The notes under the pieces: generated by a model
What the model was told of the DNA's origin: nothing
Database searches by the model: none
Seen by the model: only the letters and a program-made list of their open reading frames with translations
Position numbers and translations under genes: made by a program
In this document: positions 1 to 64,000 of the stretch, one piece after another
Position numbering within the stretch: the first letter of the stretch is position 1
Layout of the letters: the number at the start of each line of letters is the position of its first letter
DNA from: Pseudorhodoplanes sinuspersici
Lineage (GTDB): Bacteria > Pseudomonadota > Alphaproteobacteria > Rhizobiales > Xanthobacteraceae
Assembly: GCF_002119765.1 (NCBI RefSeq)
Contig: NZ_CP021112.1
Coordinates: 3,218,501-3,282,500 of the forward strand
Reading direction: 5' to 3'
Length of the DNA stretch: 64,000 nucleotides

Positions 1-413
1 AGGACATCCTGTTGCTCGGCAGCGTCGACGATTTTGCGGTGCTGAAGCCCGCCGGCGAGACGCTTGGCGAGCAGTTCATGTTCGTCGCTGCGCCGTCGCA
101 AGTCTATGACGTGTTGCCGGCCGGTCCTCTGAAAGAAGAGATTGGGCGCTTCCTGCCGCTGTGGCGCGCCAAGCATGGCGACCGCGACGCGTTCTGGGCC
201 GGCAAAGCCTGGGATGCGCTGATGGTCGTCAAGGCCGCGGCCGAGAAAGGCAAGAGTCTCGAAGGACCGAAGATGCGCGACGCGATCGAGACCATCACTG
301 GTTTCCAGGGCACCGGAGGCATCTACAACTTCTCGCCGACCGTGCATCAGGGCATCACCGAAAACCCGTTCTTCCTGGCCTCCATCGTCGGTGGAAAGCT
401 CCAGGTGAAATGA
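1..413 (+). CDS. Branched-chain amino acid-type ABC transporter, periplasmic binding protein (C-terminal part)
   Basis: The gene starts upstream of the window; the first complete codon is at base 3. About 136 C-terminal residues are visible. They show the type I periplasmic-binding fold end typical of LivJ/LivK-like proteins, including a segment around 'FWAGKAWDAL' and the ending 'TGIYNF'-like strand (here GGIYNFSP) followed by a short hydrophobic strand. It would bind the ligand in the periplasm and deliver it to the LivFMGH complex encoded directly downstream. Its stop overlaps the start of livF (ATGA), so it belongs to the same operon. The ligand cannot be read from this fragment; such proteins also bind aromatic acids, amides and dicarboxylates. 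Confidence 0.85.
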   Translation, partial: DILLLGSVDDFAVLKPAGETLGEQFMFVAAPSQVYDVLPAGPLKEEIGRFLPLWRAKHGDRDAFWAGKAWDALMVVKAAAEKGKSLEGPKMRDAIETITGFQGTGGIYNFSPTVHQGITENPFFLASIVGGKLQVK

Positions 414-1165
414 TGGCGCAGGCCACGGTGCAAGCCCGGACGGTGACCGGAGCGCAGCCGAAGATCCTCGACGTGGAGAACCTGTCTGCGCGCTACGGGC
501 AGGTGGTCGCGCTCCACGGCGTGAGCATCAACATTCGTGCAGGCGAGCTGGTGGCTGTGCTCGGTCCCAATGGTGCCGGCAAATCGACGCTGCTGCGTTC
601 GGTGATGGGACTGACGACATCGACAGGATCGGTGCGCTTTGACGATCAATCGTTGCCGCGCCGCGGCACATCGAGGATCGCGCGTGCCGGCGTCGTGCTG
701 GTGCCGGAAGGACGCGGCATCTTCGCGCCGATGAGCGTCGCCGAGAACCTGCAGCTTGGCGCTTACATGATCGGCGGACGCGGAACGGAGTTCGAGCGCA
801 GGCGGGACCGCGTGCTGACGCTATTTCCGCGCCTGAGGGAACGCCTCAATCAGACTTCAGGGTCGCTGTCGGGTGGCGAGCAACAGATGCTGGCTGTCGG
901 TCGCGCGATGATGGCTGAACCACGCCTGCTTCTGCTCGACGAACCGTCGCTTGGTCTTGCACCGAAGGTGACGGCGGAAATCCTGGAGACACTCGGACAG
1001 CTCAATCGCAGCGGCCTGCCGATCCTTCTCGTGGAGCAGAAGGCGCCGCTCGCGCTCAAACTCGCCAATCGCGCCTATGTCATGTCGAACGGCCGCATCT
1101 CGGCGGAAGTCGACCCTCGTGAGATCAACTCCCATGCCGACCTCGCGCAATTCTACTTCAACTAG
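410..1165 (+). CDS. livF: ABC transporter ATP-binding protein, LivF family
   Basis: This is a 251-residue ATPase of the branched-chain amino acid (HAAT) transporter family and energises import through LivH/LivM. Walker A is seen as GPNGAGKST, the signature as LSGGEQQ, Walker B as LLLLDEP, and the LivF-typical PEGRGIFAPMSV segment follows the Q-loop region. Length is normal for LivF (about 235 to 250). The ATG at 410 overlaps the upstream TGA by 4 bases, suggesting translational coupling; a second ATG follows at 413. Transcribed with the binding protein, livM, livG and livH. The order (binding protein, F, M, G, H) differs from the E. coli livKHMGF order but is common in alphaproteobacterial catabolic loci. 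Confidence 0.93.
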   Translation: MMAQATVQARTVTGAQPKILDVENLSARYGQVVALHGVSINIRAGELVAVLGPNGAGKSTLLRSVMGLTTSTGSVRFDDQSLPRRGTSRIARAGVVLVPEGRGIFAPMSVAENLQLGAYMIGGRGTEFERRRDRVLTLFPRLRERLNQTSGSLSGGEQQMLAVGRAMMAEPRLLLLDEPSLGLAPKVTAEILETLGQLNRSGLPILLVEQKAPLALKLANRAYVMSNGRISAEVDPREINSHADLAQFYFN

Positions 1166-2144
1166 TTTGGGCCGCATCCTCTCCTGGGTGCCGGCTGTGC
1201 TTGCCGTCGCGCTTGTTGGCTACGCCATTGTCGCTGGCGGTTACATCGTGACGGTGGCAGGCTTTGCGCTGATCTATGCGGTGTTTGTCACCGGCCTCAA
1301 TATCTTCATGGGTTATGCGGGACAGGCGTCTTTCGGTCAGAACGCATTCGCTGCGATTGGTGGCTATACCTCGGCGGTGCTGACCGCGACCTATGGCTGG
1401 GCGCCGGTGCCGGCGATGCTGGCCGGTATTGCCGGTGCCATCGTTTGCGCCGTGGTGATCGGCTATCCGACATTGCGGCTGAAAGGTCATTACCTGGCGA
1501 TGGCGACGCTGGCCATCGGGCTGATCGTTTATGAGACGACGGTGCATTGGCAGGCGGTCACGCAAGGCTATATGGGCATTTCCGGCATTCCGCCGCTCGG
1601 CATCGGCGATTTCGAAATCGTTTCCGATCGCGCGCAGCTCATCTTCCTGAGCATCGTTGTCGCGATCAGCATGGGCAGCGCCTGGCTCATCCGCAATTCG
1701 CGCTTTGGCCGTGCGCTGGTCGCTCTCTCCGGCAGTGAGGATGCGGCGCGCGCACTCGGAATCGACGTTGCGCGTTACAAGCTCGCGGCCTTCATCGTGT
1801 CGGCCACCTATGCATCGATCGCCGGCTCGCTGTTCGTGCATATTGTCGGCTTTGTTAGCCCGGAAGTTTTCGGCATGAATATGGTGATCCTTGGCTTCAC
1901 CATGCTTTATGTCGGCGGCATCGGCACCGTGATCGGCCCGCTGGTTGGCGCGATCGTCATCAATCTGTTGCCGGAAACGTTCCGCGTGCTGAAGGACTAT
2001 CAGGATCTCGTCTACGGCGTCGCTTTGATCCTCCTTTTGATCTACGCGCCCGGCGGCCTCGCGGCATTGACCCGTCCCTTCAAACGCAAGCAAACGGCGC
2101 CCGTGCCCGCCGTGAGGCTGGCCAGTGAGGGAGCGAAATCATGA
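1134..2144 (+). CDS. livM: ABC transporter permease, LivM family
   Basis: Inner-membrane permease of the HAAT family, about 336 residues, with roughly ten hydrophobic segments. Family landmarks are the 'YAGQASFGQNAF' segment near the N-terminus and the cytoplasmic coupling loop near 'GRALVALSGSEDAARALGI', which contacts the ATPases. I chose the ATG at 1134, which overlaps livF by 32 bases. An in-frame ATG at 1077 would overlap livF by 89 bases and adds a basic, non-conserved leader; a TTG at 1167 is also possible. It would pair with LivH to form the translocation pore. Confidence 0.9.
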   Translation: MPTSRNSTSTSLGRILSWVPAVLAVALVGYAIVAGGYIVTVAGFALIYAVFVTGLNIFMGYAGQASFGQNAFAAIGGYTSAVLTATYGWAPVPAMLAGIAGAIVCAVVIGYPTLRLKGHYLAMATLAIGLIVYETTVHWQAVTQGYMGISGIPPLGIGDFEIVSDRAQLIFLSIVVAISMGSAWLIRNSRFGRALVALSGSEDAARALGIDVARYKLAAFIVSATYASIAGSLFVHIVGFVSPEVFGMNMVILGFTMLYVGGIGTVIGPLVGAIVINLLPETFRVLKDYQDLVYGVALILLLIYAPGGLAALTRPFKRKQTAPVPAVRLASEGAKS

Positions 2145-2914
2145 ACCGGCTGAGCGTCAAAGGACTCACGAAGCGATTCGGCGGTCTTATCGCCAACGAT
2201 GCCGTGAGCTTCGATGTGCCGGCCGAAGGTGTCTTCGCGATCATCGGCCCGAATGGTGCAGGCAAGACGACGCTGTTCAACATGATTTCCGGCTTTCATG
2301 AGCCGACCGAAGGCCGCGTGATGTTCGAAGGCGAGGACATCACGGCCATGCCGCCTGAACTCATTGCCGCTCGTGGTCTCGTTCGCACATTTCAGCTCGC
2401 GCAGCTCTTCCAGGATCTCACCGTCCTCGAGAATGTGAAGGTCGGGCGGCATGTGCGCACGCGTGCAGGCCTCTTTGCCGCTTTGCTGCGTCCGGCCTGG
2501 GCACGACAGGAAGAGACGAATACCGATCGCGTCGCGCGCGAACTGATCGATTTCGTCGGCCTCGGATCGCAGGCCGAGGTGCGGGCATCAGCGTTACCCT
2601 ACGGCCAGCAGCGCCTTCTGGAGATCGCGCGCGCCCTGGCGGCCGAACCGACATTGCTGCTGCTGGATGAGCCGGCCGCGGGTCTCAATCACGACGAGAC
2701 ATCGCGGCTCTCCGAGATCATCCGCCGGGTCTCGGCCCGTGGCACGACCGTGCTGTTGATCGAGCACGATATGCAGCTTGTGATGAAAACGGCGGACTGG
2801 ATCGTCGTGCTCAATTTCGGCCGCAAGATCGCCGAAGGCACACCGGACGAGGTGCAGCGCAACCCCGGTGTGATCGAGGCCTATCTCGGCGGCGCGGAGA
2901 TGCTGCATGACTGA
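2141..2914 (+). CDS. livG: ABC transporter ATP-binding protein, LivG family
   Basis: A 257-residue ATPase and second nucleotide-binding subunit of the Liv-type importer. Walker A is GPNGAGKTT near residue 37 and Walker B is LLLLDEP. The signature region reads ALPYGQQRLLEIARAL, where the usual LSYGQQ is ALPYGQQ. The LivG-typical 'GLVRTFQLAQLFQDLTVLENV' region and the H-loop (LLIEHDM) are present. The start overlaps the livM stop by 4 bases (ATGA). Residues after the H-loop match the LivG C-terminal extension (GRKIAEGTPDEV) that contacts the permease. Confidence 0.93.
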   Translation: MNRLSVKGLTKRFGGLIANDAVSFDVPAEGVFAIIGPNGAGKTTLFNMISGFHEPTEGRVMFEGEDITAMPPELIAARGLVRTFQLAQLFQDLTVLENVKVGRHVRTRAGLFAALLRPAWARQEETNTDRVARELIDFVGLGSQAEVRASALPYGQQRLLEIARALAAEPTLLLLDEPAAGLNHDETSRLSEIIRRVSARGTTVLLIEHDMQLVMKTADWIVVLNFGRKIAEGTPDEVQRNPGVIEAYLGGAEMLHD

Positions 2915-3785
2915 CTTCGCCTATTTCGGACAGACGATCGTTAACGGGCTCAGCGTCGGCTGTATCTACGGGCTGATCGGCATCGGCTTCTGCGTGATCT
3001 ACAATGCCAGCGGCATCGTCAATTTTGCGCAAGGCGCGTTTGTGATGCTGGGCGGCATGCTGACCTATCTGTTTTTCAGTGTGTGGCATGTGCCGCTCTT
3101 CCTCGCAGCGCTGGCCGCGATTGCCGTGGTCGCTGTCACCGGCATCGTTATCGAACGCCTCGTCGTACGGCCCTTGTGGGATCGCAAGGCGACGATGTTC
3201 GTCATGATCCTTGCGACACTCGCCGTCCAGATCGTGATCGATCGCTCCACATTGCTGATTGCCGGAGACCAGCCGAAAAGCCTGCCGGTCTTTACCGATC
3301 TGCCGCCATTGCGATTTGGCGGCATTACGATCGGCTTTCAGACGCTGTGGATCATTGGCGGGTCGCTGATCCTGATTGCGGCACTGGCGTTCTTCTTCAG
3401 CAAGACATTGGTCGGCCGGGCCATGCGCGCCTGCTCGATCAATCGCGAAGCGGCGGCGCTGCAAGGCATTCCTGTCTCGCACATGCTGGCTGCATCCTTC
3501 GCACTGAGCGCTGCCCTCGGCGCCATTGCCGGCATCCTGGTCACGCCGACGCAGTTCACGGCCTACAATGTCGGCACTCCCTTTGCGATCAGCGGCTTTA
3601 TTGCGGCCATTGTTGGCGGTTTCGGTCGGCCATTTGGCGCATTTCTCGGTGGGTTGGCTCTTGGCGTGGCGCAGGCGCTTGCTGTGTACAGCCTCGGGTC
3701 CGGCCTCAAGAACGTTGCGGCGCTTTCGGTGCTGCTGATCTTCCTGTTCCTGCGTCCCAATGGAATTCTCGGAGCGGCCAAGTAA
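2907..3785 (+). CDS. livH: ABC transporter permease, LivH family
   Basis: Inner-membrane permease, 292 residues, usual LivH length, with about eight to nine hydrophobic segments. The N-terminal region (NGLSVGCIYGLIGIG), the 'IVNFAQG' motif and the late 'GGFGRPFGAFLGG' region are characteristic of LivH. The start overlaps livG by 8 bases. The downstream aldolase begins immediately after its stop with no gap, so importer and catabolic genes are probably cotranscribed. Ligand specificity resides in the binding protein and is not evident here. Confidence 0.92.
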   Translation: MTDFAYFGQTIVNGLSVGCIYGLIGIGFCVIYNASGIVNFAQGAFVMLGGMLTYLFFSVWHVPLFLAALAAIAVVAVTGIVIERLVVRPLWDRKATMFVMILATLAVQIVIDRSTLLIAGDQPKSLPVFTDLPPLRFGGITIGFQTLWIIGGSLILIAALAFFFSKTLVGRAMRACSINREAAALQGIPVSHMLAASFALSAALGAIAGILVTPTQFTAYNVGTPFAISGFIAAIVGGFGRPFGAFLGGLALGVAQALAVYSLGSGLKNVAALSVLLIFLFLRPNGILGAAK

Positions 3786-4565
3786 ATGACGAATATGCGT
3801 TACGACCCGACCACCTTCCGCGCGCGGCTTGGCCGCGGCGATATTCTCGCCGGCACCTTCATCAAGACGCCGGGCGGACATGCGGTGGAGATCATGGGCG
3901 ACCTTGGCCTCGACTTCGTGGTGATCGACGAGGAGCACGCGCCATTCGACCGGCAGGCGATTGATCAGGCGCTGGTTGCGGCACGCGCAGGGCAGATCGC
4001 CGCTCTTGTGCGCGTTGCTTCGGCGGCACCGTCCAATCTTCTGTCGGTACTAGATAGTGGCGCAACCGGCGTTCTCGTTCCCCATGTCGCGTCGGTCGAA
4101 AAGGCACGCGATGTCGTCACGAGCTGCCGCTATGTGAACGGCAAGCGCGGTTTCTCCAACTCGCCGCGTGCGGGGCGCTATGGCGGCTTGTCGCTTGGCG
4201 AACACGTCAAGCTCGGCGATGCGATCACGACCATCGTCGCCCAGATCGAGGATCCCGAAGCGATCGAACATGCCGAGGCGATCGGCCGGCTTGACGGCAT
4301 CGATGCGTTGTTCATCGGTCGCGGCGATCTTGCCGTGGCAATGGGAGAGAACTCACCGGACGCGCCATCAGTTCGCAAGGCGGCGGAGCAGGTCTGCGCA
4401 GCCGGCAAGGCGGCGGGGAAGCCGGTGATGGTCTTCGTCGGCAACGCTGCGGACGCACAGGCGATGCGTTCGATCGGCGCGACCGCCTTCATCTATTCGT
4501 CCGATCAGGGCCTGATGCGTCAGGCGGCGGCACGGGCGAAATCTGAAATCACCGCATTAACATAA
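3786..4565 (+). CDS. HpcH/HpaI family aldolase/citrate lyase-type protein
   Basis: A 259-residue class II, metal-dependent aldolase of the HpcH/HpaI family. These enzymes cleave 2-keto-3-deoxy or 4-hydroxy-2-oxo acids to pyruvate and an aldehyde. Visible landmarks are VIDEEHAPFD (early strand and catalytic loop), GVLVPHVASVEKA, the metal-ligand glutamate in QIEDPEA, and the aspartate in FIGRGDLAVAMG. Length matches HpaI and 2-keto-3-deoxy-L-rhamnonate aldolase. It starts at the base after the livH stop, so it is very likely in the transporter operon and acts on a breakdown product of the imported compound. The exact substrate cannot be assigned. Confidence 0.85.
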   Translation: MTNMRYDPTTFRARLGRGDILAGTFIKTPGGHAVEIMGDLGLDFVVIDEEHAPFDRQAIDQALVAARAGQIAALVRVASAAPSNLLSVLDSGATGVLVPHVASVEKARDVVTSCRYVNGKRGFSNSPRAGRYGGLSLGEHVKLGDAITTIVAQIEDPEAIEHAEAIGRLDGIDALFIGRGDLAVAMGENSPDAPSVRKAAEQVCAAGKAAGKPVMVFVGNAADAQAMRSIGATAFIYSSDQGLMRQAAARAKSEITALT

Positions 4566-4578
4566 AGTGGGTGCAAAG

Positions 4579-5469
4579 ATGCGTGGTAAGAATGGAGAGA
4601 TCGCGACGGGTGTGGCGATGCGCAAGGCAACGCATGCCCGGCATTATGCGCAGGATCCGCAGATCACCGATTCGGACGGGAGCAGACATTGGATCACACG
4701 TGCGGCGAATTTTCTGACCGTCGTGTCGGATGCGAAGAAGGGGGCTGTACTGGAACGGCATGGCCATCCCGACGAGTACATGCTGTTGCTGCCGCCCGGT
4801 ACAGGCGCGACGATCGAAGCAAAAGGGGAAACGATCGACGCCAAGGGCGACAGCCTGACGATCCTGCCGCCTGGCGACAGCCGCATTGTCGTGACGTCGC
4901 CTGGCACGGTGGCGCGCATCTTTTCCAGCAAGGCGGCCGACCTTGCCGCCAAGGCGGTGAACGCCGCAACCTATGCCGATGGCGCACCGGAAGTGACACC
5001 GATCGTGCCATGGCCCGATCCGGTTGGCGGCTACAAGATCCGCCATTACGATCTCACCGGCATTGCAAGCCCCGATCCAAGCCCGCTGAAGATGCGGCTA
5101 TTCCGATCGACTAATCTGATGGTCAATGTGTTCGAGCGCTGGACCAAGCGGCGTGACGAAAGCAAGCTGAGCCCGCATTCGCACGAGGATTTCGAGCAGA
5201 TTTCGCTCGGCTTGCAGGGCGGGTTTGAACATCACCTGCGCTATCCATGGGGCTCGAACAAGGGTAGTTGGCAGGCGGACGAGCACGAACGTTATGACCA
5301 GAGCCCGTCGGTTCTCGTGATCCCGCCGCGCGTGATCCATACATCGCAGGATGTCGGGGAAGGCACGACCTGGCTGATTGACGTGTTCGGGCCGCCGCGC
5401 ATGGATTTCTCGTCGCGGCCCGGCTTTGTGCTCAATGCCGCCGACTATCCGATGCCGGCCCAAAGCTGA
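4579..5469 (+). CDS. Bicupin domain protein of unknown function
   Basis: About 296 residues with two cupin barrels. The first carries ERHGHPDEYMLLLPPG, a partial metal motif. The second has a full ligand set: the HSH of SPHSHEDFEQISLGLQG, with the following glutamate/glutamine, and a later histidine in PPRVIHTSQ. This suggests one active metal site in the C-terminal barrel. Possible roles are isomerase, dioxygenase or decarboxylase; I do not recognise a characterised relative. The start is uncertain: GTG at 4567, ATG at 4579 and ATG at 4618 are all in frame, none with a strong ribosome site. It lies 13 bases after the aldolase gene, in the same direction. Confidence 0.7.
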   Translation: MRGKNGEIATGVAMRKATHARHYAQDPQITDSDGSRHWITRAANFLTVVSDAKKGAVLERHGHPDEYMLLLPPGTGATIEAKGETIDAKGDSLTILPPGDSRIVVTSPGTVARIFSSKAADLAAKAVNAATYADGAPEVTPIVPWPDPVGGYKIRHYDLTGIASPDPSPLKMRLFRSTNLMVNVFERWTKRRDESKLSPHSHEDFEQISLGLQGGFEHHLRYPWGSNKGSWQADEHERYDQSPSVLVIPPRVIHTSQDVGEGTTWLIDVFGPPRMDFSSRPGFVLNAADYPMPAQS

Positions 5470-5518
5470 AGTCTCAAGGCTGAAGCATCTTTTTTTGCTA
5501 GTAGTAAGGACGTGATTC

Positions 5519-6436
5519 GTGGCGCAGACCGCAGCAGACCAGACCATAGAAAAGCGGATCGACGCGTTGCTTGTCGGCGCCATCGATCCGCATGTGCATA
5601 GCGGTCCGTCGATCGCCCCGCGCGGCATCGATCATCTCGAATTGCTCCGCGAAACATCGGCGGCAGGATTTGCAGCAATTGTCACCAAGGATCATGACTA
5701 TAGCGGTGTCATGACCGCGGCGCTGATCGCCAAACATTATCCCGAGCTGAAGACAAAAATCTTTTCCAGCATCGTGCTCAACAATGTGGTTGGCGGCTTC
5801 AATCCTTATGCCGTCGAACATACGGCGGCGATGGGCGGCAAGATCGTCTGGTTTCCAACGCTGGCGGCAGAAAACCATCTGCGTTGGGAAAAAACGTCGA
5901 ACTGGGTTCACCCGGCATCAACGCAGAAGATGCGCCCCGCGACCGGCATTCCGGTTCTCAATCCGGACAAGACGGTCCGTGATGACGTGAAAGAAGTGAT
6001 CGACGTCATTGCCAAGAACGACATGGTGCTGGCCAGCGGCCACCTGCATATCAGCGAGACTTGGCTGGTATTCGAAGAGGCTCAGCGCCGCGGCGTGAAA
6101 CGGATCGTGCTGACGCATCCGGAAGACATTGTCGACGCATCGATGAATGACGTGTCCGGTATTGCCAAGATGGGTGCCTATGTCGAGCACTCGTTGTGCA
6201 TGTTCATCGAAGGCTCCAAATTCAAGACCTGCGAAAGCGCGGATTTGCGCAAGCATATCGATGCCGCCGGTGTCGATCAGACGATTTTGTGCTCGGATCT
6301 TGGCCAGACCGGCACGATTGGCCCAATCGAGGGCATTCGCCGCGGCATCAGGCTATGCATGGATCTTGGCTACAGCGACGACCAGATCAGAAAAATGATA
6401 TCGTCGAACACGGCCAGAATGCTGGGATTGTCGTAG
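5519..6436 (+). CDS. DUF6282-like metal-dependent hydrolase
   Basis: A 305-residue predicted cytoplasmic amidohydrolase-superfamily (TIM barrel) protein resembling DUF6282. Metal-ligand motifs are DPHVHSGPS near residue 22, VTKDHD, ASGHLHISE, LTHPED, and a late LCSDLGQ. It begins at GTG 5519, preceded by AAGGA with 8 bases spacing. It follows the bicupin in the same direction, with a 49-base gap, and is the last gene before a putative terminator and the convergent lysR gene. It probably hydrolyses a ring, lactone or amide in the pathway fed by the transporter. Function is inferred from fold and context only. Confidence 0.7.
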   Translation: MAQTAADQTIEKRIDALLVGAIDPHVHSGPSIAPRGIDHLELLRETSAAGFAAIVTKDHDYSGVMTAALIAKHYPELKTKIFSSIVLNNVVGGFNPYAVEHTAAMGGKIVWFPTLAAENHLRWEKTSNWVHPASTQKMRPATGIPVLNPDKTVRDDVKEVIDVIAKNDMVLASGHLHISETWLVFEEAQRRGVKRIVLTHPEDIVDASMNDVSGIAKMGAYVEHSLCMFIEGSKFKTCESADLRKHIDAAGVDQTILCSDLGQTGTIGPIEGIRRGIRLCMDLGYSDDQIRKMISSNTARMLGLS

Positions 6437-6453
6437 GGACCCCTCGTTGCTGT

Positions 6454-6484
6454 TCCGCATCACTTTACTGCGGACGGCTTTTTT
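6454..6484 (+). terminator. Putative rho-independent terminator
   Basis: A 6-base stem (TCCGCA at 6454-6459 with TGCGGA at 6469-6474) is followed by a GC step and six T residues (6479-6484). It lies just after the DUF6282-like gene and overlaps the last codons of the convergent lysR gene. The short stem makes it modest. Confidence 0.4.
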
Positions 6485-7706
6485 GCACCGCGGATTGTTT
6501 TCTCATGACAGTCAGAAAGTCCGACTGAAAGCTGGTCGGCAGCCAGTCCAGTCGCGTCGTGAGACCGACAATCCTTGGCGCATGCGGGACGCGAAGATTC
6601 AGCGCGGCAAGATCGGAGCGATCGTCGATGTCGATATATTCGCGCGGCAGCAGGCCGAGATGGTCGCTGACCATGAGATCGGCGATAAGCGCGCCAAGCG
6701 AATTCGTCTCGATCTGAACGCGCGGTGAGAGACGCCATTCGGCAATGATGGTGTCAAGCACAGCGCGCCGCGGCAATGCGGCGGTCGGGAAGACCCAATT
6801 GTATTTACGAAGATCGGAGGTTTTCGGGCTTGGAATTTGCGCGATCGGATGGTCTCGCCGGCAGACGATGCGGTAGGGATCATCGAACAGGTTTTCCTCG
6901 CAAAGATCATCGAATGGCGGCGGCGCACGAAGTGCGCCAAAAATCAGATCGCTGGCGCCGCTGCGAAGGCTGACCACCAGTTCGTCATAGCTGCCTTCCT
7001 GAATGACGAGCCGGGACTTGGGATGAACTCGCAGAAGTTCCTCTGCAACAATGGCAAGCAACCGCTTTGGCGCAAGCGGCAGCACGCCGATCGTCGTCTT
7101 AACCTGCGCTGAGCCTTGATGCGCCGCGAGTTCTTCGAACCCGACCGCAATTTCGACCACACTCAGGGCGAACCGCCGTGCGAGCTCCGATCCGGCCGGT
7201 GACAGGCCGATGCCGTCAAGCGTTCGGCGGTAGAGAGGCGTTTTCACCAGCCTTTCAAGATCGCGGGCCGGCCGATGCAGCGTTGGCTCGGCGACATCGA
7301 GGGCTTTTGCGGCACCGCGGAAGCTTCGGCTTTTCCAGATTGCGATCAGGCTGCGGATATGGACGTCGCTGATCTTGCGGCTCAGCCGGGTGACGGCATC
7401 GCTCTGGGCATCGGCGCCGATGGTTGCGGCGAGCGCCGCGCTCAGTTGCTGAAAGAAGCGCTGCGTCCGCCGCGCGAAGATGAGACCGTCCTGCGTTAGG
7501 AAGCTGCCGCCGGGGCGGCGTTCTAGCAGCGGCGTTCCGACCTCATCTTCAAGCGAGCGTATCGCCCGGGTCACGGCCGGCTGCGTGACATGAAGAAAAT
7601 GCGCCGCCGTGCTCATGGCCCCGGACCTGGCTACATGATCGAACGCACGCAGGCGGGCGAGGCGCGGCAGAGCGGGTTGATCCGACGGATAAGGGTTCGA
7701 ACGCAT
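6465..7706 (-). CDS. LysR-type transcriptional regulator with two N-terminal helix-turn-helix domains
   Basis: At 413 residues this is about 100 longer than a usual LysR regulator (about 300). Residues 16-75 form a standard LysR winged helix-turn-helix (LARLRAFDHVARSG, then HVTQPAVTRAIRSLEDEVG). Residues 113-172 repeat the same architecture (VHIRSLIAIWKSRSFRGAA, then AEPTLHRPARDLERLV, then GIGLSPAG). The effector domain follows from about residue 195 (TTIGVLPLAP). It is transcribed divergently from the amidohydrolase operon at 7868 and convergently to the DUF6282-like gene, so it probably controls one or both. The second helix-turn-helix may bind DNA or serve in dimerisation; this is not decidable by eye. 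Confidence 0.88.
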   Translation of the reverse strand: MRSNPYPSDQPALPRLARLRAFDHVARSGAMSTAAHFLHVTQPAVTRAIRSLEDEVGTPLLERRPGGSFLTQDGLIFARRTQRFFQQLSAALAATIGADAQSDAVTRLSRKISDVHIRSLIAIWKSRSFRGAAKALDVAEPTLHRPARDLERLVKTPLYRRTLDGIGLSPAGSELARRFALSVVEIAVGFEELAAHQGSAQVKTTIGVLPLAPKRLLAIVAEELLRVHPKSRLVIQEGSYDELVVSLRSGASDLIFGALRAPPPFDDLCEENLFDDPYRIVCRRDHPIAQIPSPKTSDLRKYNWVFPTAALPRRAVLDTIIAEWRLSPRVQIETNSLGALIADLMVSDHLGLLPREYIDIDDRSDLAALNLRVPHAPRIVGLTTRLDWLPTSFQSDFLTVMRKQSAVQKSRPQ

Positions 7707-7867
7707 AGGACCGACTTAGCAAATAATTATGGCCCACGCAGCGGTTGGAATGCCCCCTCCGCCGCAAAAAATGTTTGATGTTTTGGCAGCCCCGACCTGG
7801 GCCGGTCGCCAGGATTTCGACAGTTGCGACTTCGGCCTCGGAACGTGATGGCCAGGAGAGGGAAGCC
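7707..7867. promoter_or_regulatory. Divergent lysR / amidohydrolase control region
   Basis: This 161-base region lies between the LysR start and the amidohydrolase GTG. LysR proteins usually act from such divergent spaces. An 8-base A/T palindrome (ATAATTAT, 7723-7730) lies near the lysR start. A purine-rich AGGAGAGG precedes the GTG at 7868. No clear T-N11-A box could be chosen with confidence. Confidence 0.4.
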
Positions 7868-8743
7868 GTGAGCGACGTCATCGACATCCATACGCACGTC
7901 ATTTCTTCGGATTCGGAGCGATATCCGTTCGCGCCGCTTGGTGGCAAGCAGTCCGACTGGTCGCGCGCGCGCCCGACCAGTGCCGCGGCGCTGCTCGCGG
8001 CGATGGATGAAGCGGGGGTGGCAAAGTCCGCCGTCGTGCAGGCGTCGACCGCTTACGGTTTCGACAATTCCTATCTCGCCGATTGCGTCGCCGCCCATCC
8101 CGAGCGCTTTACCGGTGTCTTTTGCATCGACATGTTCGCTCCCGATGCCGGTGCGGAGTTCAAGCGATGGACGCAGGCGGGCCTGACAGGCATGCGTCTG
8201 TTCACCACGGGCAGCACCAGCCCGGGCCAGGCCGACTGGCTGGCCGATGAACGGACTTTCCCCGTATGGGAGCTGGCGGAAGCGGCCAGCCTGCCGGTCT
8301 GTCTGCAGATGCGCCCCGAAGGCGTTCCGGACTTGCTCAAACTGCTGGCGCGCTTTCGAAAGGTGCCGATCGTCCTCGATCACATGGCGCGTCCGGCCTT
8401 GTCTGACGGTCCGCCATATCGGGCTGCACAATGGCTCTTCGATCTCGCGGCTCATCCCAATGTCTTTCTCAAACTGACCAGCCGCACGATCGAGCAGGCC
8501 GGCACGGGCTCCTCGACCCCCGAAGCTTTCTTCCCAAAGCTGGTGGCGACATTCGGGGCCGATCGGATTGCCTGGGGGTCCAATTTTCCGGCTCATGCCG
8601 GTCCGATGTCGCATCTCCTGGAGGACGCGCAGAAATCGCTTTCGTCTCTCAGCGAAGCCGATCGCGCTCATATTTTTTCGGGCACGGCGCGCCGTCTTTA
8701 TCCCGCTCTGGTGAGCCGGCGCATGGAGAAAGCCGATGCTTGA
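7868..8743 (+). CDS. Amidohydrolase family protein (2-pyrone-4,6-dicarboxylate lactonase-like)
   Basis: A 291-residue TIM-barrel hydrolase of the amidohydrolase-2 family. The N-terminal IDIHTHV supplies two metal ligands. Later landmarks are the histidine in VLDHMARP and WGSNFPAH near the C-terminus. Relatives hydrolyse 2-pyrone-4,6-dicarboxylate or related lactones and some decarboxylate aromatic acids. I start at GTG 7868 because AGGAGAGG lies about 7 bases upstream and the reading begins right before the metal motif; the longer in-frame ORF from 7745 adds a basic non-conserved leader. It overlaps the next gene by 8 bases, so the two are coupled. Confidence 0.8.
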   Translation: MSDVIDIHTHVISSDSERYPFAPLGGKQSDWSRARPTSAAALLAAMDEAGVAKSAVVQASTAYGFDNSYLADCVAAHPERFTGVFCIDMFAPDAGAEFKRWTQAGLTGMRLFTTGSTSPGQADWLADERTFPVWELAEAASLPVCLQMRPEGVPDLLKLLARFRKVPIVLDHMARPALSDGPPYRAAQWLFDLAAHPNVFLKLTSRTIEQAGTGSSTPEAFFPKLVATFGADRIAWGSNFPAHAGPMSHLLEDAQKSLSSLSEADRAHIFSGTARRLYPALVSRRMEKADA

Positions 8744-9632
8744 TCAGAAGCTGACGCTGACCGCGGCGATCGGATCCCGCGCCTGGCGCAAGACCCTGGA
8801 AACTGCGCAAGCCGAGGCGGAGACATTTCAACTTTCATTTGCCGACGTATCGCCCATTCACCGCGCTTTTGCTCCGATGGCGCGCGAGCAAAAATTCGAT
8901 GTGAGCGAGATGGCCATCGTCACGGCGTTGCAGGCGATTGCCTATGGCAAGCCGTTGCTGATCCTGCCCGTCACACTGGCAGCGCGATTCCAACACGGCT
9001 GTCTCATCGCCCGCAAGTCAGATGCCCCATTGAGGCCGGAGAATCTTCGCGGACGGCGTATCGGTGTGCGCGCTTACACGCAGACGACCGGGGTATGGCT
9101 TCGCGGCATTCTTCAAAACGATTATGGTGTGGCGCCCGACTCGATCCGCTGGGTGACGCAGGAGGGCGCGCATCTTGCTGAATATCGCGATCCGTCATGG
9201 GTCGAGAGGGCGCCATCCGGCCGCACCCTTGCGGAGCTTTTGCGGTCTGGCGACATCGATGCTGCGATTTTCGGGAATGATTTGCCGGACGACCCTGATT
9301 TCGCACCGGTGATCGCAGCCCCGCGCGAGGCTGCGCGCGCCTGGTACGACAAGCACGATGTGGTCCCGATCAATCACATGATGGTGGTGCGCAAGGATGT
9401 CGCCGCAGCACATCCGGCGGCCATGCGCGATCTTTGGCAGACGATTCATCGCGCGAAGCCTGTCGCGGCGGAGCGCCCCGATATGGCGGCGATCGGCATC
9501 GCTGCAAACCGCCGTTCTCTGGCGATGATCCTGCACTATTGCGAGCAGCAGACCCTTCTGCCATGCGCGATGATGGTGGATGACATATTCGACGAGACGA
9601 CCGCCATGCTCGGTGAAACGCTGGCGGACTGA
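8736..9632 (+). CDS. 4,5-dihydroxyphthalate decarboxylase-like / periplasmic-binding-fold protein
   Basis: 298 residues. The sequence resembles Pht5-type 4,5-dihydroxyphthalate decarboxylase, whose fold is that of a binding protein: EMAIVTALQAIAYGKPL, RFQHGCLIA, then LRGRRIGVRAYTQTTGVWLRGIL. There is no signal peptide, so it should be cytoplasmic, which fits an enzyme better than a solute receptor. Pairing with a lactonase-like amidohydrolase (8-base overlap) and a Bug binding protein suggests breakdown of an aromatic carboxylate. The real substrate may not be a phthalate; many family members are uncharacterised. Confidence 0.75.
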   Translation: MLDQKLTLTAAIGSRAWRKTLETAQAEAETFQLSFADVSPIHRAFAPMAREQKFDVSEMAIVTALQAIAYGKPLLILPVTLAARFQHGCLIARKSDAPLRPENLRGRRIGVRAYTQTTGVWLRGILQNDYGVAPDSIRWVTQEGAHLAEYRDPSWVERAPSGRTLAELLRSGDIDAAIFGNDLPDDPDFAPVIAAPREAARAWYDKHDVVPINHMMVVRKDVAAAHPAAMRDLWQTIHRAKPVAAERPDMAAIGIAANRRSLAMILHYCEQQTLLPCAMMVDDIFDETTAMLGETLAD

Positions 9633-9719
9633 GGCGACCAAAATGACAGAAGCAAGCGCGCAACGATCAAACGTCGCTCGTGCGCCGCTTGCCGATCAAA
9701 TAACGAGAGGGAGGAAACA

Positions 9720-10730
9720 ATGTTGCGGTTGCATATTGGTATGACGAGTCATGTCCGGCGCGGCGTTTATCTTGCGGTTGGCGCGCTCGCCGCATTCTTC
9801 ACGGCATTGTCGCTGGATGTCACGCAGGCTGCGTCCTATCCCACCCGTCCTGTCCGTATCATCGTGCCCTATGGCGCCGGCGGCATTGCCGATGTGACGA
9901 TGCGGATGGTCGCGGAAAAGCTCTCAGACAAACTGGGCCAGCCGTTCATCATTGAAAATCGTCCCGGGGCGGCCGGCATCATCGGCATCAAGGCTGTCGT
10001 CGGCTCGGCGCCTGACGGATATACATTGGCCATGATCGGCGGAGGCCTCACCGCTGCCAAGTCGCTGTTCAAATCGCTGCCCTACGATCTCGAACGCGAT
10101 CTCATTCCGATTTCGACAACGGCGTTTTACGGACTTGTCGTTGCCACCAAGGCAGGATCGCCATTCACATCCATTAAAGACGTGATCGGTGCCGCGAAAG
10201 CCAAGCCTGGAACGTTGAATTTCGGGACGATCAATCCCGGCAGCAACCAGCATCTCTCCGGAGAGCTATTCAAGTCGATGGCCGGAATTTCCGTGGCGGC
10301 GATCCCCTTCAAGACGACCCCGGAACTGGTGACGGCGATGATCCGTGGAGATATCGACATTCTCTTCGAGTATCAGGCTGGGTTGCAGGGCAGCCTCAAC
10401 GATCGTCAGATTGTCGCCATCGCAACCACAGGACGCGAACGTTCGCCAGCGCTGCCGGATGTTCCCACAGTCTCTGAAATTGGCCTGGCAGACTATGAGG
10501 TCACGAGCTGGAATGCTCTTGCGGCGCCGGCGGGTACGCCGGCAGAGATCGTTGCGATCCTCAATAAAGCGGTCAACGATGTTCTGAGCTTGCCAGACGT
10601 GAAAGCGGCGGCTGTCAGCTTTGGCATGGAGGCGCGCGGCAGCTCGGTTGAGGACCTGCGTGAGCGGATTGCGCGTGAAGTCGCCAAGTGGGGGAAGGTG
10701 GTCGAGGCCGCCGGCATTGAGAAGAAATAA
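9720..10730 (+). CDS. Bug/TctC-family tripartite tricarboxylate-type solute-binding protein (1)
   Basis: A 336-residue periplasmic receptor. The N-terminal hydrophobic segment ends in a cleavable signal (around TQAASYP). The mature part starts with the family hallmark YPTRPVRIIVPYGAGGIAD, then IIENRPGAAGIIG and APDGYTLAM. Bug proteins bind small carboxylates in a cleft made by these two loops. The ribosome site is excellent (GGGAGGAAACA before the ATG). It is third in the amidohydrolase/decarboxylase-like operon, 87 bases downstream. No TctA or TctB membrane genes are nearby, so it may use a transporter elsewhere or act as a sensor receptor. Confidence 0.92.
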   Translation: MLRLHIGMTSHVRRGVYLAVGALAAFFTALSLDVTQAASYPTRPVRIIVPYGAGGIADVTMRMVAEKLSDKLGQPFIIENRPGAAGIIGIKAVVGSAPDGYTLAMIGGGLTAAKSLFKSLPYDLERDLIPISTTAFYGLVVATKAGSPFTSIKDVIGAAKAKPGTLNFGTINPGSNQHLSGELFKSMAGISVAAIPFKTTPELVTAMIRGDIDILFEYQAGLQGSLNDRQIVAIATTGRERSPALPDVPTVSEIGLADYEVTSWNALAAPAGTPAEIVAILNKAVNDVLSLPDVKAAAVSFGMEARGSSVEDLRERIAREVAKWGKVVEAAGIEKK

Positions 10731-10757
10731 CTCCGCGCCGGTCTGCGCGGTAGCCGG

Positions 10758-11234
10758 TTATTTCTTCGCCGGGAAAATCATGCAGGTCGTTGAGGCGTGC
10801 GCATAAAGCCTGCCGCTTGCATCCTTGATGTCGCCTTCGGACGTGCCGAGGGTGCGACCGCGATGGATGAGGCGGCCTTCCGCGCGGACAGGGCCGGTGT
10901 CCTTGGTCAATGGCCGCACGAGGTTCACCTTGATCTCCAGTGTCGTGTAAGTCTCGCCTTTCAACAGCGTCGAATGCACGGCGCAGGCGAGTGCGGAATC
11001 CAGCAGCGTCATGGCGAAGCCGCCATGCACTGTCCCGATTGGATTGTAGTGGCGCATCTGCGGCGTGCCTGAGAAGACGACGCGGCCGTGCTCGGCTTCG
11101 CTGAGCGTGAAGCCGAGCGTCTGCGTGATCGGCGGTGCTGGAAACCTGCCGTCGATCAGCCCGCGCAGGAAACTGAGGCCGTCATGTTGCAGCAGCGTTT
11201 CGACAGGCACGACGCCATACACGATTTCATTCAT
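10758..11234 (-). CDS. PaaI-type hotdog-fold thioesterase
   Basis: A 158-residue cytoplasmic hotdog thioesterase. The PaaI hallmark HGGFAMTLLDSALACAV follows MRHYNPIGTV, and the later strand TLEIKVNLVRPL is typical. It would hydrolyse acyl- or aryl-CoA thioesters. Length is slightly above the usual 130 to 150 because of an N-terminal extension. It is convergent to the Bug gene and shares direction with the DUF2339 gene upstream of it (10 bases away), so it may be the second gene of that transcript. Confidence 0.88.
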   Translation of the reverse strand: MNEIVYGVVPVETLLQHDGLSFLRGLIDGRFPAPPITQTLGFTLSEAEHGRVVFSGTPQMRHYNPIGTVHGGFAMTLLDSALACAVHSTLLKGETYTTLEIKVNLVRPLTKDTGPVRAEGRLIHRGRTLGTSEGDIKDASGRLYAHASTTCMIFPAKK

Positions 11235-11244
11235 GGCTATGGTC

Positions 11245-14040
11245 TCACGCTGGCCTTGTTTCGTCTGCCCGCTGCGGCGTGAACAACAGCCGCTGATACA
11301 GCCAGCCGATCCCCATCAGCACGAGGCCGAGGCAGATGAAGGAGAGGGCGCGGTACACGCCCTGCACGCCGGCGAGGTCATAGAGGAAGACCTTGCCGAT
11401 GGTGAGGATCACGACCGCCGCCGAGGCAAAGCGCGCCGGCTGCGATTTCAAGGCGATGCCGGCGAGCAGCAGCAAGACGCCGAAGGCGAGCCACACCGCC
11501 GAATAGGTATATTGCTCGGCGTCGGTGGTCGGCTGGCCGATCAGCACCGGCCCGTGGAAGATCGTGCGCACTTCCAGCGAGAGATAGACCAGCGCCAGCA
11601 CGATCGCCGTCACGGCGGCGATGCGATAGACGAGGGCAGGCCGCGTGTCGCGAATCTGGCGTGCGAGGATTGCCATCAGGATGGCCGGGATGCCGTAGCC
11701 GAGCAGGATGGTGTTGAACACCATGCCGCCGACCGGCTCGCCGGTGAACATCGGGTTCGTGTAAACGCCGAAGCTGATCAGGATGCCGATAAAGGACAGC
11801 GTGCCGATGATGCGCGCGCCGATATCATGCACGATGCTGTGCGTACGTGCCCGCACATGTTCGAGCCCGATGGTCATGGCAAGGCCGGTCGAAATCTGCA
11901 ATCCGGTTTCGCCGAGGCCCGCCGACGGATGATAAATATCGCCGTCATTCATCAGGTGACGGATTTCCAGCATTGCCGTCAGCGCCGTGAAGGTGATGGC
12001 TGCGGCATCGACGCTGCGCGAGGCATAATCGTCGCCGCGCTTGCGCAGGATGATGCCGGCGATCCAGAACGACAGTGCCGGAACGCCATAGCCCCAGAGC
12101 AGCCAGTTGAAGATCGGCGTTGTGCCGACATCGTTGCCGACGATGCGCGGATCGATGGCGATGCGCGCCATCACCAGGATCGTCAGCACGATGCAGAGCT
12201 GTCGCAGCATCGGCAGCGGCCGCTTGTCGGCAATGTACGCAATGCCCGGCACCATCAGCGCGAGCGCCACCGTGAGCCAGCCGCGTTCCAGCGCGAAGGT
12301 CAGGGCCAGTGCCAGCGAGGCGACGGCACCGCAGGCAAAGATCGCCGCGGCCGCAGCACTGCCGGGTGCGAAGCTGCGGCGGCTCAAGGTCTCGGTGGCG
12401 ATACCGAACAACGCCGCGAGCAGCAGCGCCAGTGCGGCAAACGGGATCGAGCGCTCGAACAGGGTGACGCCGTAATTCAGCGCCACCAGCGTGACGATCG
12501 GCGTCAGCACGCCGGTCGCCGCCCAGATGATCGCCGCATAGGGATGCACGACGCGCCCCTGCGCCAGATATCCGGCGGCGCCGAACATTGCGGCGATGGC
12601 CGCGCCGAAGAGAAGATGCAGCCGCATCCCGTCGAGCCGCGGCACCGCAGGCAATCCTGACAGCACGCCGCCCGGTTGATGCAATACGATGAAATAATCC
12701 GACGTCGACCAATGTCCGATGATGAGCAAGGCCAGCAATGCGGCGGCAGCGATCGCGGGCGTTGCCGCCTCGCTGCGCCAGGCGACCGCGATCGTCGCCG
12801 CGCACAGCGCCAGCAGCGTCATGACCGCGATGGAGTCATGCTTGTTAGCGAGCACGAGCAGGAACGTGCCGAACAGATATCCGGCCAGTACGCCGCACGA
12901 GACGAGATCGAAGCGTCCGCGCTCGGCCGGCGGTCCATAAAGGAAACCGGCGACGATGAAAGCGGATGCGAGCGCGAAACCGACAAGGGCATGGAAGGCA
13001 TGCGCGGTGATCGCATTCGCATCGAACAATCCGGCCAGCATCCAGAACAGCGCGAAGGAGGCCGCGGTGATCGCCAGCCAGCGCCACAGCCGCATGCGCG
13101 CCAGCGCATAGGCTGCGGCGGTGACGACCGCGAGATAGATATACAGCGCCCAGTAATTTGGCTGCGTGCCGCCGACCAGGGCCGGCGTCACATAGGCGCC
13201 GATCAGGCCAAGGCCGGCGAGAGCCGGGCCGTGCACCAGTGCTGCTGCGAGCGTCGCCAATGCAACGAGCCCGAGCAGCACGAACGCGGCGGCCGGCGAC
13301 AGAAATTCATACAGCGCATAAGCCGCATAGATATCGGCGTAAGCGACGGTGGTGCCCGCCGCGGTGAGAATGCTCGGGATATGCGCGGTCTTGACCTGCG
13401 CGATGCCGCTCGTGATTTCGCGGCGGCGGGCGAGTTCGCCAAGGCCGACGAGTACGAGCGCCAGCAAAGCGCCGAACAAGACGCGCAGGCCCGGCCCGAA
13501 CAATCCGGCCTCGATCGAATAGCGCACGAGGAAAATGCCGCCGAGCGCCAGCGCCAGGCCGCCGATCCACACCACCCATTGCGTGCCGAAGCGGCGTTCG
13601 AAATCGGCATAGTCGCGCGGCTTGTCCGCGGGCGGTTCTTCACCGCCGCCGGTGGCAACGGGCTCCGGCTCCGGCATGACGGGCGGCTCTGGCGTCGCCG
13701 GAATTTCAGGCGCGGGCTCGTCCGCGGTGGGCGGTGACGCCGCGATATCGTCCTGCTGTTGCCGCGCGAAGGCGGCCTGCATCGTGTCGGGTTCGGGAGC
13801 GGGCGGCGTTATATCAACGGCCGGTGCAGGTGCGGCCGGTTCAGGATCGAGAACATTCGCCGCTGCTCCGGCGGCCTCCGTCGCAGCCTCTGGCGGCGTC
13901 GGAAGGCCCGCGCTGCGCACAAACTCGGCCAGCCTGTCGTCCAGCGACCGTAATGTGACGTCGAGTTCGCGCAGACGCCCGCGCAGGCCATGCACCATCA
14001 ACAGCAGCGCGATCAGCGCAACGAGAACAAGGAATTCCAT
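11245..14040 (-). CDS. DUF2339 large multi-pass membrane protein
   Basis: 931 residues. An N-terminal membrane anchor (first 18 residues) is followed by a short helical stretch and a Pro/Ala/Glu-rich linker (about 50-145). The conserved DFERRFGTQWVVWIGGLALALGG region follows, then more than twenty hydrophobic segments to the end. This layout defines DUF2339. The function is unknown; the family is widespread in Proteobacteria and resembles a transporter or sensor only in its membrane content. It lies 10 bases from the thioesterase gene in the same direction. Confidence 0.88.
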   Translation of the reverse strand: MEFLVLVALIALLLMVHGLRGRLRELDVTLRSLDDRLAEFVRSAGLPTPPEAATEAAGAAANVLDPEPAAPAPAVDITPPAPEPDTMQAAFARQQQDDIAASPPTADEPAPEIPATPEPPVMPEPEPVATGGGEEPPADKPRDYADFERRFGTQWVVWIGGLALALGGIFLVRYSIEAGLFGPGLRVLFGALLALVLVGLGELARRREITSGIAQVKTAHIPSILTAAGTTVAYADIYAAYALYEFLSPAAAFVLLGLVALATLAAALVHGPALAGLGLIGAYVTPALVGGTQPNYWALYIYLAVVTAAAYALARMRLWRWLAITAASFALFWMLAGLFDANAITAHAFHALVGFALASAFIVAGFLYGPPAERGRFDLVSCGVLAGYLFGTFLLVLANKHDSIAVMTLLALCAATIAVAWRSEAATPAIAAAALLALLIIGHWSTSDYFIVLHQPGGVLSGLPAVPRLDGMRLHLLFGAAIAAMFGAAGYLAQGRVVHPYAAIIWAATGVLTPIVTLVALNYGVTLFERSIPFAALALLLAALFGIATETLSRRSFAPGSAAAAAIFACGAVASLALALTFALERGWLTVALALMVPGIAYIADKRPLPMLRQLCIVLTILVMARIAIDPRIVGNDVGTTPIFNWLLWGYGVPALSFWIAGIILRKRGDDYASRSVDAAAITFTALTAMLEIRHLMNDGDIYHPSAGLGETGLQISTGLAMTIGLEHVRARTHSIVHDIGARIIGTLSFIGILISFGVYTNPMFTGEPVGGMVFNTILLGYGIPAILMAILARQIRDTRPALVYRIAAVTAIVLALVYLSLEVRTIFHGPVLIGQPTTDAEQYTYSAVWLAFGVLLLLAGIALKSQPARFASAAVVILTIGKVFLYDLAGVQGVYRALSFICLGLVLMGIGWLYQRLLFTPQRADETRPA

Positions 14041-14112
14041 GGAAAAGGGATCCTGAAGGAGAACGAAATACAGACTAGTCGTTATTGGTGAAGCCGAAAC
14101 CAGCTCAACACA

Positions 14113-14213
14113 CCGCTCGTCCCCGCGAAGGCGGGGGACCCAGAATGACTATGCTGGATTCCCGCCGGAGTTTACACTCGGGCTGCGCGAAGCGTAGACC
14201 CGGGTGCGGGAAT
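14113..14213. repeat. Palindromic intergenic repeat (rhizobial type)
   Basis: A compact GC hairpin (CCCCGCGAAGGCGGGG, near 14120-14136) is followed by a second inverted repeat. Its arms are ATTCCCGC at 14158-14165 and GCGGGAAT at 14206-14213, with inner arms CACTCGGG and CCCGGGTG. It fills the gap before the DUF2339 gene start. Elements of this shape are common between genes of Bradyrhizobium-like genomes. Confidence 0.7.
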
Positions 14214-14231
14214 GAGCGGCATCAATGCCTT

Positions 14232-15197
14232 TTACCGCCGCACGCCCAGCCGCAGGCCCGGTGCATGCCGCTCCTGCATCACTTCCCGCCGGAAGCGGAA
14301 AAGCGCTGCGGGGCGTCCGCCGGTTGTGGTGGACATCTCGCCGGTCGGCTCCACCAGCTCGGTGCTTTCCACCAGCCTGCGGAAATTCTGTTTGTGCAAA
14401 TGCCGTCCTGAAATCGCCTCCACGGTGTGCTGCAATTCAGTTAGTGTGAATTCGGCCGGCATCAGTTCAAACACCACCGGGCGATATTTCAATTTGCCGC
14501 GCAGCCGCGCGATCGCGGTGGCGAGGATACGGCGGTGGTCGAACCGCATCGACAGGCCAAGATGCCCGCGCACGGCGGCCACGCGCCCGTCGCGCTGCGC
14601 TTCCTCGATCAGCCCGGCTTCATAAAGCAGCTCGTAGCGTTCGAGGACCTTCTCTTCGTCCCAGTTTGTGTGTTTGTCCGAAGCCGCGTCACCGCCGCCA
14701 AAACACAGCCGCAGCCGTTCGTTGCGCCCGGCCGCCCCGCGCGCCCATTTCGTCAAGGACGGCAGGATCGCGTCATCGATGATCGGTGGGCGTCCCTCGC
14801 GCCAGTCCTCCCACGGGAAGAAGTGATACCAGGGCCGGAAGCGCGCGCCCGCCGCCTGCAGGCCCGAGACATTCTCCGGCACGCGCGTCAGCGCCAGATA
14901 GCCGACCGATACGACATGCGGATCGGTATCGCCGATACGCGCATGCCGGCCGCGATCGCCGAAGGTATAAAGCTGCTCGACATAGACGACGTCGAGCGCG
15001 GTCTGCGCCGCCACCCATTCGCGCAGACCGATCTCGAAGGTGCGATGCGACAGCGGATCGAATGCGCCGGAGGGCAAACCGGCCGGCCCGTCTTTCCTGC
15101 CGCTTTCGCCGGCGACCAGGACCTGCGGTTCTTCATTGGTGACGGCGACGATCGCCGTGGTCAGTCCGATCTCGATGGGCGTCAGACCAACCGGCAT
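14232..15197 (-). CDS. NadQ-like NAD biosynthesis regulator (Nudix-like domain plus winged helix)
   Basis: 321 residues. Residues about 1-160 form a Nudix-like fold (VAVTNEEPQVLVAG, then GLPSGAFDP). The catalytic Nudix box is degenerate: the REUXEE position reads REWVAAQ, so the glutamates are gone. The C-terminal third (about 225-300) looks like the winged helix of NrtR/NadQ regulators (FELMPAEFTLTELQHTVEAI, then HKQNFRRLVE). This fits a sensor that binds an NAD-related ligand without hydrolysing it. NadQ regulators control nadABC in Rhizobiales; the targets here are not in the window. It starts 4 bases after the tyrosine phosphatase gene ends. Confidence 0.75.
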   Translation of the reverse strand: MPVGLTPIEIGLTTAIVAVTNEEPQVLVAGESGRKDGPAGLPSGAFDPLSHRTFEIGLREWVAAQTALDVVYVEQLYTFGDRGRHARIGDTDPHVVSVGYLALTRVPENVSGLQAAGARFRPWYHFFPWEDWREGRPPIIDDAILPSLTKWARGAAGRNERLRLCFGGGDAASDKHTNWDEEKVLERYELLYEAGLIEEAQRDGRVAAVRGHLGLSMRFDHRRILATAIARLRGKLKYRPVVFELMPAEFTLTELQHTVEAISGRHLHKQNFRRLVESTELVEPTGEMSTTTGGRPAALFRFRREVMQERHAPGLRLGVRR

Positions 15198-15200
15198 CGC

Positions 15201-15710
15201 TCACTCGAGTTCGAGGCGGAACGGATGCCCTTCATACGACGCAAGGCCCGGGCCAATGGCGCGCACGGCATCGACCATGCGGCCCTTCCGGCCAAGGATG
15301 ACGTCGGCCAGCGCCACCAGCCGGCTGTTGGGCTGGGCGGTCGGCGAGAACGAGCGAATCGCGCGGGCGATCGTCAGTTCGTCGCGCTTCGGATTGAGCG
15401 CACAGGCGGTAATGAAGGCGCCCGCCGTCGAGCGGCTGATGCCGGCATAGCAATGCACGACGATCGGCGCGGCGCGATCCCACGCGGTCACGAAATCGAT
15501 CAGCTTTTTCACATGCGCTTCGTTCGGCGGCACATAGCCGTCCATCACGGCGGTAATGTCGTCCATGTCGAGCAGCAGGTGATTGGCTTCGACGATCGAA
15601 GCCGGCCGCCGCACCATCGCGACGTCCTTCATCAGGGTAACGACGTGTTTTGCACCGGTTTCGGTTACCGTGTCATGCAGGCGGGCGAGGGAGCAGACGT
15701 GAATCATCAT
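15201..15710 (-). CDS. Protein tyrosine phosphatase-like (dual-specificity fold)
   Basis: About 169 residues. The cysteine phosphatase P-loop C-X5-R-S appears as HCYAGISRS around residue 88, preceded by VVHC, with a general-acid aspartate plausibly in the LLLDMDDI loop. It is cytoplasmic, with no signal peptide. It belongs to an alphaproteobacterial tyrosine phosphatase family of unknown substrate. Starts are TTG at 15713, ATG at 15710 and ATG at 15707; I took 15710. It lies between the HD phosphohydrolase gene (59 bases upstream) and the NadQ-like gene in one direction, probably one transcript. Confidence 0.82.
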   Translation of the reverse strand: MMIHVCSLARLHDTVTETGAKHVVTLMKDVAMVRRPASIVEANHLLLDMDDITAVMDGYVPPNEAHVKKLIDFVTAWDRAAPIVVHCYAGISRSTAGAFITACALNPKRDELTIARAIRSFSPTAQPNSRLVALADVILGRKGRMVDAVRAIGPGLASYEGHPFRLELE

Positions 15711-15768
15711 CAATTATGCCGTATCGAATCCGCCCGAGTCTTAGCACGCGCCTTCGGACGGAAAAGTG

Positions 15769-16401
15769 TCAGCCGCAGAGCTTCGCAAAACGCTCCAGAA
15801 ACCGCGCTTCCGCCGTCTCGGCGGGCCATGGTGTGAGATAGTCACGCTCCACCGACGGGGAAAGTCTCGGCGGGTTGCCGAAAAAACGCCGCGCTTCCGC
15901 CTCGCTGAAGCCGGCAAGCCGCGTGGCCTCGAGGTATGCTGCAGCGCGGTCGGCCTGCTTGATCAGCTTTTCCTGCGCCGCGGCCAGTTTCGGCGGCAGG
16001 CCGAACCGGACATGGATGGCCGCGAGCAGCCGCAATTCGACCGCCTTGTAGGAATCGCCGATCACCGCCTTGAACGGCGTGATCATGTCGCCGACCACAT
16101 ATTCGGGCGCGTCGTGCAGCATGATCGCCAGCCGCAGCTTGTCGTCGATCGGCCCCTGCTGCCGCGCAATGGTATCGACCAGCAAGGTGTGCTGCGCGAC
16201 CGAGAAGATATGCGCGCCGATGGTCTGGCCGTTCCAGCGCGGCACGCGCGCAATGCCGTGCGCAATATCCTCGATCTCGACATCGAGCGGCGAGGGGTCG
16301 AGCAGATCCAGCCTGCGCCCGGACAGCATGCGCTGCCAGGCGCGGGTCGCTTTCGTGCGGGCAGGAGCTTTGACGATTTTTTTGCTCGCGGATTTGGTCA
16401 T
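15769..16401 (-). CDS. HD domain phosphohydrolase (YfbR-like)
   Basis: A 210-residue metal-dependent phosphohydrolase with HD motifs in order: HIFSVAQH (first His), LHDAPEYVVGD (His-Asp), and QADRAAAYLEA (last Asp). The GDMITPFK segment after HD is typical of the YfbR/HDDC2-like 5'-nucleotidase group. The basic N-terminus (about 20 residues, Lys/Arg/Ala) is probably a flexible tail. It is the first gene of a run with the phosphatase and the NadQ-like regulator. A role in nucleotide turnover would suit an NAD-related neighbour, but that is inference. Confidence 0.85.
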   Translation of the reverse strand: MTKSASKKIVKAPARTKATRAWQRMLSGRRLDLLDPSPLDVEIEDIAHGIARVPRWNGQTIGAHIFSVAQHTLLVDTIARQQGPIDDKLRLAIMLHDAPEYVVGDMITPFKAVIGDSYKAVELRLLAAIHVRFGLPPKLAAAQEKLIKQADRAAAYLEATRLAGFSEAEARRFFGNPPRLSPSVERDYLTPWPAETAEARFLERFAKLCG

Positions 16402-16902
16402 TGGTCTCCGCGCTTTCTTCTCCCACGAGCGAAGCGAATGGTGAGGCGGGGGGTGATGGTGGGCATATGCTGGCGAGTCGGGATTTGGTCAATGCAACGT
16501 AGCGCAACAGATTGCGCCTGCACCAGCCGCAAGCAACAGGATGTATCCGTAGAGCCGGACCGATCGGGTTTCGCGAAAGAAGAATGGCCGCTTGGTCGGG
16601 GGGAAACCAAGCGGCCGATCCAAACCTGAAATTGGGGGAAGGGGCCGGTTTGGACGTGAGGTTAAAACCTGCCGAATACCATCGTTCCCGATAAAGCGGC
16701 CGCCCAAGCATGAAACTTCAGCGGCCTTGCCACGCTATCCAAATGTGTCTCTAGGCGCTGTTCCGGCCGGGAGCTTCACGCGCGCGCAGCTCTTTGATGC
16801 TTCAGCTTTCCGAGCGTTTCCCTTGCGAGGGACCTGTCGTCATCTCCGCCAATGTCGTGTGATAGGTGGGCGCAGCGAGCGGAGACCGGTTAATCTGGAA
16901 CA
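16402..16902. other. Intergenic region, 501 bases, no gene recognised
   Basis: No convincing coding frame. It separates the HD gene from the TIR-like operon, both on the reverse strand. It holds two inverted repeats: a perfect 11-base stem at 16586-16596 / 16606-16616, and an 8-base stem TCCAAACC (16619-16626) / GGTTTGGA (16647-16654). The left part should contain the promoter for the HD gene. Confidence 0.6.
16575..16616 (-). terminator. Putative terminator downstream of the TIR-like operon
   Basis: On the reverse strand a perfect 11-base stem (GGCCGCTTGGT with ACCAAGCGGCC) with a 9-base loop is followed by the T-rich run ATTCTTCTTT. It lies about 290 bases beyond the stop of the TIR-like gene. 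It could also be a processing or attenuation hairpin for the HD gene leader. Confidence 0.4.
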
Positions 16903-17712
16903 CTAGCGATTGAAGTCGCCTTCAGTCAGCCAAGAGGTACCAGACAGATCGACTTTAAATCCTAGTTTCTTTAGCCGCTGGCCAAGCTCCTTGCGACTGG
17001 TCGCGGAGTTAGACAATCGGAGCATGTGCATTCCCGCAATGTCACTTATGGGTCGAGTATCGCCGACCTGAACGAGCAGCGTTTTTTTAGGGTGGCCGCC
17101 GAGAGCCAAGCCGGATTCAAAAATCACGTTCGGTCGAGCTTGGCCTTCAAGCTTCGCGGAGTCGCCTTTAGCTCTGTACTTTGTTTTGAGGCGCGCTTCC
17201 TCGTCCGGTGAAAACATCACAACGACGCCTTGAACCAGCCTCATCGCATTGTTTATAACTTTACGAACGTCGGGATTGGCTCCCTTCGCCTTTGCAATCG
17301 CCTGGCTCCACTCCAACGGGTTTAGGCCCATTGCGCGAAGAAGCGCAAACATCGCTTCATTAAGCTTGCTGTCTCGGCCATGAACGACGAAAAGGCTGTT
17401 GTTTTTTGCAGGCTTAACTTTCAGAGTCGGCAAAACTTTAGAAACAGGCGGGGCCGCACTAATCGCATTGTCTTCCGGCTCGGTCGAGATGGCAGAAACT
17501 GCGTGACCTCGCATCTCAGCACGGTCTTCCGCAGTGGCGTAGCGCGTAATGGCGATACCTAGCTTACGGGCTAACATCATCGAAGCCGCTCGCCGGGAGA
17601 TGAGTTGATCGTTGGCGATTTGCGCGATCAGGCGATTAACGTGACGATCAGAAACATTTCCGAGCTTTTTCTTGATCGCTGTACGTAACGGCTGAGGTAT
17701 CGCGTTGCTCAT
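16903..17712 (-). CDS. TIR-like (CAP12/Pycsar effector-type, PF10137-like) nucleotide-binding protein
   Basis: 269 residues. Residues about 1-70 are helical (RHVNRLIAQIANDQLI, then AASMMLARKLGIAI) and look like a small binding or adaptor module. A linker of about 35 residues follows. Residues about 105-265 form the TIR-like domain: LFVVHGRDSKLNEAM, then VVVMFSPDEEARL, then the hallmark RPNVIFESGLALGG, which holds the conserved glutamate, then TLLVQVGD and the GTSWLTEGDF end. Relatives are NAD-degrading or cyclic-nucleotide-responsive effectors of CBASS and Pycsar immunity. Its start overlaps the upstream helix-turn-helix gene by 4 bases (ATGA). Base composition is A/T-richer than its neighbours. 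No cyclase gene is adjacent, so activation must differ or be in trans. Confidence 0.85.
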   Translation of the reverse strand: MSNAIPQPLRTAIKKKLGNVSDRHVNRLIAQIANDQLISRRAASMMLARKLGIAITRYATAEDRAEMRGHAVSAISTEPEDNAISAAPPVSKVLPTLKVKPAKNNSLFVVHGRDSKLNEAMFALLRAMGLNPLEWSQAIAKAKGANPDVRKVINNAMRLVQGVVVMFSPDEEARLKTKYRAKGDSAKLEGQARPNVIFESGLALGGHPKKTLLVQVGDTRPISDIAGMHMLRLSNSATSRKELGQRLKKLGFKVDLSGTSWLTEGDFNR

Positions 17713-17951
17713 CCGCGCTTACTCTTCTTTCTCTTTGGTTTGTTATTGCGGAAGCGGATGCCTCGAACGGTGCTTTCGGTAATACCAAGCATTTGCGCCA
17801 CGTCACTGTCGTCAAACCCAGCCCCGGAAAGGACCAGCGCGGCTTCGTTAGTTTCGGTCTCTTTCGTGACATGAACCGCGAGAAGACGTGCGATCAACAT
17901 CAACGCGTCGGGCTTCTCAACTTGTGCGACGCTTTTTCTTTTTTTTGCCAC
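17709..17951 (-). CDS. Small helix-turn-helix protein (second gene of TIR-like operon)
   Basis: 80 residues. A Lys-rich start is followed by a helix (ALMLIARLLAVHVTKE) and a sigma region 4/LuxR-like helix-turn-helix (FDDSDVAQMLGITESTVRGIRFR, read here in two halves). It ends in a basic tail of mostly Lys/Arg. It starts at GTG 17951 with GGAG five bases upstream, inside the end of the preceding gene (35-base overlap), and its stop overlaps the TIR-like start by 4 bases. It could repress the operon or sense a nucleic-acid trigger. I know no characterised homologue. Confidence 0.72.
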   Translation of the reverse strand: MAKKRKSVAQVEKPDALMLIARLLAVHVTKETETNEAALVLSGAGFDDSDVAQMLGITESTVRGIRFRNNKPKRKKSKRG

Positions 17952-18195
17952 TCGAGCTCCTCTTGCGGATCTTCATAACCCTAACCGATTGAGCCGTGCT
18001 GCCTGCCGCCGCTGCTGCATCATCTTGTGATAGGCCTAAACCCATCAGAAACTTCACTTTTGCGAGGACACCAGACATCCTATCTGGATCGGCTTGCTCC
18101 GCCTGTTTAAGGCACAAGTAGGCAAGCGATTTTCCAATAACTGAAAGCCAAACATCGTTCGCTTCTTCTGGCACGTAAGCCTCTCCGCGAATCAT
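17917..18195 (-). CDS. Small helix-turn-helix-like protein (first gene of TIR-like operon)
   Basis: 92 residues. A helix (VWLSVIGKSLAYLCLKQAEQ) is followed by a segment like a helix-turn-helix (LMGLGLSQDDAAAAAGS, then TAQSVRVMKIRKR) and a Lys/Arg-rich tail. The layout parallels the next gene, suggesting paralogues. The ATG at 18195 has no spaced Shine-Dalgarno. A good promoter (18207-18236) would place transcription start within a few bases of it, consistent with a leaderless message. The product overlaps the next gene by 35 bases. Function unknown; probably DNA- or RNA-binding. Confidence 0.65.
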   Translation of the reverse strand: MIRGEAYVPEEANDVWLSVIGKSLAYLCLKQAEQADPDRMSGVLAKVKFLMGLGLSQDDAAAAAGSTAQSVRVMKIRKRSSSGKKKKKRRTS

Positions 18196-18206
18196 CCCAC
18201 AAAGGT

Positions 18207-18236
18207 ATTATCGCGATTCGCAATGGGGTCGTTCAA
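18207..18236 (-). promoter_or_regulatory. Predicted sigma-70-type promoter of the TIR-like operon
   Basis: On the reverse strand TTGAAC (18236-18231) and GATAAT (18212-18207) are separated by 18 bases, close to the -35/-10 consensus. The expected start is near base 18200, 4 to 6 bases before the ATG at 18195. The surrounding 18196-18445 gap shows no gene. Confidence 0.45.
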
Positions 18237-18445
18237 CTCAAAGATGATTCGGGGTGCTTATCCACGAGCCAATTTCAAAGTGTTCGTCGTAAAACACGGT
18301 TCGCTTGCGGTGCAGTGCGGTCATTGCGAGGCTCACATCGCCTTCCGCAGCGCTTGGTTCTCGGCTGCGCGCAGAAATGCACGTTATTGCAAGCGTTTCT
18401 TTGTTGCTTCATCCATGTCTTCAAACGCGGGAGTCTGTAGCGGAG

Positions 18446-19069
18446 TTAGAGTGCCTTATCTCGCTTATCGGCTTGCCACTTGCTAGCCAACTCCGCATGC
18501 CGATAACACGTCACCAGATGATCGTTCACCATCCCCACCGCCTGCATGAACGCATAGACGATGGTCGGGCCGACGAACTTGAATCCGCGGCTGGCAAGAT
18601 CTTTCGATATCGCGCGTGAGAGCGGCGTTTCGGCCGGGACCGACTTGATCGTCTTGAAGGTGTTGACCTTCGGCCGGCCGTCCATGTGGCTCCACAACAG
18701 ATCGGAAAAGCCGTCCGACTTTTCCATGATGTCGAGCCAGGAGCGCGCCGATAAAATCGTGCCTTCGATCTTCAGCCGGTTGCGGACGATGCCCGCATCC
18801 TGCATCAGCTTTTCGACCTTGCGCGGCGTGTAACGCGCGATCTTTTCCGGCTGGAAATCGTCGAAGGCTTTGCGGAAATTGTCGCGCTTGCGCAGGATCG
18901 TGATCCACGACAGGCCGGCCTGGAAGCCGTCGAGGATCAGCTTTTCGAACAGCGCGCGGTCGTCATATTCCGGCACGCCCCATTCGGTGTCATGATAGCT
19001 GACATAGAGCGGGTCTTCCTTCGGCCACGGGCAGCGATGCAGGCCGTCGACATGCGCAATCGCTTTCAT
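18446..19069 (-). CDS. tag: DNA-3-methyladenine glycosylase I
   Basis: A 207-residue base-excision enzyme that removes 3-methyladenine from alkylated DNA. Zinc ligands typical of Tag are seen: the early cysteine in RCPWP, the histidine in SYHDTEWG, and the late histidine and cysteine in NDHLVTCYRH. The helix-hairpin core with LFEKLILDGFQAGLSW holds the substrate-pocket residues. Length is normal (about 190 to 210). It starts 4 bases inside ygfZ (overlap 19066-19069), so the two are cotranscribed. Confidence 0.93.
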   Translation of the reverse strand: MKAIAHVDGLHRCPWPKEDPLYVSYHDTEWGVPEYDDRALFEKLILDGFQAGLSWITILRKRDNFRKAFDDFQPEKIARYTPRKVEKLMQDAGIVRNRLKIEGTILSARSWLDIMEKSDGFSDLLWSHMDGRPKVNTFKTIKSVPAETPLSRAISKDLASRGFKFVGPTIVYAFMQAVGMVNDHLVTCYRHAELASKWQADKRDKAL

Positions 19070-19953
19070 CCGGCGGTCTTCACTCTGGCAGCTGCGAGAA
19101 AATCGGCCACGGCGCTGTCGCGCAATGTCAGTGTGATGCCGCCGGCACTGAGCGGCGTGCCGGCATCGATCGCTTCCGCGACGCGGTCGACGCGCAGCAT
19201 GGCAAGCCCCTGCTTGCCGGCGGATGAGCCCATGGTGCCGACGGTCTTGTCGCCGGCCATCACCGCAATGCCGTCCTGAGCCGGATGTTCGTCGAACGCA
19301 ACGGCAACGACGCGGTTGCGCGCGGTGCCGCGATGCTCGACCCGCGACACCACTTCCTGACCGACATAGCAGCCCTTCTTGAAGTCGACGCCATTCAGCT
19401 TGTCGAGATCGGCATCGTGCGGAAACGTATCGCCATAGATGAAATCGACGCCGCCGCGCGGCACGCCCAGCGCAATGCGATGCGCGTCATAGTCCGATGC
19501 ATCGACCAGCGTCGCGCCGAGGTCGGCGACGGCTTCCGATGCGAGATCCGTCGGCACGATGGCGCGGAGGCCAAGCGCGGCGAGACGCGGGTCATGATAG
19601 ACGAGGCCGTAGTCGGTCGATCCGTCGCCGTCCCATGCCGCGAGAACAGAGAGGGTGTCGATGCTCTGGATCGTCACCTTGGCGCGCAGCTTGTAGAAAT
19701 TGAGCTTCTGCGCCAGCTCGTCGGCCAGGGCTTTGGGGCAATCGATGAAGAAGCCACCGCCTTCGTTGGCGCCGGCTTCGATCACGAAGAAGTCGGCGAT
19801 GATCTTGCCTTGCGGCGTCAACAGCGCGGCGTAGCGCGCATCGCCTGGCGCCAGCGTCTCAATATCGCCGGTCACAAGGTTGTGGAGAAACCCGCGCGCG
19901 GGTTCGCCCGTGACACGCAACACGCTGCGATCTGTGAGCAAAGCGGCTTTCAT
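19066..19953 (-). CDS. ygfZ: YgfZ/GcvT-family folate-binding protein
   Basis: About 295 residues; a tetrahydrofolate-dependent protein that supports repair or assembly of certain iron-sulfur enzymes. The diagnostic motif K-G-C-Y-x-G-Q-E is present (KKGCYVGQEVVSR) with the redox cysteine. The N-terminal GcvT-like domain has GFLHNLVTGDIE and LLTPQGKIIADF. I start at ATG 19953, giving MKAALLTDRSVL; the longer in-frame start at 20004 adds a non-conserved leader. It is divergent from the dihydroorotase gene and upstream of tag. Confidence 0.9.
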   Translation of the reverse strand: MKAALLTDRSVLRVTGEPARGFLHNLVTGDIETLAPGDARYAALLTPQGKIIADFFVIEAGANEGGGFFIDCPKALADELAQKLNFYKLRAKVTIQSIDTLSVLAAWDGDGSTDYGLVYHDPRLAALGLRAIVPTDLASEAVADLGATLVDASDYDAHRIALGVPRGGVDFIYGDTFPHDADLDKLNGVDFKKGCYVGQEVVSRVEHRGTARNRVVAVAFDEHPAQDGIAVMAGDKTVGTMGSSAGKQGLAMLRVDRVAEAIDAGTPLSAGGITLTLRDSAVADFLAAARVKTAG

Positions 19954-20124
19954 GGTGCTCTGAAACGGTTCCAAATATGATGTTCGCAGCGAACAGCCCT
20001 GCAAACGACGTTGTAAACGGCTCTTGCCAGAATTCCCGGTGAAACGTAAGGCGCTGACAGCACGGCCTCAAGGGCCGCAGACCGGGCATGACTTCGCGGC
20101 GGTAATTCCAGGATTTGGACGATC

Positions 20125-21459
20125 ATGGCACAGACCTTCGACACGATTTTCAAGGGCGGCATCGTCGTCAATCAGGATGGCGAGGGTGCGCGCGATATCG
20201 GCGTCAGGGATGGGCGTATCGCCGGGATCGGCGATCTGTCGAAAGCCTCCGCCGGCGAGACGGTCGATTGCCGGGGCCTGCATGTGTTGCCGGGCGTGAT
20301 CGATACGCAGGTGCATTTCCGCGAGCCGGGCGGCACCCACAAGGAAGATCTCGAATCGGGCTCGCGCAGTGCGGTGATGGGCGGCGTCACGGCGGTGTTC
20401 GAAATGCCCAATACCGATCCACTGACCATCACGCCCGAGGCTCTGGCCGACAAGGTGAAGCGCGGGCATCATCGCATGCATTGCGACTATGCCTTCTTCA
20501 TCGGCGGCACCTACGACAACTACAAGCACCTGCCGGAATGGGAGCGCCTGCCGGGCTGCGCCGGGGTGAAGGTGTTCATGGGCTCGTCCACCGGATCGCT
20601 GCTGGTCGAGAACGAGGAGGGGCTGCGCAACATCCTGAAAGTGATCCGCCGCCGTGCCTCATTCCATGCTGAGGACGAGGCGCGGCTGAACGAGCGCAAG
20701 AGTCTGCGGGTCGAGGGCGACCCGACGACGCACCCCATTTGGCGCGATCCGGTCGCGGCGATGATCGCGACCGAGCGGCTGGTCCGTACAGCGCGGGAAA
20801 CAGGGGCGAGGGTGCATGTTCTCCACGTCTCTACCGCCGAGGAAATGGACTTCTTGGAGCATTACAAGGACGTCGCCTCGGTCGAGGTGACGCCGCACCA
20901 TCTCACCATGGCGGCGCCGGAATGCTACCAAGTGCTTGGAACCAAAGCACAAATGAACCCGCCGGTGCGCGATGCGCAGCATCGGGCCGGGATCTGGCGG
21001 GGCCTGCAGCAGGGGGTGGTCGATATCCTCGGCTCCGATCATGCGCCGCATACTCTGGAAGAAAAATCAAAGGCTTATCCGGCAACGCCGTCGGGCATGA
21101 CCGGCGTCCAGACGCTGGTGCCGCTGATGCTGGACCACGTCAATGCCGGCCGTTTATCCCTCGCCCGATTCGTTGATTTATCCAGCGCCGGCCCGGCCCG
21201 GTTATTCAACATTGCCCGCAAGGGCCGCATTGCCGTGGGGTATGATGCCGACCTGACGGTGGTCGATCTGAAGCGACGGGAAACCATCACCGATCAATGG
21301 GTTGCCTCGAAGGCGGGCTGGACGCCCTATGACGGCATGACGGTGATTGGCTGGCCGGTCGGCACAGTTGTCCGCGGTCGCCGGGTGATGTGGGAGAACG
21401 AACTTATCACCCCGTCGCAGGGTGAGCGTGTGCGCTTTCTGGAAACGCTGTCGGCCTGA
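20125..21459 (+). CDS. pyrC: Dihydroorotase (class I)
   Basis: A 444-residue amidohydrolase catalysing cyclisation of N-carbamoyl-aspartate to dihydroorotate in pyrimidine synthesis. Metal-ligand motifs appear in order: DTQVHFREPG near residue 60, a histidine in ASFHAED, VLHVSTAEE, and the catalytic aspartate in LGSDHAPH. In place of the carboxylated lysine segment the sequence reads GVKVFMGSSTGS. Length suits class I (about 430 to 450). Divergent from ygfZ, with about 170 bases between the starts. Hydantoinase or allantoinase are less likely because of the EMPNTDP and HFREPG motifs. Confidence 0.88.
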   Translation: MAQTFDTIFKGGIVVNQDGEGARDIGVRDGRIAGIGDLSKASAGETVDCRGLHVLPGVIDTQVHFREPGGTHKEDLESGSRSAVMGGVTAVFEMPNTDPLTITPEALADKVKRGHHRMHCDYAFFIGGTYDNYKHLPEWERLPGCAGVKVFMGSSTGSLLVENEEGLRNILKVIRRRASFHAEDEARLNERKSLRVEGDPTTHPIWRDPVAAMIATERLVRTARETGARVHVLHVSTAEEMDFLEHYKDVASVEVTPHHLTMAAPECYQVLGTKAQMNPPVRDAQHRAGIWRGLQQGVVDILGSDHAPHTLEEKSKAYPATPSGMTGVQTLVPLMLDHVNAGRLSLARFVDLSSAGPARLFNIARKGRIAVGYDADLTVVDLKRRETITDQWVASKAGWTPYDGMTVIGWPVGTVVRGRRVMWENELITPSQGERVRFLETLSA

Positions 21460-21467
21460 TCGCGCCG

Positions 21468-21734
21468 TTACTGGCGCGACAGATCCAGGGAAAATTCGCC
21501 GTTGCGGATGCGGTCGGAGAGCCCTTCCGCGAACACCGCGGCGGCATCCTCGCCATAGGTCGAGACGAATTCGATCAGCGCCGCGAACAGGCAGGCCTGC
21601 GCCATGCAGTCGCCATCGATGCCGTCAAGACGCGCTTCCGCCCAGGCCTCGTGCACGTAGCCGAGCGCGACCTTTTTCTGCTCGTGATCCGCAATCGGCT
21701 CACGGGCCGAGTTCATGCGCGACAGACTGTTCAT
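21468..21734 (-). CDS. Small conserved hypothetical protein
   Basis: 88 residues, acidic and probably all-helical (VALGYVHEAWAEARLDGID, then QACLFAALIEFVSTYGEDAAAVF). No signal peptide, no cysteine-rich motif and no known domain recognised. It is convergent with dihydroorotase, 8 bases from its stop. Codon use resembles the neighbours, which supports a real gene. A second in-frame ATG at 21716 would shorten it by six residues. Confidence 0.62.
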   Translation of the reverse strand: MNSLSRMNSAREPIADHEQKKVALGYVHEAWAEARLDGIDGDCMAQACLFAALIEFVSTYGEDAAAVFAEGLSDRIRNGEFSLDLSRQ

Positions 21735-21856
21735 GCTGAATTATTTCCCGCGCGTTTCCGCGCCCCAGGCGAGAAGAGCCCCGACGTTAGCATGGGAGGC
21801 GGCGCAGCAAACCCCCGTCTTTAGGAAAGGTTAATGCGGGCCAAGAGAAGCCACTA

Positions 21857-22240
21857 CTAATTAGTATAGCGGGCGGTAATTTCGCGGGAGATCTTGGCGC
21901 CTTCGTCGAGATAGCGGCGGATGGCGATATCGGCAGCGTCCGTGCAGGTCCGGTAGGACTGCTGAAAACCGCTATAGCCGCGATTGAAGCTGGCCATCAG
22001 CTTGGTCTTACGCTCGGGCGCCGGGGCCTCGGCCTCGATCAGCGCCCGCATCTCATTTCGCCATTTCTGGCCGTCCTTCGCGCCGCAGAGCCCCCGAAGA
22101 TAGTGCAGGGCGCCCAGGATCTCGGAGAGCCGCTGCAATTCAGCCTCGAACGCCGCCCCGCTATCGATCGCGCGGGCCGGCACGGCGAGGGTGGTCGCCA
22201 TCAGCAGGATCAGGAGGAAGCGGCGCATCATAGTGGCCAA
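21857..22240 (-). CDS. TIGR02301-family secreted protein
   Basis: 127 residues with a clear signal peptide (basic start, LLILLMATTLAVPARA, cleavage after ARA). The mature part is helical with two cysteines (HYLRGLCG and YRTCTDAAD), likely disulfide-bonded in the periplasm. The LQRLSEILGALHYLRGLC region marks the TIGR02301 family found in Rhizobiales; function unknown. It shares direction with the Nudix gene upstream, 44 bases away, and may be in its transcript. Confidence 0.82.
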   Translation of the reverse strand: MATMMRRFLLILLMATTLAVPARAIDSGAAFEAELQRLSEILGALHYLRGLCGAKDGQKWRNEMRALIEAEAPAPERKTKLMASFNRGYSGFQQSYRTCTDAADIAIRRYLDEGAKISREITARYTN

Positions 22241-22284
22241 GGTATGCGCCGGTCATTTGGCGTCCGCAAGGCCTGGATTGTCGA

Positions 22285-22743
22285 TCAGCGGTGCAAGGCT
22301 GACGCGGGCTCAAACTGTTCCATCGCCTTGTCAATGATCTCCCGCAGACCGTCCGTGGTCTTCAGCCCGTCCAGTTCATGTGGAAACCGCCATTCCGCTT
22401 CCGCAATCTCCGTCGGGTCGGGAGTGGGTTCGCCGGCGATCCAGCGCGCGGCAAAGCAGAGGATGACGAAATGCCGCTTCACCCGGCCATCGGCAGCACG
22501 GGCGATCATTTCGCGGTAGCCAGCAGGCTCGAGCGGCTCGACCGTCATGCCGATCTCTTCACGCACCTCGCGGACGACCGCCTCGCGGACAGTCTCGCCC
22601 GTTTCGACCACGCCGCCTGGAAGGGTGTAGACGCCGGTGGCGACGCCCCCTCCACGCCGCACGATCATCACCTTACCGTCACGAATGATTGCGGCGCTGA
22701 CCGCAAGAAAAGGTCGCGTTGGATAAGTGCGGTCTTCTGACAT
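22285..22743 (-). CDS. Nudix hydrolase
   Basis: 152 residues. The complete Nudix box G-x5-E-x7-R-E-U-x-E-E-x-G-U is seen as GGVVETGETVREAVVREVREEIGM (given in family form; residues about 43-66). VRRGGGVATGVYTLPGG precedes it, a typical ADP-ribose/ADP-sugar pyrophosphatase-like arrangement. It would hydrolyse a nucleoside diphosphate derivative in the cytoplasm. Intact catalytic glutamates contrast with the degenerate Nudix domain at 14232-15197. Confidence 0.88.
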   Translation of the reverse strand: MSEDRTYPTRPFLAVSAAIIRDGKVMIVRRGGGVATGVYTLPGGVVETGETVREAVVREVREEIGMTVEPLEPAGYREMIARAADGRVKRHFVILCFAARWIAGEPTPDPTEIAEAEWRFPHELDGLKTTDGLREIIDKAMEQFEPASALHR

Positions 22744-22763
22744 GTCGCCGTCCCAATTTGCGC

Positions 22764-22877
22764 TAGAGCATGATGCCGAAAAGTGCGAAGCGGTTTTCGG
22801 ACGACATCATGCTCTAAAATATTAGAATCGATCACGTTTATGATTTTGGATCGCTTCGATCCAAAATCATCGTGATC
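22764..22877. repeat. CTAG-ended palindromic repeat, copy A
   Basis: Two consecutive hairpins: AGAGCATGATG (22765-22775) pairs with CATCATGCTCT (ends 22815), and GATCACG (from 22830) with CGTGATC (ends 22877), with an inner ATGATTTTGGATCG stem. Copies lie at 28832-28946 (inverted) and 58999-59115. This copy ends 13 bases before the SRAP start codon, so it forms part of that leader. Confidence 0.85.
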
Positions 22878-22890
22878 TATGAGGTAACGC

Positions 22891-23592
22891 ATGTGTGGAC
22901 GCTACTTCATTGTCATGACTCCCGCCACGATGCGGAAGCACTTCGGCTATCCTGAAATGCCGAACTTCCCGCCGCGCTACAATGTGGCGCCGACGCAACC
23001 GATTCCACTGGTGCGGATGTGGGAGGGACAGCGGCAATTCGTGCTGATGCGCTGGGGCCTGCTGCCGTCCTGGGTGAAAGACCCGAAGACATTCACGCTG
23101 TTGATCAACGCGCGCGGCGATACCGTCAATGAAAAGCCGGCTTTCAAAAATGCCATGAAGTATCGCCGGTGTCTGATACCGGCCGACGGGTTTTATGAGT
23201 GGAAACGCGATGGGGCGACCAAGCGACCCTATCTGATCCGCATGAAGGGTGGCGCGCCGTTCGTCTTTGCCGGCCTGTGGGAAACCTGGGTTGGACCGAA
23301 CGGGGAGGAGCTTGATACGGCGGCGATGATCACCACGGATGCCAATGCCGTGCTGGCACCGATCCACCATCGTATGCCGGTGATCCTGCCGCCGGACAAA
23401 TTCGAGATGTGGCTCGACTGCGCGAATGTCAGTCCAGCGGCCGCGGCCGCCCTGCTGGTGCCTGCGCCTGCTGCCGCGATGGAAGCATTCGAGATATCGC
23501 CGGCGGTCAATCGTGTTGCCAATGACGGGCCCGAAATTCAGCAGCCATACACGGCGCCGCAGAGCGCCGTACTGACATTGCCTTTCGGCTAA
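22891..23592 (+). CDS. yedK: SOS response-associated peptidase (SRAP, YedK/HMCES family)
   Basis: 233 residues. SRAP proteins form a stable covalent bond with abasic sites in single-stranded DNA through Cys2, shielding them at forks. All hallmarks are visible: MCGRY at the start (Cys2 after methionine removal), the RYNVAPTQ loop, NARGDTV, the glutamate in DGFYEWKR, and the histidine in HHRMPVIL. The C-terminal tail (from about residue 212, EIQQPY) is a low-complexity extension, and a related tail sequence recurs downstream at 23813. The leader contains palindromic repeat copy A. Confidence 0.92.
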   Translation: MCGRYFIVMTPATMRKHFGYPEMPNFPPRYNVAPTQPIPLVRMWEGQRQFVLMRWGLLPSWVKDPKTFTLLINARGDTVNEKPAFKNAMKYRRCLIPADGFYEWKRDGATKRPYLIRMKGGAPFVFAGLWETWVGPNGEELDTAAMITTDANAVLAPIHHRMPVILPPDKFEMWLDCANVSPAAAAALLVPAPAAAMEAFEISPAVNRVANDGPEIQQPYTAPQSAVLTLPFG

Positions 23593-23920
23593 TCTTCTAC
23601 AACGCCGCGATGAAGGGCATTGCATCGTGCCCACGGTGAATTGCGAATGCGCTCGATGAGGCGCGTATTCATAGGCTTATCGACTTAATCAATAACGACT
23701 TACAATTTGTTCTATCCAAGCTCTCCCTCTTACAGTGAGCGCAAGAGAGCATATTGGTAGCAATTTCTCCCGTTGTCCTAAACGCTGCCCTGCGTAGTTC
23801 ATATTGATGTGAATGAGCGGTCAGTATGATTCGGACGACGAACCGGAGATCCAGCAGCCATATGCTGCGGCGCAGAGTGTCGAACTGGCATCGCTGAAGC
23901 TTTCATCATTTTGGGTGCCA
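23593..23920 (+). other. Intergenic region with decayed coding remnant
   Basis: 328 bases between SRAP and the glyoxalase-like gene. The first 220 bases show no gene and are A/T-richer than average. The last part (23813-23880) is the SRAP-tail relic listed separately. Confidence 0.6.
23813..23880 (+). pseudogene. Relic of a second SRAP (yedK) 3' end
   Basis: The frame here reads EPEIQQPYAAAQSVEL, matching the SRAP tail GPEIQQPYTAPQSAVL at the end of the preceding gene. DNA identity is also obvious over about 45 bases. The frame stays open into the glyoxalase-like gene but carries none of its domain. The simplest reading is a tandem duplicate of yedK mostly deleted, leaving only its tail. Confidence 0.6.
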
Positions 23921-24790
23921 ATGACGAGTCCCGACATCGATAATATCAATCACGTTGGTATGGCGGTTCGTGATCTGAATGACACTGTCCGCCGTTTCGA
24001 GGCCATGGGCTTCCAGCTCACGCCCTATTCGCCGCATTCCGCGGCGTGGAAGCCGGGCGAAAGCGTCAAGCCGCTGGGTTCCGGCAACCGTTGCATCATG
24101 TTCGCCAACGATTATCTCGAAATCCTGGCGAGCGAAGATCCGAGACAGCCGGCCGCGCGCATCGCCAATTTCCTGAAACGGCATCAGGGTGCGCATATCA
24201 TCTGCTTCAACACCGAAAACCCTCAGTCAGTCGATCAGCGTTTGCATCAAGCCGGTATGGCGACGTCGGGCGTGATCCCGCTTCAGCGCGAGATCGACAC
24301 GCCGGACGGTGTGCAGACAGCGAAATTCGAGCGCGTGCAATTTGCACCGGAGCATTCGCCTGAGGGTTACATCCAGGCCGCGCGCCATCTCACGCCGCAA
24401 TACATCTATCAGCCGCGCTATATCACGCATCCCAATGGATGCACGCAATTGTCGCACACGTTCATCGTGACAGATGCGCTCGATGATTTCGCCCGGAAGT
24501 ATGAGCTTTACACGGGGCTGACGACGAACCGGCAGGACCATGCCTGCGTCTTCCGCTTTGCCTTGGGCACGCAATTGATCATCATCGATGCCAAGCATGC
24601 GTCTGAATGGTTGCCGGGCACGCTGTTTCCACCACTTCCTGCCATCGCCGGAGTGGCGTTCCGCTGTCCTAATCTTGCGGAGCAGCGAGTACGGCTGGCG
24701 GACAACGGGTTTGCCTTTGCCGAAGCGCAAGGCCGTCTTGTCGTTCCGGCGGAGCAGGCAAGTGGTGTGGCCGTTCTATTCGAGGAATAA
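23921..24790 (+). CDS. Glyoxalase/VOC-superfamily protein (Glyoxalase_3-like)
   Basis: About 289 residues. It opens with a VOC beta-alpha-beta module (NINHVGMAVRDLNDTVRRFEAMG) and has a second half starting SHTFIVTDALDDFARKYELYTGL, so two VOC repeats are likely. Metal-ligand candidates are the first His and a later Glu in the YLEILAS strand. I start at ATG 23921, because the open frame upstream is an SRAP-tail relic. It precedes a Bug gene by 3 bases, so the pair is probably an operon handling an organic acid. Lyase or dioxygenase activity is possible; the substrate is unknown. Confidence 0.8.
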   Translation: MTSPDIDNINHVGMAVRDLNDTVRRFEAMGFQLTPYSPHSAAWKPGESVKPLGSGNRCIMFANDYLEILASEDPRQPAARIANFLKRHQGAHIICFNTENPQSVDQRLHQAGMATSGVIPLQREIDTPDGVQTAKFERVQFAPEHSPEGYIQAARHLTPQYIYQPRYITHPNGCTQLSHTFIVTDALDDFARKYELYTGLTTNRQDHACVFRFALGTQLIIIDAKHASEWLPGTLFPPLPAIAGVAFRCPNLAEQRVRLADNGFAFAEAQGRLVVPAEQASGVAVLFEE

Positions 24791-24793
24791 GCG

Positions 24794-25774
24794 ATGAAAA
24801 GCCTGAAACATGTGATTGCTGCGTTGATGCTCGCCACCGCGATACTCATGCCCGCGATCGCATCAGCGCAAAACTTTCCTGACCGACTGGTGCGGATTGT
24901 CGTTCCCTATCCTGCCGGCGGTGGTGTCGATGGCTTGGCGCGTGCGCTCGGCGAAGGTTTGTCCCAAATCTGGAAGCAACCGGTCATCGTCGAAAACAAG
25001 CCCGGCGCCAGCACGATGATCGGCGGTGAAACGGTCGCGCGTGCGCCGGCGGATGGCTACACGCTGCTGCTGACGAGTGATTCGTCGATCACCAGCAATC
25101 CGTTCCTGTTTCCCAAGGCGAATTTCGATCCGGTAAAGGATCTGGCGCCGATCACGCAACTGATCGAGCTCAATCAGATCGTTGTCGTGCATCCATCGGT
25201 TCCGGCTAATACGATGGCCGAACTCGTTGCACTCTCCAAGCAGAAGAAGGGCGCCCTGAATTACGGCTCCTATGGCACCGGCAGTCAGCCGCATTTGCTG
25301 TTTGAAATGCTGCGCGCACAGGCCGGCGCCGACATCATGCAGATCCCCTATCGCGGCATCGCACCAGCAATCACCGCCACCATCGCCAATGACGTACAGA
25401 TGACACTCGGTGGTTGGTCGGTGACCGCAGGGCACATTCAGGCCGGCAAGCTCAAGCCGATCGCAATCAGCCGCAAGGAACGGCTGAAGGAACTGCCCAG
25501 TATACCAACTCTTAAAGAAGCCGGATTTGCGGATGTTGATCCACAGTCCTGGTTTGGATTATTCGCTCCGGCAAATACACCAAAGGCGATTATCGACAAG
25601 ATTCAGAAGGATGTGACGACGGTCTTTTCAGATAAGGCCTTCCTTGACCGGAGCATTCATGCGCTGGCGTTCGGTGCGGTTGTGTCGACGCCGGAGGAAT
25701 TCGCAAAATTCATCGCGCAAGACTTTGCTTACAAAGGCCGACTGATCTCGGTAACGGGAATTAAAGCTGAATAA
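24794..25774 (+). CDS. Bug/TctC-family solute-binding protein (2)
   Basis: 326 residues with a signal peptide ending near IASAQNFP. Family landmarks: FPDRLVRIVVPYPAGGGVDG, VIVENKPGASTMIGG, APADGYTLLL. It should bind a carboxylate in the periplasm. It starts 3 bases after the VOC gene and is followed 88 bases later by a further Bug gene, so one transcript could encode two receptors. No transporter membrane subunits are adjacent. It differs from protein (3) too much to be a very recent duplicate. Confidence 0.9.
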   Translation: MKSLKHVIAALMLATAILMPAIASAQNFPDRLVRIVVPYPAGGGVDGLARALGEGLSQIWKQPVIVENKPGASTMIGGETVARAPADGYTLLLTSDSSITSNPFLFPKANFDPVKDLAPITQLIELNQIVVVHPSVPANTMAELVALSKQKKGALNYGSYGTGSQPHLLFEMLRAQAGADIMQIPYRGIAPAITATIANDVQMTLGGWSVTAGHIQAGKLKPIAISRKERLKELPSIPTLKEAGFADVDPQSWFGLFAPANTPKAIIDKIQKDVTTVFSDKAFLDRSIHALAFGAVVSTPEEFAKFIAQDFAYKGRLISVTGIKAE

Positions 25775-25862
25775 GAGTTCGCCCTCCGGACGGGCAACGT
25801 AACGCATTGACAGTGGTATTGGATGGGCGATAGCGGAGGGAGCCTAAAGAGAGGAAAAGCCC

Positions 25863-26810
25863 ATGCGTCGTCTGTTTTTGGCCCTTGGCCTACTCACATG
25901 TTCGCTTGTTTCGGCCCATGCCCAGACTTGGCCGCAGCGCAACGTCACTTTCATCCTGCCGCTCGGCGCCGGTAGCGGCGTCGACATCACCTCGCGCCTG
26001 ATCGCCGACAAGCTGTCCGCGAAATGGGGCAAGCCGGTCGTCATCGAAAATCGTCCGGGTGGAGACGCAATCGTTGCAATCAACGCTTTCGTGGGTGCCG
26101 CCGACGATCACACGCTCTTGATGGCGCCGACCTCGACCTTCACCGCGCATCCGCTCTTGCACGCCAAGCTGCCCTATCAGCAGGACGACTTGGTTCCGAT
26201 TGCGCGTGCCACCAATACGCTGATTGCGATCGGCGTGCCGGCATCCCTCAATGTCAACACCTTGGCCGACTTCGTGAAGCTGGCGAAAGAGAAGCCGGGC
26301 AGCCTTAACTATGCCGGCACCACCGGCGCGGTCGATTTCGTCTTCTCGGGTTTCCTGAAGGATGCCGGTATCGACGTGACCAAGGTCCCGTACAAGGATG
26401 GCGTGCAGGCATTGAACGATCTCGCCGAGGGCCGCATCCAGATCTACGGCGCGGCTTACGCCATCATGCGGCCGCAGATCGAAGCCGGAAAGGTGAAGGT
26501 GCTCGCGCTCATGAACAAGGAGCGTGCGCCGGCATTGCCGAATGTTCCGACGGCGGCCGAGGCCGGATACCCGTCGCTGACACTGGATGGCCTGGTCGGC
26601 CTGTTCGGACCGCGCAAAATGTCGCCGGAGCTGCGCGATCGGATCTCGGCCGATGTGGTCGAAGCCGCGGGTGACCCCTCCATCGCGTCGAAGCTGACAG
26701 CAACCGGTCAGGTGGTTCGTCCGGGCAAGGCCGCCGAGTTTGCGGCTGAAATCGATGACCAGCGCAAACGGGTCAACGCCGCCGCCAAAGCGATCGGCGC
26801 AACGAAATAA
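25863..26810 (+). CDS. Bug/TctC-family solute-binding protein (3)
   Basis: 315 residues, signal peptide ending near SAHAQTWP. Family landmarks: WPQRNVTFILPLGAGSGVD and VIENRPGGDAIVAI. The usual PDGYT loop is altered to AADDHTLLMAP, so part of the ligand cleft differs. The ribosome site GAGAGGAAAAGCCC is good. It ends the VOC/Bug/Bug run and is followed by a strong terminator at 26838-26870. Confidence 0.88.
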   Translation: MRRLFLALGLLTCSLVSAHAQTWPQRNVTFILPLGAGSGVDITSRLIADKLSAKWGKPVVIENRPGGDAIVAINAFVGAADDHTLLMAPTSTFTAHPLLHAKLPYQQDDLVPIARATNTLIAIGVPASLNVNTLADFVKLAKEKPGSLNYAGTTGAVDFVFSGFLKDAGIDVTKVPYKDGVQALNDLAEGRIQIYGAAYAIMRPQIEAGKVKVLALMNKERAPALPNVPTAAEAGYPSLTLDGLVGLFGPRKMSPELRDRISADVVEAAGDPSIASKLTATGQVVRPGKAAEFAAEIDDQRKRVNAAAKAIGATK

Positions 26811-26837
26811 AAAATTGCGGGCCCTAGCCCCAAAAGC

Positions 26838-26870
26838 AAAGCCGGCGCGGATCACCCGTGCCGGCTTTTT
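26838..26870 (+). terminator. Rho-independent terminator after Bug (3)
   Basis: A 13-base stem with one mismatch (AAAGCCGGCGCGG with CCGTGCCGGCTTT) and a short loop is followed directly by T residues. It separates the Bug gene from the convergent tRNA-Pro. Confidence 0.85.
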
Positions 26871-26916
26871 GCGTTATCGAGGCACAATGAGGCTCGAAGG
26901 GAGCTCACAGAAAGAA

Positions 26917-26993
26917 TGGTCGGAGTGATAGGATTCGAACCTACGACCCCCTCGTCCCGAACGAGGTGCGCTACCAGGCTGCGCTACACTCCG
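26917..26993 (-). tRNA. tRNA-Pro, anticodon CGG
   Basis: A 77-base cloverleaf on the reverse strand. Acceptor arms CGGAGTG (from 26993) and CACTCCG pair, followed by discriminator A and an encoded CCA (26919-26917). The anticodon stem CCTCG/CGAGG flanks loop TTCGGGA, giving CGG. The T arm GGTTCGAATCC is standard. Tandem tRNAs were not seen, and no integrase is adjacent. Confidence 0.95.
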
Positions 26994-27095
26994 ACTTGAA
27001 GGCAGGCTTATAACGGCGGGTTCTTCCAGCCGCAAGCGAGCCGCCGACTGAATTTTCCACTGGCTCGGGCGCAAAAAAGGATATGAAAGCGCCCC

Positions 27096-28097
27096 ATGAC
27101 CATATTGCTTGATACTCGGGTCTTGCAGGCCGGCCCCGAGGCGCAGCGCGCGGCCGCTGACTGCCTTGCGCAGGGCGGCCTCGTGGCCTTTCCCACGGAG
27201 ACTGTGTATGGCCTCGGCGCCGATGCGACGAATGGCGAGGCTGTGGCCCGCCTGTACGCCGCCAAGGGCCGGCCCTCGTTCAATCCCCTGATCGCTCATG
27301 TGGCGGATATCGAGGCCGCCCGCGCCCTCGCGGCCTTCACGGGCGATGCCGAGCGGCTGGCCAAGGCGTTCTGGCCGGGGCCTCTGACTTTGGTTCTCCG
27401 CCGATTGCCGAATTGTCCAGTCTCGGAACTGGCGACCTCAGGGCTCGATACCATCGCCCTGCGAGTCCCCGACCACCCGGTGGCCAACGGCATTCTCCGT
27501 GCCTTTGGTAAGCCGGTTGTGGCGCCGTCCGCCAACCGGTCCGGCCATGTTTCACCGACCTCGGCGGGGCATGTGGCCAGCGATCTCGACCGCCGGGTCG
27601 ACCTGATTATCGACGGCGGGCCGACCAGCGTGGGTGTTGAATCCACTATCGTTGCCTGTCTGGACCGGCTGGTTCTGATGCGGCCAGGCGGGGTGCCGCG
27701 CGAGGCCATCGAGACCGTCCTTGGCCATCCCGTCGCAATCGAAGATCATGGCGGCGATAGCGAAGCCCCGTTGGCCCCCGGCATGCTGACATCGCATTAT
27801 GCGCCTCAAGCGAGATTGCGACTCAACGCAAATGACGTAGCTTCCGACGAAGCCCTGCTTGCCTTTGGTCCTTTATTCAAAGGGGCCCGGGATGCAAGAA
27901 TGATCCGGAATTTGTCGTCGCAAGGCGATCTGGTCGAAGCGGCGGCCAATCTGTTTGCCGATCTGCGTGCGCTTGATGCATCTGGTGCGAGCAGGATTGC
28001 CGTTATGCCGGTACCGGAGACCGGGCTGGGCGAAGCTATCAACGATCGTTTGCGGCGCGCTGCTGCGCCGCGCCCTCTGTCAGGGGACGCAAAGTGA
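27096..28097 (+). CDS. sua5: L-threonylcarbamoyladenylate synthase (Sua5 type)
   Basis: 333 residues: an N-terminal YrdC-like domain (about 1-205) and a C-terminal Sua5 domain (about 215-330). It makes threonylcarbamoyl-AMP from threonine, bicarbonate and ATP for the t6A modification of tRNAs. Landmarks: GLVAFPTETVYGLGADATN, KGRPSFNPLIAHV, VESTIV, and the linker PGMLTSHYAP between the domains. Length matches Sua5 rather than TsaC. The next gene overlaps its stop by 4 bases. Confidence 0.93.
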   Translation: MTILLDTRVLQAGPEAQRAAADCLAQGGLVAFPTETVYGLGADATNGEAVARLYAAKGRPSFNPLIAHVADIEAARALAAFTGDAERLAKAFWPGPLTLVLRRLPNCPVSELATSGLDTIALRVPDHPVANGILRAFGKPVVAPSANRSGHVSPTSAGHVASDLDRRVDLIIDGGPTSVGVESTIVACLDRLVLMRPGGVPREAIETVLGHPVAIEDHGGDSEAPLAPGMLTSHYAPQARLRLNANDVASDEALLAFGPLFKGARDARMIRNLSSQGDLVEAAANLFADLRALDASGASRIAVMPVPETGLGEAINDRLRRAAAPRPLSGDAK

Positions 28098-28675
28098 ATA
28101 TTATGGGAATGCTCGCCAAATTTGTTGCGTCTTTCATTGGCGTGGTTGCGATCGGCGGTCTTGTTTCGACCGCAGTGAATGCCGAAGTGCAGAAGCACAC
28201 GCAAATCTGTAACGGCAAGCTTTGTCCGTCATTCACGCTTGTGCTCACGCCGCCTCTGGATTGGGATGTGGACAAGGCCGCAAGTGAAGAGAACCGGGTG
28301 CAGATGCTGATCCCGCGCGGCCTGAATTTCCATGATGCCCGTGCGGTCATCTACATCCGGGTGTCGGCGAAGGAGAAGGACCAGCAGTTATCCGACTTCA
28401 TTCGTGTGAGCCAGGAACGGTGGCGTCAATCCGTCGCAGATTCCAAGATTTCGAAATTGCCACCCGTCGAGCGTGGTAACGGCAAGGCGGCGTTCGAACC
28501 TTTCCGCTATGAAAACCCGAGCCGCCCACAACAGCCGTTTGAACTCGTCGCGTTCGGCACCGATACCGATAAAGATGGCAATGACTTCATTCTTACGGTC
28601 GTCATGTCGGGCAAGGATCAGAAGGCGATCGAGCAGGCGCAGGATTCCTATCTGGAATTGCTTCGCCGTCACTAG
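28094..28675 (+). CDS. Secreted hypothetical protein
   Basis: 193 residues with an N-terminal signal peptide (KFVASFIGVVAIGGLVST, cleavage near VNAEV). The mature part has two close cysteines (TQICNGKLCPSF) and no known domain, and ends in a helix (AIEQAQDSYLELL). It starts at GTG 28094, overlapping the sua5 stop (GTGA), or at ATG 28103. The gene ends where the block of palindromic repeats begins, and the first repeat includes its stop codon region. Function unknown; probably periplasmic. Confidence 0.7.
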   Translation: MNIMGMLAKFVASFIGVVAIGGLVSTAVNAEVQKHTQICNGKLCPSFTLVLTPPLDWDVDKAASEENRVQMLIPRGLNFHDARAVIYIRVSAKEKDQQLSDFIRVSQERWRQSVADSKISKLPPVERGNGKAAFEPFRYENPSRPQQPFELVAFGTDTDKDGNDFILTVVMSGKDQKAIEQAQDSYLELLRRH

Positions 28676-28749
28676 TGGAGCGGATTTGACATTCGCTACC
28701 CGCCCAGCCGCGGGCTCGTCAGCAAATGTCAAATCCAAAGCTCCACTAG
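28672..28749. repeat. CTAG-ended palindromic repeat, type 2
   Basis: Arms CTAGTGGAGC and GCTCCACTAG close the element; inner arms GGATTTGACATT and AATGTCAAATCC extend the stem. It overlaps the stop of the secreted hypothetical gene. The sequence differs from types 1 and 3, but the ends share CTAG. Confidence 0.85.
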
Positions 28750-28759
28750 AATCCAATAT

Positions 28760-28836
28760 TGCTAGTGGTCCTTTGATTCTAACATTCGCAAAGAGCCTGC
28801 CGAGAAGAGATGCGAATGTTAGAATCGGACCACTAG
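28760..28836. repeat. CTAG-ended palindromic repeat, type 3
   Basis: Arms CTAGTGGTCC and GGACCACTAG close the element; inner arms GATTCTAACATTCGCA and TGCGAATGTTAGAATC form a long stem around a 20-base loop. It is the middle of three abutting palindromes. Confidence 0.85.
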
Positions 28837-28946
28837 ATCACGATGATTTTGGATCGAGCGGATCCAAAATCATAAACGTGATCGATTCTCATAAGTTAGA
28901 GCATGATGTCATCCGAAAACCGCTTCGCACTTTTCGGCATCACGCT
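28832..28946. repeat. CTAG-ended palindromic repeat, copy B (inverted)
   Basis: Inverted copy of the 22764-22877 element: CTAGATCACG at one end, the ATGATTTTGGATCG stem, then AGAGCATGATG and CTTTTCGGCATCACGCTC at the other. It shares the CTAG junction with type 3. It ends 30 bases before the FAD oxidoreductase gene. Confidence 0.85.
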
Positions 28947-28975
28947 CGAATCCGGGCTGAAGAGTTGGTGACAGC

Positions 28976-30382
28976 ATGACATTACCGGCAGATATGATCG
29001 AGCGCTTCAAGGCGATCGTTGGCGAAAAATATGCGCTGACCGATCCGGATGTGCAGGCCGCTTACCTCCACGAGATGCGGGACCGCTGGATCGGCCATAC
29101 GCAGCTGGTGTTGCGACCCGAATCGGTGGATGAGGTTGCGGCGATCCTGAAACTGGCCAACGAAACGCGGACTGCCATCGTGCCGCAGGGCGGCAACACC
29201 GGCCTGGTCGGTGGACAAATCCCGCATCACGGCGAGATTGTGCTGTCGCTGAACCGGATGACAAACATTCGCGAGATCGATCCGGTGTCGAATACGATTA
29301 CGGTCGAAGCCGGCGTCACCTTGCAGCGGACGCGTGAAGCCGCCGCCGAAGCCGACCGGCTCTATCCGCAACTGCTACCGTCGGAGGGATCCTGTACCAT
29401 CGGAGGCAATCTTTCGACCAATGCCGGTGGGGTTGCCGCGATCGCACATGGGATTGCGCGCTCGCATGTGCTCGGCCTGGAGGTCGTGCTGGCCGACGGC
29501 CGCGTGCTCAATAATCTCAACAAGCTGAAGAAAGACAATACCGGCTACGACCTGAAGAACCTGTTCATCGGTGCCGAAGGGACGCTCGGCATCATCACCG
29601 CTGCGGTGCTGCGCCTCGTGCCGCAGCCGCGTGCGGTGGAGGTCGCATTTCTTGGCGTTCCCTCGGCGCAGGCTGCGGTCGATTTGCTTGGCATCGCACA
29701 GGGGCGCGCCGGCAGCGATGTGACCAGTTTCGAGTTGCTCACGCGGTTTGGAATGGAATGCGTCCTGCAGCATGTTGCGGGCACGCGTGACCCTCTCGAC
29801 GCGTCGCACCCCTGGTACGTTCTCATGGAAATCTCATCGCAGATGAGTGCCGGCCTGCGCGATGTCGTCGAAGATATCTTTGAAACCGGTGTGGAGCGCG
29901 GTCTGGTTGAGGACGGCGCCATTGCCGAGACGCTGGAGCAGAGCAAGGCCTTCTGGCGCATCCGCGAAGAGGTCGGTGAAGTTCAAAAGAAGCTCGGTGG
30001 CTCGATCAAGCATGACGTGTCGGTGCCGGTCGCGGCGATCCCCGCCTTCATCGAAGAGGCGAACGCCGCTGTGATCGCGGCAGTCCCCGGCGCGCGGCCG
30101 TTTCCCTTCGGACATGTCGGTGACGGCAATATTCATTACAATGTCTCGCAGCCCGAGGGAGCCGACAAGGCGGCCTTCATGGCGCAGGAAGACACAGTGC
30201 AGGACGCGGTGTTCGGTATCGTGCTGAAACACGGCGGTTCGATTTCCGCCGAGCATGGCATCGGCATTGCCAAGCGCGACCGGCTGCCGAAAGTGAAGGA
30301 TCCTGTCGCGATCGAATTGATGCGGACGCTCAAGGCAGCACTCGATCCGAACGGGATTCTCAATCCAGGGAAAGTGCTTTAG
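28976..30382 (+). CDS. FAD-binding oxidoreductase, GlcD / D-2-hydroxyacid dehydrogenase type
   Basis: 468 residues. The FAD_binding_4 domain (about 40-215) has PQGGNTGLVGG and GNLSTNAGG, which bind FAD. The FAD-oxidase_C domain (about 220-465) ends with the ISAEHGIGIAKRD motif and a DPNGILNPGKVL tail. The layout matches D-lactate, D-2-hydroxyglutarate and glycolate oxidase catalytic subunits; no adjacent glcE/glcF is seen, which favours a stand-alone dehydrogenase. Cytoplasmic, or membrane-associated via an electron acceptor. It lies directly downstream of palindromic repeats, which probably form its leader. Confidence 0.88.
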   Translation: MTLPADMIERFKAIVGEKYALTDPDVQAAYLHEMRDRWIGHTQLVLRPESVDEVAAILKLANETRTAIVPQGGNTGLVGGQIPHHGEIVLSLNRMTNIREIDPVSNTITVEAGVTLQRTREAAAEADRLYPQLLPSEGSCTIGGNLSTNAGGVAAIAHGIARSHVLGLEVVLADGRVLNNLNKLKKDNTGYDLKNLFIGAEGTLGIITAAVLRLVPQPRAVEVAFLGVPSAQAAVDLLGIAQGRAGSDVTSFELLTRFGMECVLQHVAGTRDPLDASHPWYVLMEISSQMSAGLRDVVEDIFETGVERGLVEDGAIAETLEQSKAFWRIREEVGEVQKKLGGSIKHDVSVPVAAIPAFIEEANAAVIAAVPGARPFPFGHVGDGNIHYNVSQPEGADKAAFMAQEDTVQDAVFGIVLKHGGSISAEHGIGIAKRDRLPKVKDPVAIELMRTLKAALDPNGILNPGKVL

Positions 30383-30393
30383 GCGCTTGATAC

Positions 30394-30705
30394 CTAATTC
30401 CCCGGCGGCGGAGGAACGTCGTCGAGGCTGGGGGACGATGGTTTCGTGTCGGGCTGGGCCTCGATCCATCGCTGGATGGGCCCCGGACGAGGCGCGACGT
30501 CACCCGTATCGTCGATGATGCAGTCGCCGCCGACGCCCGAAACCGTCTGCTCGCAATCGCGCAAGGACGGGATGCCGCAGGTCTGGGTATCGTCATAAAA
30601 CCGGGCGCAATATTTTTGCGCATTCGCGGCCTGTGAAAAGGCCAGCAGAGCGGACAGGAAAATCAGAGCGCGCAATGTGACCGCCAATTCATGAATGCAA
30701 CCCAA
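30394..30705 (-). CDS. DUF3551 secreted small protein
   Basis: 103 residues with a signal peptide (LIFLSALLAFSQAANA). The mature part carries the DUF3551 pattern: YCARFYDDTQTCG, PSLRDCEQTVSGVGGDC. Four cysteines probably form two disulfides in the periplasm. The last 35 residues are Pro-rich. The family is abundant in Bradyrhizobium-like bacteria and its function is unknown. It is convergent to the FAD oxidoreductase gene with 11 bases between the stops. Confidence 0.82.
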   Translation of the reverse strand: MGCIHELAVTLRALIFLSALLAFSQAANAQKYCARFYDDTQTCGIPSLRDCEQTVSGVGGDCIIDDTGDVAPRPGPIQRWIEAQPDTKPSSPSLDDVPPPPGN

Positions 30706-30806
30706 CGGTGCGCGAAAGCTTTAAACCAGCGACGAAAATAGTCTAGCTATCAATGCCAAAAATAGGCAATGCTTCGTGAAAAGACGTCCAAGAAACGTCA
30801 GAGCAA

Positions 30807-32498
30807 ATGCCCCAAGCAAGTACCGCGTTCATGACAATGTCGGATACCAAGAAAACGCCCGTCGCTATTGTCGGCGGTGGTCCTGTCGGCCTCGCGCTGG
30901 CGCTTTTCCTCGATCGTTACGACGTGCCGTCGGTTGTGTTCAACACCGATACGGAAACGCGCTGGCATCCCAAGGGCTCGACGCAAAATGCGCGCACGAT
31001 GGAGCATTACCGGCGGCTCGGTATCGCATCGGAGCTGCGGCTGCTCGGATTGCCTGCGGATTATCCCGGCGATGTCGCCTATTTCACACGCTTCAACAGC
31101 TACGAGCTGGCGCGACTGAAAATGCCGTCGGCCGCGCAAAAGGCGCACATGGTCGCGACAGCGGGCAAGCTCGATCAATATCCCGAGCCGCTGCTGCGCG
31201 CCAACCAGATGTATGTCGAAGCGTTCCTACTCGATTACGTCCGCGGGCGCCCCAACATCACGTTGCGTTTCGGCTGGGAAGTAAAATCCTACATGCAGCA
31301 CAAAGATGGCGTGTCGCTGCTGGCCGAAAGCATCGCCGACGGCCGCAGCGAAAGCTGGCGCGCGCAATATCTTGTTGGCTGCGATGGCGGTCGCTCATTC
31401 GTGCGCCGTCAGCTCGGCATCCGCTATGAGGGCGAGGACACGCTGCAGCAGGCTTATTTCGGCGGGCGGATGTTTGCGAGCCATATCCGCGCGCCCACAT
31501 TCTATCGCGACATCTTGGGCAATCGCCGGGCGTTCCAGCACTGGGCGGTTAACCCGCAGTCGCGCACCACGATGATTGCGCTCGACGGTCAAGAAGAATT
31601 TCTGTTCTGGATGCGTCCAAACGATTCCTCCGTTGCGCCTGATGGCGACGCGGTACAGCACGCCATGACACTCAGTTGCGGCGCGGATGTTCCGGTCGAG
31701 GTCATCGGGACGCAGCCATGGACGGCGGGTATCGCACTGGTCGCGGAAACGTTCGCCGATAATCGGGTTCTGCTTGCGGGCGATGCCGCGCATCTGTTCA
31801 CGCCGACAGGCGGTTTCGGCATGAATACCGGCATCGATGACGCCGCGAACCTGTCGTGGAAATTGGCGGCGATGGTGCAGGGATGGGGCGGCCCCAACCT
31901 GCTGGAAAGCTATGAAGCCGAACGCCTGCCGATTGCGGTCCGCAACACCGGTGCTGCACGCGAGCTTGCCAAAAACATCGGCGATGTCAGCGTTTCTCCC
32001 GATATGGAAGATGATTCCGAAGCGGGCGCCAAGGCGCGTCGCGAAATCGGGGCCTATCTATCGACCTTCGGCGAGGAGTTCAGCTCGATCGGCGTCCAGC
32101 TCGGCGCACGCTATGACGGATCCATCATTATCGAGGGCGACGCGCCGCCACCGGCCGATGACTTTGCGCATTACACGCCCTCGGCTGTGCCGGGCGGGCG
32201 AGCGCCGCATGCCTGGCTTGGCTTAGGTCGCGGTGAAGGAGATTCGCTTTTCGACAAGCTCGGCCTTGGTTTCACATTGTTGCGGCTCGGAACGAATGCC
32301 CCGGATCCGACGGCTTTCGCCAATGCAGCACAGTCTCTCGGTGTTCCGCTGACAACGCTCGACATCCCGGATAATGACATCCGCGATCTTTACGAACGCG
32401 ACCTCGTCCTGATCCGCCCTGATCAGCATGTTGCGTGGCGCGGCAACACGGCGGACGACGCCGATGCGGTGATGAAGACTGTGGTCGGGAACGACTAG
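30807..32498 (+). CDS. FAD-dependent aromatic monooxygenase (TfdB/MhpA/PheA-type)
   Basis: 563 residues, group A flavoprotein hydroxylase. FAD-binding motifs: VAIVGGGPVGLALALFL near the N-terminus; the DG-type motif YLVGCDGGRSFVRRQLGI (about 190-208); and LLAGDAAHLFTPTGGFGMNTGIDDA (about 320). These enzymes hydroxylate phenolic or heteroaromatic acids with NAD(P)H and oxygen. The start could also be ATG 30831 or 30837 (MTMSDTK), nearer the usual length. It precedes a Bug gene and a dehydratase by a 220-base spacer with striking repeats, so it may be part of one pathway with them. Substrate unknown. Confidence 0.87.
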   Translation: MPQASTAFMTMSDTKKTPVAIVGGGPVGLALALFLDRYDVPSVVFNTDTETRWHPKGSTQNARTMEHYRRLGIASELRLLGLPADYPGDVAYFTRFNSYELARLKMPSAAQKAHMVATAGKLDQYPEPLLRANQMYVEAFLLDYVRGRPNITLRFGWEVKSYMQHKDGVSLLAESIADGRSESWRAQYLVGCDGGRSFVRRQLGIRYEGEDTLQQAYFGGRMFASHIRAPTFYRDILGNRRAFQHWAVNPQSRTTMIALDGQEEFLFWMRPNDSSVAPDGDAVQHAMTLSCGADVPVEVIGTQPWTAGIALVAETFADNRVLLAGDAAHLFTPTGGFGMNTGIDDAANLSWKLAAMVQGWGGPNLLESYEAERLPIAVRNTGAARELAKNIGDVSVSPDMEDDSEAGAKARREIGAYLSTFGEEFSSIGVQLGARYDGSIIIEGDAPPPADDFAHYTPSAVPGGRAPHAWLGLGRGEGDSLFDKLGLGFTLLRLGTNAPDPTAFANAAQSLGVPLTTLDIPDNDIRDLYERDLVLIRPDQHVAWRGNTADDADAVMKTVVGND

Positions 32499-32544
32499 AA
32501 TTCCCTTCAGCCCAGAATGCGGCCGACGCAGAGGCTCAGGGCAC

Positions 32545-32586
32545 TTTTTGCAACTGGCACCTTGTGCAACAGACAGCTTGTGCAAC
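32545..32586. promoter_or_regulatory. Three direct repeats with 16-base period
   Basis: TTTTTGCAAC (32545-32554), CTTGTGCAAC (32561-32570) and CTTGTGCAAC (32577-32586) recur exactly every 16 bases, sharing TGCAAC. They lie between the monooxygenase stop and the Bug (4) start, upstream of the hairpin at 32622. The arrangement suggests a multi-site operator for the downstream Bug/dehydratase pair. Confidence 0.45.
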
Positions 32587-32621
32587 GCGAGGTCGCAGCA
32601 TAACATTTTGCTCAATCAGAA

Positions 32622-32658
32622 AGATGTTCCGCCAGGAAATCTCCCTGCGGAAACATCT
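32622..32658. other. Hairpin in the leader of Bug (4)
   Basis: AGATGTTCCGC (32622-32632) pairs with GCGGAAACATCT (32647-32658) with one bulged base and a 14-base loop. No T run follows, so it is not a simple terminator; leader attenuation or an operator dyad are options. Confidence 0.4.
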
Positions 32659-32718
32659 CAATAAGCTGTAACGCCCGCCGACACGCATCCGCGGGCATCT
32701 AGGGAAGGGCTCACGGAA

Positions 32719-33699
32719 ATGTCTTTGCAGCTTCGGGTCTGCCGTCGCATTGCATTTGTTGCGATCGGTTTTCTGATGTTCTCCACGATACAGTCTTACG
32801 CCGCTGATTATCCCAACCGTAATCCACGCATTATTGTCCCCTATCCGCCGGGCGGGGCGACCGACATCGTGGCGCGACTGTTCGGTGACTGGTTGTCGAA
32901 GCGGCTCGGCCAGCAATTCATCATCGAAAACCGTCCGGGCGGCGGCAACAATATCGGCACCGAAGCGGCGCTCAAATCGCCGCCCGACGGCTATACTTTC
33001 GTGCTCACCAATCCGGCCAATACGGTCAATGCATCGCTCTACAAGAAACTGAATTTCAATTTTATTCGCGACACCGATCCGGTCGTCGGCTTCATCCGCG
33101 TACCGAATGTGATGGAGGTGCATCCGTCGGTTCCGGCAAAGACGGTCGCCGAATTCATTGCTTACGTGAAAGCCAATCCAGGCAAGGTCAACATGGCCTC
33201 ATCCGGCAACGGCACATCGATCCATTTGTCGGGCATGTTGTTCATGTCGATGACCGGTGCGCAGATGACACATGTGCCATATCGCGGTTCCGCGCCGGCC
33301 CTGACCGATCTGCTCGCGGGCCAGGTGCATGTCATGTTCGACAATCTTCCGCCGTCGATGCAGCACATCAAGGCGGGCACGCTGCGTCCCCTCGGCGTGA
33401 CGACCGCAACGCGCTCAGCCGAATTGCCCGACCTGCCGACAGTCGCCGAAACCGTGCCGGGCTATGAAGCAAGTGCGTTCTTCGGGTTGAGCGTGCCAAA
33501 GGGAACGCCACGCGATATCATCGAGCTGATCAACAAAGAAGTGAATCTCGCGCTCAAGGATCCCGATATCCAGGCGAAGCTGAAAACACTGGGCGGTATT
33601 CCGATCCCCGGCGCGCCCGAAGATTTCGGAAAAATCGTAGCGTCCGAGACCAGCAAATGGGAAAAGGTGGTTCGGGACGCAAACCTCTCTGTTGAATGA
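32719..33699 (+). CDS. Bug/TctC-family solute-binding protein (4)
   Basis: 326 residues with a signal peptide ending near SYAADYP. Landmarks: YPNRNPRIIVPYPPGGATD, FIIENRPGGGNNIG, PDGYTFVLT. These form the two ligand loops typical of Bug receptors. It is followed by the dehydratase gene 30 bases later, suggesting a shared transcript and a sugar-acid or hydroxy-acid ligand. The leader holds a 16-base-period repeat and a hairpin. Confidence 0.91.
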   Translation: MSLQLRVCRRIAFVAIGFLMFSTIQSYAADYPNRNPRIIVPYPPGGATDIVARLFGDWLSKRLGQQFIIENRPGGGNNIGTEAALKSPPDGYTFVLTNPANTVNASLYKKLNFNFIRDTDPVVGFIRVPNVMEVHPSVPAKTVAEFIAYVKANPGKVNMASSGNGTSIHLSGMLFMSMTGAQMTHVPYRGSAPALTDLLAGQVHVMFDNLPPSMQHIKAGTLRPLGVTTATRSAELPDLPTVAETVPGYEASAFFGLSVPKGTPRDIIELINKEVNLALKDPDIQAKLKTLGGIPIPGAPEDFGKIVASETSKWEKVVRDANLSVE

Positions 33700-33729
33700 C
33701 CTTGGCAATGATATCCATTTCGGGCGCGC

Positions 33730-35457
33730 ATGACCGATCGTAAGCGACCCGAGCAGCTTCGCAGCCACCGGTGGCTCGGCGTCAACGACCTGCGCTCGTT
33801 TGGGCACAGGTCGCGCCTGCGTCAATTCGGCTATGACAAGCCGGATTGGGATGGCAAGCCGGTCATCGGCATCATCAATACGTGGAGCGATCTCAACGCC
33901 TGTCACGCGCATCTGCGCTCGCGCGCAGAAGACGTAAAACGCGGCGTGTGGCAGGCGGGCGGTTTCCCGGTCGAATTGCCGGCGATGTCGCTGTCCGAGC
34001 CCTTCATCAAGCCGACGACGATGCTCTATCGCAATTTCCTGGCGATGGAGACGGAGGAATTGCTGCGCTCGCACCCGATCGACGGCGCCGTGCTGCTCGG
34101 TGGTTGCGACAAGACAACGCCAGCCTTGATCATGGGTGCGATCTCGATGGGCATTCCCGCCATCTACGTTCCGGCGGGGCCGATGCTGCGCGGCAACTGG
34201 GCGGGGCGTAGGCTCGGTTCGGGCTCGGACGTCTGGAAATACTGGGACGAGAAGCGCGCCGGCAATATCTCGGACGCTGATTGGAACGAGATGGAAGGCG
34301 GCATCGCGCGTTCGTTCGGCACTTGCATGGTGATGGGCACGGCCGCAACGATGATGGCGATTGCGGAAGCGATGGGGCTTTCCCTGCCGGGAGCCTCATC
34401 GATCCCCGCCGCTGACTCCAGCCATCCGCGCATGTGTTCGAATGCCGGCCGGCGCATCGTTGATATGGTGTGGGACGACCTGACGCCGGACAAAATTCTG
34501 AGCGCGGCCGCATTCGACAACGCCATTCGCGTTCATATGGCGCTCGGTGGTTCGACCAATGCGATCGTGCATGTGATTGCGATGGCGCGGCGGGCCGGAA
34601 TCACGCTCGACATGGATCGTTTCGACGAGATTTCCCGTCAAGTGCCGGTGATCGCCAATATCACGCCGTCAGGCAATTACCTGATGGAGGATTTCTATTA
34701 CGCCGGCGGTATTCGCGCGTTGATGACGGAATTGCGTGATCTGCTCGACCTGTCCTGCATGACCGTGACCGGCAAGACCGTCGGTGAAAATATTTCCGGC
34801 AGCAAGGTGCATCTGCCGGATGTGATCCACTCGCTGGCCGATCCGATCTATGCCGGCGGTGCGACCGCAGTGTTGAAGGGCAATCTCGCGCCACGCGGCT
34901 GCGTGATGAAGCCATCTGCCGCGGAGCAGCGGCTGTGCCAGCATCGCGGCAAGGTCATCGCCTTCGACGATTACAATCACATGGCACGGGAGATTGAGCG
35001 AGACGACCTCGATGTCACGCCCGATCATATCCTTGTGCTGAAGAATGCCGGGCCGCAAGGCGGGCCGGGTATGCCGGAATGGGGCATGTTGCCGATCCCG
35101 AAGAAACTGGTGAAAGCCGGCGTGCGCGACATGCTGCGCATTTCTGACGCGCGCATGAGCGGCACGAGCTACGGCGCCTGCATCCTGCACGTCGCGCCGG
35201 AAAGCTTCATTGGCGGACCGCTGGCCTTTGTGCAGACCGGTGACGAGATCGAGGTGGACGTCGCCAACCGGCGCATCCACCTGCATGTCAGCGATGAGGA
35301 GTTAGCGCGCCGCCGTGCGGCCTGGACGCCGCCAAAGCCGCATTACCAGCGCGGCTATGGCGCGATGTTCGCGCAGCATATCGGACAGGCCGACGACGGC
35401 TGCGATTTCGATTTCCTGCAGGCCGGCGCAGCGACGCCGGAGCCGGAAATCCACTGA
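33730..35457 (+). CDS. IlvD/Edd-family sugar-acid dehydratase (L-arabonate dehydratase-like)
   Basis: 575 residues. This iron-sulfur, metal-dependent dehydratase would convert an aldonate or 2,3-dihydroxy acid to a 2-keto-3-deoxy acid. Cluster cysteines are seen in NTWSDLNACH, GGCDKTTPA and FGTCMVMGTAATMMA. Other landmarks: LPGASSIPA, ALGGSTNAIVH, and MSGTSYGACILH with the conserved serine. The LNACH and FGTCMVMG forms favour the pentonate dehydratase clade over IlvD or Edd. The product type would suit an HpcH/HpaI aldolase such as that at 3786, though they are 30 kb apart. Confidence 0.87.
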   Translation: MTDRKRPEQLRSHRWLGVNDLRSFGHRSRLRQFGYDKPDWDGKPVIGIINTWSDLNACHAHLRSRAEDVKRGVWQAGGFPVELPAMSLSEPFIKPTTMLYRNFLAMETEELLRSHPIDGAVLLGGCDKTTPALIMGAISMGIPAIYVPAGPMLRGNWAGRRLGSGSDVWKYWDEKRAGNISDADWNEMEGGIARSFGTCMVMGTAATMMAIAEAMGLSLPGASSIPAADSSHPRMCSNAGRRIVDMVWDDLTPDKILSAAAFDNAIRVHMALGGSTNAIVHVIAMARRAGITLDMDRFDEISRQVPVIANITPSGNYLMEDFYYAGGIRALMTELRDLLDLSCMTVTGKTVGENISGSKVHLPDVIHSLADPIYAGGATAVLKGNLAPRGCVMKPSAAEQRLCQHRGKVIAFDDYNHMAREIERDDLDVTPDHILVLKNAGPQGGPGMPEWGMLPIPKKLVKAGVRDMLRISDARMSGTSYGACILHVAPESFIGGPLAFVQTGDEIEVDVANRRIHLHVSDEELARRRAAWTPPKPHYQRGYGAMFAQHIGQADDGCDFDFLQAGAATPEPEIH

Positions 35458-35470
35458 CGCCTGGAAACGA

Positions 35471-36643
35471 TTATAGCGTCGCGTGGATCGCCTCGGCGTA
35501 CCACGCCAGCGCAAGTTTTGACGGTGCATTCGAATTGTCGTCGACGCCGAGGCGCAGGCGATAGAATTCCAGTGCGCTCCGCGCCGTCTTCACCTTCAGC
35601 CGCTCAAAATGAATCAACGTTTCGTCGAGGTCCATCGCCGACATGCAGCGGCCGGCCGATTTCATCAGCAGCATCGAGCGGACCGTCGCGCGGCAGCATT
35701 GTGCGGCCTTGCCGAGGATCAGGATCAGATCGGGAGATTTGTCGAGCAGGGCTCGCTCTACGAGTTCGATCGGGAAGTCCCCGAGTGCTGCGAAGGCAAT
35801 GGCGACACGCTCGAAATCCTGCGCGTTGGCGAAGGCGTGAAGATCGGCCTCGCTGAACTGGCCGGTGCGGCGAAGCCGCTTGATGCGCGCGCGCGCCTTG
35901 GCATGGTCGCGCGAGGAATTTCGCACATCGACACTGATGTCGGCAGCGATCCCCGAAACGGTCTCTCTGACAGCATCCGCGAGCGTCGGATTGGAGGCAA
36001 TCAGTTTCGCCCGTACTTTTGCGGAGGCTGTTTCCAGAAGCTTCAGGAAAAAGTCGCGTGGAATATCGCGGCGGGCACCGATATAGCGGGCCAGCCCTTC
36101 GTCGTTGGCGGCTTTGCCGACCAGTTTGCCGAACCCTTTGTGGGAGATGCGCGCACCGGCATTCTTCACCACCAGCCGCACAACGCGATCGTTGCCGCGC
36201 TCGATGAGCGCGTCGGTAACTGGCTCGCTCAGGCTCTGGCGCTGGGTGATGGCCTCGATATGGCCTTGGCTCTTGGTATTGACATTGTCGATGAGATCTT
36301 TGTCGGTGAGCTGGGACGAATTGGTCAGCACTGGCCCGGCAACGGCAACGGAATCGTCGAAAGCCAGCGAGCGCAGGACTTTCGGCGGAGAGTCGGTGCA
36401 GCGGGCGAGACGGCGCGACAATTGTGCGCGCGCATTCACTTCGATGGTGGCGATCAGGGCCGACAAGACGTCGTCGAACAGGTCGATCACGCCTTGTGAA
36501 TGATGACCCGTCCCGGCAATGAAAAGGTCAGTAATCCGCGTTAGGGCGTTCAGGCGTTTATCCGGGGTACCCGCGGCAATCGCGGATTCCAGTTCCTCAA
36601 TCAGAGAAGCGCTATCCTGCATCATCGTTGTGTCTACTTGCAT
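35471..36643 (-). CDS. DUF2336 domain protein
   Basis: 390 residues of all-helical repeats, resembling HEAT-like arrays (LSRRLARCTDSPPKVLRSLAFDDSVAVAGPVLTN is the diagnostic region). Motifs such as TLADAVRETVSGIA are typical of DUF2336. No enzyme motif, signal peptide or membrane segment. The family is widespread in Alphaproteobacteria and the function is unknown; a scaffold or regulatory role is likely. It is convergent to the dehydratase gene and divergent from the MBL gene. Confidence 0.85.
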   Translation of the reverse strand: MQVDTTMMQDSASLIEELESAIAAGTPDKRLNALTRITDLFIAGTGHHSQGVIDLFDDVLSALIATIEVNARAQLSRRLARCTDSPPKVLRSLAFDDSVAVAGPVLTNSSQLTDKDLIDNVNTKSQGHIEAITQRQSLSEPVTDALIERGNDRVVRLVVKNAGARISHKGFGKLVGKAANDEGLARYIGARRDIPRDFFLKLLETASAKVRAKLIASNPTLADAVRETVSGIAADISVDVRNSSRDHAKARARIKRLRRTGQFSEADLHAFANAQDFERVAIAFAALGDFPIELVERALLDKSPDLILILGKAAQCCRATVRSMLLMKSAGRCMSAMDLDETLIHFERLKVKTARSALEFYRLRLGVDDNSNAPSKLALAWYAEAIHATL

Positions 36644-36760
36644 TTGCTCGAAAAACGCGGCAACCCGCTGTCATTTAAGTTCAATAAGCGAAATAATTGA
36701 ATGCTTTTGGCTTCAAATGTTTCGTGTGTGATTAAAATCTGAACGGATCTGGAAAGTTCA

Positions 36761-37678
36761 ATGAACGACGACATTCCCTTCGACAAAAGCTTCGATCTTG
36801 AGCCGGGAGTCCTGAAGGATATTGCCCCGAAAGTGCGTGCCTTGTGCGCCGGCAATGCCGGGCCATTCACGTTCAAGGGAACGGTCAGCTACATCGTCGG
36901 GCGCGGAAATGTCGCGATTATCGATCCGGGTCCGGACGATCCGGTTCACATCGGCGCGCTGCTGAAGGCCGTACGCGACGAGACCGTCACCCACATCATC
37001 CTCACGCATACGCATCGCGACCATTCCCCTGCCGCAGCCGCAATCCGGGCGGCAACCGGCGCCAAAACCTATGGCGAAGGACCACATCGCGCGTCACGGC
37101 CGCTGCATATCGGCGAGATCAACCCGCTCGATGCGGCCGGCGATACGGACTTCCACCCCGACCACAAGTTGGCGGATGGGGAAATCATCGAGGGCGAGGG
37201 CTGGACACTGGAGGCGGTCACCACGCCCGGCCATTGTGCCAACCACATGGCTTATGCGCTGAAGGAAACCAATGCGTTGTTTTCCGGCGATCACGTCATG
37301 GGCTGGTCGACGTCCATTGTCGCGCCGCCGGACGGTGCGATGAGCGACTATATGGCTTCGCTCTATAAACTCGCCAAGCGGAGCGAAGAAGTCTACTTTC
37401 CCGGGCATGGCAACATGATCCGCGAAGCGCCGCGCTTTGTGCAAAGCTACATCCGCCACCGTCTGGGACGGGAGGAATCGATCCTGCATCGGCTTGGAAA
37501 GGGTGCGACGGATATCCCGACGCTGGTGCGCGCAATCTATATCGGCATCGATCCGCGATTGATCGGAGCTGCGGGACTATCCGTACTGGCGCATCTTGAG
37601 GATCTTGTTGCGCGCGGTGTGGTGCAGACAGAAGGCGTGCCGTCGATCGCCGGTGTCTACCGTTTGGCAGGCGTCTGA
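36761..37678 (+). CDS. Metallo-beta-lactamase-fold hydrolase (LACTB2/GloB-like)
   Basis: 305 residues. The zinc motif HxHxDH appears as ILTHTHRDHSPAA (about residue 85). Further ligands are GHCANHMAY and the aspartate in FSGDHVMGWST, with a late PGHG (YFPGHGNMI). The C-terminal region (about 225-300) is a winged-helix-like extension found in LACTB2-type proteins. It would hydrolyse a thioester, ester or RNA. Its last 22 bases overlap the convergent DUF1499 gene on the opposite strand. Confidence 0.86.
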   Translation: MNDDIPFDKSFDLEPGVLKDIAPKVRALCAGNAGPFTFKGTVSYIVGRGNVAIIDPGPDDPVHIGALLKAVRDETVTHIILTHTHRDHSPAAAAIRAATGAKTYGEGPHRASRPLHIGEINPLDAAGDTDFHPDHKLADGEIIEGEGWTLEAVTTPGHCANHMAYALKETNALFSGDHVMGWSTSIVAPPDGAMSDYMASLYKLAKRSEEVYFPGHGNMIREAPRFVQSYIRHRLGREESILHRLGKGATDIPTLVRAIYIGIDPRLIGAAGLSVLAHLEDLVARGVVQTEGVPSIAGVYRLAGV

Positions 37679-38529
37679 GCCTGTTGTCCCTTGGTGGCCT
37701 TGGTCGGGAGCGGTGCTTTCTTCGGTATTGGCCGGCGCCGCTCTTCACGCTCCAGCGCCACGTTGATATTCTCTTCGAGATTATCGAGGAACGTGCTGAT
37801 CCGCGAGGCATTGCTGCCGATGTCATGGAAGCCGTAGCGAGACGATGAACGCACATCGACGCGTGCTTCCTCGTCATTGCCGCGGATACGGATGACCACG
37901 TCATCGCGGAAGCCCATGATCGGCGTGCGGGCCACCGCCTCGATTCGGCCCTCACGCTGATTGGGCCGGGGCTCACGCGAATCGATCACCAGCCAGCGCC
38001 GCTTGTTCACCAGCGCGAGGGCGTGGTCATAGGCGATTTTCGGCGACACGCTCAGTTCGAGCGGTACGATGTCCGGATAGGCCTCCCGCTGCTGCTCGGC
38101 GGCATAGAGGCCGGCATATTGCACAGGATTGGTGGTGCGTGAGCGCAGCCGCCGGATGGCGTCAAACGCAGGCGGGTCCAGCACATCGGTGGTGATATCG
38201 GCGATGGCCGGCAGCTTATAGGCCTTGTAGCCAAGGTAGACGGGGTAGGCGAGCAAAGCGCCGCCGATCAGGATGGCGAGCACCGCATAGCCGAGCCCGC
38301 GCAGGCCCTGGCGCCAGATCGTCACGAACGACATCAGCGCCAGCAGCATGCCAACCGCCGCGACGGCGAGGGCGCCGCCAAAGGTCACAAGACCGGGAAC
38401 GACTTCGATGATTCCGGACCGGACGATGATGATCGCCAGCAGCGCCGCCACGATCGCGAACAGCGCGAACCGGCGCGACCAGATCGCGAGCTTCGAATAG
38501 GGTTCATCCGGGAGGCGGCGGCGAGCCAT
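37657..38529 (-). CDS. DUF1499 membrane protein
   Basis: 290 residues with three N-terminal hydrophobic segments (about 17-40, 45-70, 75-100) and a soluble DUF1499 domain (about 160-260; RSSSRYGFHDIGSNASRISTFL is diagnostic). The C-terminal tail is Lys/Pro-rich. Function unknown; related proteins are common in Alphaproteobacteria. It lies downstream of the M48 peptidase gene in the same direction, 28 bases away. The final 22 bases overlap the convergent MBL gene, so transcripts would be complementary there. Confidence 0.84.
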   Translation of the reverse strand: MARRRLPDEPYSKLAIWSRRFALFAIVAALLAIIIVRSGIIEVVPGLVTFGGALAVAAVGMLLALMSFVTIWRQGLRGLGYAVLAILIGGALLAYPVYLGYKAYKLPAIADITTDVLDPPAFDAIRRLRSRTTNPVQYAGLYAAEQQREAYPDIVPLELSVSPKIAYDHALALVNKRRWLVIDSREPRPNQREGRIEAVARTPIMGFRDDVVIRIRGNDEEARVDVRSSSRYGFHDIGSNASRISTFLDNLEENINVALEREERRRPIPKKAPLPTKATKGQQAQTPAKR

Positions 38530-38557
38530 CGTCTTGTCCTGCGGGTTCTTGTGAGTG

Positions 38558-39682
38558 TCAGCGATAACCCGCGCAGATGCGTTTCAAGGCCGCCCATTCG
38601 GCCGCGTCAAGTAATGTTGCGCCACCTTTTTGCGGCGGCGCCATGGCGTTGATCCGCGCTACGCGGTCCTGTGTGGCCGGGTGATCGAGGAAAATCGAGC
38701 CTTTTCCGTTTGTTCCGGCGATCCGGGCGAGAAATCCACCGAGCGCGCGGGCATCGGCACCGAGGGACAGCATGGTCTTGACCGCATAATCGTCGGCGGC
38801 GGCCTCCTTGTCCCGGGAATAGGCCGATTTGAGCAGCGATTCGGCTGCGATGACCACGGCGCCACCCCCGACAAAGTCTCCCAGCAGCATGCCGAAGATC
38901 AGCGACAGGCCGGTCGTCTGCAGAATGGCGCGGGTACCGTCCCGATGTGCCACATGGCCGAGCTCGTGGGCGATGACGCCGGCCACCTCGTCGACATTGC
39001 GGGCCTGGTCGATCAGTCCCCGGAACACATAGATATGGCCGCCGGGCAGGGCGATGGCATTGGCCTCGTCCCGGCGGATCACGGCTGCCTGTAGGGGGAT
39101 CCTGATGCCGGCGGCGGTCCGCAGCCGGTCCATCAGCTTTTCAAAAGCGGCTTCTCCGGCTTTTTCGACACTGGCGCCCCCACATTCGAAGGGCCGGCCC
39201 TCCGGGCCCTTGTCGAGCATCGCCCGGACCTGGGTGTCGGCAGCAGCTCCGAGCCGCCGTTCGATCCCCTGGGGAACAATCGGAGCAAGCCGGTCGGCAA
39301 TCGCCGGAACGCCATAGGCGCCAACGAGGAGCAGCGAAATCGCGGCAAGAAAGCTCCATGCAATCACTTGCCGCCGCTGGGCGCGGGCGTTGGCGCCGGT
39401 GCGGTCGATATCCGGACAGGCGAGATCGATTTGGTGGGCGACATCCTGATCGGTGACTTCGAGACGCGCGAGGCTCGATGTGCCGCGCAAACCGATGCGG
39501 AAGATATGCTCCGGTGCGGACATGTGTTTCATCCGCGGATAGGACCATTCGTCGACGACTGCGCCATCGGCGCTGCGGATGATGACCGCTTCGGCCGCAA
39601 GCGCGATCGTCACATGGTGACGGGCTGACGTGACACCATCGTAATAGACGGCTGGGCAGGAGCGTGGTGCGGTGCCGGTCAT
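38558..39682 (-). CDS. M48-family membrane-anchored metallopeptidase
   Basis: 374 residues. The zinc motif HExxH is GVIAHELGHVAHRDGT (about residue 240); the third ligand region is SRDKEAAADDYAV. One membrane segment sits at about 112-130 (VIAWSFLAAISLLLVGAYG), preceded by a cytoplasmic domain of about 100 residues. The domain order resembles Oma1/BepA-like quality-control proteases. The substrate is probably a membrane or periplasmic protein. It starts 4 bases inside the DUF898 gene end (ATGA-type overlap), so these are coupled. Confidence 0.87.
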   Translation of the reverse strand: MTGTAPRSCPAVYYDGVTSARHHVTIALAAEAVIIRSADGAVVDEWSYPRMKHMSAPEHIFRIGLRGTSSLARLEVTDQDVAHQIDLACPDIDRTGANARAQRRQVIAWSFLAAISLLLVGAYGVPAIADRLAPIVPQGIERRLGAAADTQVRAMLDKGPEGRPFECGGASVEKAGEAAFEKLMDRLRTAAGIRIPLQAAVIRRDEANAIALPGGHIYVFRGLIDQARNVDEVAGVIAHELGHVAHRDGTRAILQTTGLSLIFGMLLGDFVGGGAVVIAAESLLKSAYSRDKEAAADDYAVKTMLSLGADARALGGFLARIAGTNGKGSIFLDHPATQDRVARINAMAPPQKGGATLLDAAEWAALKRICAGYR

Positions 39683-40947
39683 ATGCCGCCCAAATTCAAA
39701 ATATCGGCGATGCCTTCGCCGAGCGGTGAACTCGCTTCACCCGCTGCCTGAACATGTGCCAGCCTTTCCGTGTTCGATAGTTCTGTCGATTCCGCCGCGA
39801 GCCGCCAGACCGATAACGATACGACGGCTTGATACAGCGTCGACAGGCCAAGAGCGGTTACGACGTAGATGCCGACCATCATCAAGACAGAGATAATTTC
39901 GGCTATCTCTGACGATGCCGTGTGGGCGCTCAACCCGATCAGGAACAATGCAACGAAAATGCCGACGACGAGAAGTAGCGCAAAGAGCAGCACGTAGCCG
40001 ACGAAGCGAAGATAGGCGAAATACACGTCGCGCGTCCGCAAATGCGATACGGCCACGATCTCGCCGAAGCGCATGCCAGACACCCACCAGCGTGTCACGA
40101 TCGCATGAAAGACAGGCAGCAACAGCAGCGCCAGGATAAAACTCGCAACGATGGCGATAATGCCGAAGCCGACAGCATCCACGAATCCCGGGCTTGCGCG
40201 TTCCATGCGCCCCAGCACATCGCCGCCGCCGCGCATCGCGCCCGTGGCCGCGACCCAATCGACGAGCGCGAACGACGACAATGCGGCAAGGACCGGCGCC
40301 ATGACGAGCAGCCATAGCAGGAAGCCGCGAGCAAAGAGGCGCCAGCCCGAACCTTCGAATCGCCCTTGCAGATCGCCGTAATAGGTGTTGCGCATCTTGA
40401 AGCGCTCGAGTGCCGCGCGATTGAATGGATAGGCGAGGCCGAAGGTCATGATCGTCAGCGACCACCACCAGATCGCGCAGACGGCATAGCGGATGGCCGA
40501 GCCGGTCTGATGCAGCCGCAGACCACGAAACACGGTGCGGGTGAGACGATAGCGGCGGGCGAGATAGATACCGTATTGGCTGAGAAAAACGAGCAGCAGC
40601 ACTGCGAATCCGCTGAGCAGATTTCCAATAAGGCCAAGATCGAGCACGGTGATCAGGAAGACCGTATAAATCGGCAAAAGCAGCGCGATCGCGACCAGAA
40701 AGCCCTGCAGCAATTCGATCGCCGTGCCTGAATATTCCAGTGGCTCGCCGTCGATCGCGGTATGCGCCCACAGGAAGCGGCGGATATCGGTGGCGAGCCA
40801 GAAACGGTACAGCCCGAGGGTGACCATGAGCAGAAAGGCGCCGCGGACCAGAATGCGCCAATAATCCTTATCGGCGCCGATAAAGCGGATCGGCCGCGAT
40901 GGCGCGCCGCTGACCATGCCGGCAACGGCCGCCTCTGTCACCGACAT
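39679..40947 (-). CDS. DUF898 (YjgN-like) membrane protein
   Basis: 422 residues with about eight hydrophobic segments. The DUF898 signature is FIGADKDYWRILVRGAFLLMVTLGLYRFWLATDIRRFLW at the N-terminus, and the repeated 'YPFNRAALERFKMRNTYYGD' region is typical. Function unknown in all lineages. The stop overlaps the M48 gene start, giving a DUF898/M48/DUF1499 transcript. The acyl-CoA ligase gene ends 3 bases upstream and runs in the same direction, so it may be part of this transcript. Confidence 0.86.
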   Translation of the reverse strand: MSVTEAAVAGMVSGAPSRPIRFIGADKDYWRILVRGAFLLMVTLGLYRFWLATDIRRFLWAHTAIDGEPLEYSGTAIELLQGFLVAIALLLPIYTVFLITVLDLGLIGNLLSGFAVLLLVFLSQYGIYLARRYRLTRTVFRGLRLHQTGSAIRYAVCAIWWWSLTIMTFGLAYPFNRAALERFKMRNTYYGDLQGRFEGSGWRLFARGFLLWLLVMAPVLAALSSFALVDWVAATGAMRGGGDVLGRMERASPGFVDAVGFGIIAIVASFILALLLLPVFHAIVTRWWVSGMRFGEIVAVSHLRTRDVYFAYLRFVGYVLLFALLLVVGIFVALFLIGLSAHTASSEIAEIISVLMMVGIYVVTALGLSTLYQAVVSLSVWRLAAESTELSNTERLAHVQAAGEASSPLGEGIADILNLGGI

Positions 40948-40950
40948 GTT

Positions 40951-42591
40951 TCACTCCGCAGCGGTCGTTTCCGGCAAGATGTAGTCCTTGAAGCGTTCAC
41001 GCAATGCCGTTTTCTGAATTTTTCCGGTGGCGGTGTGAGGGATTTCATCGACAAAGGCAACGTCGTCGGGCAGCCACCACTTGGCGACCTTGCCGCGCAT
41101 GAAATTCAGGATTTCGGTCTTGCCGGCTGTCTCGCCTTTTTTCAGCACGACGATCAGGAGCGGCCGCTCGTCCCATTTTGGGTGACGAAGGCCGATGACA
41201 GCCGCTTCCGAAACCTTGGGATGGCCGACTGCAAGATTTTCCAGATCGATCGAGGAAATCCACTCGCCGCCGGACTTGATGATGTCTTTCGAGCGGTCGG
41301 TGATCTGCATATAGCCATTCCGGTCGATGGTCGCGACATCGCCGGTATCGAAGAAGCCTTCGTCGTCGAGAATGTCCTCATCATCCGCCTTGAAATACGA
41401 GCGGGCCACCGCCGGGCCGCGGACCTTCAGCCGGCCGAATGTCTTTCCGTCCCAGGGCTGCTTGCGTCCAAGATCGTCGGTAATCTTCATCTCGACGCCG
41501 AACGGTGAATGACCCTGCTTGATCTTGATATCGAGCAAGGCGTCGCCGCCCAGATCCGCATATTCAGGCTTGATCGTGCAGAGCGAGCCGAGCGGCGACA
41601 TTTCAGTCATGCCCCAGGCGTGAATGACTTCAACGTCATAATTCTTCTCGAATTTCTCCGTCATTGCGCGCGGGCAGGCGGAACCACCAATGATCACGCG
41701 CTTCAGATATGGCAGTTTGGCGTTGGTTGCTTCGAGATGCTGCAACAGCATCAGCCAGATCGTGGGCACCGCCGCCGTGAAGGTGACGCGATAATCATCA
41801 AGCATCTGGTAGATCGATGCGCCATCCATCTTGTGCCCCGGCATGATCAGCGTGGCGCCATTCATCGGTGCAGTCAGTGCGATGCCCCAGCAATTGGCGT
41901 GAAACATCGGCACCACCGGCATTACCACGTCGCGCGAACTGATTCCCATCGCATCGCCGGCGGTCGCGATCATCGAGTGCAAAACATTCGAGCGGTGAGA
42001 ATAAAGAACGCCTTTGGGGTGGCCGGTGGTGCCGGAGGTGTAGCACATGCCGGCCGCGGTATTTTCATCGAACGTCTTCCATGCGAAATCGCCATCGGAT
42101 TCTGCAATCCAGGCTTCATAGGAGACGGCATTCTTCAATGACGTTTCGGGCATGTGCGCCGGGTCGGTCAGAACGATATAGCGTTCGACTGTCGGCAATC
42201 GAGCGGCGAGCTTTTCAAGCAGCGGCACAAACGTCAGGTCCGTCATGACCACACGGTCTTCGGCGTGATTGATGATCCAGACAATCTGATCGGGAAACAG
42301 GCGCGGATTGATCGTGTGATAGACCGCGCCGATGCCCATGATTCCGTACCAGGCTTCGAAATGGCGCCATGTATTCCAGGCCAAGGTTGCGACGCGGTCG
42401 CCGAGTTGCGCACCGTCGCGTTCAAGCCGCTGCGAGACCTTGAGTGCACGGTGTCGCGCTTCGCTGTAGGTCGTTTTGTGGATCGGGCCCTCGATCGAAC
42501 GCGAAATAATGAGGCGCTCGGCATGCATCGTCGCGGCATGATCGAGGATGCGGTGGCAGAGCAGGGGCCAGTCTTGCATCAGACCGCGCAT
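40951..42591 (-). CDS. Acyl-CoA synthetase (long-chain / 3-methylmercaptopropionate-CoA ligase-like)
   Basis: 546 residues, adenylate-forming enzyme. The AMP-binding motif is [19 protein letters not shown] (about residue 180); later come [10 protein letters not shown] and the A8 region [14 protein letters not shown], with the catalytic lysine in [10 protein letters not shown] near the C-terminus. Sequence style matches DmdB-type ligases, but the substrate could be another short or medium acid. I start at 42591 because AGGGAG lies 7 bases before that ATG. The ATG at 42609 gives six more residues and a weaker site. Confidence 0.88.
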
Positions 42592-42634
42592 GGAGATCTC
42601 CCTAGACATTTTGTTTTTGTCCTTGGAGAGAGAC

Positions 42635-42740
42635 TAGAGCTTTTCCGGCGTTGATGGAATCAAAGCCGGGGCTCTAGCTTATTGTTTTGACGCGTTTTCT
42701 TCACGCGAACTGGTATCCACTTCGCTCGAAAACGCTCTAA
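42635..42740. repeat. CTAG-associated palindromic repeat, type 4
   Basis: CTAGAGC at the left end; CCGGCGTTGATGG and AAAGCCGGGGCTCTAG form the first stem; then ACGCGTTTTCTTCACGCGAA and ATCCACTTCGCTCGAAAACGCTCT complete the element. The second half is a commonly seen rhizobial intergenic sequence. It lies between the acyl-CoA ligase and sarcosine-oxidase-like genes. Confidence 0.7.
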
Positions 42741-42754
42741 AGGCGCGGAAGCGG

Positions 42755-43894
42755 CTAGGTAAAGCGGCCGATGCGAAACCTGCTGAGATCGAACGAAGTC
42801 TTTCCCCTCAGCGCCAGTTCCGCCAGCGCCTGGCCGATGGCCGGCGCGAACTTGAAGCCATGTCCGGAACAGGGCGACGCAACGATGATGCGCTCCTGGC
42901 CCGGGGCGCGGTCGATCACGAAATCTTCGTCAGGCGCCATGGTGTAGAGGCAGGTCCTTGCCGACACGATTGGACCGGCGCTTGCCGGCAGGAAGCGATG
43001 GATCGGTTTCATGATGGACGCTTCATCGGCAGGCGAGACGGTGCGATCATAGCTGTCCGGGTCAACAATTTCTCCGGCATGATGATGCTTGGCGATTTTC
43101 AATCCGTCTTCGGCATGCAGCGGAAATCCGTAATGAATGCCGTCTTCGCTTTCGATCATGAAGACTGGGAACCAGCCGACCCTGAACAGATCGGGTTGCG
43201 CCGGCTTGACCCAGAGCAGCACCTGCCGGGTCGCCTGAAGCGGCAAGTTGAGACCCGGCAGCAGCGACTTTGTCCACGCGCCGGCGCTGACGATCACAGA
43301 GCCCGCTTCGAATGTGCCGCGCTCCGTTGTGACCCGGACGTTGGTGCTGAACTGTTCAATGGCAACGACACGCTCACCCGTATGAATTTCCGCCCCGGCT
43401 GCAGCGGCAAGTCTCAGATGCGCGCGGATGCCGGCTTCGGCCTGGACGAAACCGCCGTCCGGCTGAAGAACGGCAACGAAATCCTCTGGAATGCGAAAGG
43501 CCGGATAGAGCTTCATCAATTCGCGCGCAGTTAGGATTTCATGCGGAAGCTCATGCTCACGCGAGGCGGCCAATGTTCCTTTGATCAATTCCGAATCCGG
43601 GTTGCCGATTTCAGCGATGCCGGTGACAGTCATCAGGCTTTGGCCAGATTGCTGCTCGAGCTCGCGCCACATCGCCGCGGCACGACGGACAAGCGGCACA
43701 TAGGACGGATGTTCGAAATAGCCGTGACGGATGATCCGTGTCCGGCCATGTGACGATCCGCGCTCATGCCCAGGTTCGAAACGCTCAAGGCCGAGGACGC
43801 GGATATTTTGCCGGGCCAAGTTTTGTCGGGTCAGGTGGTAAAGCGCCGCGCTTCCCATCGCGCCGAGGCCAACCACGATTACGTCATGGGTCAC
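42755..43894 (-). CDS. solA: FAD-dependent N-methyl amino acid oxidase (SolA/monomeric sarcosine oxidase-like)
   Basis: 379 residues. Rossmann motif VIVVGLGAMGSAALYHL at the N-terminus, then GSSHGRTRIIRHGYFEH. A cysteine in RTCLYTMAPDEDFVID sits where the flavin is covalently bound in sarcosine oxidases; SPCSGHGFKFAPAIG follows. It would oxidise a secondary amine such as N-methyltryptophan or sarcosine to an imine and peroxide. I start at GTG 43894 because homology begins there; the open frame upstream to 44188 is low-similarity. Type 4 repeat lies 15 bases beyond its stop. Confidence 0.85.
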   Translation of the reverse strand: MTHDVIVVGLGAMGSAALYHLTRQNLARQNIRVLGLERFEPGHERGSSHGRTRIIRHGYFEHPSYVPLVRRAAAMWRELEQQSGQSLMTVTGIAEIGNPDSELIKGTLAASREHELPHEILTARELMKLYPAFRIPEDFVAVLQPDGGFVQAEAGIRAHLRLAAAAGAEIHTGERVVAIEQFSTNVRVTTERGTFEAGSVIVSAGAWTKSLLPGLNLPLQATRQVLLWVKPAQPDLFRVGWFPVFMIESEDGIHYGFPLHAEDGLKIAKHHHAGEIVDPDSYDRTVSPADEASIMKPIHRFLPASAGPIVSARTCLYTMAPDEDFVIDRAPGQERIIVASPCSGHGFKFAPAIGQALAELALRGKTSFDLSRFRIGRFT

Positions 43895-44393
43895 GTTCTG
43901 AATTTTCCATATGTCTATTGCGACAAACGCTAGCATGAGGGCAGCGGCGAGATCAGCCGCAGGGCTATGGCGGTTGTGGATTGTAGTGCGACCGTTCCCG
44001 CGAGCAGTGCAGATCAGTTTATGCAATCTGCATCCGGGGCAGACAGAGGCGCAGAACAGCCGCGATGCATTTTGCCGTACTTGCGGGCCTTCAAACGCTC
44101 GCAGTGCCCGCTCCGGCTCGAACAACCGGACTTCTAGGAGCATGAACACGGCGCCAAGACGGGCCCCGGCCGCCCCGAAAAAGCCCACTCCGCGATGACT
44201 CTTGCCGTTAATAGGAATATTTTCACGTGAAACATCGCCGCCGCTCTTCTCGGGTGGGCGCGCATATTCCTCTGCCGGTGCTCTGTGGCTCGCTTTCAGG
44301 AATGGATGGGAACTTTAAGGGAGAGATGAGGCCGCAGCCGTTTCGCTCCAACAATTGCCAATGCCGCGGCCTTCCAGCACAAATATAATTCCG
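43895..44393. other. Intergenic region, about 500 bases, divergent genes
   Basis: No reliable gene. Leftward it should hold the solA-like promoter, rightward the extensin-like promoter. The only notable element is the parS-like palindrome at 44219-44234. Confidence 0.6.
44219..44234. promoter_or_regulatory. Candidate ParB-binding site (parS)
   Basis: ATTTTCACGTGAAACA differs from the parS consensus TGTTTCACGTGAAACA at only the first two bases, with a perfect 12-base central palindrome. Such sites seed ParB loading near the chromosome origin. parAB genes are not in the window. Confidence 0.5.
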
Positions 44394-45290
44394 ATGGGGG
44401 CAATAACGCGCGTGCGACGTCTGTTCTTTCAACACCTGTTTGTCCAACACCTGTTTGTCGTTGTGACGGTTCTGACATGCGCGGCGGCTCCCGCGTTCGC
44501 GCGAGAGAAAGCCCTGCCGAAATCCAAGCCTGCAGCAGCGCCGCCGACTGCGCCCGCGCAACTGTCACCGGCCGCTGCCGCGTCGGCGACAGAACGCAAA
44601 CACGGTCCCGTCGTCCCGATGGAAGAATTCGCGGCGGAGTCTGATCCGAGCACGACGTCCAGGGTAGCGGACAGCAAACCGGAAGAGCCTTCGGCCTGCT
44701 ATACGCGCATCGCCGATCGTATCGCGGTGATCCAGTCACTGGCGGAACTGGCCGGGCCGGGGGATTGTGGCGCGACCGATGTGGTGAAGCTCGAAGCCGT
44801 CATCATGCCGGACAAGTCCAGGGTGACGCTCACGCCGCCTGCGACGCTTCGCTGCACGATGGCGGAAGTGGTGGCAACCTGGGTCCGAGAAGACCTGACG
44901 GCTTCTGTCGCGGCGCTCGGTTCGGCCATTCGCAATCTCGACAATTATGCGTCCTACGATTGCCGCGGCCGGAACCGCATTGCTGGCGCCAAAATCAGCG
45001 AGCATGGCATGGCCAATGCGATCGATGTCCGCGGTATTCACCTCGCCAACGGGAAATTCGCCGGGTTCACGGATCGCAATTTCGCCTTTGATTTCCGCGA
45101 GACCGTCCGCAAGCAGACCTGTGCCCGTTTTACGACGGTTCTTGGCCCAGGCTCCGATGGCCATCATGAAACCCATATTCACGTCGATCTGGCAGAGCGG
45201 CGCGGCGGTTACCGGCTGTGCCAGTGGAATGTGTTGGCTGCGGTTGACGAGGTTCCACTGCCGCGTCCGCGGCCCCAGGAAGCCCCGTGA
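44394..45290 (+). CDS. Extensin-like family protein
   Basis: About 298 residues. An N-terminal export signal ends near APAFAREK; a Pro/Ala-rich linker (about 40-80) follows. The C-terminal extensin-like domain (about 100-290) carries CYTRIADR, LRCTMAEVVATWV, ISEHGMANAIDVRGI and HHETHIHVDLA, with histidines arranged like a zinc peptidase site. It is probably periplasmic or envelope-associated and may act on peptidoglycan. The start could be ATG 44355, 44394 or GTG 44412. A 15-base tandem duplication lies inside the signal peptide code. Confidence 0.82.
   Translation: MGAITRVRRLFFQHLFVQHLFVVVTVLTCAAAPAFAREKALPKSKPAAAPPTAPAQLSPAAAASATERKHGPVVPMEEFAAESDPSTTSRVADSKPEEPSACYTRIADRIAVIQSLAELAGPGDCGATDVVKLEAVIMPDKSRVTLTPPATLRCTMAEVVATWVREDLTASVAALGSAIRNLDNYASYDCRGRNRIAGAKISEHGMANAIDVRGIHLANGKFAGFTDRNFAFDFRETVRKQTCARFTTVLGPGSDGHHETHIHVDLAERRGGYRLCQWNVLAAVDEVPLPRPRPQEAP
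44430..44459 (+). repeat. 15-base tandem duplication in signal peptide code
   Basis: CAACACCTGTTTGTC occurs twice back to back (44430-44444, 44445-44459). In frame it encodes a repeated QHLFV block in the hydrophobic export segment, so it changes signal length by five residues without a frameshift. Confidence 0.85.
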
Positions 45291-45384
45291 AAATGCTTGG
45301 TAAGCATAGAGTTTTTGCGCGATGTCCCGGACTTTTGATGATCGTGTGAACCGTCCCTTCATCGCGATGGTGTAAACGCCCCCC

Positions 45385-46311
45385 ATGAAGCCCGTCCGTC
45401 CTGCCGACCTATTGCCGGCCGAGGAGCCGCCTGCGCGCACCGGTATCAGCCGGCGGTCGCTGCTGCTGGGCGGCGTCGGACTTGTCACTGTGTCAGGATC
45501 TGCGGTTGCGGGCTATTCAGGCGCCGAGGCGGCGATGATGCTGGGGGTGACCCGTTATCGGCTCACCCCCCGTGGCTGGCCCGCCGGCTTGAAACTCAGT
45601 GTGACTGTCATTGCCGATATCCATGCCGGCGGACCGAATATGGGCGCTGCGCGCATCAACGAAATCGTCGAGGTCGCCAACAATCTGAATTCGGACATTG
45701 TCCTGTTGCTTGGCGATTACATCGCGACACACCGGTTCGTGACGGAGGTGGTGCCTGCCGCTGTGTGGTCGGCGGAGCTGGCGCGGCTCAAGGCACCGCT
45801 TGGTGTGCACGCGATCCTCGGCAATCACGACTGGTGGTTTCACCTGTCGCAGATCCGGCAGGCCCTGGCGCAAGCCAAGATCCCTGTCATGGAAAACACC
45901 GCCGTCCTGCTGGGCGAAGGGCAGTCACGCTTCTGGCTGGCCGGGCTGGGCGATCAGATCGCGCATTACATTTCGCCGGGTCGATTCAGGGGCGTCGACG
46001 ATCTGCCAAAAACCATGGCGCAAATCAAAACCGACGATCCGGTTCTGTTGATGGTCCACGAGCCGGATATCTTCGTGGATGTACCTGATCGTGTGTCGCT
46101 GACGCTGGCCGGACACACGCATGGCGGCCAGGTCCGTGTGCCGTTCATCTGGCCGCGCTTTGTCCCGTCCATGTATGGCGCCCGTTTCGCCTACGGGCAT
46201 ATCTCGGAAGGTGGCCGCGACATGATCGTCTCAGGCGGCCTTGGCACTAGCGGTCTACCGATCCGGCTCGGCGTGCCGCCGGAAATCGTGCGCGTCGATC
46301 TGGGTGGGTAG
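45385..46311 (+). CDS. Tat-exported metallophosphoesterase
   Basis: 308 residues. Motifs in order: VIADIHAGG, LLGDYIA, ILGNHDWW, MVHEPD, and AGHTHGGQV, which form a two-metal phosphoesterase site. The N-terminus carries a twin-arginine motif (ISRRSLLLGGVGL) followed by a hydrophobic segment, so folded export or membrane anchoring by the Tat route is likely. Relatives include UDP-2,3-diacylglucosamine hydrolase-like and YkuE-type enzymes; substrate unknown. A terminator follows at 46345-46371. Confidence 0.88.
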   Translation: MKPVRPADLLPAEEPPARTGISRRSLLLGGVGLVTVSGSAVAGYSGAEAAMMLGVTRYRLTPRGWPAGLKLSVTVIADIHAGGPNMGAARINEIVEVANNLNSDIVLLLGDYIATHRFVTEVVPAAVWSAELARLKAPLGVHAILGNHDWWFHLSQIRQALAQAKIPVMENTAVLLGEGQSRFWLAGLGDQIAHYISPGRFRGVDDLPKTMAQIKTDDPVLLMVHEPDIFVDVPDRVSLTLAGHTHGGQVRVPFIWPRFVPSMYGARFAYGHISEGGRDMIVSGGLGTSGLPIRLGVPPEIVRVDLGG

Positions 46312-46344
46312 ATCGGCTTTCGTCGCCAGTTAGCGCCCAAATAA

Positions 46345-46371
46345 AAACGGCGCCAAAAAATGGCGCCGTTT
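46345..46371. terminator. Bidirectional rho-independent terminator
   Basis: A perfect 11-base stem AAACGGCGCCA / TGGCGCCGTTT with a 5-base A loop between two convergent genes. On the reverse strand it is followed by TTTTTATTT, a strong tail for the L,D-transpeptidase gene; on the forward strand the T run is short. Confidence 0.88.
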
Positions 46372-46391
46372 GCCAAACTTGGAACTCGACT

Positions 46392-47075
46392 TTACTGGAT
46401 CGAAAAGCGATCCGGCATGCCGAAGGCCACCTGAGGATTGGTCGGGGAATCGCCCTGTTTCGGCGCCAGCACCACAACCACCGTGTTTTCCTTCACCCGC
46501 CCATAGAGGTCGATAACATCCTCGTTGGTCATGCGGATGCAGCCGGACGACACCGAGGCGCCGATATATTCAGGCTGGTTGGTGCCATGGATCCGGTACA
46601 ACGTGTCCTTGCCGCCTGTGTAAAGGTAGAGCGCGCGTGCGCCGAGCGGGTTATGCGGGCCGGGGCCGACGACGTTCGGGATACTTGGCCCAAGCCGTTC
46701 CTTGATCGCTGCGGTCGGCACCCAGGTCGGCCATTCGGCCTTGCGGCCGACCTTGGCGATGCCCGAGAAGGCAAGCGCCTCTTCACCAACGGTAATGCCG
46801 TAACGGATCGCCTTACCTTCCGGGAGCACGTAGTAAAGGAAGCGGGAGTCGCTATCGACCACGATCGAACCCGGAGATTCCTTGCGATGATAGGTGACGA
46901 TGTGCCGCCGATACGGCTCCGGAATCGTCGCCTTGGCGTAAGGCACTTTGGACAGCAGTTCGCGATCGCGCGGCTTGAAGTTCGCCTCTGAGGCAGGTTC
47001 CAGCGTCGCCGTCGAGAGCGTGCCGACGCAGCCCGAAACGCTAAGCCCGACCAAGAGAAGCGCTAACAGGCGCAT
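46392..47075 (-). CDS. L,D-transpeptidase (YkuD family), lipoprotein
   Basis: 227 residues. The signal ends in the lipobox SVSGC, so a lipidated N-terminus is predicted. The YkuD catalytic motif is HGTNQPEYIGASVSSGCIRM, with the nucleophile cysteine and conserved His. It would make 3-3 cross-links or tether proteins to peptidoglycan in the periplasm. Alphaproteobacteria often carry many such enzymes. It is convergent with the phosphoesterase gene and ends at a strong terminator. Confidence 0.9.
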   Translation of the reverse strand: MRLLALLLVGLSVSGCVGTLSTATLEPASEANFKPRDRELLSKVPYAKATIPEPYRRHIVTYHRKESPGSIVVDSDSRFLYYVLPEGKAIRYGITVGEEALAFSGIAKVGRKAEWPTWVPTAAIKERLGPSIPNVVGPGPHNPLGARALYLYTGGKDTLYRIHGTNQPEYIGASVSSGCIRMTNEDVIDLYGRVKENTVVVVLAPKQGDSPTNPQVAFGMPDRFSIQ

Positions 47076-47466
47076 CGCCTAAATTCCCTATTTTTGCGCC
47101 GCACCGGGCGAAGATTCTTAAGGACCATATCCGAAAGAATTGCGAATCATCCAGCGGGTAAGCCCGTCCTCGCGATTGGTCCTGTGAAGGTGTTGCCTGA
47201 AAGCCGCAACTCTTCCGAGTGCCAAAGACCGTGATGCCGATTGGGCTTGTGCGAATAATCTCACCAACCCGTTAAACGACGGTTTACCGTATCCGGTGGA
47301 GACGTACCGGCAAAGCGCAATGAACGTCCGCGCGCGCCCGATCACTAAAGTTTGTGGCGGATGCCATCAAGTCTCACGATTGAAGCCCAATTCCGCCTCA
47401 CTGGAACCCAATCTCGGAGTCACATTCCACGCGTGGGATGAAATGCCGTCCAATAAGGAGGATACG
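47076..47466. other. Intergenic region, 391 bases
   Basis: No gene or clear repeat seen. An open frame runs from 47296 but has no ribosome site before 47467 and no recognisable content. It should hold promoters for the L,D-transpeptidase gene and the small gene at 47467. Confidence 0.5.
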
Positions 47467-47643
47467 ATGAATACCGCCAAGGCTTCTGGCCAGTCGCCTG
47501 AAAGCCGGCAAACCGAGGCCAGCCTCGACCGCCGATACGGCCGAATTGCAATTTCAGCCGTCGTCGCAACGTTACCTTATCGCAATCGCAGCGAAGCGAA
47601 AAAACAGGCCTATGTGCCGGTAGAGGCTCGCGAGACTGATTGA
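47467..47643 (+). CDS. Small hypothetical protein (58 residues)
   Basis: A strong AAGGAGG lies 6 bases before ATG 47467, which makes this start much more convincing than the longer in-frame start at 47296. The product has a polar N-terminus (NTAKASGQSPESRQTEAS), a short hydrophobic stretch (IAISAVVATLPY) and a charged C-terminus. It is too short for a domain call. It lies 110 bases before corA in the same direction. It could be a small regulator or envelope peptide; I do not recognise it. Confidence 0.5.
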   Translation: MNTAKASGQSPESRQTEASLDRRYGRIAISAVVATLPYRNRSEAKKQAYVPVEARETD

Positions 47644-47753
47644 GCCGCGCCCCGCAGCGCTGTGTGCGGGGGCTAATAATGACTTGAAGTCAGCACGGTA
47701 CCTCGCCATGACTTCCGCCGCGCTGCGGTCGCTCCGCAGACGGCGGAGGCAGC

Positions 47754-48743
47754 ATGCTGACTGTTTACGTTCTGCGAGGCACGGCTCTCGAGCCACGGAT
47801 TCTGGAAGGCGAGAAGGGCCTGCCTGCAGGGCTGCCAGAGGCAGCCATCTGGCTCGATCTCCTCAACCCGACCCTTGAAGAAGACCGCTTGGTGGAAAAA
47901 CTGGTTGGGGCTGCAATCCCGACCCGCGAGGAAATGCAGGAAATCGAGATTTCCAGCCGTCTCTATATCGAGAATGGTGCGCGCTACATGACTGCGACGT
48001 TGATGTCGCAATCGGATACGCCGTCTCCCGTCACCACGCCGGTTTCGTTTATTCTGGCAGGGCAGCGCCTGGTCACGGTGCGCTATGACGAGCCACGCCC
48101 ATTCGCGATGACGCGCCATAAGCTTGGCCGCGCCTGTCCGTCCAATGTCACCGGGCAGACGGTGCTGATGGATTTGCTGGATGCCGTCATCGATCGCAAC
48201 GCCGATATTCTTGAGCGCATCGGCATGGAGGTCGATCAGGTCTCGCAGAAGGTGTTCGAGACGCGCCGCAGCCGCGGTGGTTCGTCCCGCGTTTATCAGG
48301 GCATTTTGTACACGATCGGCCGAAAGGGCGATCTCACATCCAAAGTTCGTGAGAGCCTCGTCTCGATCGGCCGTCTGGTGCTGTTTCTCGCCCAAGAGGG
48401 AGAGGACATGCGCTGGTCGAAGGAAATGCGCGCGCAACTCAAGACGATGCAGCGAGATACCCAGTCGCTGTCGGACCATACGACTTATCTGACCAACAGC
48501 ATCACCTTCTTGCTTGACGCTATGCTGGGTCTCGTCAGCATTGAACAGAACAATATCATCAAGCTGTTTTCGGTTGTCGCAGTCGTGATGATGCCGCCGA
48601 CTCTTGTGGCCTCGATCTACGGCATGAACTTCGAGTTCATGCCGGAGCTGAAATGGGCGGCCGGCTATCCGCTCGCGCTGATCGCGATGGTTATATCGTC
48701 CGTGGTGCCTTATCTCTATTTCAAGTGGAAGAAGTGGCTTTAA
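47754..48743 (+). CDS. corA: CorA-family magnesium transporter
   Basis: 329 residues. A large cytoplasmic N-terminal domain (about 1-255) contains long acidic and basic helices. Two membrane helices at the C-terminus follow; the signature GMN is in SIYGMNFEFMPEL, then a basic end (YFKWKKWL). It forms a pentameric Mg2+ (or Co2+) channel in the inner membrane. The start MLTVYVLRG is standard. Its last 4 bases overlap the end of the convergent AraC gene. Confidence 0.92.
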   Translation: MLTVYVLRGTALEPRILEGEKGLPAGLPEAAIWLDLLNPTLEEDRLVEKLVGAAIPTREEMQEIEISSRLYIENGARYMTATLMSQSDTPSPVTTPVSFILAGQRLVTVRYDEPRPFAMTRHKLGRACPSNVTGQTVLMDLLDAVIDRNADILERIGMEVDQVSQKVFETRRSRGGSSRVYQGILYTIGRKGDLTSKVRESLVSIGRLVLFLAQEGEDMRWSKEMRAQLKTMQRDTQSLSDHTTYLTNSITFLLDAMLGLVSIEQNNIIKLFSVVAVVMMPPTLVASIYGMNFEFMPELKWAAGYPLALIAMVISSVVPYLYFKWKKWL

Positions 48744-49546
48744 AAGAGCTGCTTGTTTCCTACCCTCGTTGCATTCCGCACATACTCGCCTGGTGTCACG
48801 CCAAATGTTCGTCGGAACAGCGCGATGAACGCGCTGATGCTGTCATAGCCAAGATCGAGCGCGACGCTCGTCACCGGCGTGTTTTCCGTCAGCATCTCGA
48901 GCGATCGCAACAAGCGCGCGCGTTGACGCCATGCGGTGAAGGTGAAGCCGGTCTCCGATACGAAACGGCGGCTGAGGGTTCGCGTGGCGACACCCGCCCA
49001 TGATGCCCACGCGTGGAGATCGCGATCGTCTTCTGGGTGTTCGGCTAAGGCGTTTGCAATTCGTAATAAACGCGGATCGCGCGGCATCGGCAGACCCAAG
49101 CTCTCCGCGGGAAGCGTCCGGATCTCGTTGAGGATGACCTGTGCGAGAGGCAGACGTATGTCGTCCAGCGGCTGGCCTTTCCACTGCGCCATGCGCAATA
49201 CCGCTTCTCGCAGCAGGCCGGATGTTCGCATGGTCACAGGCCGATCGGGCAGGTCCCGGCAAATCGACGGCCGGATATAGACACACCAGCCGTCAAAGGG
49301 ACCGTGCGACCGGCCCGAATGGACCTGATGCGGCGGGATCCAGACAGCGTGCACGGCTGGCACAACCCACTGCCCTGTCTCGGTGCCAAGCGTGAGCAGG
49401 CCGCGCCACGCGCCGGCCAATTGCCCGTAAGCATGGCTGTGGCTTTCGGCGACCAGAGAGTCGGGCTCGCCATGTGCCACCGCGATCAGCAGGGGCCGTT
49501 CTTCTTCTGTATCTGCATCAAACGGGCTTTCGGGCGGACCAGCCAT
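48740..49546 (-). CDS. AraC-family transcriptional regulator
   Basis: 268 residues. The N-terminal cupin-like sensor has HSHAYGQLAG and WIPPHQVHSG. The C-terminal double helix-turn-helix (about 165-260) includes WASWAGVATRTLSRRFVSETG and SVALDLGYDSISAFIALFRRTFG, the AraC hallmark. It is divergent from the PPOX gene (start 49691), with 144 bases between, and is the obvious candidate to regulate it. The ligand is unknown. Confidence 0.9.
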   Translation of the reverse strand: MAGPPESPFDADTEEERPLLIAVAHGEPDSLVAESHSHAYGQLAGAWRGLLTLGTETGQWVVPAVHAVWIPPHQVHSGRSHGPFDGWCVYIRPSICRDLPDRPVTMRTSGLLREAVLRMAQWKGQPLDDIRLPLAQVILNEIRTLPAESLGLPMPRDPRLLRIANALAEHPEDDRDLHAWASWAGVATRTLSRRFVSETGFTFTAWRQRARLLRSLEMLTENTPVTSVALDLGYDSISAFIALFRRTFGVTPGEYVRNATRVGNKQLF

Positions 49547-49690
49547 GGCATCTTCGCGTTATCGAATGGCATTGTTAGCTTAGCAGCGCCAATAGATCCC
49601 CGCTACGTGTGACACCGCCGTATCGCCCTGCTGACGCTTGGTCGTTGTCGAAATCAGGCCCGACGCTCCGGGCCGTTGTGGAGTCCCATC

Positions 49691-50320
49691 ATGAGCCAAG
49701 CTCAGCCAGATATCCTTTCCGATCCCGCCGAACTGGATCGGCTCTATGCACCGCCGTCCCCGATGATCCAGAAAGCGGTGACGCGGGAACTTTTGGATTT
49801 TCACCGGGCCTATTTGCGTGTTGCGTCGTTCTTCTGCTTGGCGACTGGCAGCGACCGCGGACTGGATGCAACGCCGCGCGGCGGCCAGGCGGGCTTTGTG
49901 CGTGTACTCGACGAACGAACCGTGGCTTTTGCCGACTGGCCCGGAAATAACCGCATCGAGTCGCTCCGCAACCTGCTCAAGGACGACCACGCCGGTTTGT
50001 TGTTCCTGTTTCCGGGGCTGGACGTCTTTCTGCGCATCAATGGTCGTGCGCATATATCCACCACGCCCGGTCTCCTTGCCGATCTGGCGGAAGGGCAGCG
50101 CCAGCCCAAATGCGCAATCGTCGTCGTGGTGGAGGAGGTGCTGTTTCATTGCGGCAAGGCCATCAACCGCGCCAAGCTTTGGGATCCGGCGAGCCGGATC
50201 GACCGAAAGACGTTGCCTAGTGTCGGAACGATGTTGGCCGCGCTCGCGGAGCTGAAGGATGTATCGCCGGACGCGCTGGACGCGCATTACGACCATTCAG
50301 TCAAGACTGAGCTCTATTGA
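49691..50320 (+). CDS. Pyridoxamine 5'-phosphate oxidase-fold FMN protein
   Basis: About 209 residues of the PPOX/MSMEG_1061-like family, a split-barrel flavin-binding fold. RVASFFCLATGSDRGLDATPRGG, FADWPGNNRIESLRNLLKD and the FLFPGLDVFLRINGRA strand match FMN-binding families. The start at ATG 49691 has GGAG 7 bases upstream. It probably reduces an oxidised or nitro compound. It is divergent from the AraC gene and convergent with an SDR gene 5 bases away, so it may be its regulatory target. Confidence 0.84.
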   Translation: MSQAQPDILSDPAELDRLYAPPSPMIQKAVTRELLDFHRAYLRVASFFCLATGSDRGLDATPRGGQAGFVRVLDERTVAFADWPGNNRIESLRNLLKDDHAGLLFLFPGLDVFLRINGRAHISTTPGLLADLAEGQRQPKCAIVVVVEEVLFHCGKAINRAKLWDPASRIDRKTLPSVGTMLAALAELKDVSPDALDAHYDHSVKTELY

Positions 50321-50325
50321 TCTAA

Positions 50326-51081
50326 TCAGACGTGCTGGCCGCCGTTGATGTGAATCTCGGCACCATGCACGTATGACGACGTCTCCGTGCACAGCACGTA
50401 AATGATCTTCGCGACTTCGTCCGGGGTACCAAGGCGGTGCATCGGGATCTGCTGTTCGACAATCTTTTCCGTTCCCGGCGACAGGATCGCCGTGTCAATT
50501 TCTCCCGGTGCGATGGCATTCACCCGAATGCCGAGCGGGCCGAAATCGGCAGCCATTTCCCGCGTGAGCGATGCCAGGGCGGCCTTGGAAGTTGCGTAAG
50601 CCGCGCCGGCGAAAGGATGCACACGCGAGCCGGCAATCGAGGTCACATTCACCACCGAGCCATGCCCGACTTTCAACTGATCAATCAGGCCGCGCGCCAG
50701 CATGATCGGTGCGAAGAAATTCACCTGAAAGACATGCTGCCAGACCTTGATATCGGTGCCGATTGCGCTCAGCCGCTTGCCGCCCTCGGCCTTCGGCGAA
50801 ATCGCGGCGTTGTTCACCAGCGCATTCAGTTGCCCGTCGGGCAGCCGCCGTTTGATCTCTTCAATTGCTTCGGCGGTATTTTCAGGGCTGCTGAGGTCGA
50901 CCTGGATGTGATCTTCGGGACCTGCTTCCCACGGACAGTTTTCTGGAAACGGATGACGCGAGCAGGTGATCACCCGCCAGCCCGCGGCCGAAAAGCGTTT
51001 CACCGTCGCATGCCCAATGCCACGGCTGGCGCCGGTCAGTAGCAGCGTGCGGCGTGGGCCGTTATCGGACGACGGGGGCAT
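50326..51081 (-). CDS. Short-chain dehydrogenase/reductase (SDR)
   Basis: 251 residues. Motifs: TGASRGIGHA (cofactor binding), NNAAIS, SVVNVTSIAGS (catalytic Ser), YATSKAA (YxxxK). The C-terminal INGGQHV is typical of the classical SDR family. It would oxidise an alcohol or reduce a ketone with NAD(P)(H); the substrate is unknown. I start at ATG 51081, preceded by AGGA at about 7 bases; a GTG at 51102 is in frame upstream. Confidence 0.87.
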   Translation of the reverse strand: MPPSSDNGPRRTLLLTGASRGIGHATVKRFSAAGWRVITCSRHPFPENCPWEAGPEDHIQVDLSSPENTAEAIEEIKRRLPDGQLNALVNNAAISPKAEGGKRLSAIGTDIKVWQHVFQVNFFAPIMLARGLIDQLKVGHGSVVNVTSIAGSRVHPFAGAAYATSKAALASLTREMAADFGPLGIRVNAIAPGEIDTAILSPGTEKIVEQQIPMHRLGTPDEVAKIIYVLCTETSSYVHGAEIHINGGQHV

Positions 51082-51139
51082 TCGTTGATCCTGCTGGGGC
51101 ACTCAAAAGCGTCTGCAAATTAGCTCAAGGCAAATAAGC

Positions 51140-51781
51140 TCACGGATAGAGGCGCGTCTTTGTCCACGTTTTATTGTCTCCGGATTGCGCGAAGACAATG
51201 CGATCGTGCAGCCGGAACGGGCGATCGTGCCAAAACTCGAGTGATATAGGAACGACGCGAAACCCGGACCAGAAAGGCGGTCTTGGAATTGTTCCAAGCG
51301 GATAGCGCGCAGTGACTTGCGCAACGGCTTTTTCGAATGCGAGCCGGCTTTCAAGCGGCGCCGATTGCTTGCTGGCCCAGGCACCGATCTGCGCAAGGCG
51401 TGGGCGCGTCGCGAAGTAGGCGTCGGCCTCTGCGTCGGTCACAGGCTCGACATGGCCGCGGATGCGAACCTGACGGCGGAGTGATTTCCAGTGGAAAAGA
51501 AGGGCGGCCTCCGGCCGTTCCTTCAGTTCGCGTGCCTTGGCGCTGTCCAGGTTTGTGTAAAACACGAAGCCCTGGCTATCGAAGCCCTTGAGCAGCACCA
51601 TGCGCACGTCCGGAAATCCGTCGGAGCCCGCGGTCGCGATCGCCATGGCATTGGGATCATTGGGTTCGGATTGCGTTGCTTCTTTCAGCCATGCCGCGAA
51701 CAGCGCCAAAGGCTCAGAGCTTTCTGTGAAATCACCGTTCCTTAACGGTTCTGACTGTTGAATGGCTGGTGTATCTGTCAT
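51140..51781 (-). CDS. pdxH: Pyridoxine/pyridoxamine 5'-phosphate oxidase
   Basis: 213 residues, usual PdxH length. It converts pyridoxine or pyridoxamine phosphate to pyridoxal phosphate using FMN and oxygen. Landmarks: [45 protein letters not shown], and the C-terminal RLHDRIVF and WTKTRLYP, which close the active site. The ATG at 51781 gives MTDTPAIQQ; the longer open frame upstream adds only a basic non-conserved leader. It is divergent from the surface-protein gene at 51849. Confidence 0.93.
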
Positions 51782-51848
51782 GTGTCTGGGGAGCCGAGTG
51801 ACCGGCCTGTTCTCGCGTTTTACCGTCGGGCAGATCGTATATAGGCGA

Positions 51849-52310
51849 ATGCGCCCGGCGCGCCTATGCCGGCCGCTGGCATGCGCGGGCGCGATGATGA
51901 TCGCCAGCCTAGCGGCCGGTTGCAGCACCAGTTACCAGCTCGGATCGATGTTCGGAAAGGACGAGGATAAACCTGTCCAGACGGGCTCGGTCCCGGTTGT
52001 GGCGCGCGCTGACGAGCAGGCGCCGCATATGCCGCCGGCCTCCGATCTGGCCTATGCGAAGATGGCTGCGGCGGAAATCCTCAGCCGAGGAGCCAAGGAT
52101 TCGAGCCAGCCCTGGGAAAATCCGCAATCGGGGGCGAGGGGCACGGTGACACCCTTGGCCGCTTCCTATCGAATGGAAGGTGCTTTGTGCCGCGATTTCC
52201 TCGCAAGCTATGTGGCCGAGGGGGAGGAATCCTGGATGCAGGGGGAGGCCTGCCGGGGTGGTAAGGGGAAATGGGAGATACGCCGTCTCAAACCATGGCG
52301 GCGAACGTGA
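51849..52310 (+). CDS. RT0821/Lpp0805-family surface lipoprotein
   Basis: 153 residues with a lipoprotein signal: hydrophobic segment ending SLAAGC (lipobox). The mature C-terminal half contains the family hallmark [16 protein letters not shown] and [22 protein letters not shown], with paired cysteines. It is probably an outer-membrane or periplasmic lipoprotein, function unknown. I use ATG 51849 rather than the longer frame from 51762, which overlaps pdxH and has a poorer signal. Divergent from pdxH. Confidence 0.8.
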
Positions 52311-52367
52311 GCGCCTCGACGTTGCGAAAGCCGGATTACAATCCCAAATAACCGGGACTGACAAGTC

Positions 52368-52390
52368 GGCCGGGAGCCGGCCTCTGTTTT
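52368..52390 (+). terminator. Putative rho-independent terminator
   Basis: GGCCGG (52368-52373) pairs with CCGGCC (52377-52382) across a 3-base loop, followed by TCTGTTTT. It lies between the surface-protein gene and the DnaJ-like gene. Confidence 0.6.
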
Positions 52391-52405
52391 CAAGGAGTTT
52401 ATTGA

Positions 52406-53380
52406 ATGCGCGACCCCTACGACGTTCTGGGGGTGCCGCGGGGGGCTGCGGCTGGCCAGATCAAGTCAGCCTTTCGAAAGCTTGCCAAGAAGCACCATCC
52501 CGACGCCAACAAGGATGACCCGAAAGCCTCTGCGCGTTTCGCTGAGGCCAATGCCGCCTATGAAATTCTCGGCGACGAGAAGAAGCGCAAGCAGTTCGAC
52601 GCTGGTGAGATCGATGCCGAGGGTAAGCCGCGCTTTACTGGCTTTGAAGGCGTGCATCCCGGCGGTTTCGGTGGCGGCTCTGCTGGTCCCGACATGCATT
52701 TCGAAACATTCTCCTGGGGACCGCAAGGCGGCCAGCAGCGCAGCGCCCGTGGTGGCTTTGGCGGCATTGACGAAATTCTTAAGGAGATGATGGGGGGCCG
52801 CGCACGTGGCCGCGCCGGCGGTACGCCGTTCGAACCAGAGGAGTTTGCACCGGCGCCGGGTCAGGATGTGACCGCCTCCGTCACCATCTCGCTGTCCGAC
52901 CTTGCGCATGGCGGTTCGCGCCGCGTCTATCTGCCGACCGGCAAGGAAGTGGATGTCAAAATTCCGGTTGGTCTTTCCGACGGACAACAGATCCGGCTCA
53001 AGGGCCAAGGCTTCGTCGGTGCCGGCGGCATGCCAGGCGATGCGATCATCACCGTGAATATCGCCAAACATCCGTATTTCGAGCGTGACGGTTCAAATGT
53101 GCGTCTTGAACTGCCGATTACGCTTTACGAAGCGGTGCTTGGCGGCAAGGTGCGCGTGCCGACACTCGATGGTGCCGTGGAGCTGGCGATTCCGGCCAAC
53201 ACCAATAGCGGCCGGACGTTCCGTCTCAAAGGCAAAGGCCTGCCGGACAAAACCGGCAAGGGCGATCTGTTTGCGACCGTGCGGATCGTGTTGCCTGACC
53301 AGAGCGATGGTGAGCTTGAAGAGCTGATGCGCAAGTGGCGGGACGAGAAGCCCTACGATCCGCGCAAGAATCTTGGCTAA
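52406..53380 (+). CDS. DnaJ-like chaperone (CbpA type)
   Basis: 324 residues. The J domain (1-70) has the HPD motif at 31-33 (KKHHPDANKD). A Gly/Phe-rich linker (about 70-130) follows, then the DnaJ C-terminal substrate-binding domains (about 150-310). There is no CxxCxGxG zinc finger, so it is CbpA-like rather than DnaJ. It stimulates DnaK in the cytoplasm. It lies just beyond a terminator, so it has its own promoter. It is convergent with the anti-sigma gene. Confidence 0.9.
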   Translation: MRDPYDVLGVPRGAAAGQIKSAFRKLAKKHHPDANKDDPKASARFAEANAAYEILGDEKKRKQFDAGEIDAEGKPRFTGFEGVHPGGFGGGSAGPDMHFETFSWGPQGGQQRSARGGFGGIDEILKEMMGGRARGRAGGTPFEPEEFAPAPGQDVTASVTISLSDLAHGGSRRVYLPTGKEVDVKIPVGLSDGQQIRLKGQGFVGAGGMPGDAIITVNIAKHPYFERDGSNVRLELPITLYEAVLGGKVRVPTLDGAVELAIPANTNSGRTFRLKGKGLPDKTGKGDLFATVRIVLPDQSDGELEELMRKWRDEKPYDPRKNLG

Positions 53381-53424
53381 GTTAGTCGCTGGCGGCGCCT
53401 GCTGGTCCTTGTCAGCTCTGTCGC

Positions 53425-54258
53425 TTACGTGCCGCGCCGGCTGATCACAGGCTCAGTGGATGAGCGGTTGGCCGGCGGCGGCGGAGCCCGGTTTTCGAGC
53501 TGCTCGAATGCAGCCCTCGCAAATTCCTTGAGTCGCATCTTGTTGGCCGGGCCACTGACGACATAGCCGTAATCGCCGACCACCCAGCGGATCGCGGCGA
53601 CATTATCCGATTGATAATAACGAAATGACATTTGCTGGGCCGGCAGCTTGGTGCAATAGAAGGTAATCCGGTCTCCGTTGCCGTTCTCGTACATGAACAG
53701 GGCGGCCGGGCCGTTTTCTCCGGGCAGCAGACGGCCGCCAAGCAGCTTCATGTCGAAGGCCGAAAAGTCCGGGAGGCGCAGCGATGTGCCAAGACGGCGC
53801 GACAGCCATGGCGTCAGATGCGATTCGGTTGCGCCGACCTCCACGGGATGGCGGATTTCGCCGATATATAATTTGTGTGCGGCCAAGGCGTATTGCGCGA
53901 TCTGATCGGTCGGATCGCCAGGCGCCGCGGTGACCTCGGTCGTGTCGCGGGCCATCCAGCCGGCGACACCGCCGATCAGAAACGCAGCAGCGGCAATGGC
54001 CGCCGCGATAGCGCGCCAGTTGCGGCCCGAGCGCAGCAACGACTCGATTTTCAAATGCGACGGCACGGCTTCATGCGCGGTGCTGCCGAAGCGCGTCCGG
54101 ATCGCATCGGCCTGTACTTTCCAGGCGGCCACGCGCGCCGCGTCATCGGGATGCGATGCAAGCCATGCTTCGACTGCGGCATTGCGGTCGGCTGGCAATT
54201 CACCGTCAACGAAGGCGTGCAGTTCGTCTTCCGTCACGGGTGATTCACGATCGGTCAT
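53425..54258 (-). CDS. Membrane anti-sigma factor (ECF type)
   Basis: 277 residues. The N-terminal cytoplasmic domain (about 1-75) is like a putative zinc-finger anti-sigma, but no HxxxCxxC pair is visible, so it is the zinc-less form. One membrane segment is at about 83-101 (AIAAAIAAAAFLIGGVAGW). The periplasmic part (about 105-265) should sense envelope stress. It starts 16 bases after the sigma gene in the same direction, the classic sigma/anti-sigma order. Confidence 0.82.
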   Translation of the reverse strand: MTDRESPVTEDELHAFVDGELPADRNAAVEAWLASHPDDAARVAAWKVQADAIRTRFGSTAHEAVPSHLKIESLLRSGRNWRAIAAAIAAAAFLIGGVAGWMARDTTEVTAAPGDPTDQIAQYALAAHKLYIGEIRHPVEVGATESHLTPWLSRRLGTSLRLPDFSAFDMKLLGGRLLPGENGPAALFMYENGNGDRITFYCTKLPAQQMSFRYYQSDNVAAIRWVVGDYGYVVSGPANKMRLKEFARAAFEQLENRAPPPPANRSSTEPVISRRGT

Positions 54259-54274
54259 CGGTCACCTCTTACTT

Positions 54275-54766
54275 TCATTTCACGCGGCGCAGCACCGGGC
54301 GCTCGCCGTCGAGATAGGCTTTAATTTGCGCGCGCGCCCGTGCCAGCCGCGACATCACCGTGCCGATCGGTACCCCCTGAACCTCGGCGACTTCGCGATA
54401 GGACAGTCCCTCCAGCACCACCAGCAGCAGTGCCTGCTTTTGATCGTCAACCAGAAGATCGAGCGCCCGCTCGATGTCGCGGCCGCCGGCTTCGGGACCG
54501 GCAGAATCCGGTGCGTCATTATCTTCCAGCGTTGAGGTCGAGGGCCGGCGTGCCAGCGAACGCAGGCGATTGCGATTGAGATTGGTTAGGATGGTGAACA
54601 GCCATGACCGGATCTCCCCGCCGTGGAACAGATGTTCCGAGCGCAAGGCGCGGACCAGTGTGTCCTGCACGAGATCGTCCGCCAGTTCACCGTCACGCGT
54701 CAGCGCCCGCGCATAGCGCCGCAACGCTGGAACGTTGGTCTCCACATCCTGCCGAAAGCTGCTCAT
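54275..54766 (-). CDS. ECF RNA polymerase sigma factor
   Basis: 163 residues, normal ECF length. Region 2 (about 10-75) includes LVQDTLVRALR and EIRSWLFTILTNL; region 4 (about 110-155) has LVDDQKQALLLVVLEGLSYREVAEVQGVPIGTVMSRLARAR, the helix-turn-helix. It binds core RNA polymerase and is held by the downstream anti-sigma factor. I start at ATG 54766 (AGGGA about 8 bases before); the open frame extends upstream to 54835 but is not conserved. A perfect 7-base dyad lies in the leader. Confidence 0.88.
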   Translation of the reverse strand: MSSFRQDVETNVPALRRYARALTRDGELADDLVQDTLVRALRSEHLFHGGEIRSWLFTILTNLNRNRLRSLARRPSTSTLEDNDAPDSAGPEAGGRDIERALDLLVDDQKQALLLVVLEGLSYREVAEVQGVPIGTVMSRLARARAQIKAYLDGERPVLRRVK

Positions 54767-54797
54767 CAATCGGGTCCCTGGAAATCTGTATCTCGAA

Positions 54798-54816
54798 CCA
54801 CTATCCGGCATAGTGG
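54798..54816. promoter_or_regulatory. Dyad upstream of the ECF sigma gene
   Basis: CCACTAT (54798-54804) and ATAGTGG (54810-54816) with a 5-base spacer form a perfect inverted repeat 32 to 50 bases before the sigma start. Could be an operator or a 5' hairpin. Confidence 0.35.
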
Positions 54817-55013
54817 ATGTTCGGCCGCTGGGCAAAAACAGCTGTCGGCAGTTGTGGTGTCCATGCCCGGACTAACACCCGGGGCATATTCACTATTCCG
54901 AAATTGATAGCCGGAGCGATCGCCCACAGGCCGCCTGCGGGCCTGTTCTTGATGGTCCCGATACCCTGTGCCACAAGATGACCGCTCAAAAGCGCCTCAA
55001 AAAAGGAACATCA

Positions 55014-55832
55014 ATGCCGGACGCACCTGGCCTCATGCGCGGAAAACGCGGGCTGATCATGGGGGTCGCGAATAACCGTTCGATCGCCTGGGGTATCGCC
55101 AAGGCCTGCCACAATCATGGGGCGGACCTGGCCTTCACCTACCAGGGCGACGCGCTGAAAAAGCGGGTCGAGCCGCTGGCCGAGGAGGTCGACGGCATCG
55201 TGGTCGGCCATTGCGACGTGTCCGAACCGGCCACCATCGATGCGGCGTTTCAGGCGGTGGAAGCAGCCTGGGGTTCGCTCGATTTTGTGGTGCACGCCAT
55301 CGCCTTCTCCGACAAGGATCAACTCGACGGGCGTTATATCGATACGACCGAAGACAACTTCGTGAAGACGATGTTGATCTCCTGCTATTCGTTCACCGCG
55401 ATCGCTCAGCGGGCCGAGAAGCTGATGACGAATGGCGGATCGATGCTGACGCTGACCTATTACGGCGCCGAGAAATGGATGCCACATTACAATGTCATGG
55501 GTCTGGCGAAGGCTGCGCTCGAATCCTCGGTGCGTTATCTCGCCGCCGATCTCGGTCAAAAGAACATCCGCGTGAATGCGATCTCCGCCGGCCCGATCAA
55601 GACGCTGGCTGCGTCGGGGATCGGCGATTTCCGGTATATCCTGAAATGGAACGAATATAATACACCGCTGCGCCGCAATGTTTCGCTCGATGAGGTCGGC
55701 GATTCCGCCGCCTATTTCCTGTCGGATCTTTCGCGCGGCGTGACCGGAGAGATCCATCATGTCGATGCCGGTTACCATGTTGTCGGCATCAAGCATCCTG
55801 ATGCGCCGGATTTGACCGTCGGCGAACCCTGA
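55014..55832 (+). CDS. fabI: Enoyl-[acyl-carrier-protein] reductase (FabI)
   Basis: 272 residues. It catalyses the last reductive step of each fatty acid elongation cycle with NADH. Hallmarks: GVANNRSIAWGIA (cofactor), the Y-x6-K pair in YNVMGLAKAAL, and the loop AISAGPIKTLAASGI. The ATG at 55014 has AAGGA 6 bases before, and MPDAPGLMRGKRGLIMG is a normal beginning; the open frame from 54978 has no ribosome site. It ends 21 bases before a strong terminator. Confidence 0.93.
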   Translation: MPDAPGLMRGKRGLIMGVANNRSIAWGIAKACHNHGADLAFTYQGDALKKRVEPLAEEVDGIVVGHCDVSEPATIDAAFQAVEAAWGSLDFVVHAIAFSDKDQLDGRYIDTTEDNFVKTMLISCYSFTAIAQRAEKLMTNGGSMLTLTYYGAEKWMPHYNVMGLAKAALESSVRYLAADLGQKNIRVNAISAGPIKTLAASGIGDFRYILKWNEYNTPLRRNVSLDEVGDSAAYFLSDLSRGVTGEIHHVDAGYHVVGIKHPDAPDLTVGEP

Positions 55833-55853
55833 TCGGATTTTGACAGCTCTAAA

Positions 55854-55885
55854 AAAACGGCCGGACCTTGAGGTCCGGCCGTTTT
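55854..55885. terminator. Bidirectional terminator after fabI
   Basis: A 15-base inverted repeat (AAAACGGCCGGACCT with AGGTCCGGCCGTTTT) with almost no loop, flanked by A residues on one side and T residues on the other. It serves fabI and the convergent lysine-rich gene. Confidence 0.92.
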
Positions 55886-55906
55886 CGCGCCAGGCGCTTA
55901 ATTCAA

Positions 55907-56425
55907 TTAGGCGGCGATCCGGTATTCAATCACGTTTTCGGCCTTCTTCTTGGCCTTCTTCTTGGCTTTTTTCTTCGCAGCCGAGACGTCGGTGGCGACG
56001 GTCAGCTCAGCCTTCTTGGCCTTCTTCTTGGCTTTCTTCTTGGCAGCCGAGACGTCGGTAGCGACGGTCAGCTCAGCCTTCTTGGCCTTCTTCTTGGCTT
56101 TCTTCTTGGCAGCCGAGACGTCGGTAGCGACGGTCAGCTCAGCCTTCTTGGCCTTCTTCTTGGCTTTCTTCTTGGCAGCCGAGACGTCGGTGGCGACGGT
56201 CAGCTCAGCCTTCTTGGCCTTCTTCTTGGCTTTCTTCTTGGCAGCCGAGACGTCGGTGGCGACGGTCAGTTCAGCCTTCTTGGCCTTCTTCTTCGCTTTC
56301 TTCTTGGCGGCCGAGAAATCGGCGCTCTTCGCAACGCCTGGGGTTGCCTGAGCCGCGAGCACCGGCGACATCGTGGTCGTGCCGATGAAGCCGATCGCGG
56401 CAAGGACGGCGATCAATTTACGCAT
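55907..56425 (-). CDS. Secreted lysine-rich repeat protein
   Basis: 172 residues. A signal peptide (residues about 1-25: KLIAVLAAIGFIGT then SPVLAAQA) is followed by five exact-frame 22-residue repeats from residue 38 to 147 and a partial sixth. Each unit is a Lys/Ala helix (AAKKKAKKKAKKA) plus ELTVATDV. The protein is extremely basic, like histone H1 tails or polylysine, but is exported rather than nucleoid-bound. Function unknown; it could bind LPS, envelope polyanions or DNA outside the cell. The start at ATG 56425 is preferred because it opens the signal peptide; the longer frame to 56542 lacks one. Confidence 0.75.
   Translation of the reverse strand: MRKLIAVLAAIGFIGTTTMSPVLAAQATPGVAKSADFSAAKKKAKKKAKKAELTVATDVSAAKKKAKKKAKKAELTVATDVSAAKKKAKKKAKKAELTVATDVSAAKKKAKKKAKKAELTVATDVSAAKKKAKKKAKKAELTVATDVSAAKKKAKKKAKKKAENVIEYRIAA
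55946..56314 (-). repeat. 66-base tandem coding repeat, five units plus a partial
   Basis: Units begin at 56314, 56248, 56182, 56116 and 56050, with a partial from 55984. Each encodes one 22-residue repeat of the lysine-rich protein. The units are almost identical at DNA level, which indicates recent expansion or ongoing slippage. Confidence 0.9.
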
Positions 56426-56733
56426 GGGGTTTGTCCTCGTGAGTGGGTCGATAATTCCTGGCGAAAGTGTTCGGGTGCGATTGAGGTCCCGGAACGGGTC
56501 TTTCCCAGCCAATTCATTTGCAGATTTCATTTCCTCCGGCAAATGAAAAAATCAAAAAAACCCTTATTTTTCAAAAGCTTAACGAGCGTTCAGGTTCTCA
56601 TTAATTCGCGTTCAGCCCCATGAATGCGCATTCAGAGCAGACAAGAAAAATGCTGCACAGCAGTAATGAAATCGCCCGATTTGACCCTGCGGTTCACGCG
56701 GGCTACCAAGCCGCCTTACCCGAAAAAAGCATC
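56426..56733. other. Intergenic region, 308 bases
   Basis: Holds the divergent promoters for the lysine-rich protein gene and aroC. It contains A/T-rich stretches (56540-56580) but no gene or clear operator. Confidence 0.55.
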
Positions 56734-57858
56734 ATGTCGTTCAACACCTTCGGCCATCTGTTCCGCGTGACCTCGTTTGGCGAAAGCCACGGGCCCGCGC
56801 TTGGCTGTGTCGTCGACGGGTGCCCGCCGCGCATTCCACTCACGGCTGCAGAGATCCAGAACGATCTTGATAAACGCCGTCCTGGTCAGTCGCGATACAC
56901 GACTCAGCGCCAGGAGCCGGATGCGGTCCGCATTCTGTCTGGTGTGTTTACTGATGAAGCGACCGGTCAGGACATGACGACCGGTACGCCGATCGCGCTG
57001 CTCATCGAAAATGTCGACCAGCGCTCGAAGGATTATTCCGATATCAAGGACAAGTATCGTCCTGGACATGCCGGTTACACCTACGACGTCAAGTACGGCT
57101 TCTACGATTATCGCGGTGGCGGTCGTGCCTCGGCGCGCGAGACCGCGGCGCGTGTGGCGGCCGGTGCCATCGCGCGCAAGATCGTGCCGGGCGTGACAGT
57201 GCGCGGAGCGTTGGTGCGGATGGGACCGCATGCGGTCGACCGCTCGCGTTGGGACTGGGATGAGGTCTCGCGCAATCCTTTCTTCTGTCCTGACGCCAAG
57301 ATGGCGGAAATCTGGGCCGATTATCTCGATGGCGTCCGCAAGGCCGGCTCTTCGATCGGAGCGGTTGTCGAGATCGTGGCTGACGGTGTCCCGCCGGGCC
57401 TTGGCGCACCGGTCTATGGCAAACTCGATGCCGAGTTGGCGGCGGGCCTCATGAGCATCAATGCGGTGAAAGGCGTCGAAATCGGCGACGGCTTTGCGGC
57501 CGCGGATCTGTCCGGTGCGGACAATGCTGACGAGATGCGCATGGGCAACGATGGCAAGCCGCTGTTTCTGTCGAACCATGCGGGCGGCATCCTGGGTGGC
57601 ATCTCGACCGGTCAACCGGTGGTTGCGCGATTCGCCGTGAAGCCGACGTCCTCGATCCTGCAGCCCCGGAAGACGGTCGATCGCTACGGCCGCGACGCCG
57701 AGATCGTGACCAAAGGCCGCCACGACCCATGCGTAGGCATCAGAGGGGTCCCCGTCGGCGAGGCGATGGTGGCATGTGTCATCGCCGATCATTATCTCCG
57801 TCATCGCGGGCAGGTGGGTGAAGGGCCGTCATGGCCATTTCCCATGACCGACCGGTGA
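56734..57858 (+). CDS. aroC: Chorismate synthase
   Basis: 374 residues. It converts 5-enolpyruvylshikimate-3-phosphate to chorismate using reduced FMN. Signatures: [44 protein letters not shown], and [14 protein letters not shown] start at ATG 56734 ([10 protein letters not shown]), where homology begins; the frame extends upstream to 56620 with no conservation. Followed by ribB after a 41-base gap, probably in the same transcript. Confidence 0.94.
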
Positions 57859-57899
57859 TTGCCGAACCCACCAACTGCCGAACGCGGAACAGGACTTCA

Positions 57900-58991
57900 A
57901 TGCTTGACACTCAGAACCGCATCGATCAGGCGATTGCCGCCTTTGCTCGTGGCGAACTCGTTGTCGTCACCGACGACGACGACCGTGAGAATGAGGGCGA
58001 TCTCTTCGTCGCCGCGTCGCTTTGCACGCCGGAGAAGATGGGCTTCATCATCCGGCACACGTCAGGCATCGTCTGTGCGCCGTTGTCGATTGAAGAAGCA
58101 AAGCGTCTGCACCTAGACCCGATGGTATCGCGCAACGACGCGCCGCTCGGCACGGCCTTTACCGTCACCGTCGATGTGAAGCACGGCTTGACCACGGGTA
58201 TCTCGGCCGAAGAACGCACCAACACCGTCCGCGCGCTGGCCAACGGCAATAGCGGCGCTGCCGATTTTGTGCGGCCCGGCCACGTATTTCCGCTGGTTGC
58301 TAAGGAAGGCGGCGTACTGATGCGCTCCGGCCATACCGAGGCCTGCGTCGATCTCTGCAAGCTGGCACACCTGCCGCCGGTCGGGGTGCTCGCTGAATTG
58401 ATGAATGACGATGGCAGCGTCATGCGCGGCCGCCAGGTTGCTGAATTCGCCGAAAAGCATGGCCTGAAGCGCGTCTCGATTGCCGATCTGATTGCCTATC
58501 GGCAGGTGCGCGAAAAACTGGTCGAGCGCGTCGGCGAATTCCCGGTGGCATCGCCGATTGGCACGTTACAAGGCTACGCCTATGTCACACCGTTCGACCC
58601 TCAGCATCACATGGCCTTTGTGTATGGCCGGATTGGCGATGGCGAAGGCGTGCCGACGCGCTTGCACCGGGCGGACATCATTGGCGATGTGTTCGGTGGC
58701 GCGAAGACGATCAATGCCGTCCTGTCGCGTTTCAAGGACGAGGGCCGGGGCGTTATCGTCTATCTGCGTGACGGCACCGCCGGCGTGCCGGTGACGGCCA
58801 TTCCGCGTGACGGCGAAACCGATTCTGAGGCCGCCCGCATCCGGCAATGGCGCGAAATCGGGCTGGGTGCGCAGATCCTGAAGGATCTCGGCATTTCCTC
58901 GATCCGGCTGATTACCTCCAAGAAGCTCACCTATGTGGGCCTGGGTGGCTTCGGTATCGAGATTGTGTCCACCGAGTCAGTGGACGGCTGA
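57900..58991 (+). CDS. ribB: 3,4-dihydroxy-2-butanone 4-phosphate synthase with degenerate GTP cyclohydrolase II domain (RibB/RibBX)
   Basis: 363 residues. The N-terminal RibB domain (about 1-200) is intact, with DDRENEGDL, GIVCAPL, and GHTEACVDLCKLA for riboflavin synthesis. The C-terminal domain (about 210-360) has the GTP cyclohydrolase II shape, but where active enzymes carry the zinc cysteines the sequence reads LHRADIIGDVFGGAKTINAV, without them. Cyclohydrolase activity is therefore unlikely. This RibBX-type layout is known in Proteobacteria; an active ribA must lie elsewhere. Start ATG 57900 gives MLDTQNRID. Confidence 0.9.
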   Translation: MLDTQNRIDQAIAAFARGELVVVTDDDDRENEGDLFVAASLCTPEKMGFIIRHTSGIVCAPLSIEEAKRLHLDPMVSRNDAPLGTAFTVTVDVKHGLTTGISAEERTNTVRALANGNSGAADFVRPGHVFPLVAKEGGVLMRSGHTEACVDLCKLAHLPPVGVLAELMNDDGSVMRGRQVAEFAEKHGLKRVSIADLIAYRQVREKLVERVGEFPVASPIGTLQGYAYVTPFDPQHHMAFVYGRIGDGEGVPTRLHRADIIGDVFGGAKTINAVLSRFKDEGRGVIVYLRDGTAGVPVTAIPRDGETDSEAARIRQWREIGLGAQILKDLGISSIRLITSKKLTYVGLGGFGIEIVSTESVDG

Positions 58992-58998
58992 TCTCCCC

Positions 58999-59115
58999 AG
59001 AGCATGATGCCGAAAAGTGCGAAGCGGTTTTCGGACGACATCATGCTCTAACGTATTAGAATCGACCACGTTTTATGTTTTTGGATCGCTTCGATCCAAA
59101 AACATCGTGATCTAG
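58999..59115. repeat. CTAG-ended palindromic repeat, copy C
   Basis: Same element as 22764-22877, in the same orientation: AGAGCATGATGC from 58999, CATCATGCTCT, then CCACGTTTTATGTTTTTGG, and CGTGATCTAG ending at 59115. It starts 8 bases after the ribB stop. Confidence 0.9.
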
Positions 59116-59222
59116 TGCGCCGTTTCCGAAGTTATGGCAGCATAATTGCTAGCATCATAGTTGCTTAAGCCTGTTTCGATCTTTTAGTCCGCCCGACAGG
59201 GAAACAGGACGGAGGCATTCGG

Positions 59223-60059
59223 ATGTTCAGGCGTTGGTCTGTGCTGGCGGCTGTGTTGCTGTTCGCCGGCTTGGTCTTCACAGCGTGGCATCTGGATGCC
59301 GCGCCGGCACGGCGCGACCTGTCCGAGAGCAGGCAAACATCCGTCGATATCGAGTTGATACTGGCGGTCGATATCTCCTACTCGATGGACCCGGATGAAC
59401 TGGCGCTGCAGCGAGAAGGGTATTCTCGGGCGCTGACCTCTGCTGAATTCCTGAATGCTCTTAAGCAAGGCATCCACGGCAAGATTGCCATCACTTATTT
59501 TGAATGGGCCGGTGTACAGGACCAGAAGGTGGTTGTGCCGTGGCGCCTGATCGACGGGCCGGAAAGTGCCGGTTCGGTCGCCAATGAGATTTCCCAGGCT
59601 CCGTTGCGCCGTGCGGCGCGCACCTCGATTTCCGGTGCGCTGTTGTTCGGCATGAAGCTGTTCGAATCGAGCGGCCAGCGCGGCATCCGCCGCGTAATCG
59701 ATATCTCCGGCGACGGCGCCAATAACAGCGGACCTCTGGTTGTGGTCGCGCGCGATGAGGTGCTGTCCCATGGCATCACCATCAACGGACTTCCGGTGAT
59801 GCTGAAACGGCCGAGTTATTCGACCATGGATATCGAACAACTCGACGAATATTACGAGGATTGCGTGATCGGCGGTCCTGCCGCTTTTGTGGTGCCGGTC
59901 AAGGATCGCGAGAAATTCGTCGAAGCCATCCGTACCAAGCTGGTGCTCGAAATCGCAAGCCTTTCGCCAGACGCGAAAGTGACGAAGGCTTCAGCGGCCA
60001 ATCCGCGTGTGCCCTGCACGATCGGCGAGCGCATCTGGCAGGAGCGCTGGGGGAATTAG
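59223..60059 (+). CDS. DUF1194 (von Willebrand-like) secreted protein
   Basis: 278 residues with an N-terminal export signal (VLAAVLLFAGLVFT). The vWA/DUF1194 domain has a MIDAS-type metal motif AVDISYSMD (about residue 46) and later VIDISGDGANN. It should bind a divalent metal and a protein ligand in the periplasm. The family is common in Rhizobiales and function is unknown. It lies between copy C of the repeat and a further inverted repeat at 60084. Confidence 0.86.
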   Translation: MFRRWSVLAAVLLFAGLVFTAWHLDAAPARRDLSESRQTSVDIELILAVDISYSMDPDELALQREGYSRALTSAEFLNALKQGIHGKIAITYFEWAGVQDQKVVVPWRLIDGPESAGSVANEISQAPLRRAARTSISGALLFGMKLFESSGQRGIRRVIDISGDGANNSGPLVVVARDEVLSHGITINGLPVMLKRPSYSTMDIEQLDEYYEDCVIGGPAAFVVPVKDREKFVEAIRTKLVLEIASLSPDAKVTKASAANPRVPCTIGERIWQERWGN

Positions 60060-60083
60060 CTGAACTCGCTCACGCTTCAATCG

Positions 60084-60139
60084 GCCTCATCCTGAGGACT
60101 TTCGAGACGCGCAGCGCTGCTGCGCTCCTCAGGATGAGG
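60084..60139. repeat. Palindromic intergenic repeat (CCTCATCCTGAGGA type)
   Basis: Arms CCTCATCCTGAGGA (60084-60097) and TCCTCAGGATGAGG (60126-60139) form a 14-base perfect stem. This sequence type is frequent in Bradyrhizobium and relatives. It is flanked by DUF1194 and the convergent methyltransferase gene. Confidence 0.85.
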
Positions 60140-60159
60140 GCGGGGTTAGTGCGGAGAAA

Positions 60160-61392
60160 CTATCGCGTAAATTGCCCAACAATCTCGACATGCGCCGTGT
60201 ATTTGAACTGATCGACAGGCGTGACGCTACGGAGCGTATAGCCGCCTTCGATCAGGATCGCCGCATCGCGCGCGAAGGTCGCGGCGTTGCAGGACACGGC
60301 GATGACATTGCGTACCTTGCTGCGCGCAATCTCGCGGGCTTGCGCTTCCGCGCCTTGCCGTGGCGGATCGAACACGATCGCGTCGAATCCGGATAATTCC
60401 TGAAACGTCATCGGCCGGCGAAACAGATCGCGTTTCGATGCAGCAACGGGCTTGAGGCCCGGTGTCGCTTGCGCGGCTTTCGCCAGCGCATCCACGGCGT
60501 TCTGGTCGCTATCCATCGCCGTGACGCGACCGCGTTCGGCAAGACGTAGGGCGAAAGGGCCGATCCCGCAAAACAGATCGAGTGTGTTTTTTGCCGAGCC
60601 TGAGTATTGCAGAACAAGCTCGGCCAGCACGTGTTCGCCACGCTCGGTCGACTGCAGGAACGATCCCGGTGGCAATGTAACGCGCGCCTTCCCGACCTGC
60701 AGGAGCGGTGGGGCATTCAGAGCAATGAGTTCGCCATGCCGCGTGAGGCGAGCGATGCCGCCGGTTGCCGCAATCGACGTCAGGGCAGTCACACGCTTGC
60801 TATCGATCGGTCCGGAGCCGCGGATATCGATATCGAGGCCATTGATCGTTGCCGTGACATGGATGTCGAGCGGCTTTGCCAAAAGGCTGAGCGCTTCGGC
60901 GATTTTCCATGCGATTTCAATGGTGCCTTTCATCGATGGTGCGAGCACCGGACAGCGATCGATCGGTACGATCAGATGCGCGCGGGGGGCGGAGAATCCG
61001 ACTTCGACAATGTCCTTGGTGCCACGCCGCGCATGCAACACGGCTCTGCGGCGGCCATCGCCATGCGCATCGATGAGTTGTCCGACCGTCGTTTCGAGAC
61101 CCGCTTGTTCCAGCGCGGAGACGACGAGACCGCGTTTCCAGACCCGGTAAGCGGGTTCGCTCCAATGCTGGATCGCGCAGCCGCCGCAAACGCCAAAATG
61201 CGGACAGAACGGTTCGATGCGATCCGGCGATGCTTCGACGATTCGCAAGAGGTGTGAGCGGTCCGGGTGGAAACGCTCGGCATCGATGGTTTCGCCTGGC
61301 AGTGTGTAGGGCACGAAGACCGGACCGTCAGGCGTGCGCGCTACGCCGTCGCCGCGATGCCCAACCTCGATGATATGCAGCCGTTCGACCAT
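60160..61392 (-). CDS. 23S rRNA (uracil-5-)-methyltransferase family (RlmD/RumA-like)
   Basis: 410 residues. A TRAM-like start ([13 protein letters not shown]) is followed by an iron-sulfur set ([16 protein letters not shown] plus RCPVLAP), and a SAM domain with [26 protein letters not shown] and the catalytic cysteine in [12 protein letters not shown]. It would methylate uridine C5 in rRNA (or tRNA). I start at 61392 (MVERLHI); the frame extends to 61428. Convergent with DUF1194. Confidence 0.9.
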
Positions 61393-61435
61393 GACTATGT
61401 CATGCCCGGCTTTCGTGCCGGACCGCAAGCTTCCG

Positions 61436-62854
61436 TCACAAAGCCGCGGGTATATCCGGCAGATATCTCCGCTTTGTCAGGATGTGGAAGCGGATGACAA
61501 GTAGTACGGCATAGATGAGGACCGACAGCGACAGGCCGATCCAGACACCGAACGCGCCAAAGCCAAGCGTGAAGCCGAGGCCATAGCAGGCGGTGAAACC
61601 GATCAGCCAAAAGCAGATCGCCGAGAACAGCAGTGGCACTCGTGTGTCGTTCAGGCCGCGCAGTGCGCCTGCGGCGACAGTCTGGACGCCGTCGGCGATG
61701 AAGAAGCTCGCGCCAACCACAAGCAACGTCGCTGCGAGCGCCGCCGTCGGTGCGTTTTCTTGCGTGATCGTTCCGAGGAACAGGATGGGCAGGAATTCGC
61801 GCGTTACGATCACGATCAGCGTCATGGTTGTCATGAAGGCAATCCCAAGCCCGATCGCAGTGAAACCGGCGCTGCGCGTGCCGGGGCTGTCACGCCGTCC
61901 GACCGCATGACCGACCCGCACGGTCGCGGCCATGGAGATGCCGAACGGCACCATGAACATGATCGATGCGATGGTCAGTGCGATCTGATGCGCGGCGAGT
62001 GCGGTGGTGCCGATCCAGCCCATGAGCACGCCGGCGGCGGCAAACACGCCATATTCAAGTGCAAAGGTGCCGGCGATCGGTGCGCCGATAATCACCAGCC
62101 GCCGGAACAGCGGCCAGTCCGGCCGCCAGAAGCGTCCGAGCACACGGAATTTTCTGAATGGCCGCTGGGCGTAGCAGACCCAGATCGCAGCGGCGCACAT
62201 GCCGATATTGACAGTGGTGGTCGCTAGGCCGGCGCCGAGCAGGTCCAGTTTGGGCATGCCGAAATGACCATAGATCAGCGTGTAGGCTAAAAGCGCATTG
62301 GCCGGAATGGCGGCCAGCGTGATCCACAGGCCGGGCTCCGGCCGGTTCACGGCACCCATGAAGCCGCGCAGGGCGATGAACCACCAGGCCGGGATCAGGC
62401 TCCAGGCAAGTCCGTAGAGATACCGTGCGGCCAATGTGGCGGCCTGTTCGGTCTGTCCGAGCGCCAGCAGAATATCGTGGCCGAAAAGCTGGACCGCGCT
62501 GAGCGGGATGCCGAGCATCGTTGCGGCCCATAAACCCACACGCAGCGCACGGCGCACCATGCGCGGATTGCGTGCCCCGAAGGCTTGGGCCGCAAGGGGA
62601 GCGACGGCAGACACGAGCCCCATGCCGAGCACGAACGCGCCGAACAGAACCATGTGTGCGAGCGCCGAGGCCGCCACGACGTGATCGCCGAGCCGGCCGA
62701 GCAGGGCCAGATCGGTGGTCATCATCGCGATCTGGCCAAGCTGGGTCAGCGCGATCGGCAGGGCCAGCCGGATCGTCTCGGTCAGTTCGACGCGCCAGTG
62801 CGGCGCTGCGGCCGGGGACGGAACCCCAGCAGTCAGGGTCGTGTGCATAGTCAT
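61436..62854 (-). CDS. MATE-family multidrug efflux transporter
   Basis: 472 residues with twelve predicted membrane segments in the MATE two-bundle pattern. Landmarks: [23 protein letters not shown] in helix 1 and the repeated [18 protein letters not shown] region (NorM-like). It would exchange cations for organic substrates across the inner membrane. Upstream of the RNA methyltransferase gene in the same direction, with 43 bases between, so a shared transcript is possible. Substrate unknown. Confidence 0.9.
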
Positions 62855-63052
62855 TGGTTTGTTCGTTCAGAGCGGCTGCGGCATCGACGGCTTGACGCCA
62901 CGGCCGACGAGGGCAAGCAAGCCCTGCCGGACGCTTGTGAAGCGCACGTGACGGTCCGTTTAGCGTCAAAAAGTGTTGGAAATCAGCCCTGTTCCATTCT
63001 TTGGGGTGATGGATGGGCCAGCGTCGGCGTGATCGAATCGGCTGGCTGCGCT

Positions 63053-63081
63053 GTGCATGATACAAGTTTAGCATCATACAC
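63053..63081. promoter_or_regulatory. Imperfect dyad upstream of the YddA-like ABC gene
   Basis: GTGCATGATAC (63053-63063) and GCATCATACAC (63071-63081) match as an inverted repeat at 9 of 11 positions with a 7-base spacer. It lies 46 bases before the start codon, a good position for a repressor operator. Confidence 0.4.
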
Positions 63082-63127
63082 GTTGGACGCCCGGTCCGCA
63101 TTGCGGACGCCTCGAAAAGGATCGCCG

Positions 63128-64000
63128 ATGGACCGTATCGTCCTCGCTCTGCGCACCTTCCTGCGGCTGGCTCTGCCTTACTTCCGCTCAGAGGAGAGAT
63201 GGACCGCGCGGGGCTTGCTGGCCGCCGTGATCGGGGCGGAACTGGCGCTGGTTTATGTGGCGGTCTCGGTGATCAACTGGAATGCCCGGTTCTTCAATGC
63301 GCTGGAGGGGCGCGATTGGGACGCCTTCCATGCCGAGCTGATCGTGTTCGGCTTCATCATCGTCGGTGCTATCCTTTCAGGTGCGGCGCAATATTTTTTC
63401 GGGCAAACGTTGCAGATCCGCTGGCGGCGCTGGCTGACGGCCAATTACGTCTCGCAGTGGATGGCGCAGGGGCGGCATTACCGCGTGCGGGTCGTCGCAC
63501 CGAATGTCGACAATATCCATCTGCGCATCGCCAATGACGTGTATCTCTTCATCCAGCGCACGCACGAACTGACGACGGGGCTGCTTGGCAGCATCGTGGC
63601 GCTGTTTTCGTTCGCCTATATCCTTTGGGGCCTGTCGGCGACGACACCGATACCCGGCTTTGCCGATCTCAAAATTCCGGGTTGGCTGATCTGGGCAGCG
63701 CTGACCTATGCCGGTATCGGCACATTGATCGCCCACATGATCGGCTGGCGGCTGATCCCGCTGAATTTCAATCAGCAGCGTTACGAATCCGATTTTCGTT
63801 TCGCGATCGTGCGTGCCGCCGATCACTCCGAGCCGATTGCGCTGATGAAGGGCGAGCCTGTCGAGCGCGAAGAGCTGAGGCATCGATTTTCAAATCTTGT
63901 CGGCAACTGGACGCGCCTGGTCGCGACGCAGACACGGCTTGTCGGGTTCATCGGGGGCTACGCGCAAGCTTCGACGGTCGTGCCAATTCTGATTGTCAGT
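63128..64000 (+). CDS. SbmA/YddA-type ABC exporter, N-terminal part (cut by window end)
   Basis: 291 residues visible, still open at the window edge. The N-terminus has a conserved hydrophobic start (LLAAVIGAELALVYVAVS), then ARFFNALEGRDWDAF, QIRWRRWLTANYVSQWM, and the diagnostic 'NVDNIHLRIANDV' region of the ABC_membrane_2 (SbmA/BacA/YddA) family. Several further membrane segments follow. The full protein should continue with a C-terminal ATPase. SbmA-like members import peptides, while the YddA group is of uncertain function. The dyad at 63053 is the likely control site. Confidence 0.85.
   Translation, partial: MDRIVLALRTFLRLALPYFRSEERWTARGLLAAVIGAELALVYVAVSVINWNARFFNALEGRDWDAFHAELIVFGFIIVGAILSGAAQYFFGQTLQIRWRRWLTANYVSQWMAQGRHYRVRVVAPNVDNIHLRIANDVYLFIQRTHELTTGLLGSIVALFSFAYILWGLSATTPIPGFADLKIPGWLIWAALTYAGIGTLIAHMIGWRLIPLNFNQQRYESDFRFAIVRAADHSEPIALMKGEPVEREELRHRFSNLVGNWTRLVATQTRLVGFIGGYAQASTVVPILIVS

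Follow-up and report, generated by a model that had tools for sequence, protein, structure and literature searches.

The stretch of DNA analysed here (the window) covers 64 kb of the single-contig, 5.97 Mb genome of Pseudorhodoplanes sinuspersici (G000:C1:3218501-3282500). Its minus strand carries a gene for a lysine-rich repeat protein of 172 aa, predicted to be exported, which runs from an ATG at 56425 to the stop at 55907 and has relatives at the equivalent locus of other genomes. The neighbours are a convergent fabI-like gene (54978-55832, plus strand) and a divergent aroC-like gene (56737-57858, plus strand), which we take from their sequences to encode enoyl-ACP reductase and chorismate synthase, respectively. 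Between the gene and fabI lies a terminator-like hairpin (55851-55885; -32.9 kcal/mol for the fold of 55838-55900) that could be used from both sides. What are presumably sigma-factor-like and anti-sigma-like genes (53425-54835) diverge from fabI, a position that is kept in several relatives.

By inspection, residues 1-25 of the protein (codons 56351-56425, minus strand) resemble a signal peptide, with MRK, a hydrophobic core and V-L-A-A. From D36 on follow five 22-residue units of the form DxSAAKKKAKKKAKKAELTVAT, encoded by 66-bp direct repeats (55991-56320, minus strand) that are evident both from the translation and with Tandem Repeats Finder (5.6 copies, 97% match, score 693; the remaining 11 rows within the window score just 52-60). 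A sixth unit (55910-55990, minus strand) ends differently from the other five in ENVIEYRIAA (codons 55910-55939). The first-pass annotation had named a signal peptide followed by five nearly identical Lys/Ala units, and this is borne out with a sixth unit added. Its description of a strongly basic, repetitive, secreted protein holds for charge and repetition, and for secretion as far as a signal-peptide-like start at the ATG suggests it: the mature part contains 50 Lys, 1 Arg and 13 acidic residues, giving a net charge of +38 and a computed pI of 10.4. Scans of Pfam and NCBIfam place the protein in no family above cut-off. A single-sequence AlphaFold prediction (no alignment) returns one long helix (pLDDT 81, pTM 0.30), which says little because lysine-alanine sequences readily give helices. 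Antisense frames over the gene are hydrophobic mirror images and were not accepted as genes. One copy of the gene was found in the genome; a second frame ending in YRIAA encodes a longer, dissimilar protein and is not another copy.

In an alignment of 17 loci, which span several genera, the N-terminus that by inspection is signal-peptide-like is conserved from the ATG at 56425 onward, and a Shine-Dalgarno-like AGGA (56434-56437, minus strand) precedes this ATG. A longer, cytoplasmic form starting at TTG 56542, which had been named earlier as the finding that would speak against export, is unlikely because homology begins at the ATG and the AGGA lies in front of it. This TTG also forms the first bases of a TTGC element resembling a -35 box and so should lie upstream of the transcript.

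With the window protein as query, matches are obtained in 7 of 61 genomes, including one (G048) whose matches, at about 30% identity and some with stops, were judged to be low-complexity and not relatives. These are clustered frames at loci L007 and L010-L012. A composed consensus finds matches in 18 of the 391 host-family genomes, including a further low-complexity match that is not counted among the relatives (G030) and a degraded copy (G339); one genome (G214) was added by reading its locus, which brings the secreted form to 17 genomes, with one remnant besides. No relative was found in the viral contigs searched, nor in a scan of genome contigs with alignment, which used two Lys-rich peptide patterns only. 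The tail-type DNA pattern, tried over the genome contigs instead, gives 15 matches, seven of them in relatives (one a degraded copy) and eight in unrelated frames.

The relatives have in common an N-terminus of the type MRKLxAIxAALGFLxxTSLPxxA, and part of them share a tail V/E-I-x-Y-R-I-A-A. At 55 of 57 x-S-A sites in the 17 proteins, two of which are near-identical, the junction between units reads [DE]-[LFVIM]-S-A. The core sequence and the number of units vary freely: the comparison of repeat number proposed in the first-pass annotation yields 0 to 9 junction units among the 17 proteins, some of which are cut by contig ends or contain unread bases (many genomes are in tens to hundreds of contigs; the G344 gene is cut by a contig end and the G205 copy has unread bases). 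An aroC-like gene adjoins the repeat gene in 16 of the 17 genomes, and a fabI-like gene lies beyond it in 11, a count in which the contig ends first in three (G024, G302, G344), no fabI occurs within the stretch read in two (G036, G279), and neither gene is found within 8 kb in G082. As judged from sequence comparison, the 172-aa frame is a real gene, because the N-terminus, the [DE]-x-S-A junction and the position next to aroC are retained among its relatives while the units vary in number and sequence.

Four relatives (G279, G214, G283, G302) have cysteine-bearing units, and some members contain 2-6 Cys with a net charge of only +8 to +18. Proteins of lower charge with cysteine units, in part of the CKKNPKLKGC type, occur at the same locus in L146, L151, L164 and L143 and possibly represent a disulfide-loop variant. 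In the same four loci, promoter and gene are separated by an almost identical 5' leader, GGCGAAAGGCCGGACGACCGAGACCCCAAGCC, which could fold as RNA. The interval between fabI and aroC varies in content, and at L168 (G338) this gap holds a different small signal-peptide-like protein of 90 aa with four Cys in the mature part.

Alignment of the DNA upstream of the 17 loci reveals boxes of the form TGAAYN4RTTMA at steps of about 22 bp, followed by CTACGGAAATAT, a T-run and TTGC. In the window, two such boxes with 22-bp spacing form a putative operator (56578-56614, minus strand), and a third, palindromic box, TGAATGCGCATTCA, is placed at 56621-56634 (minus strand) by the same alignment and by a consensus over 49 places, which contains three boxes. 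The double box occurs once in the genome, even allowing 2-3 mismatches. At a fixed distance behind the operator stands a -35-like TTGCCG (56537-56542, minus strand), and in 42 of 49 places a TTGY counterpart follows the operator at 34-36 nt. When up to 3 mismatches are allowed, a search by pattern finds 51 operator places in 49 of the 391 host-family genomes, leaving 342 with no such operator, and gives no control hits. In other families of the order, the operator is found in none of 286 genomes, a number that does not include 11 further genomes of the host family. A weaker operator, missed by the pattern, precedes the secreted form in three genomes (G255, G318, G064).

The element could have belonged to aroC, and 85 loci upstream of aroC were compared. 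At the 16 first scored as carrying the gene, which include the degraded G339 copy, the element is present with 0-2 mismatches; among the 69 scored as gene-free, it is present in 10 and absent (at least 3 mismatches) from 59, a few of which come from other families. The idea that the boxes serve aroC was dropped, since the element tracks the product and is absent from these 59 loci. From the sequences, we infer that the boxes act as an operator.

The first 10 extra loci hold tiny frames of the MAKKKSKKK type in five genomes (G011, G021, G009, G018, G016) and a large synthetase gene in three (G003, G002, G019); in G027 nothing recognisable lies behind the operator, and the G274 locus ends at a contig edge. 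Taken one by one, the 51 operator places precede the secreted repeat protein in 13 cases, a micro-ORF in 26 and a synthetase in 8, while of the remaining four two have no product (G017, G027), one lies at the contig edge (G274) and one has a Lys-rich frame without a start (G339:C145). Thus 47 of the 51 places carry one of three mutually unrelated product types. Operator places occur in 15 of 47 genera and a product in 13, the other two being the genera of G017 and G027. The product types are not strictly exclusive, as in two genomes (G174, G198) a micro-ORF at the operator coexists with a Pls/PosA gene at another site, and G339 combines an operator-linked synthetase with the degraded repeat gene at a second operator.

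The 26 micro-ORF places comprise 30 micro-ORFs of 9-19 residues with a net charge of +6 to +10, and the peptides have no signal peptide. All 30 have a Shine-Dalgarno-like sequence (by a pattern made for this analysis), and their Lys codons are 227 AAG vs 14 AAA. G021 has two micro-ORF cassettes, each with its own operator, and in G016 (L181) poly-lysine micro-ORFs of 9 residues stand four in tandem, most of them within repeats of about 156 bp, with what by eye is a terminator-like hairpin after them. Poly-lysine micro-ORFs, defined as 8-25 aa with at least 48% Lys, are absent from both strands of the 59 operator-free aroC loci (176 kb) and from the 64-kb window. In the same 59 loci there is neither a synthetase match nor a frame of 55 residues or more whose part beyond residue 24 is at least 20% Lys.

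The first-pass annotation had called the protein polylysine-like, a guess that finds an unexpected counterpart in the synthetases, which belong to the enzyme family of epsilon-polylysine and poly-ornithine synthesis. This family, Pls/PosA (TIGR02353; epsilon-poly-lysine and delta-poly-ornithine synthetases), is defined by adenylation and carrier domains and a terminal membrane domain of about 700 residues scoring above a curated cut-off, and makes short cationic chains. By sequence, the operator-linked synthetases are members: the G003 enzyme scores 710 bits against a cut-off of 423, and all eight operator-linked genomes have a match over the cut-off, which for G002, where the synthetase gene is cut by the contig end, lies on a contig other than that of the operator. 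A cationic isopeptide homopolymer is predicted as their product. The window gene, ribosomal and of 172 aa, is not a member, and the window genome has no TIGR02353 match at E 1e-50.

Solved-structure matches of the G003 adenylation domain include the epsilon-poly-L-lysine synthase 7wew (253 bits). All eight linked enzymes share the pocket D-F-E-A-L-G-S-V-T, with positions that we assume to correspond to those of PheA. In PosA, the D and E of the pocket are described as binding the diamino acid, and position 2 is given as Ala in lysine enzymes, Met in PosA and Phe in diaminopropionate or diaminobutyrate enzymes (PMC10522769). Phe at this position therefore predicts a diamino acid shorter than lysine, so that the polymer of the linked enzymes would be built from diaminobutyrate or diaminopropionate rather than lysine. 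Genes for a GNAT acetyltransferase and a phosphopantetheinyl transferase lie downstream in the four loci read that far, called by family scan in G034 and G086 and by similarity in G003 and G019. Six of the eight linked synthetases adjoin aroC, and in G003 and G019 aroC comes before the synthetase cassette and fabI beyond it; in G034 and G339:C77, the operator accompanies the synthetase with no aroC within the stretch read.

Most Pls/PosA genes of the host family are not known to be linked to the operator. TIGR02353 is present in 31 family genomes, 8 of them operator-linked, and in 19 of the other 23 the stretches upstream contain no operator above shuffles (three of these, G174, G322 and G110, with less than 200 nt of upstream DNA); four genomes were left out of the comparison (G143, where the stretch lies beyond its contig, and G001, G310 and G336). 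These 19 stretches led us to drop the idea of an operator common to every Pls/PosA gene in the family.

The exchange of products extends into the genus of the window. The repeat protein lies beside aroC in G000, G005 and G007, a synthetase stands at the operator beside aroC in G002, G003 and G004 (with fabI beyond seen only in G003), and in G006 the site lacks both operator and gene. An AroC tree with 47 rows requires six or more changes among the three states, a number that is not firm because good support is limited to 9 of its 44 inner branches.

Building on the gene, its boxes, its place and its family of alternative products, all of which emerge from sequence comparison, we think it fairly probable that a conserved polycation locus under one switch can carry any of three interchangeable products, of which this gene is one. 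A DNA-binding protein would read two or three TGAAYN4RTTMA boxes and thereby switch on a short transcription unit whose product would always be a positively charged amino-acid chain. In the window genome, this product would be ribosomal, and the signal peptide would direct the Lys/Ala repeat protein (+38) into the periplasm or out of the cell, where it may bind anionic partners such as LPS and membrane phosphates, polysaccharide, DNA or the envelopes of competitors. In relatives, the same switch would drive translated poly-lysine peptides of 9-19 residues, and in others a Pls/PosA synthetase followed by the acetyltransferase and the phosphopantetheinyl transferase, the products presumably being functionally equivalent. 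As a guess, the [DE]-[LFVIM]-S-A junctions may be cut to release peptides of about 20 residues. The first-pass annotation, whose coordinates do not take in the operator, the conserved place next to aroC or the alternative products, proposed neutralisation of envelope or extracellular DNA charge, an antimicrobial function or adhesion, any of which may be the role of the protein.

With the linked synthetase, the output can be a chain of nonribosomal origin, an argument against roles of the RNA or its codons, and with the Lys-rich ribosomal forms this chain may also be a plain peptide. The length of PosA chains, given as 7-12 residues (PMC10522769), is close to that of the micro-ORFs and is counted in favour of the polycation reading. 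Counted against it are the majority of the family's Pls/PosA genes with no known link, the Phe of the pocket, the four of 51 places without a recognised product, the genomes that combine product types, the members with cysteines and lower charge, and the 342 family genomes in which the operator was not seen. The micro-ORFs have no signal peptide, so the products may end up in different compartments; polylysines this short might pass through membranes, act within the cell or be released by another route. For the broader claim, that one switch, which has a product in 13 genera within a single family, has repeatedly traded ribosomal for nonribosomal synthesis of the same functional polycation (repeat protein, 9-19-residue peptides or Pls/PosA homopolymer), our confidence is evenly balanced.

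Several other explanations can be considered. Repeat protein, micro-peptides and isopeptide polymer may be alternative cationic weapons secreted against competitors, a possibility that we regard as tentative and rather unlikely. Epsilon-polylysine and related polymers are antimicrobial, and a PosA 12-mer is reported to inhibit fungi but to be minimally active on two bacteria (PMC10522769). The changing units and patchy presence would fit a weapon, and the GNAT gene beside the synthetase could modify the polymer. However, the interval from fabI to aroC shows no apparent immunity or export gene at loci with the repeat protein or micro-ORFs, and the lack of a signal peptide in the micro-ORFs does not suit a secreted product.

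E. coli Asr is small, exported, Lys/Ala-rich and repetitive, and the window protein, which is like it in design only, may also work by charge. It is unlikely that the window protein is a periplasmic acid-shock-type protein working as Asr does, that is, as a charged exported chaperone protecting the outer membrane under stress. Asr has been described as a periplasmic, intrinsically disordered chaperone that contributes to outer-membrane integrity (PMC10746267). The gross design agrees (signal peptide, short length, Lys/Ala-rich repeats), as does the failure to find a fold family for the window protein. On the other hand, the comparison was made at the level of family scans, which found no Pfam or NCBIfam match above cut-off, and the AlphaFold model suggests, as weak evidence, a long helix rather than disorder. 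The window locus also differs in having signal-peptide-free micro-ORF and synthetase counterparts behind the same operator, which an Asr-like role leaves unexplained.

It is improbable that the micro-ORF transcripts act as RNA, either as a lysine-codon leader or as an AAG-rich regulatory RNA binding an RNA chaperone, with the repeat gene as an amplified by-product. The excess of AAG codons, the short units that are tandem in some genomes (four copies in G016) and the terminator-like hairpins in G016 and the window would suit such a role, but the AAG preference may be plain codon bias and every micro-ORF has its Shine-Dalgarno-like sequence. Moreover, 8 of the 51 places hold the synthetase instead, with no Lys-rich micro-ORF found there, and the secreted form is conserved at the protein level in its N-terminus and tail. 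Rfam gives no family at gathering score in seven related loci and four weak sub-threshold hits in the window stretch. Finally, coincidence at a variable site, with the boxes belonging to aroC or the site and the Lys-rich genes and synthetase arriving independently without shared function, would fit the variable fabI-aroC interval but is very improbable, given that the 59 aroC loci without the element hold none of the three products and that the element accompanies synthetases in G034 and G339:C77, where no aroC was found nearby.

With interchangeable polycations as the preferred reading, the locus can be compared with other known systems. Bacterial Lys/Ala-rich histone-like proteins also combine Lys/Ala repeats with high charge. 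The window protein is likewise Lys/Ala-repetitive and highly charged but differs by its signal-peptide-like start and by a non-basic tail that is conserved; binding to DNA in the cytoplasm would not be expected of this protein but could apply to the micro-peptides. A literature search on the promoter motif, Pls/PosA, cationic homopolymers and Lys-rich exported repeats or microproteins found no such locus in titles and abstract openings, within a scope that most subscription journals fall outside. As far as these searches go, the parts are of known kinds or near to them, and there is no description of one operator under which ribosomal and nonribosomal genes for polycations replace each other.

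Bacterial polycationic homopoly(amino acid)s have been described as being of unclear biological significance (PMC9606270). A single operator that stands before a synthetase in some genomes and before a ribosomal peptide in others makes this question directly accessible to genetics, as the ribosomal versions can be deleted, recoded or shortened, and the common operator leads to the signal. If this reading is true, poly-lysine microproteins of about a dozen residues, which fall below the size that annotation usually handles, would be an overlooked class of conserved genes.
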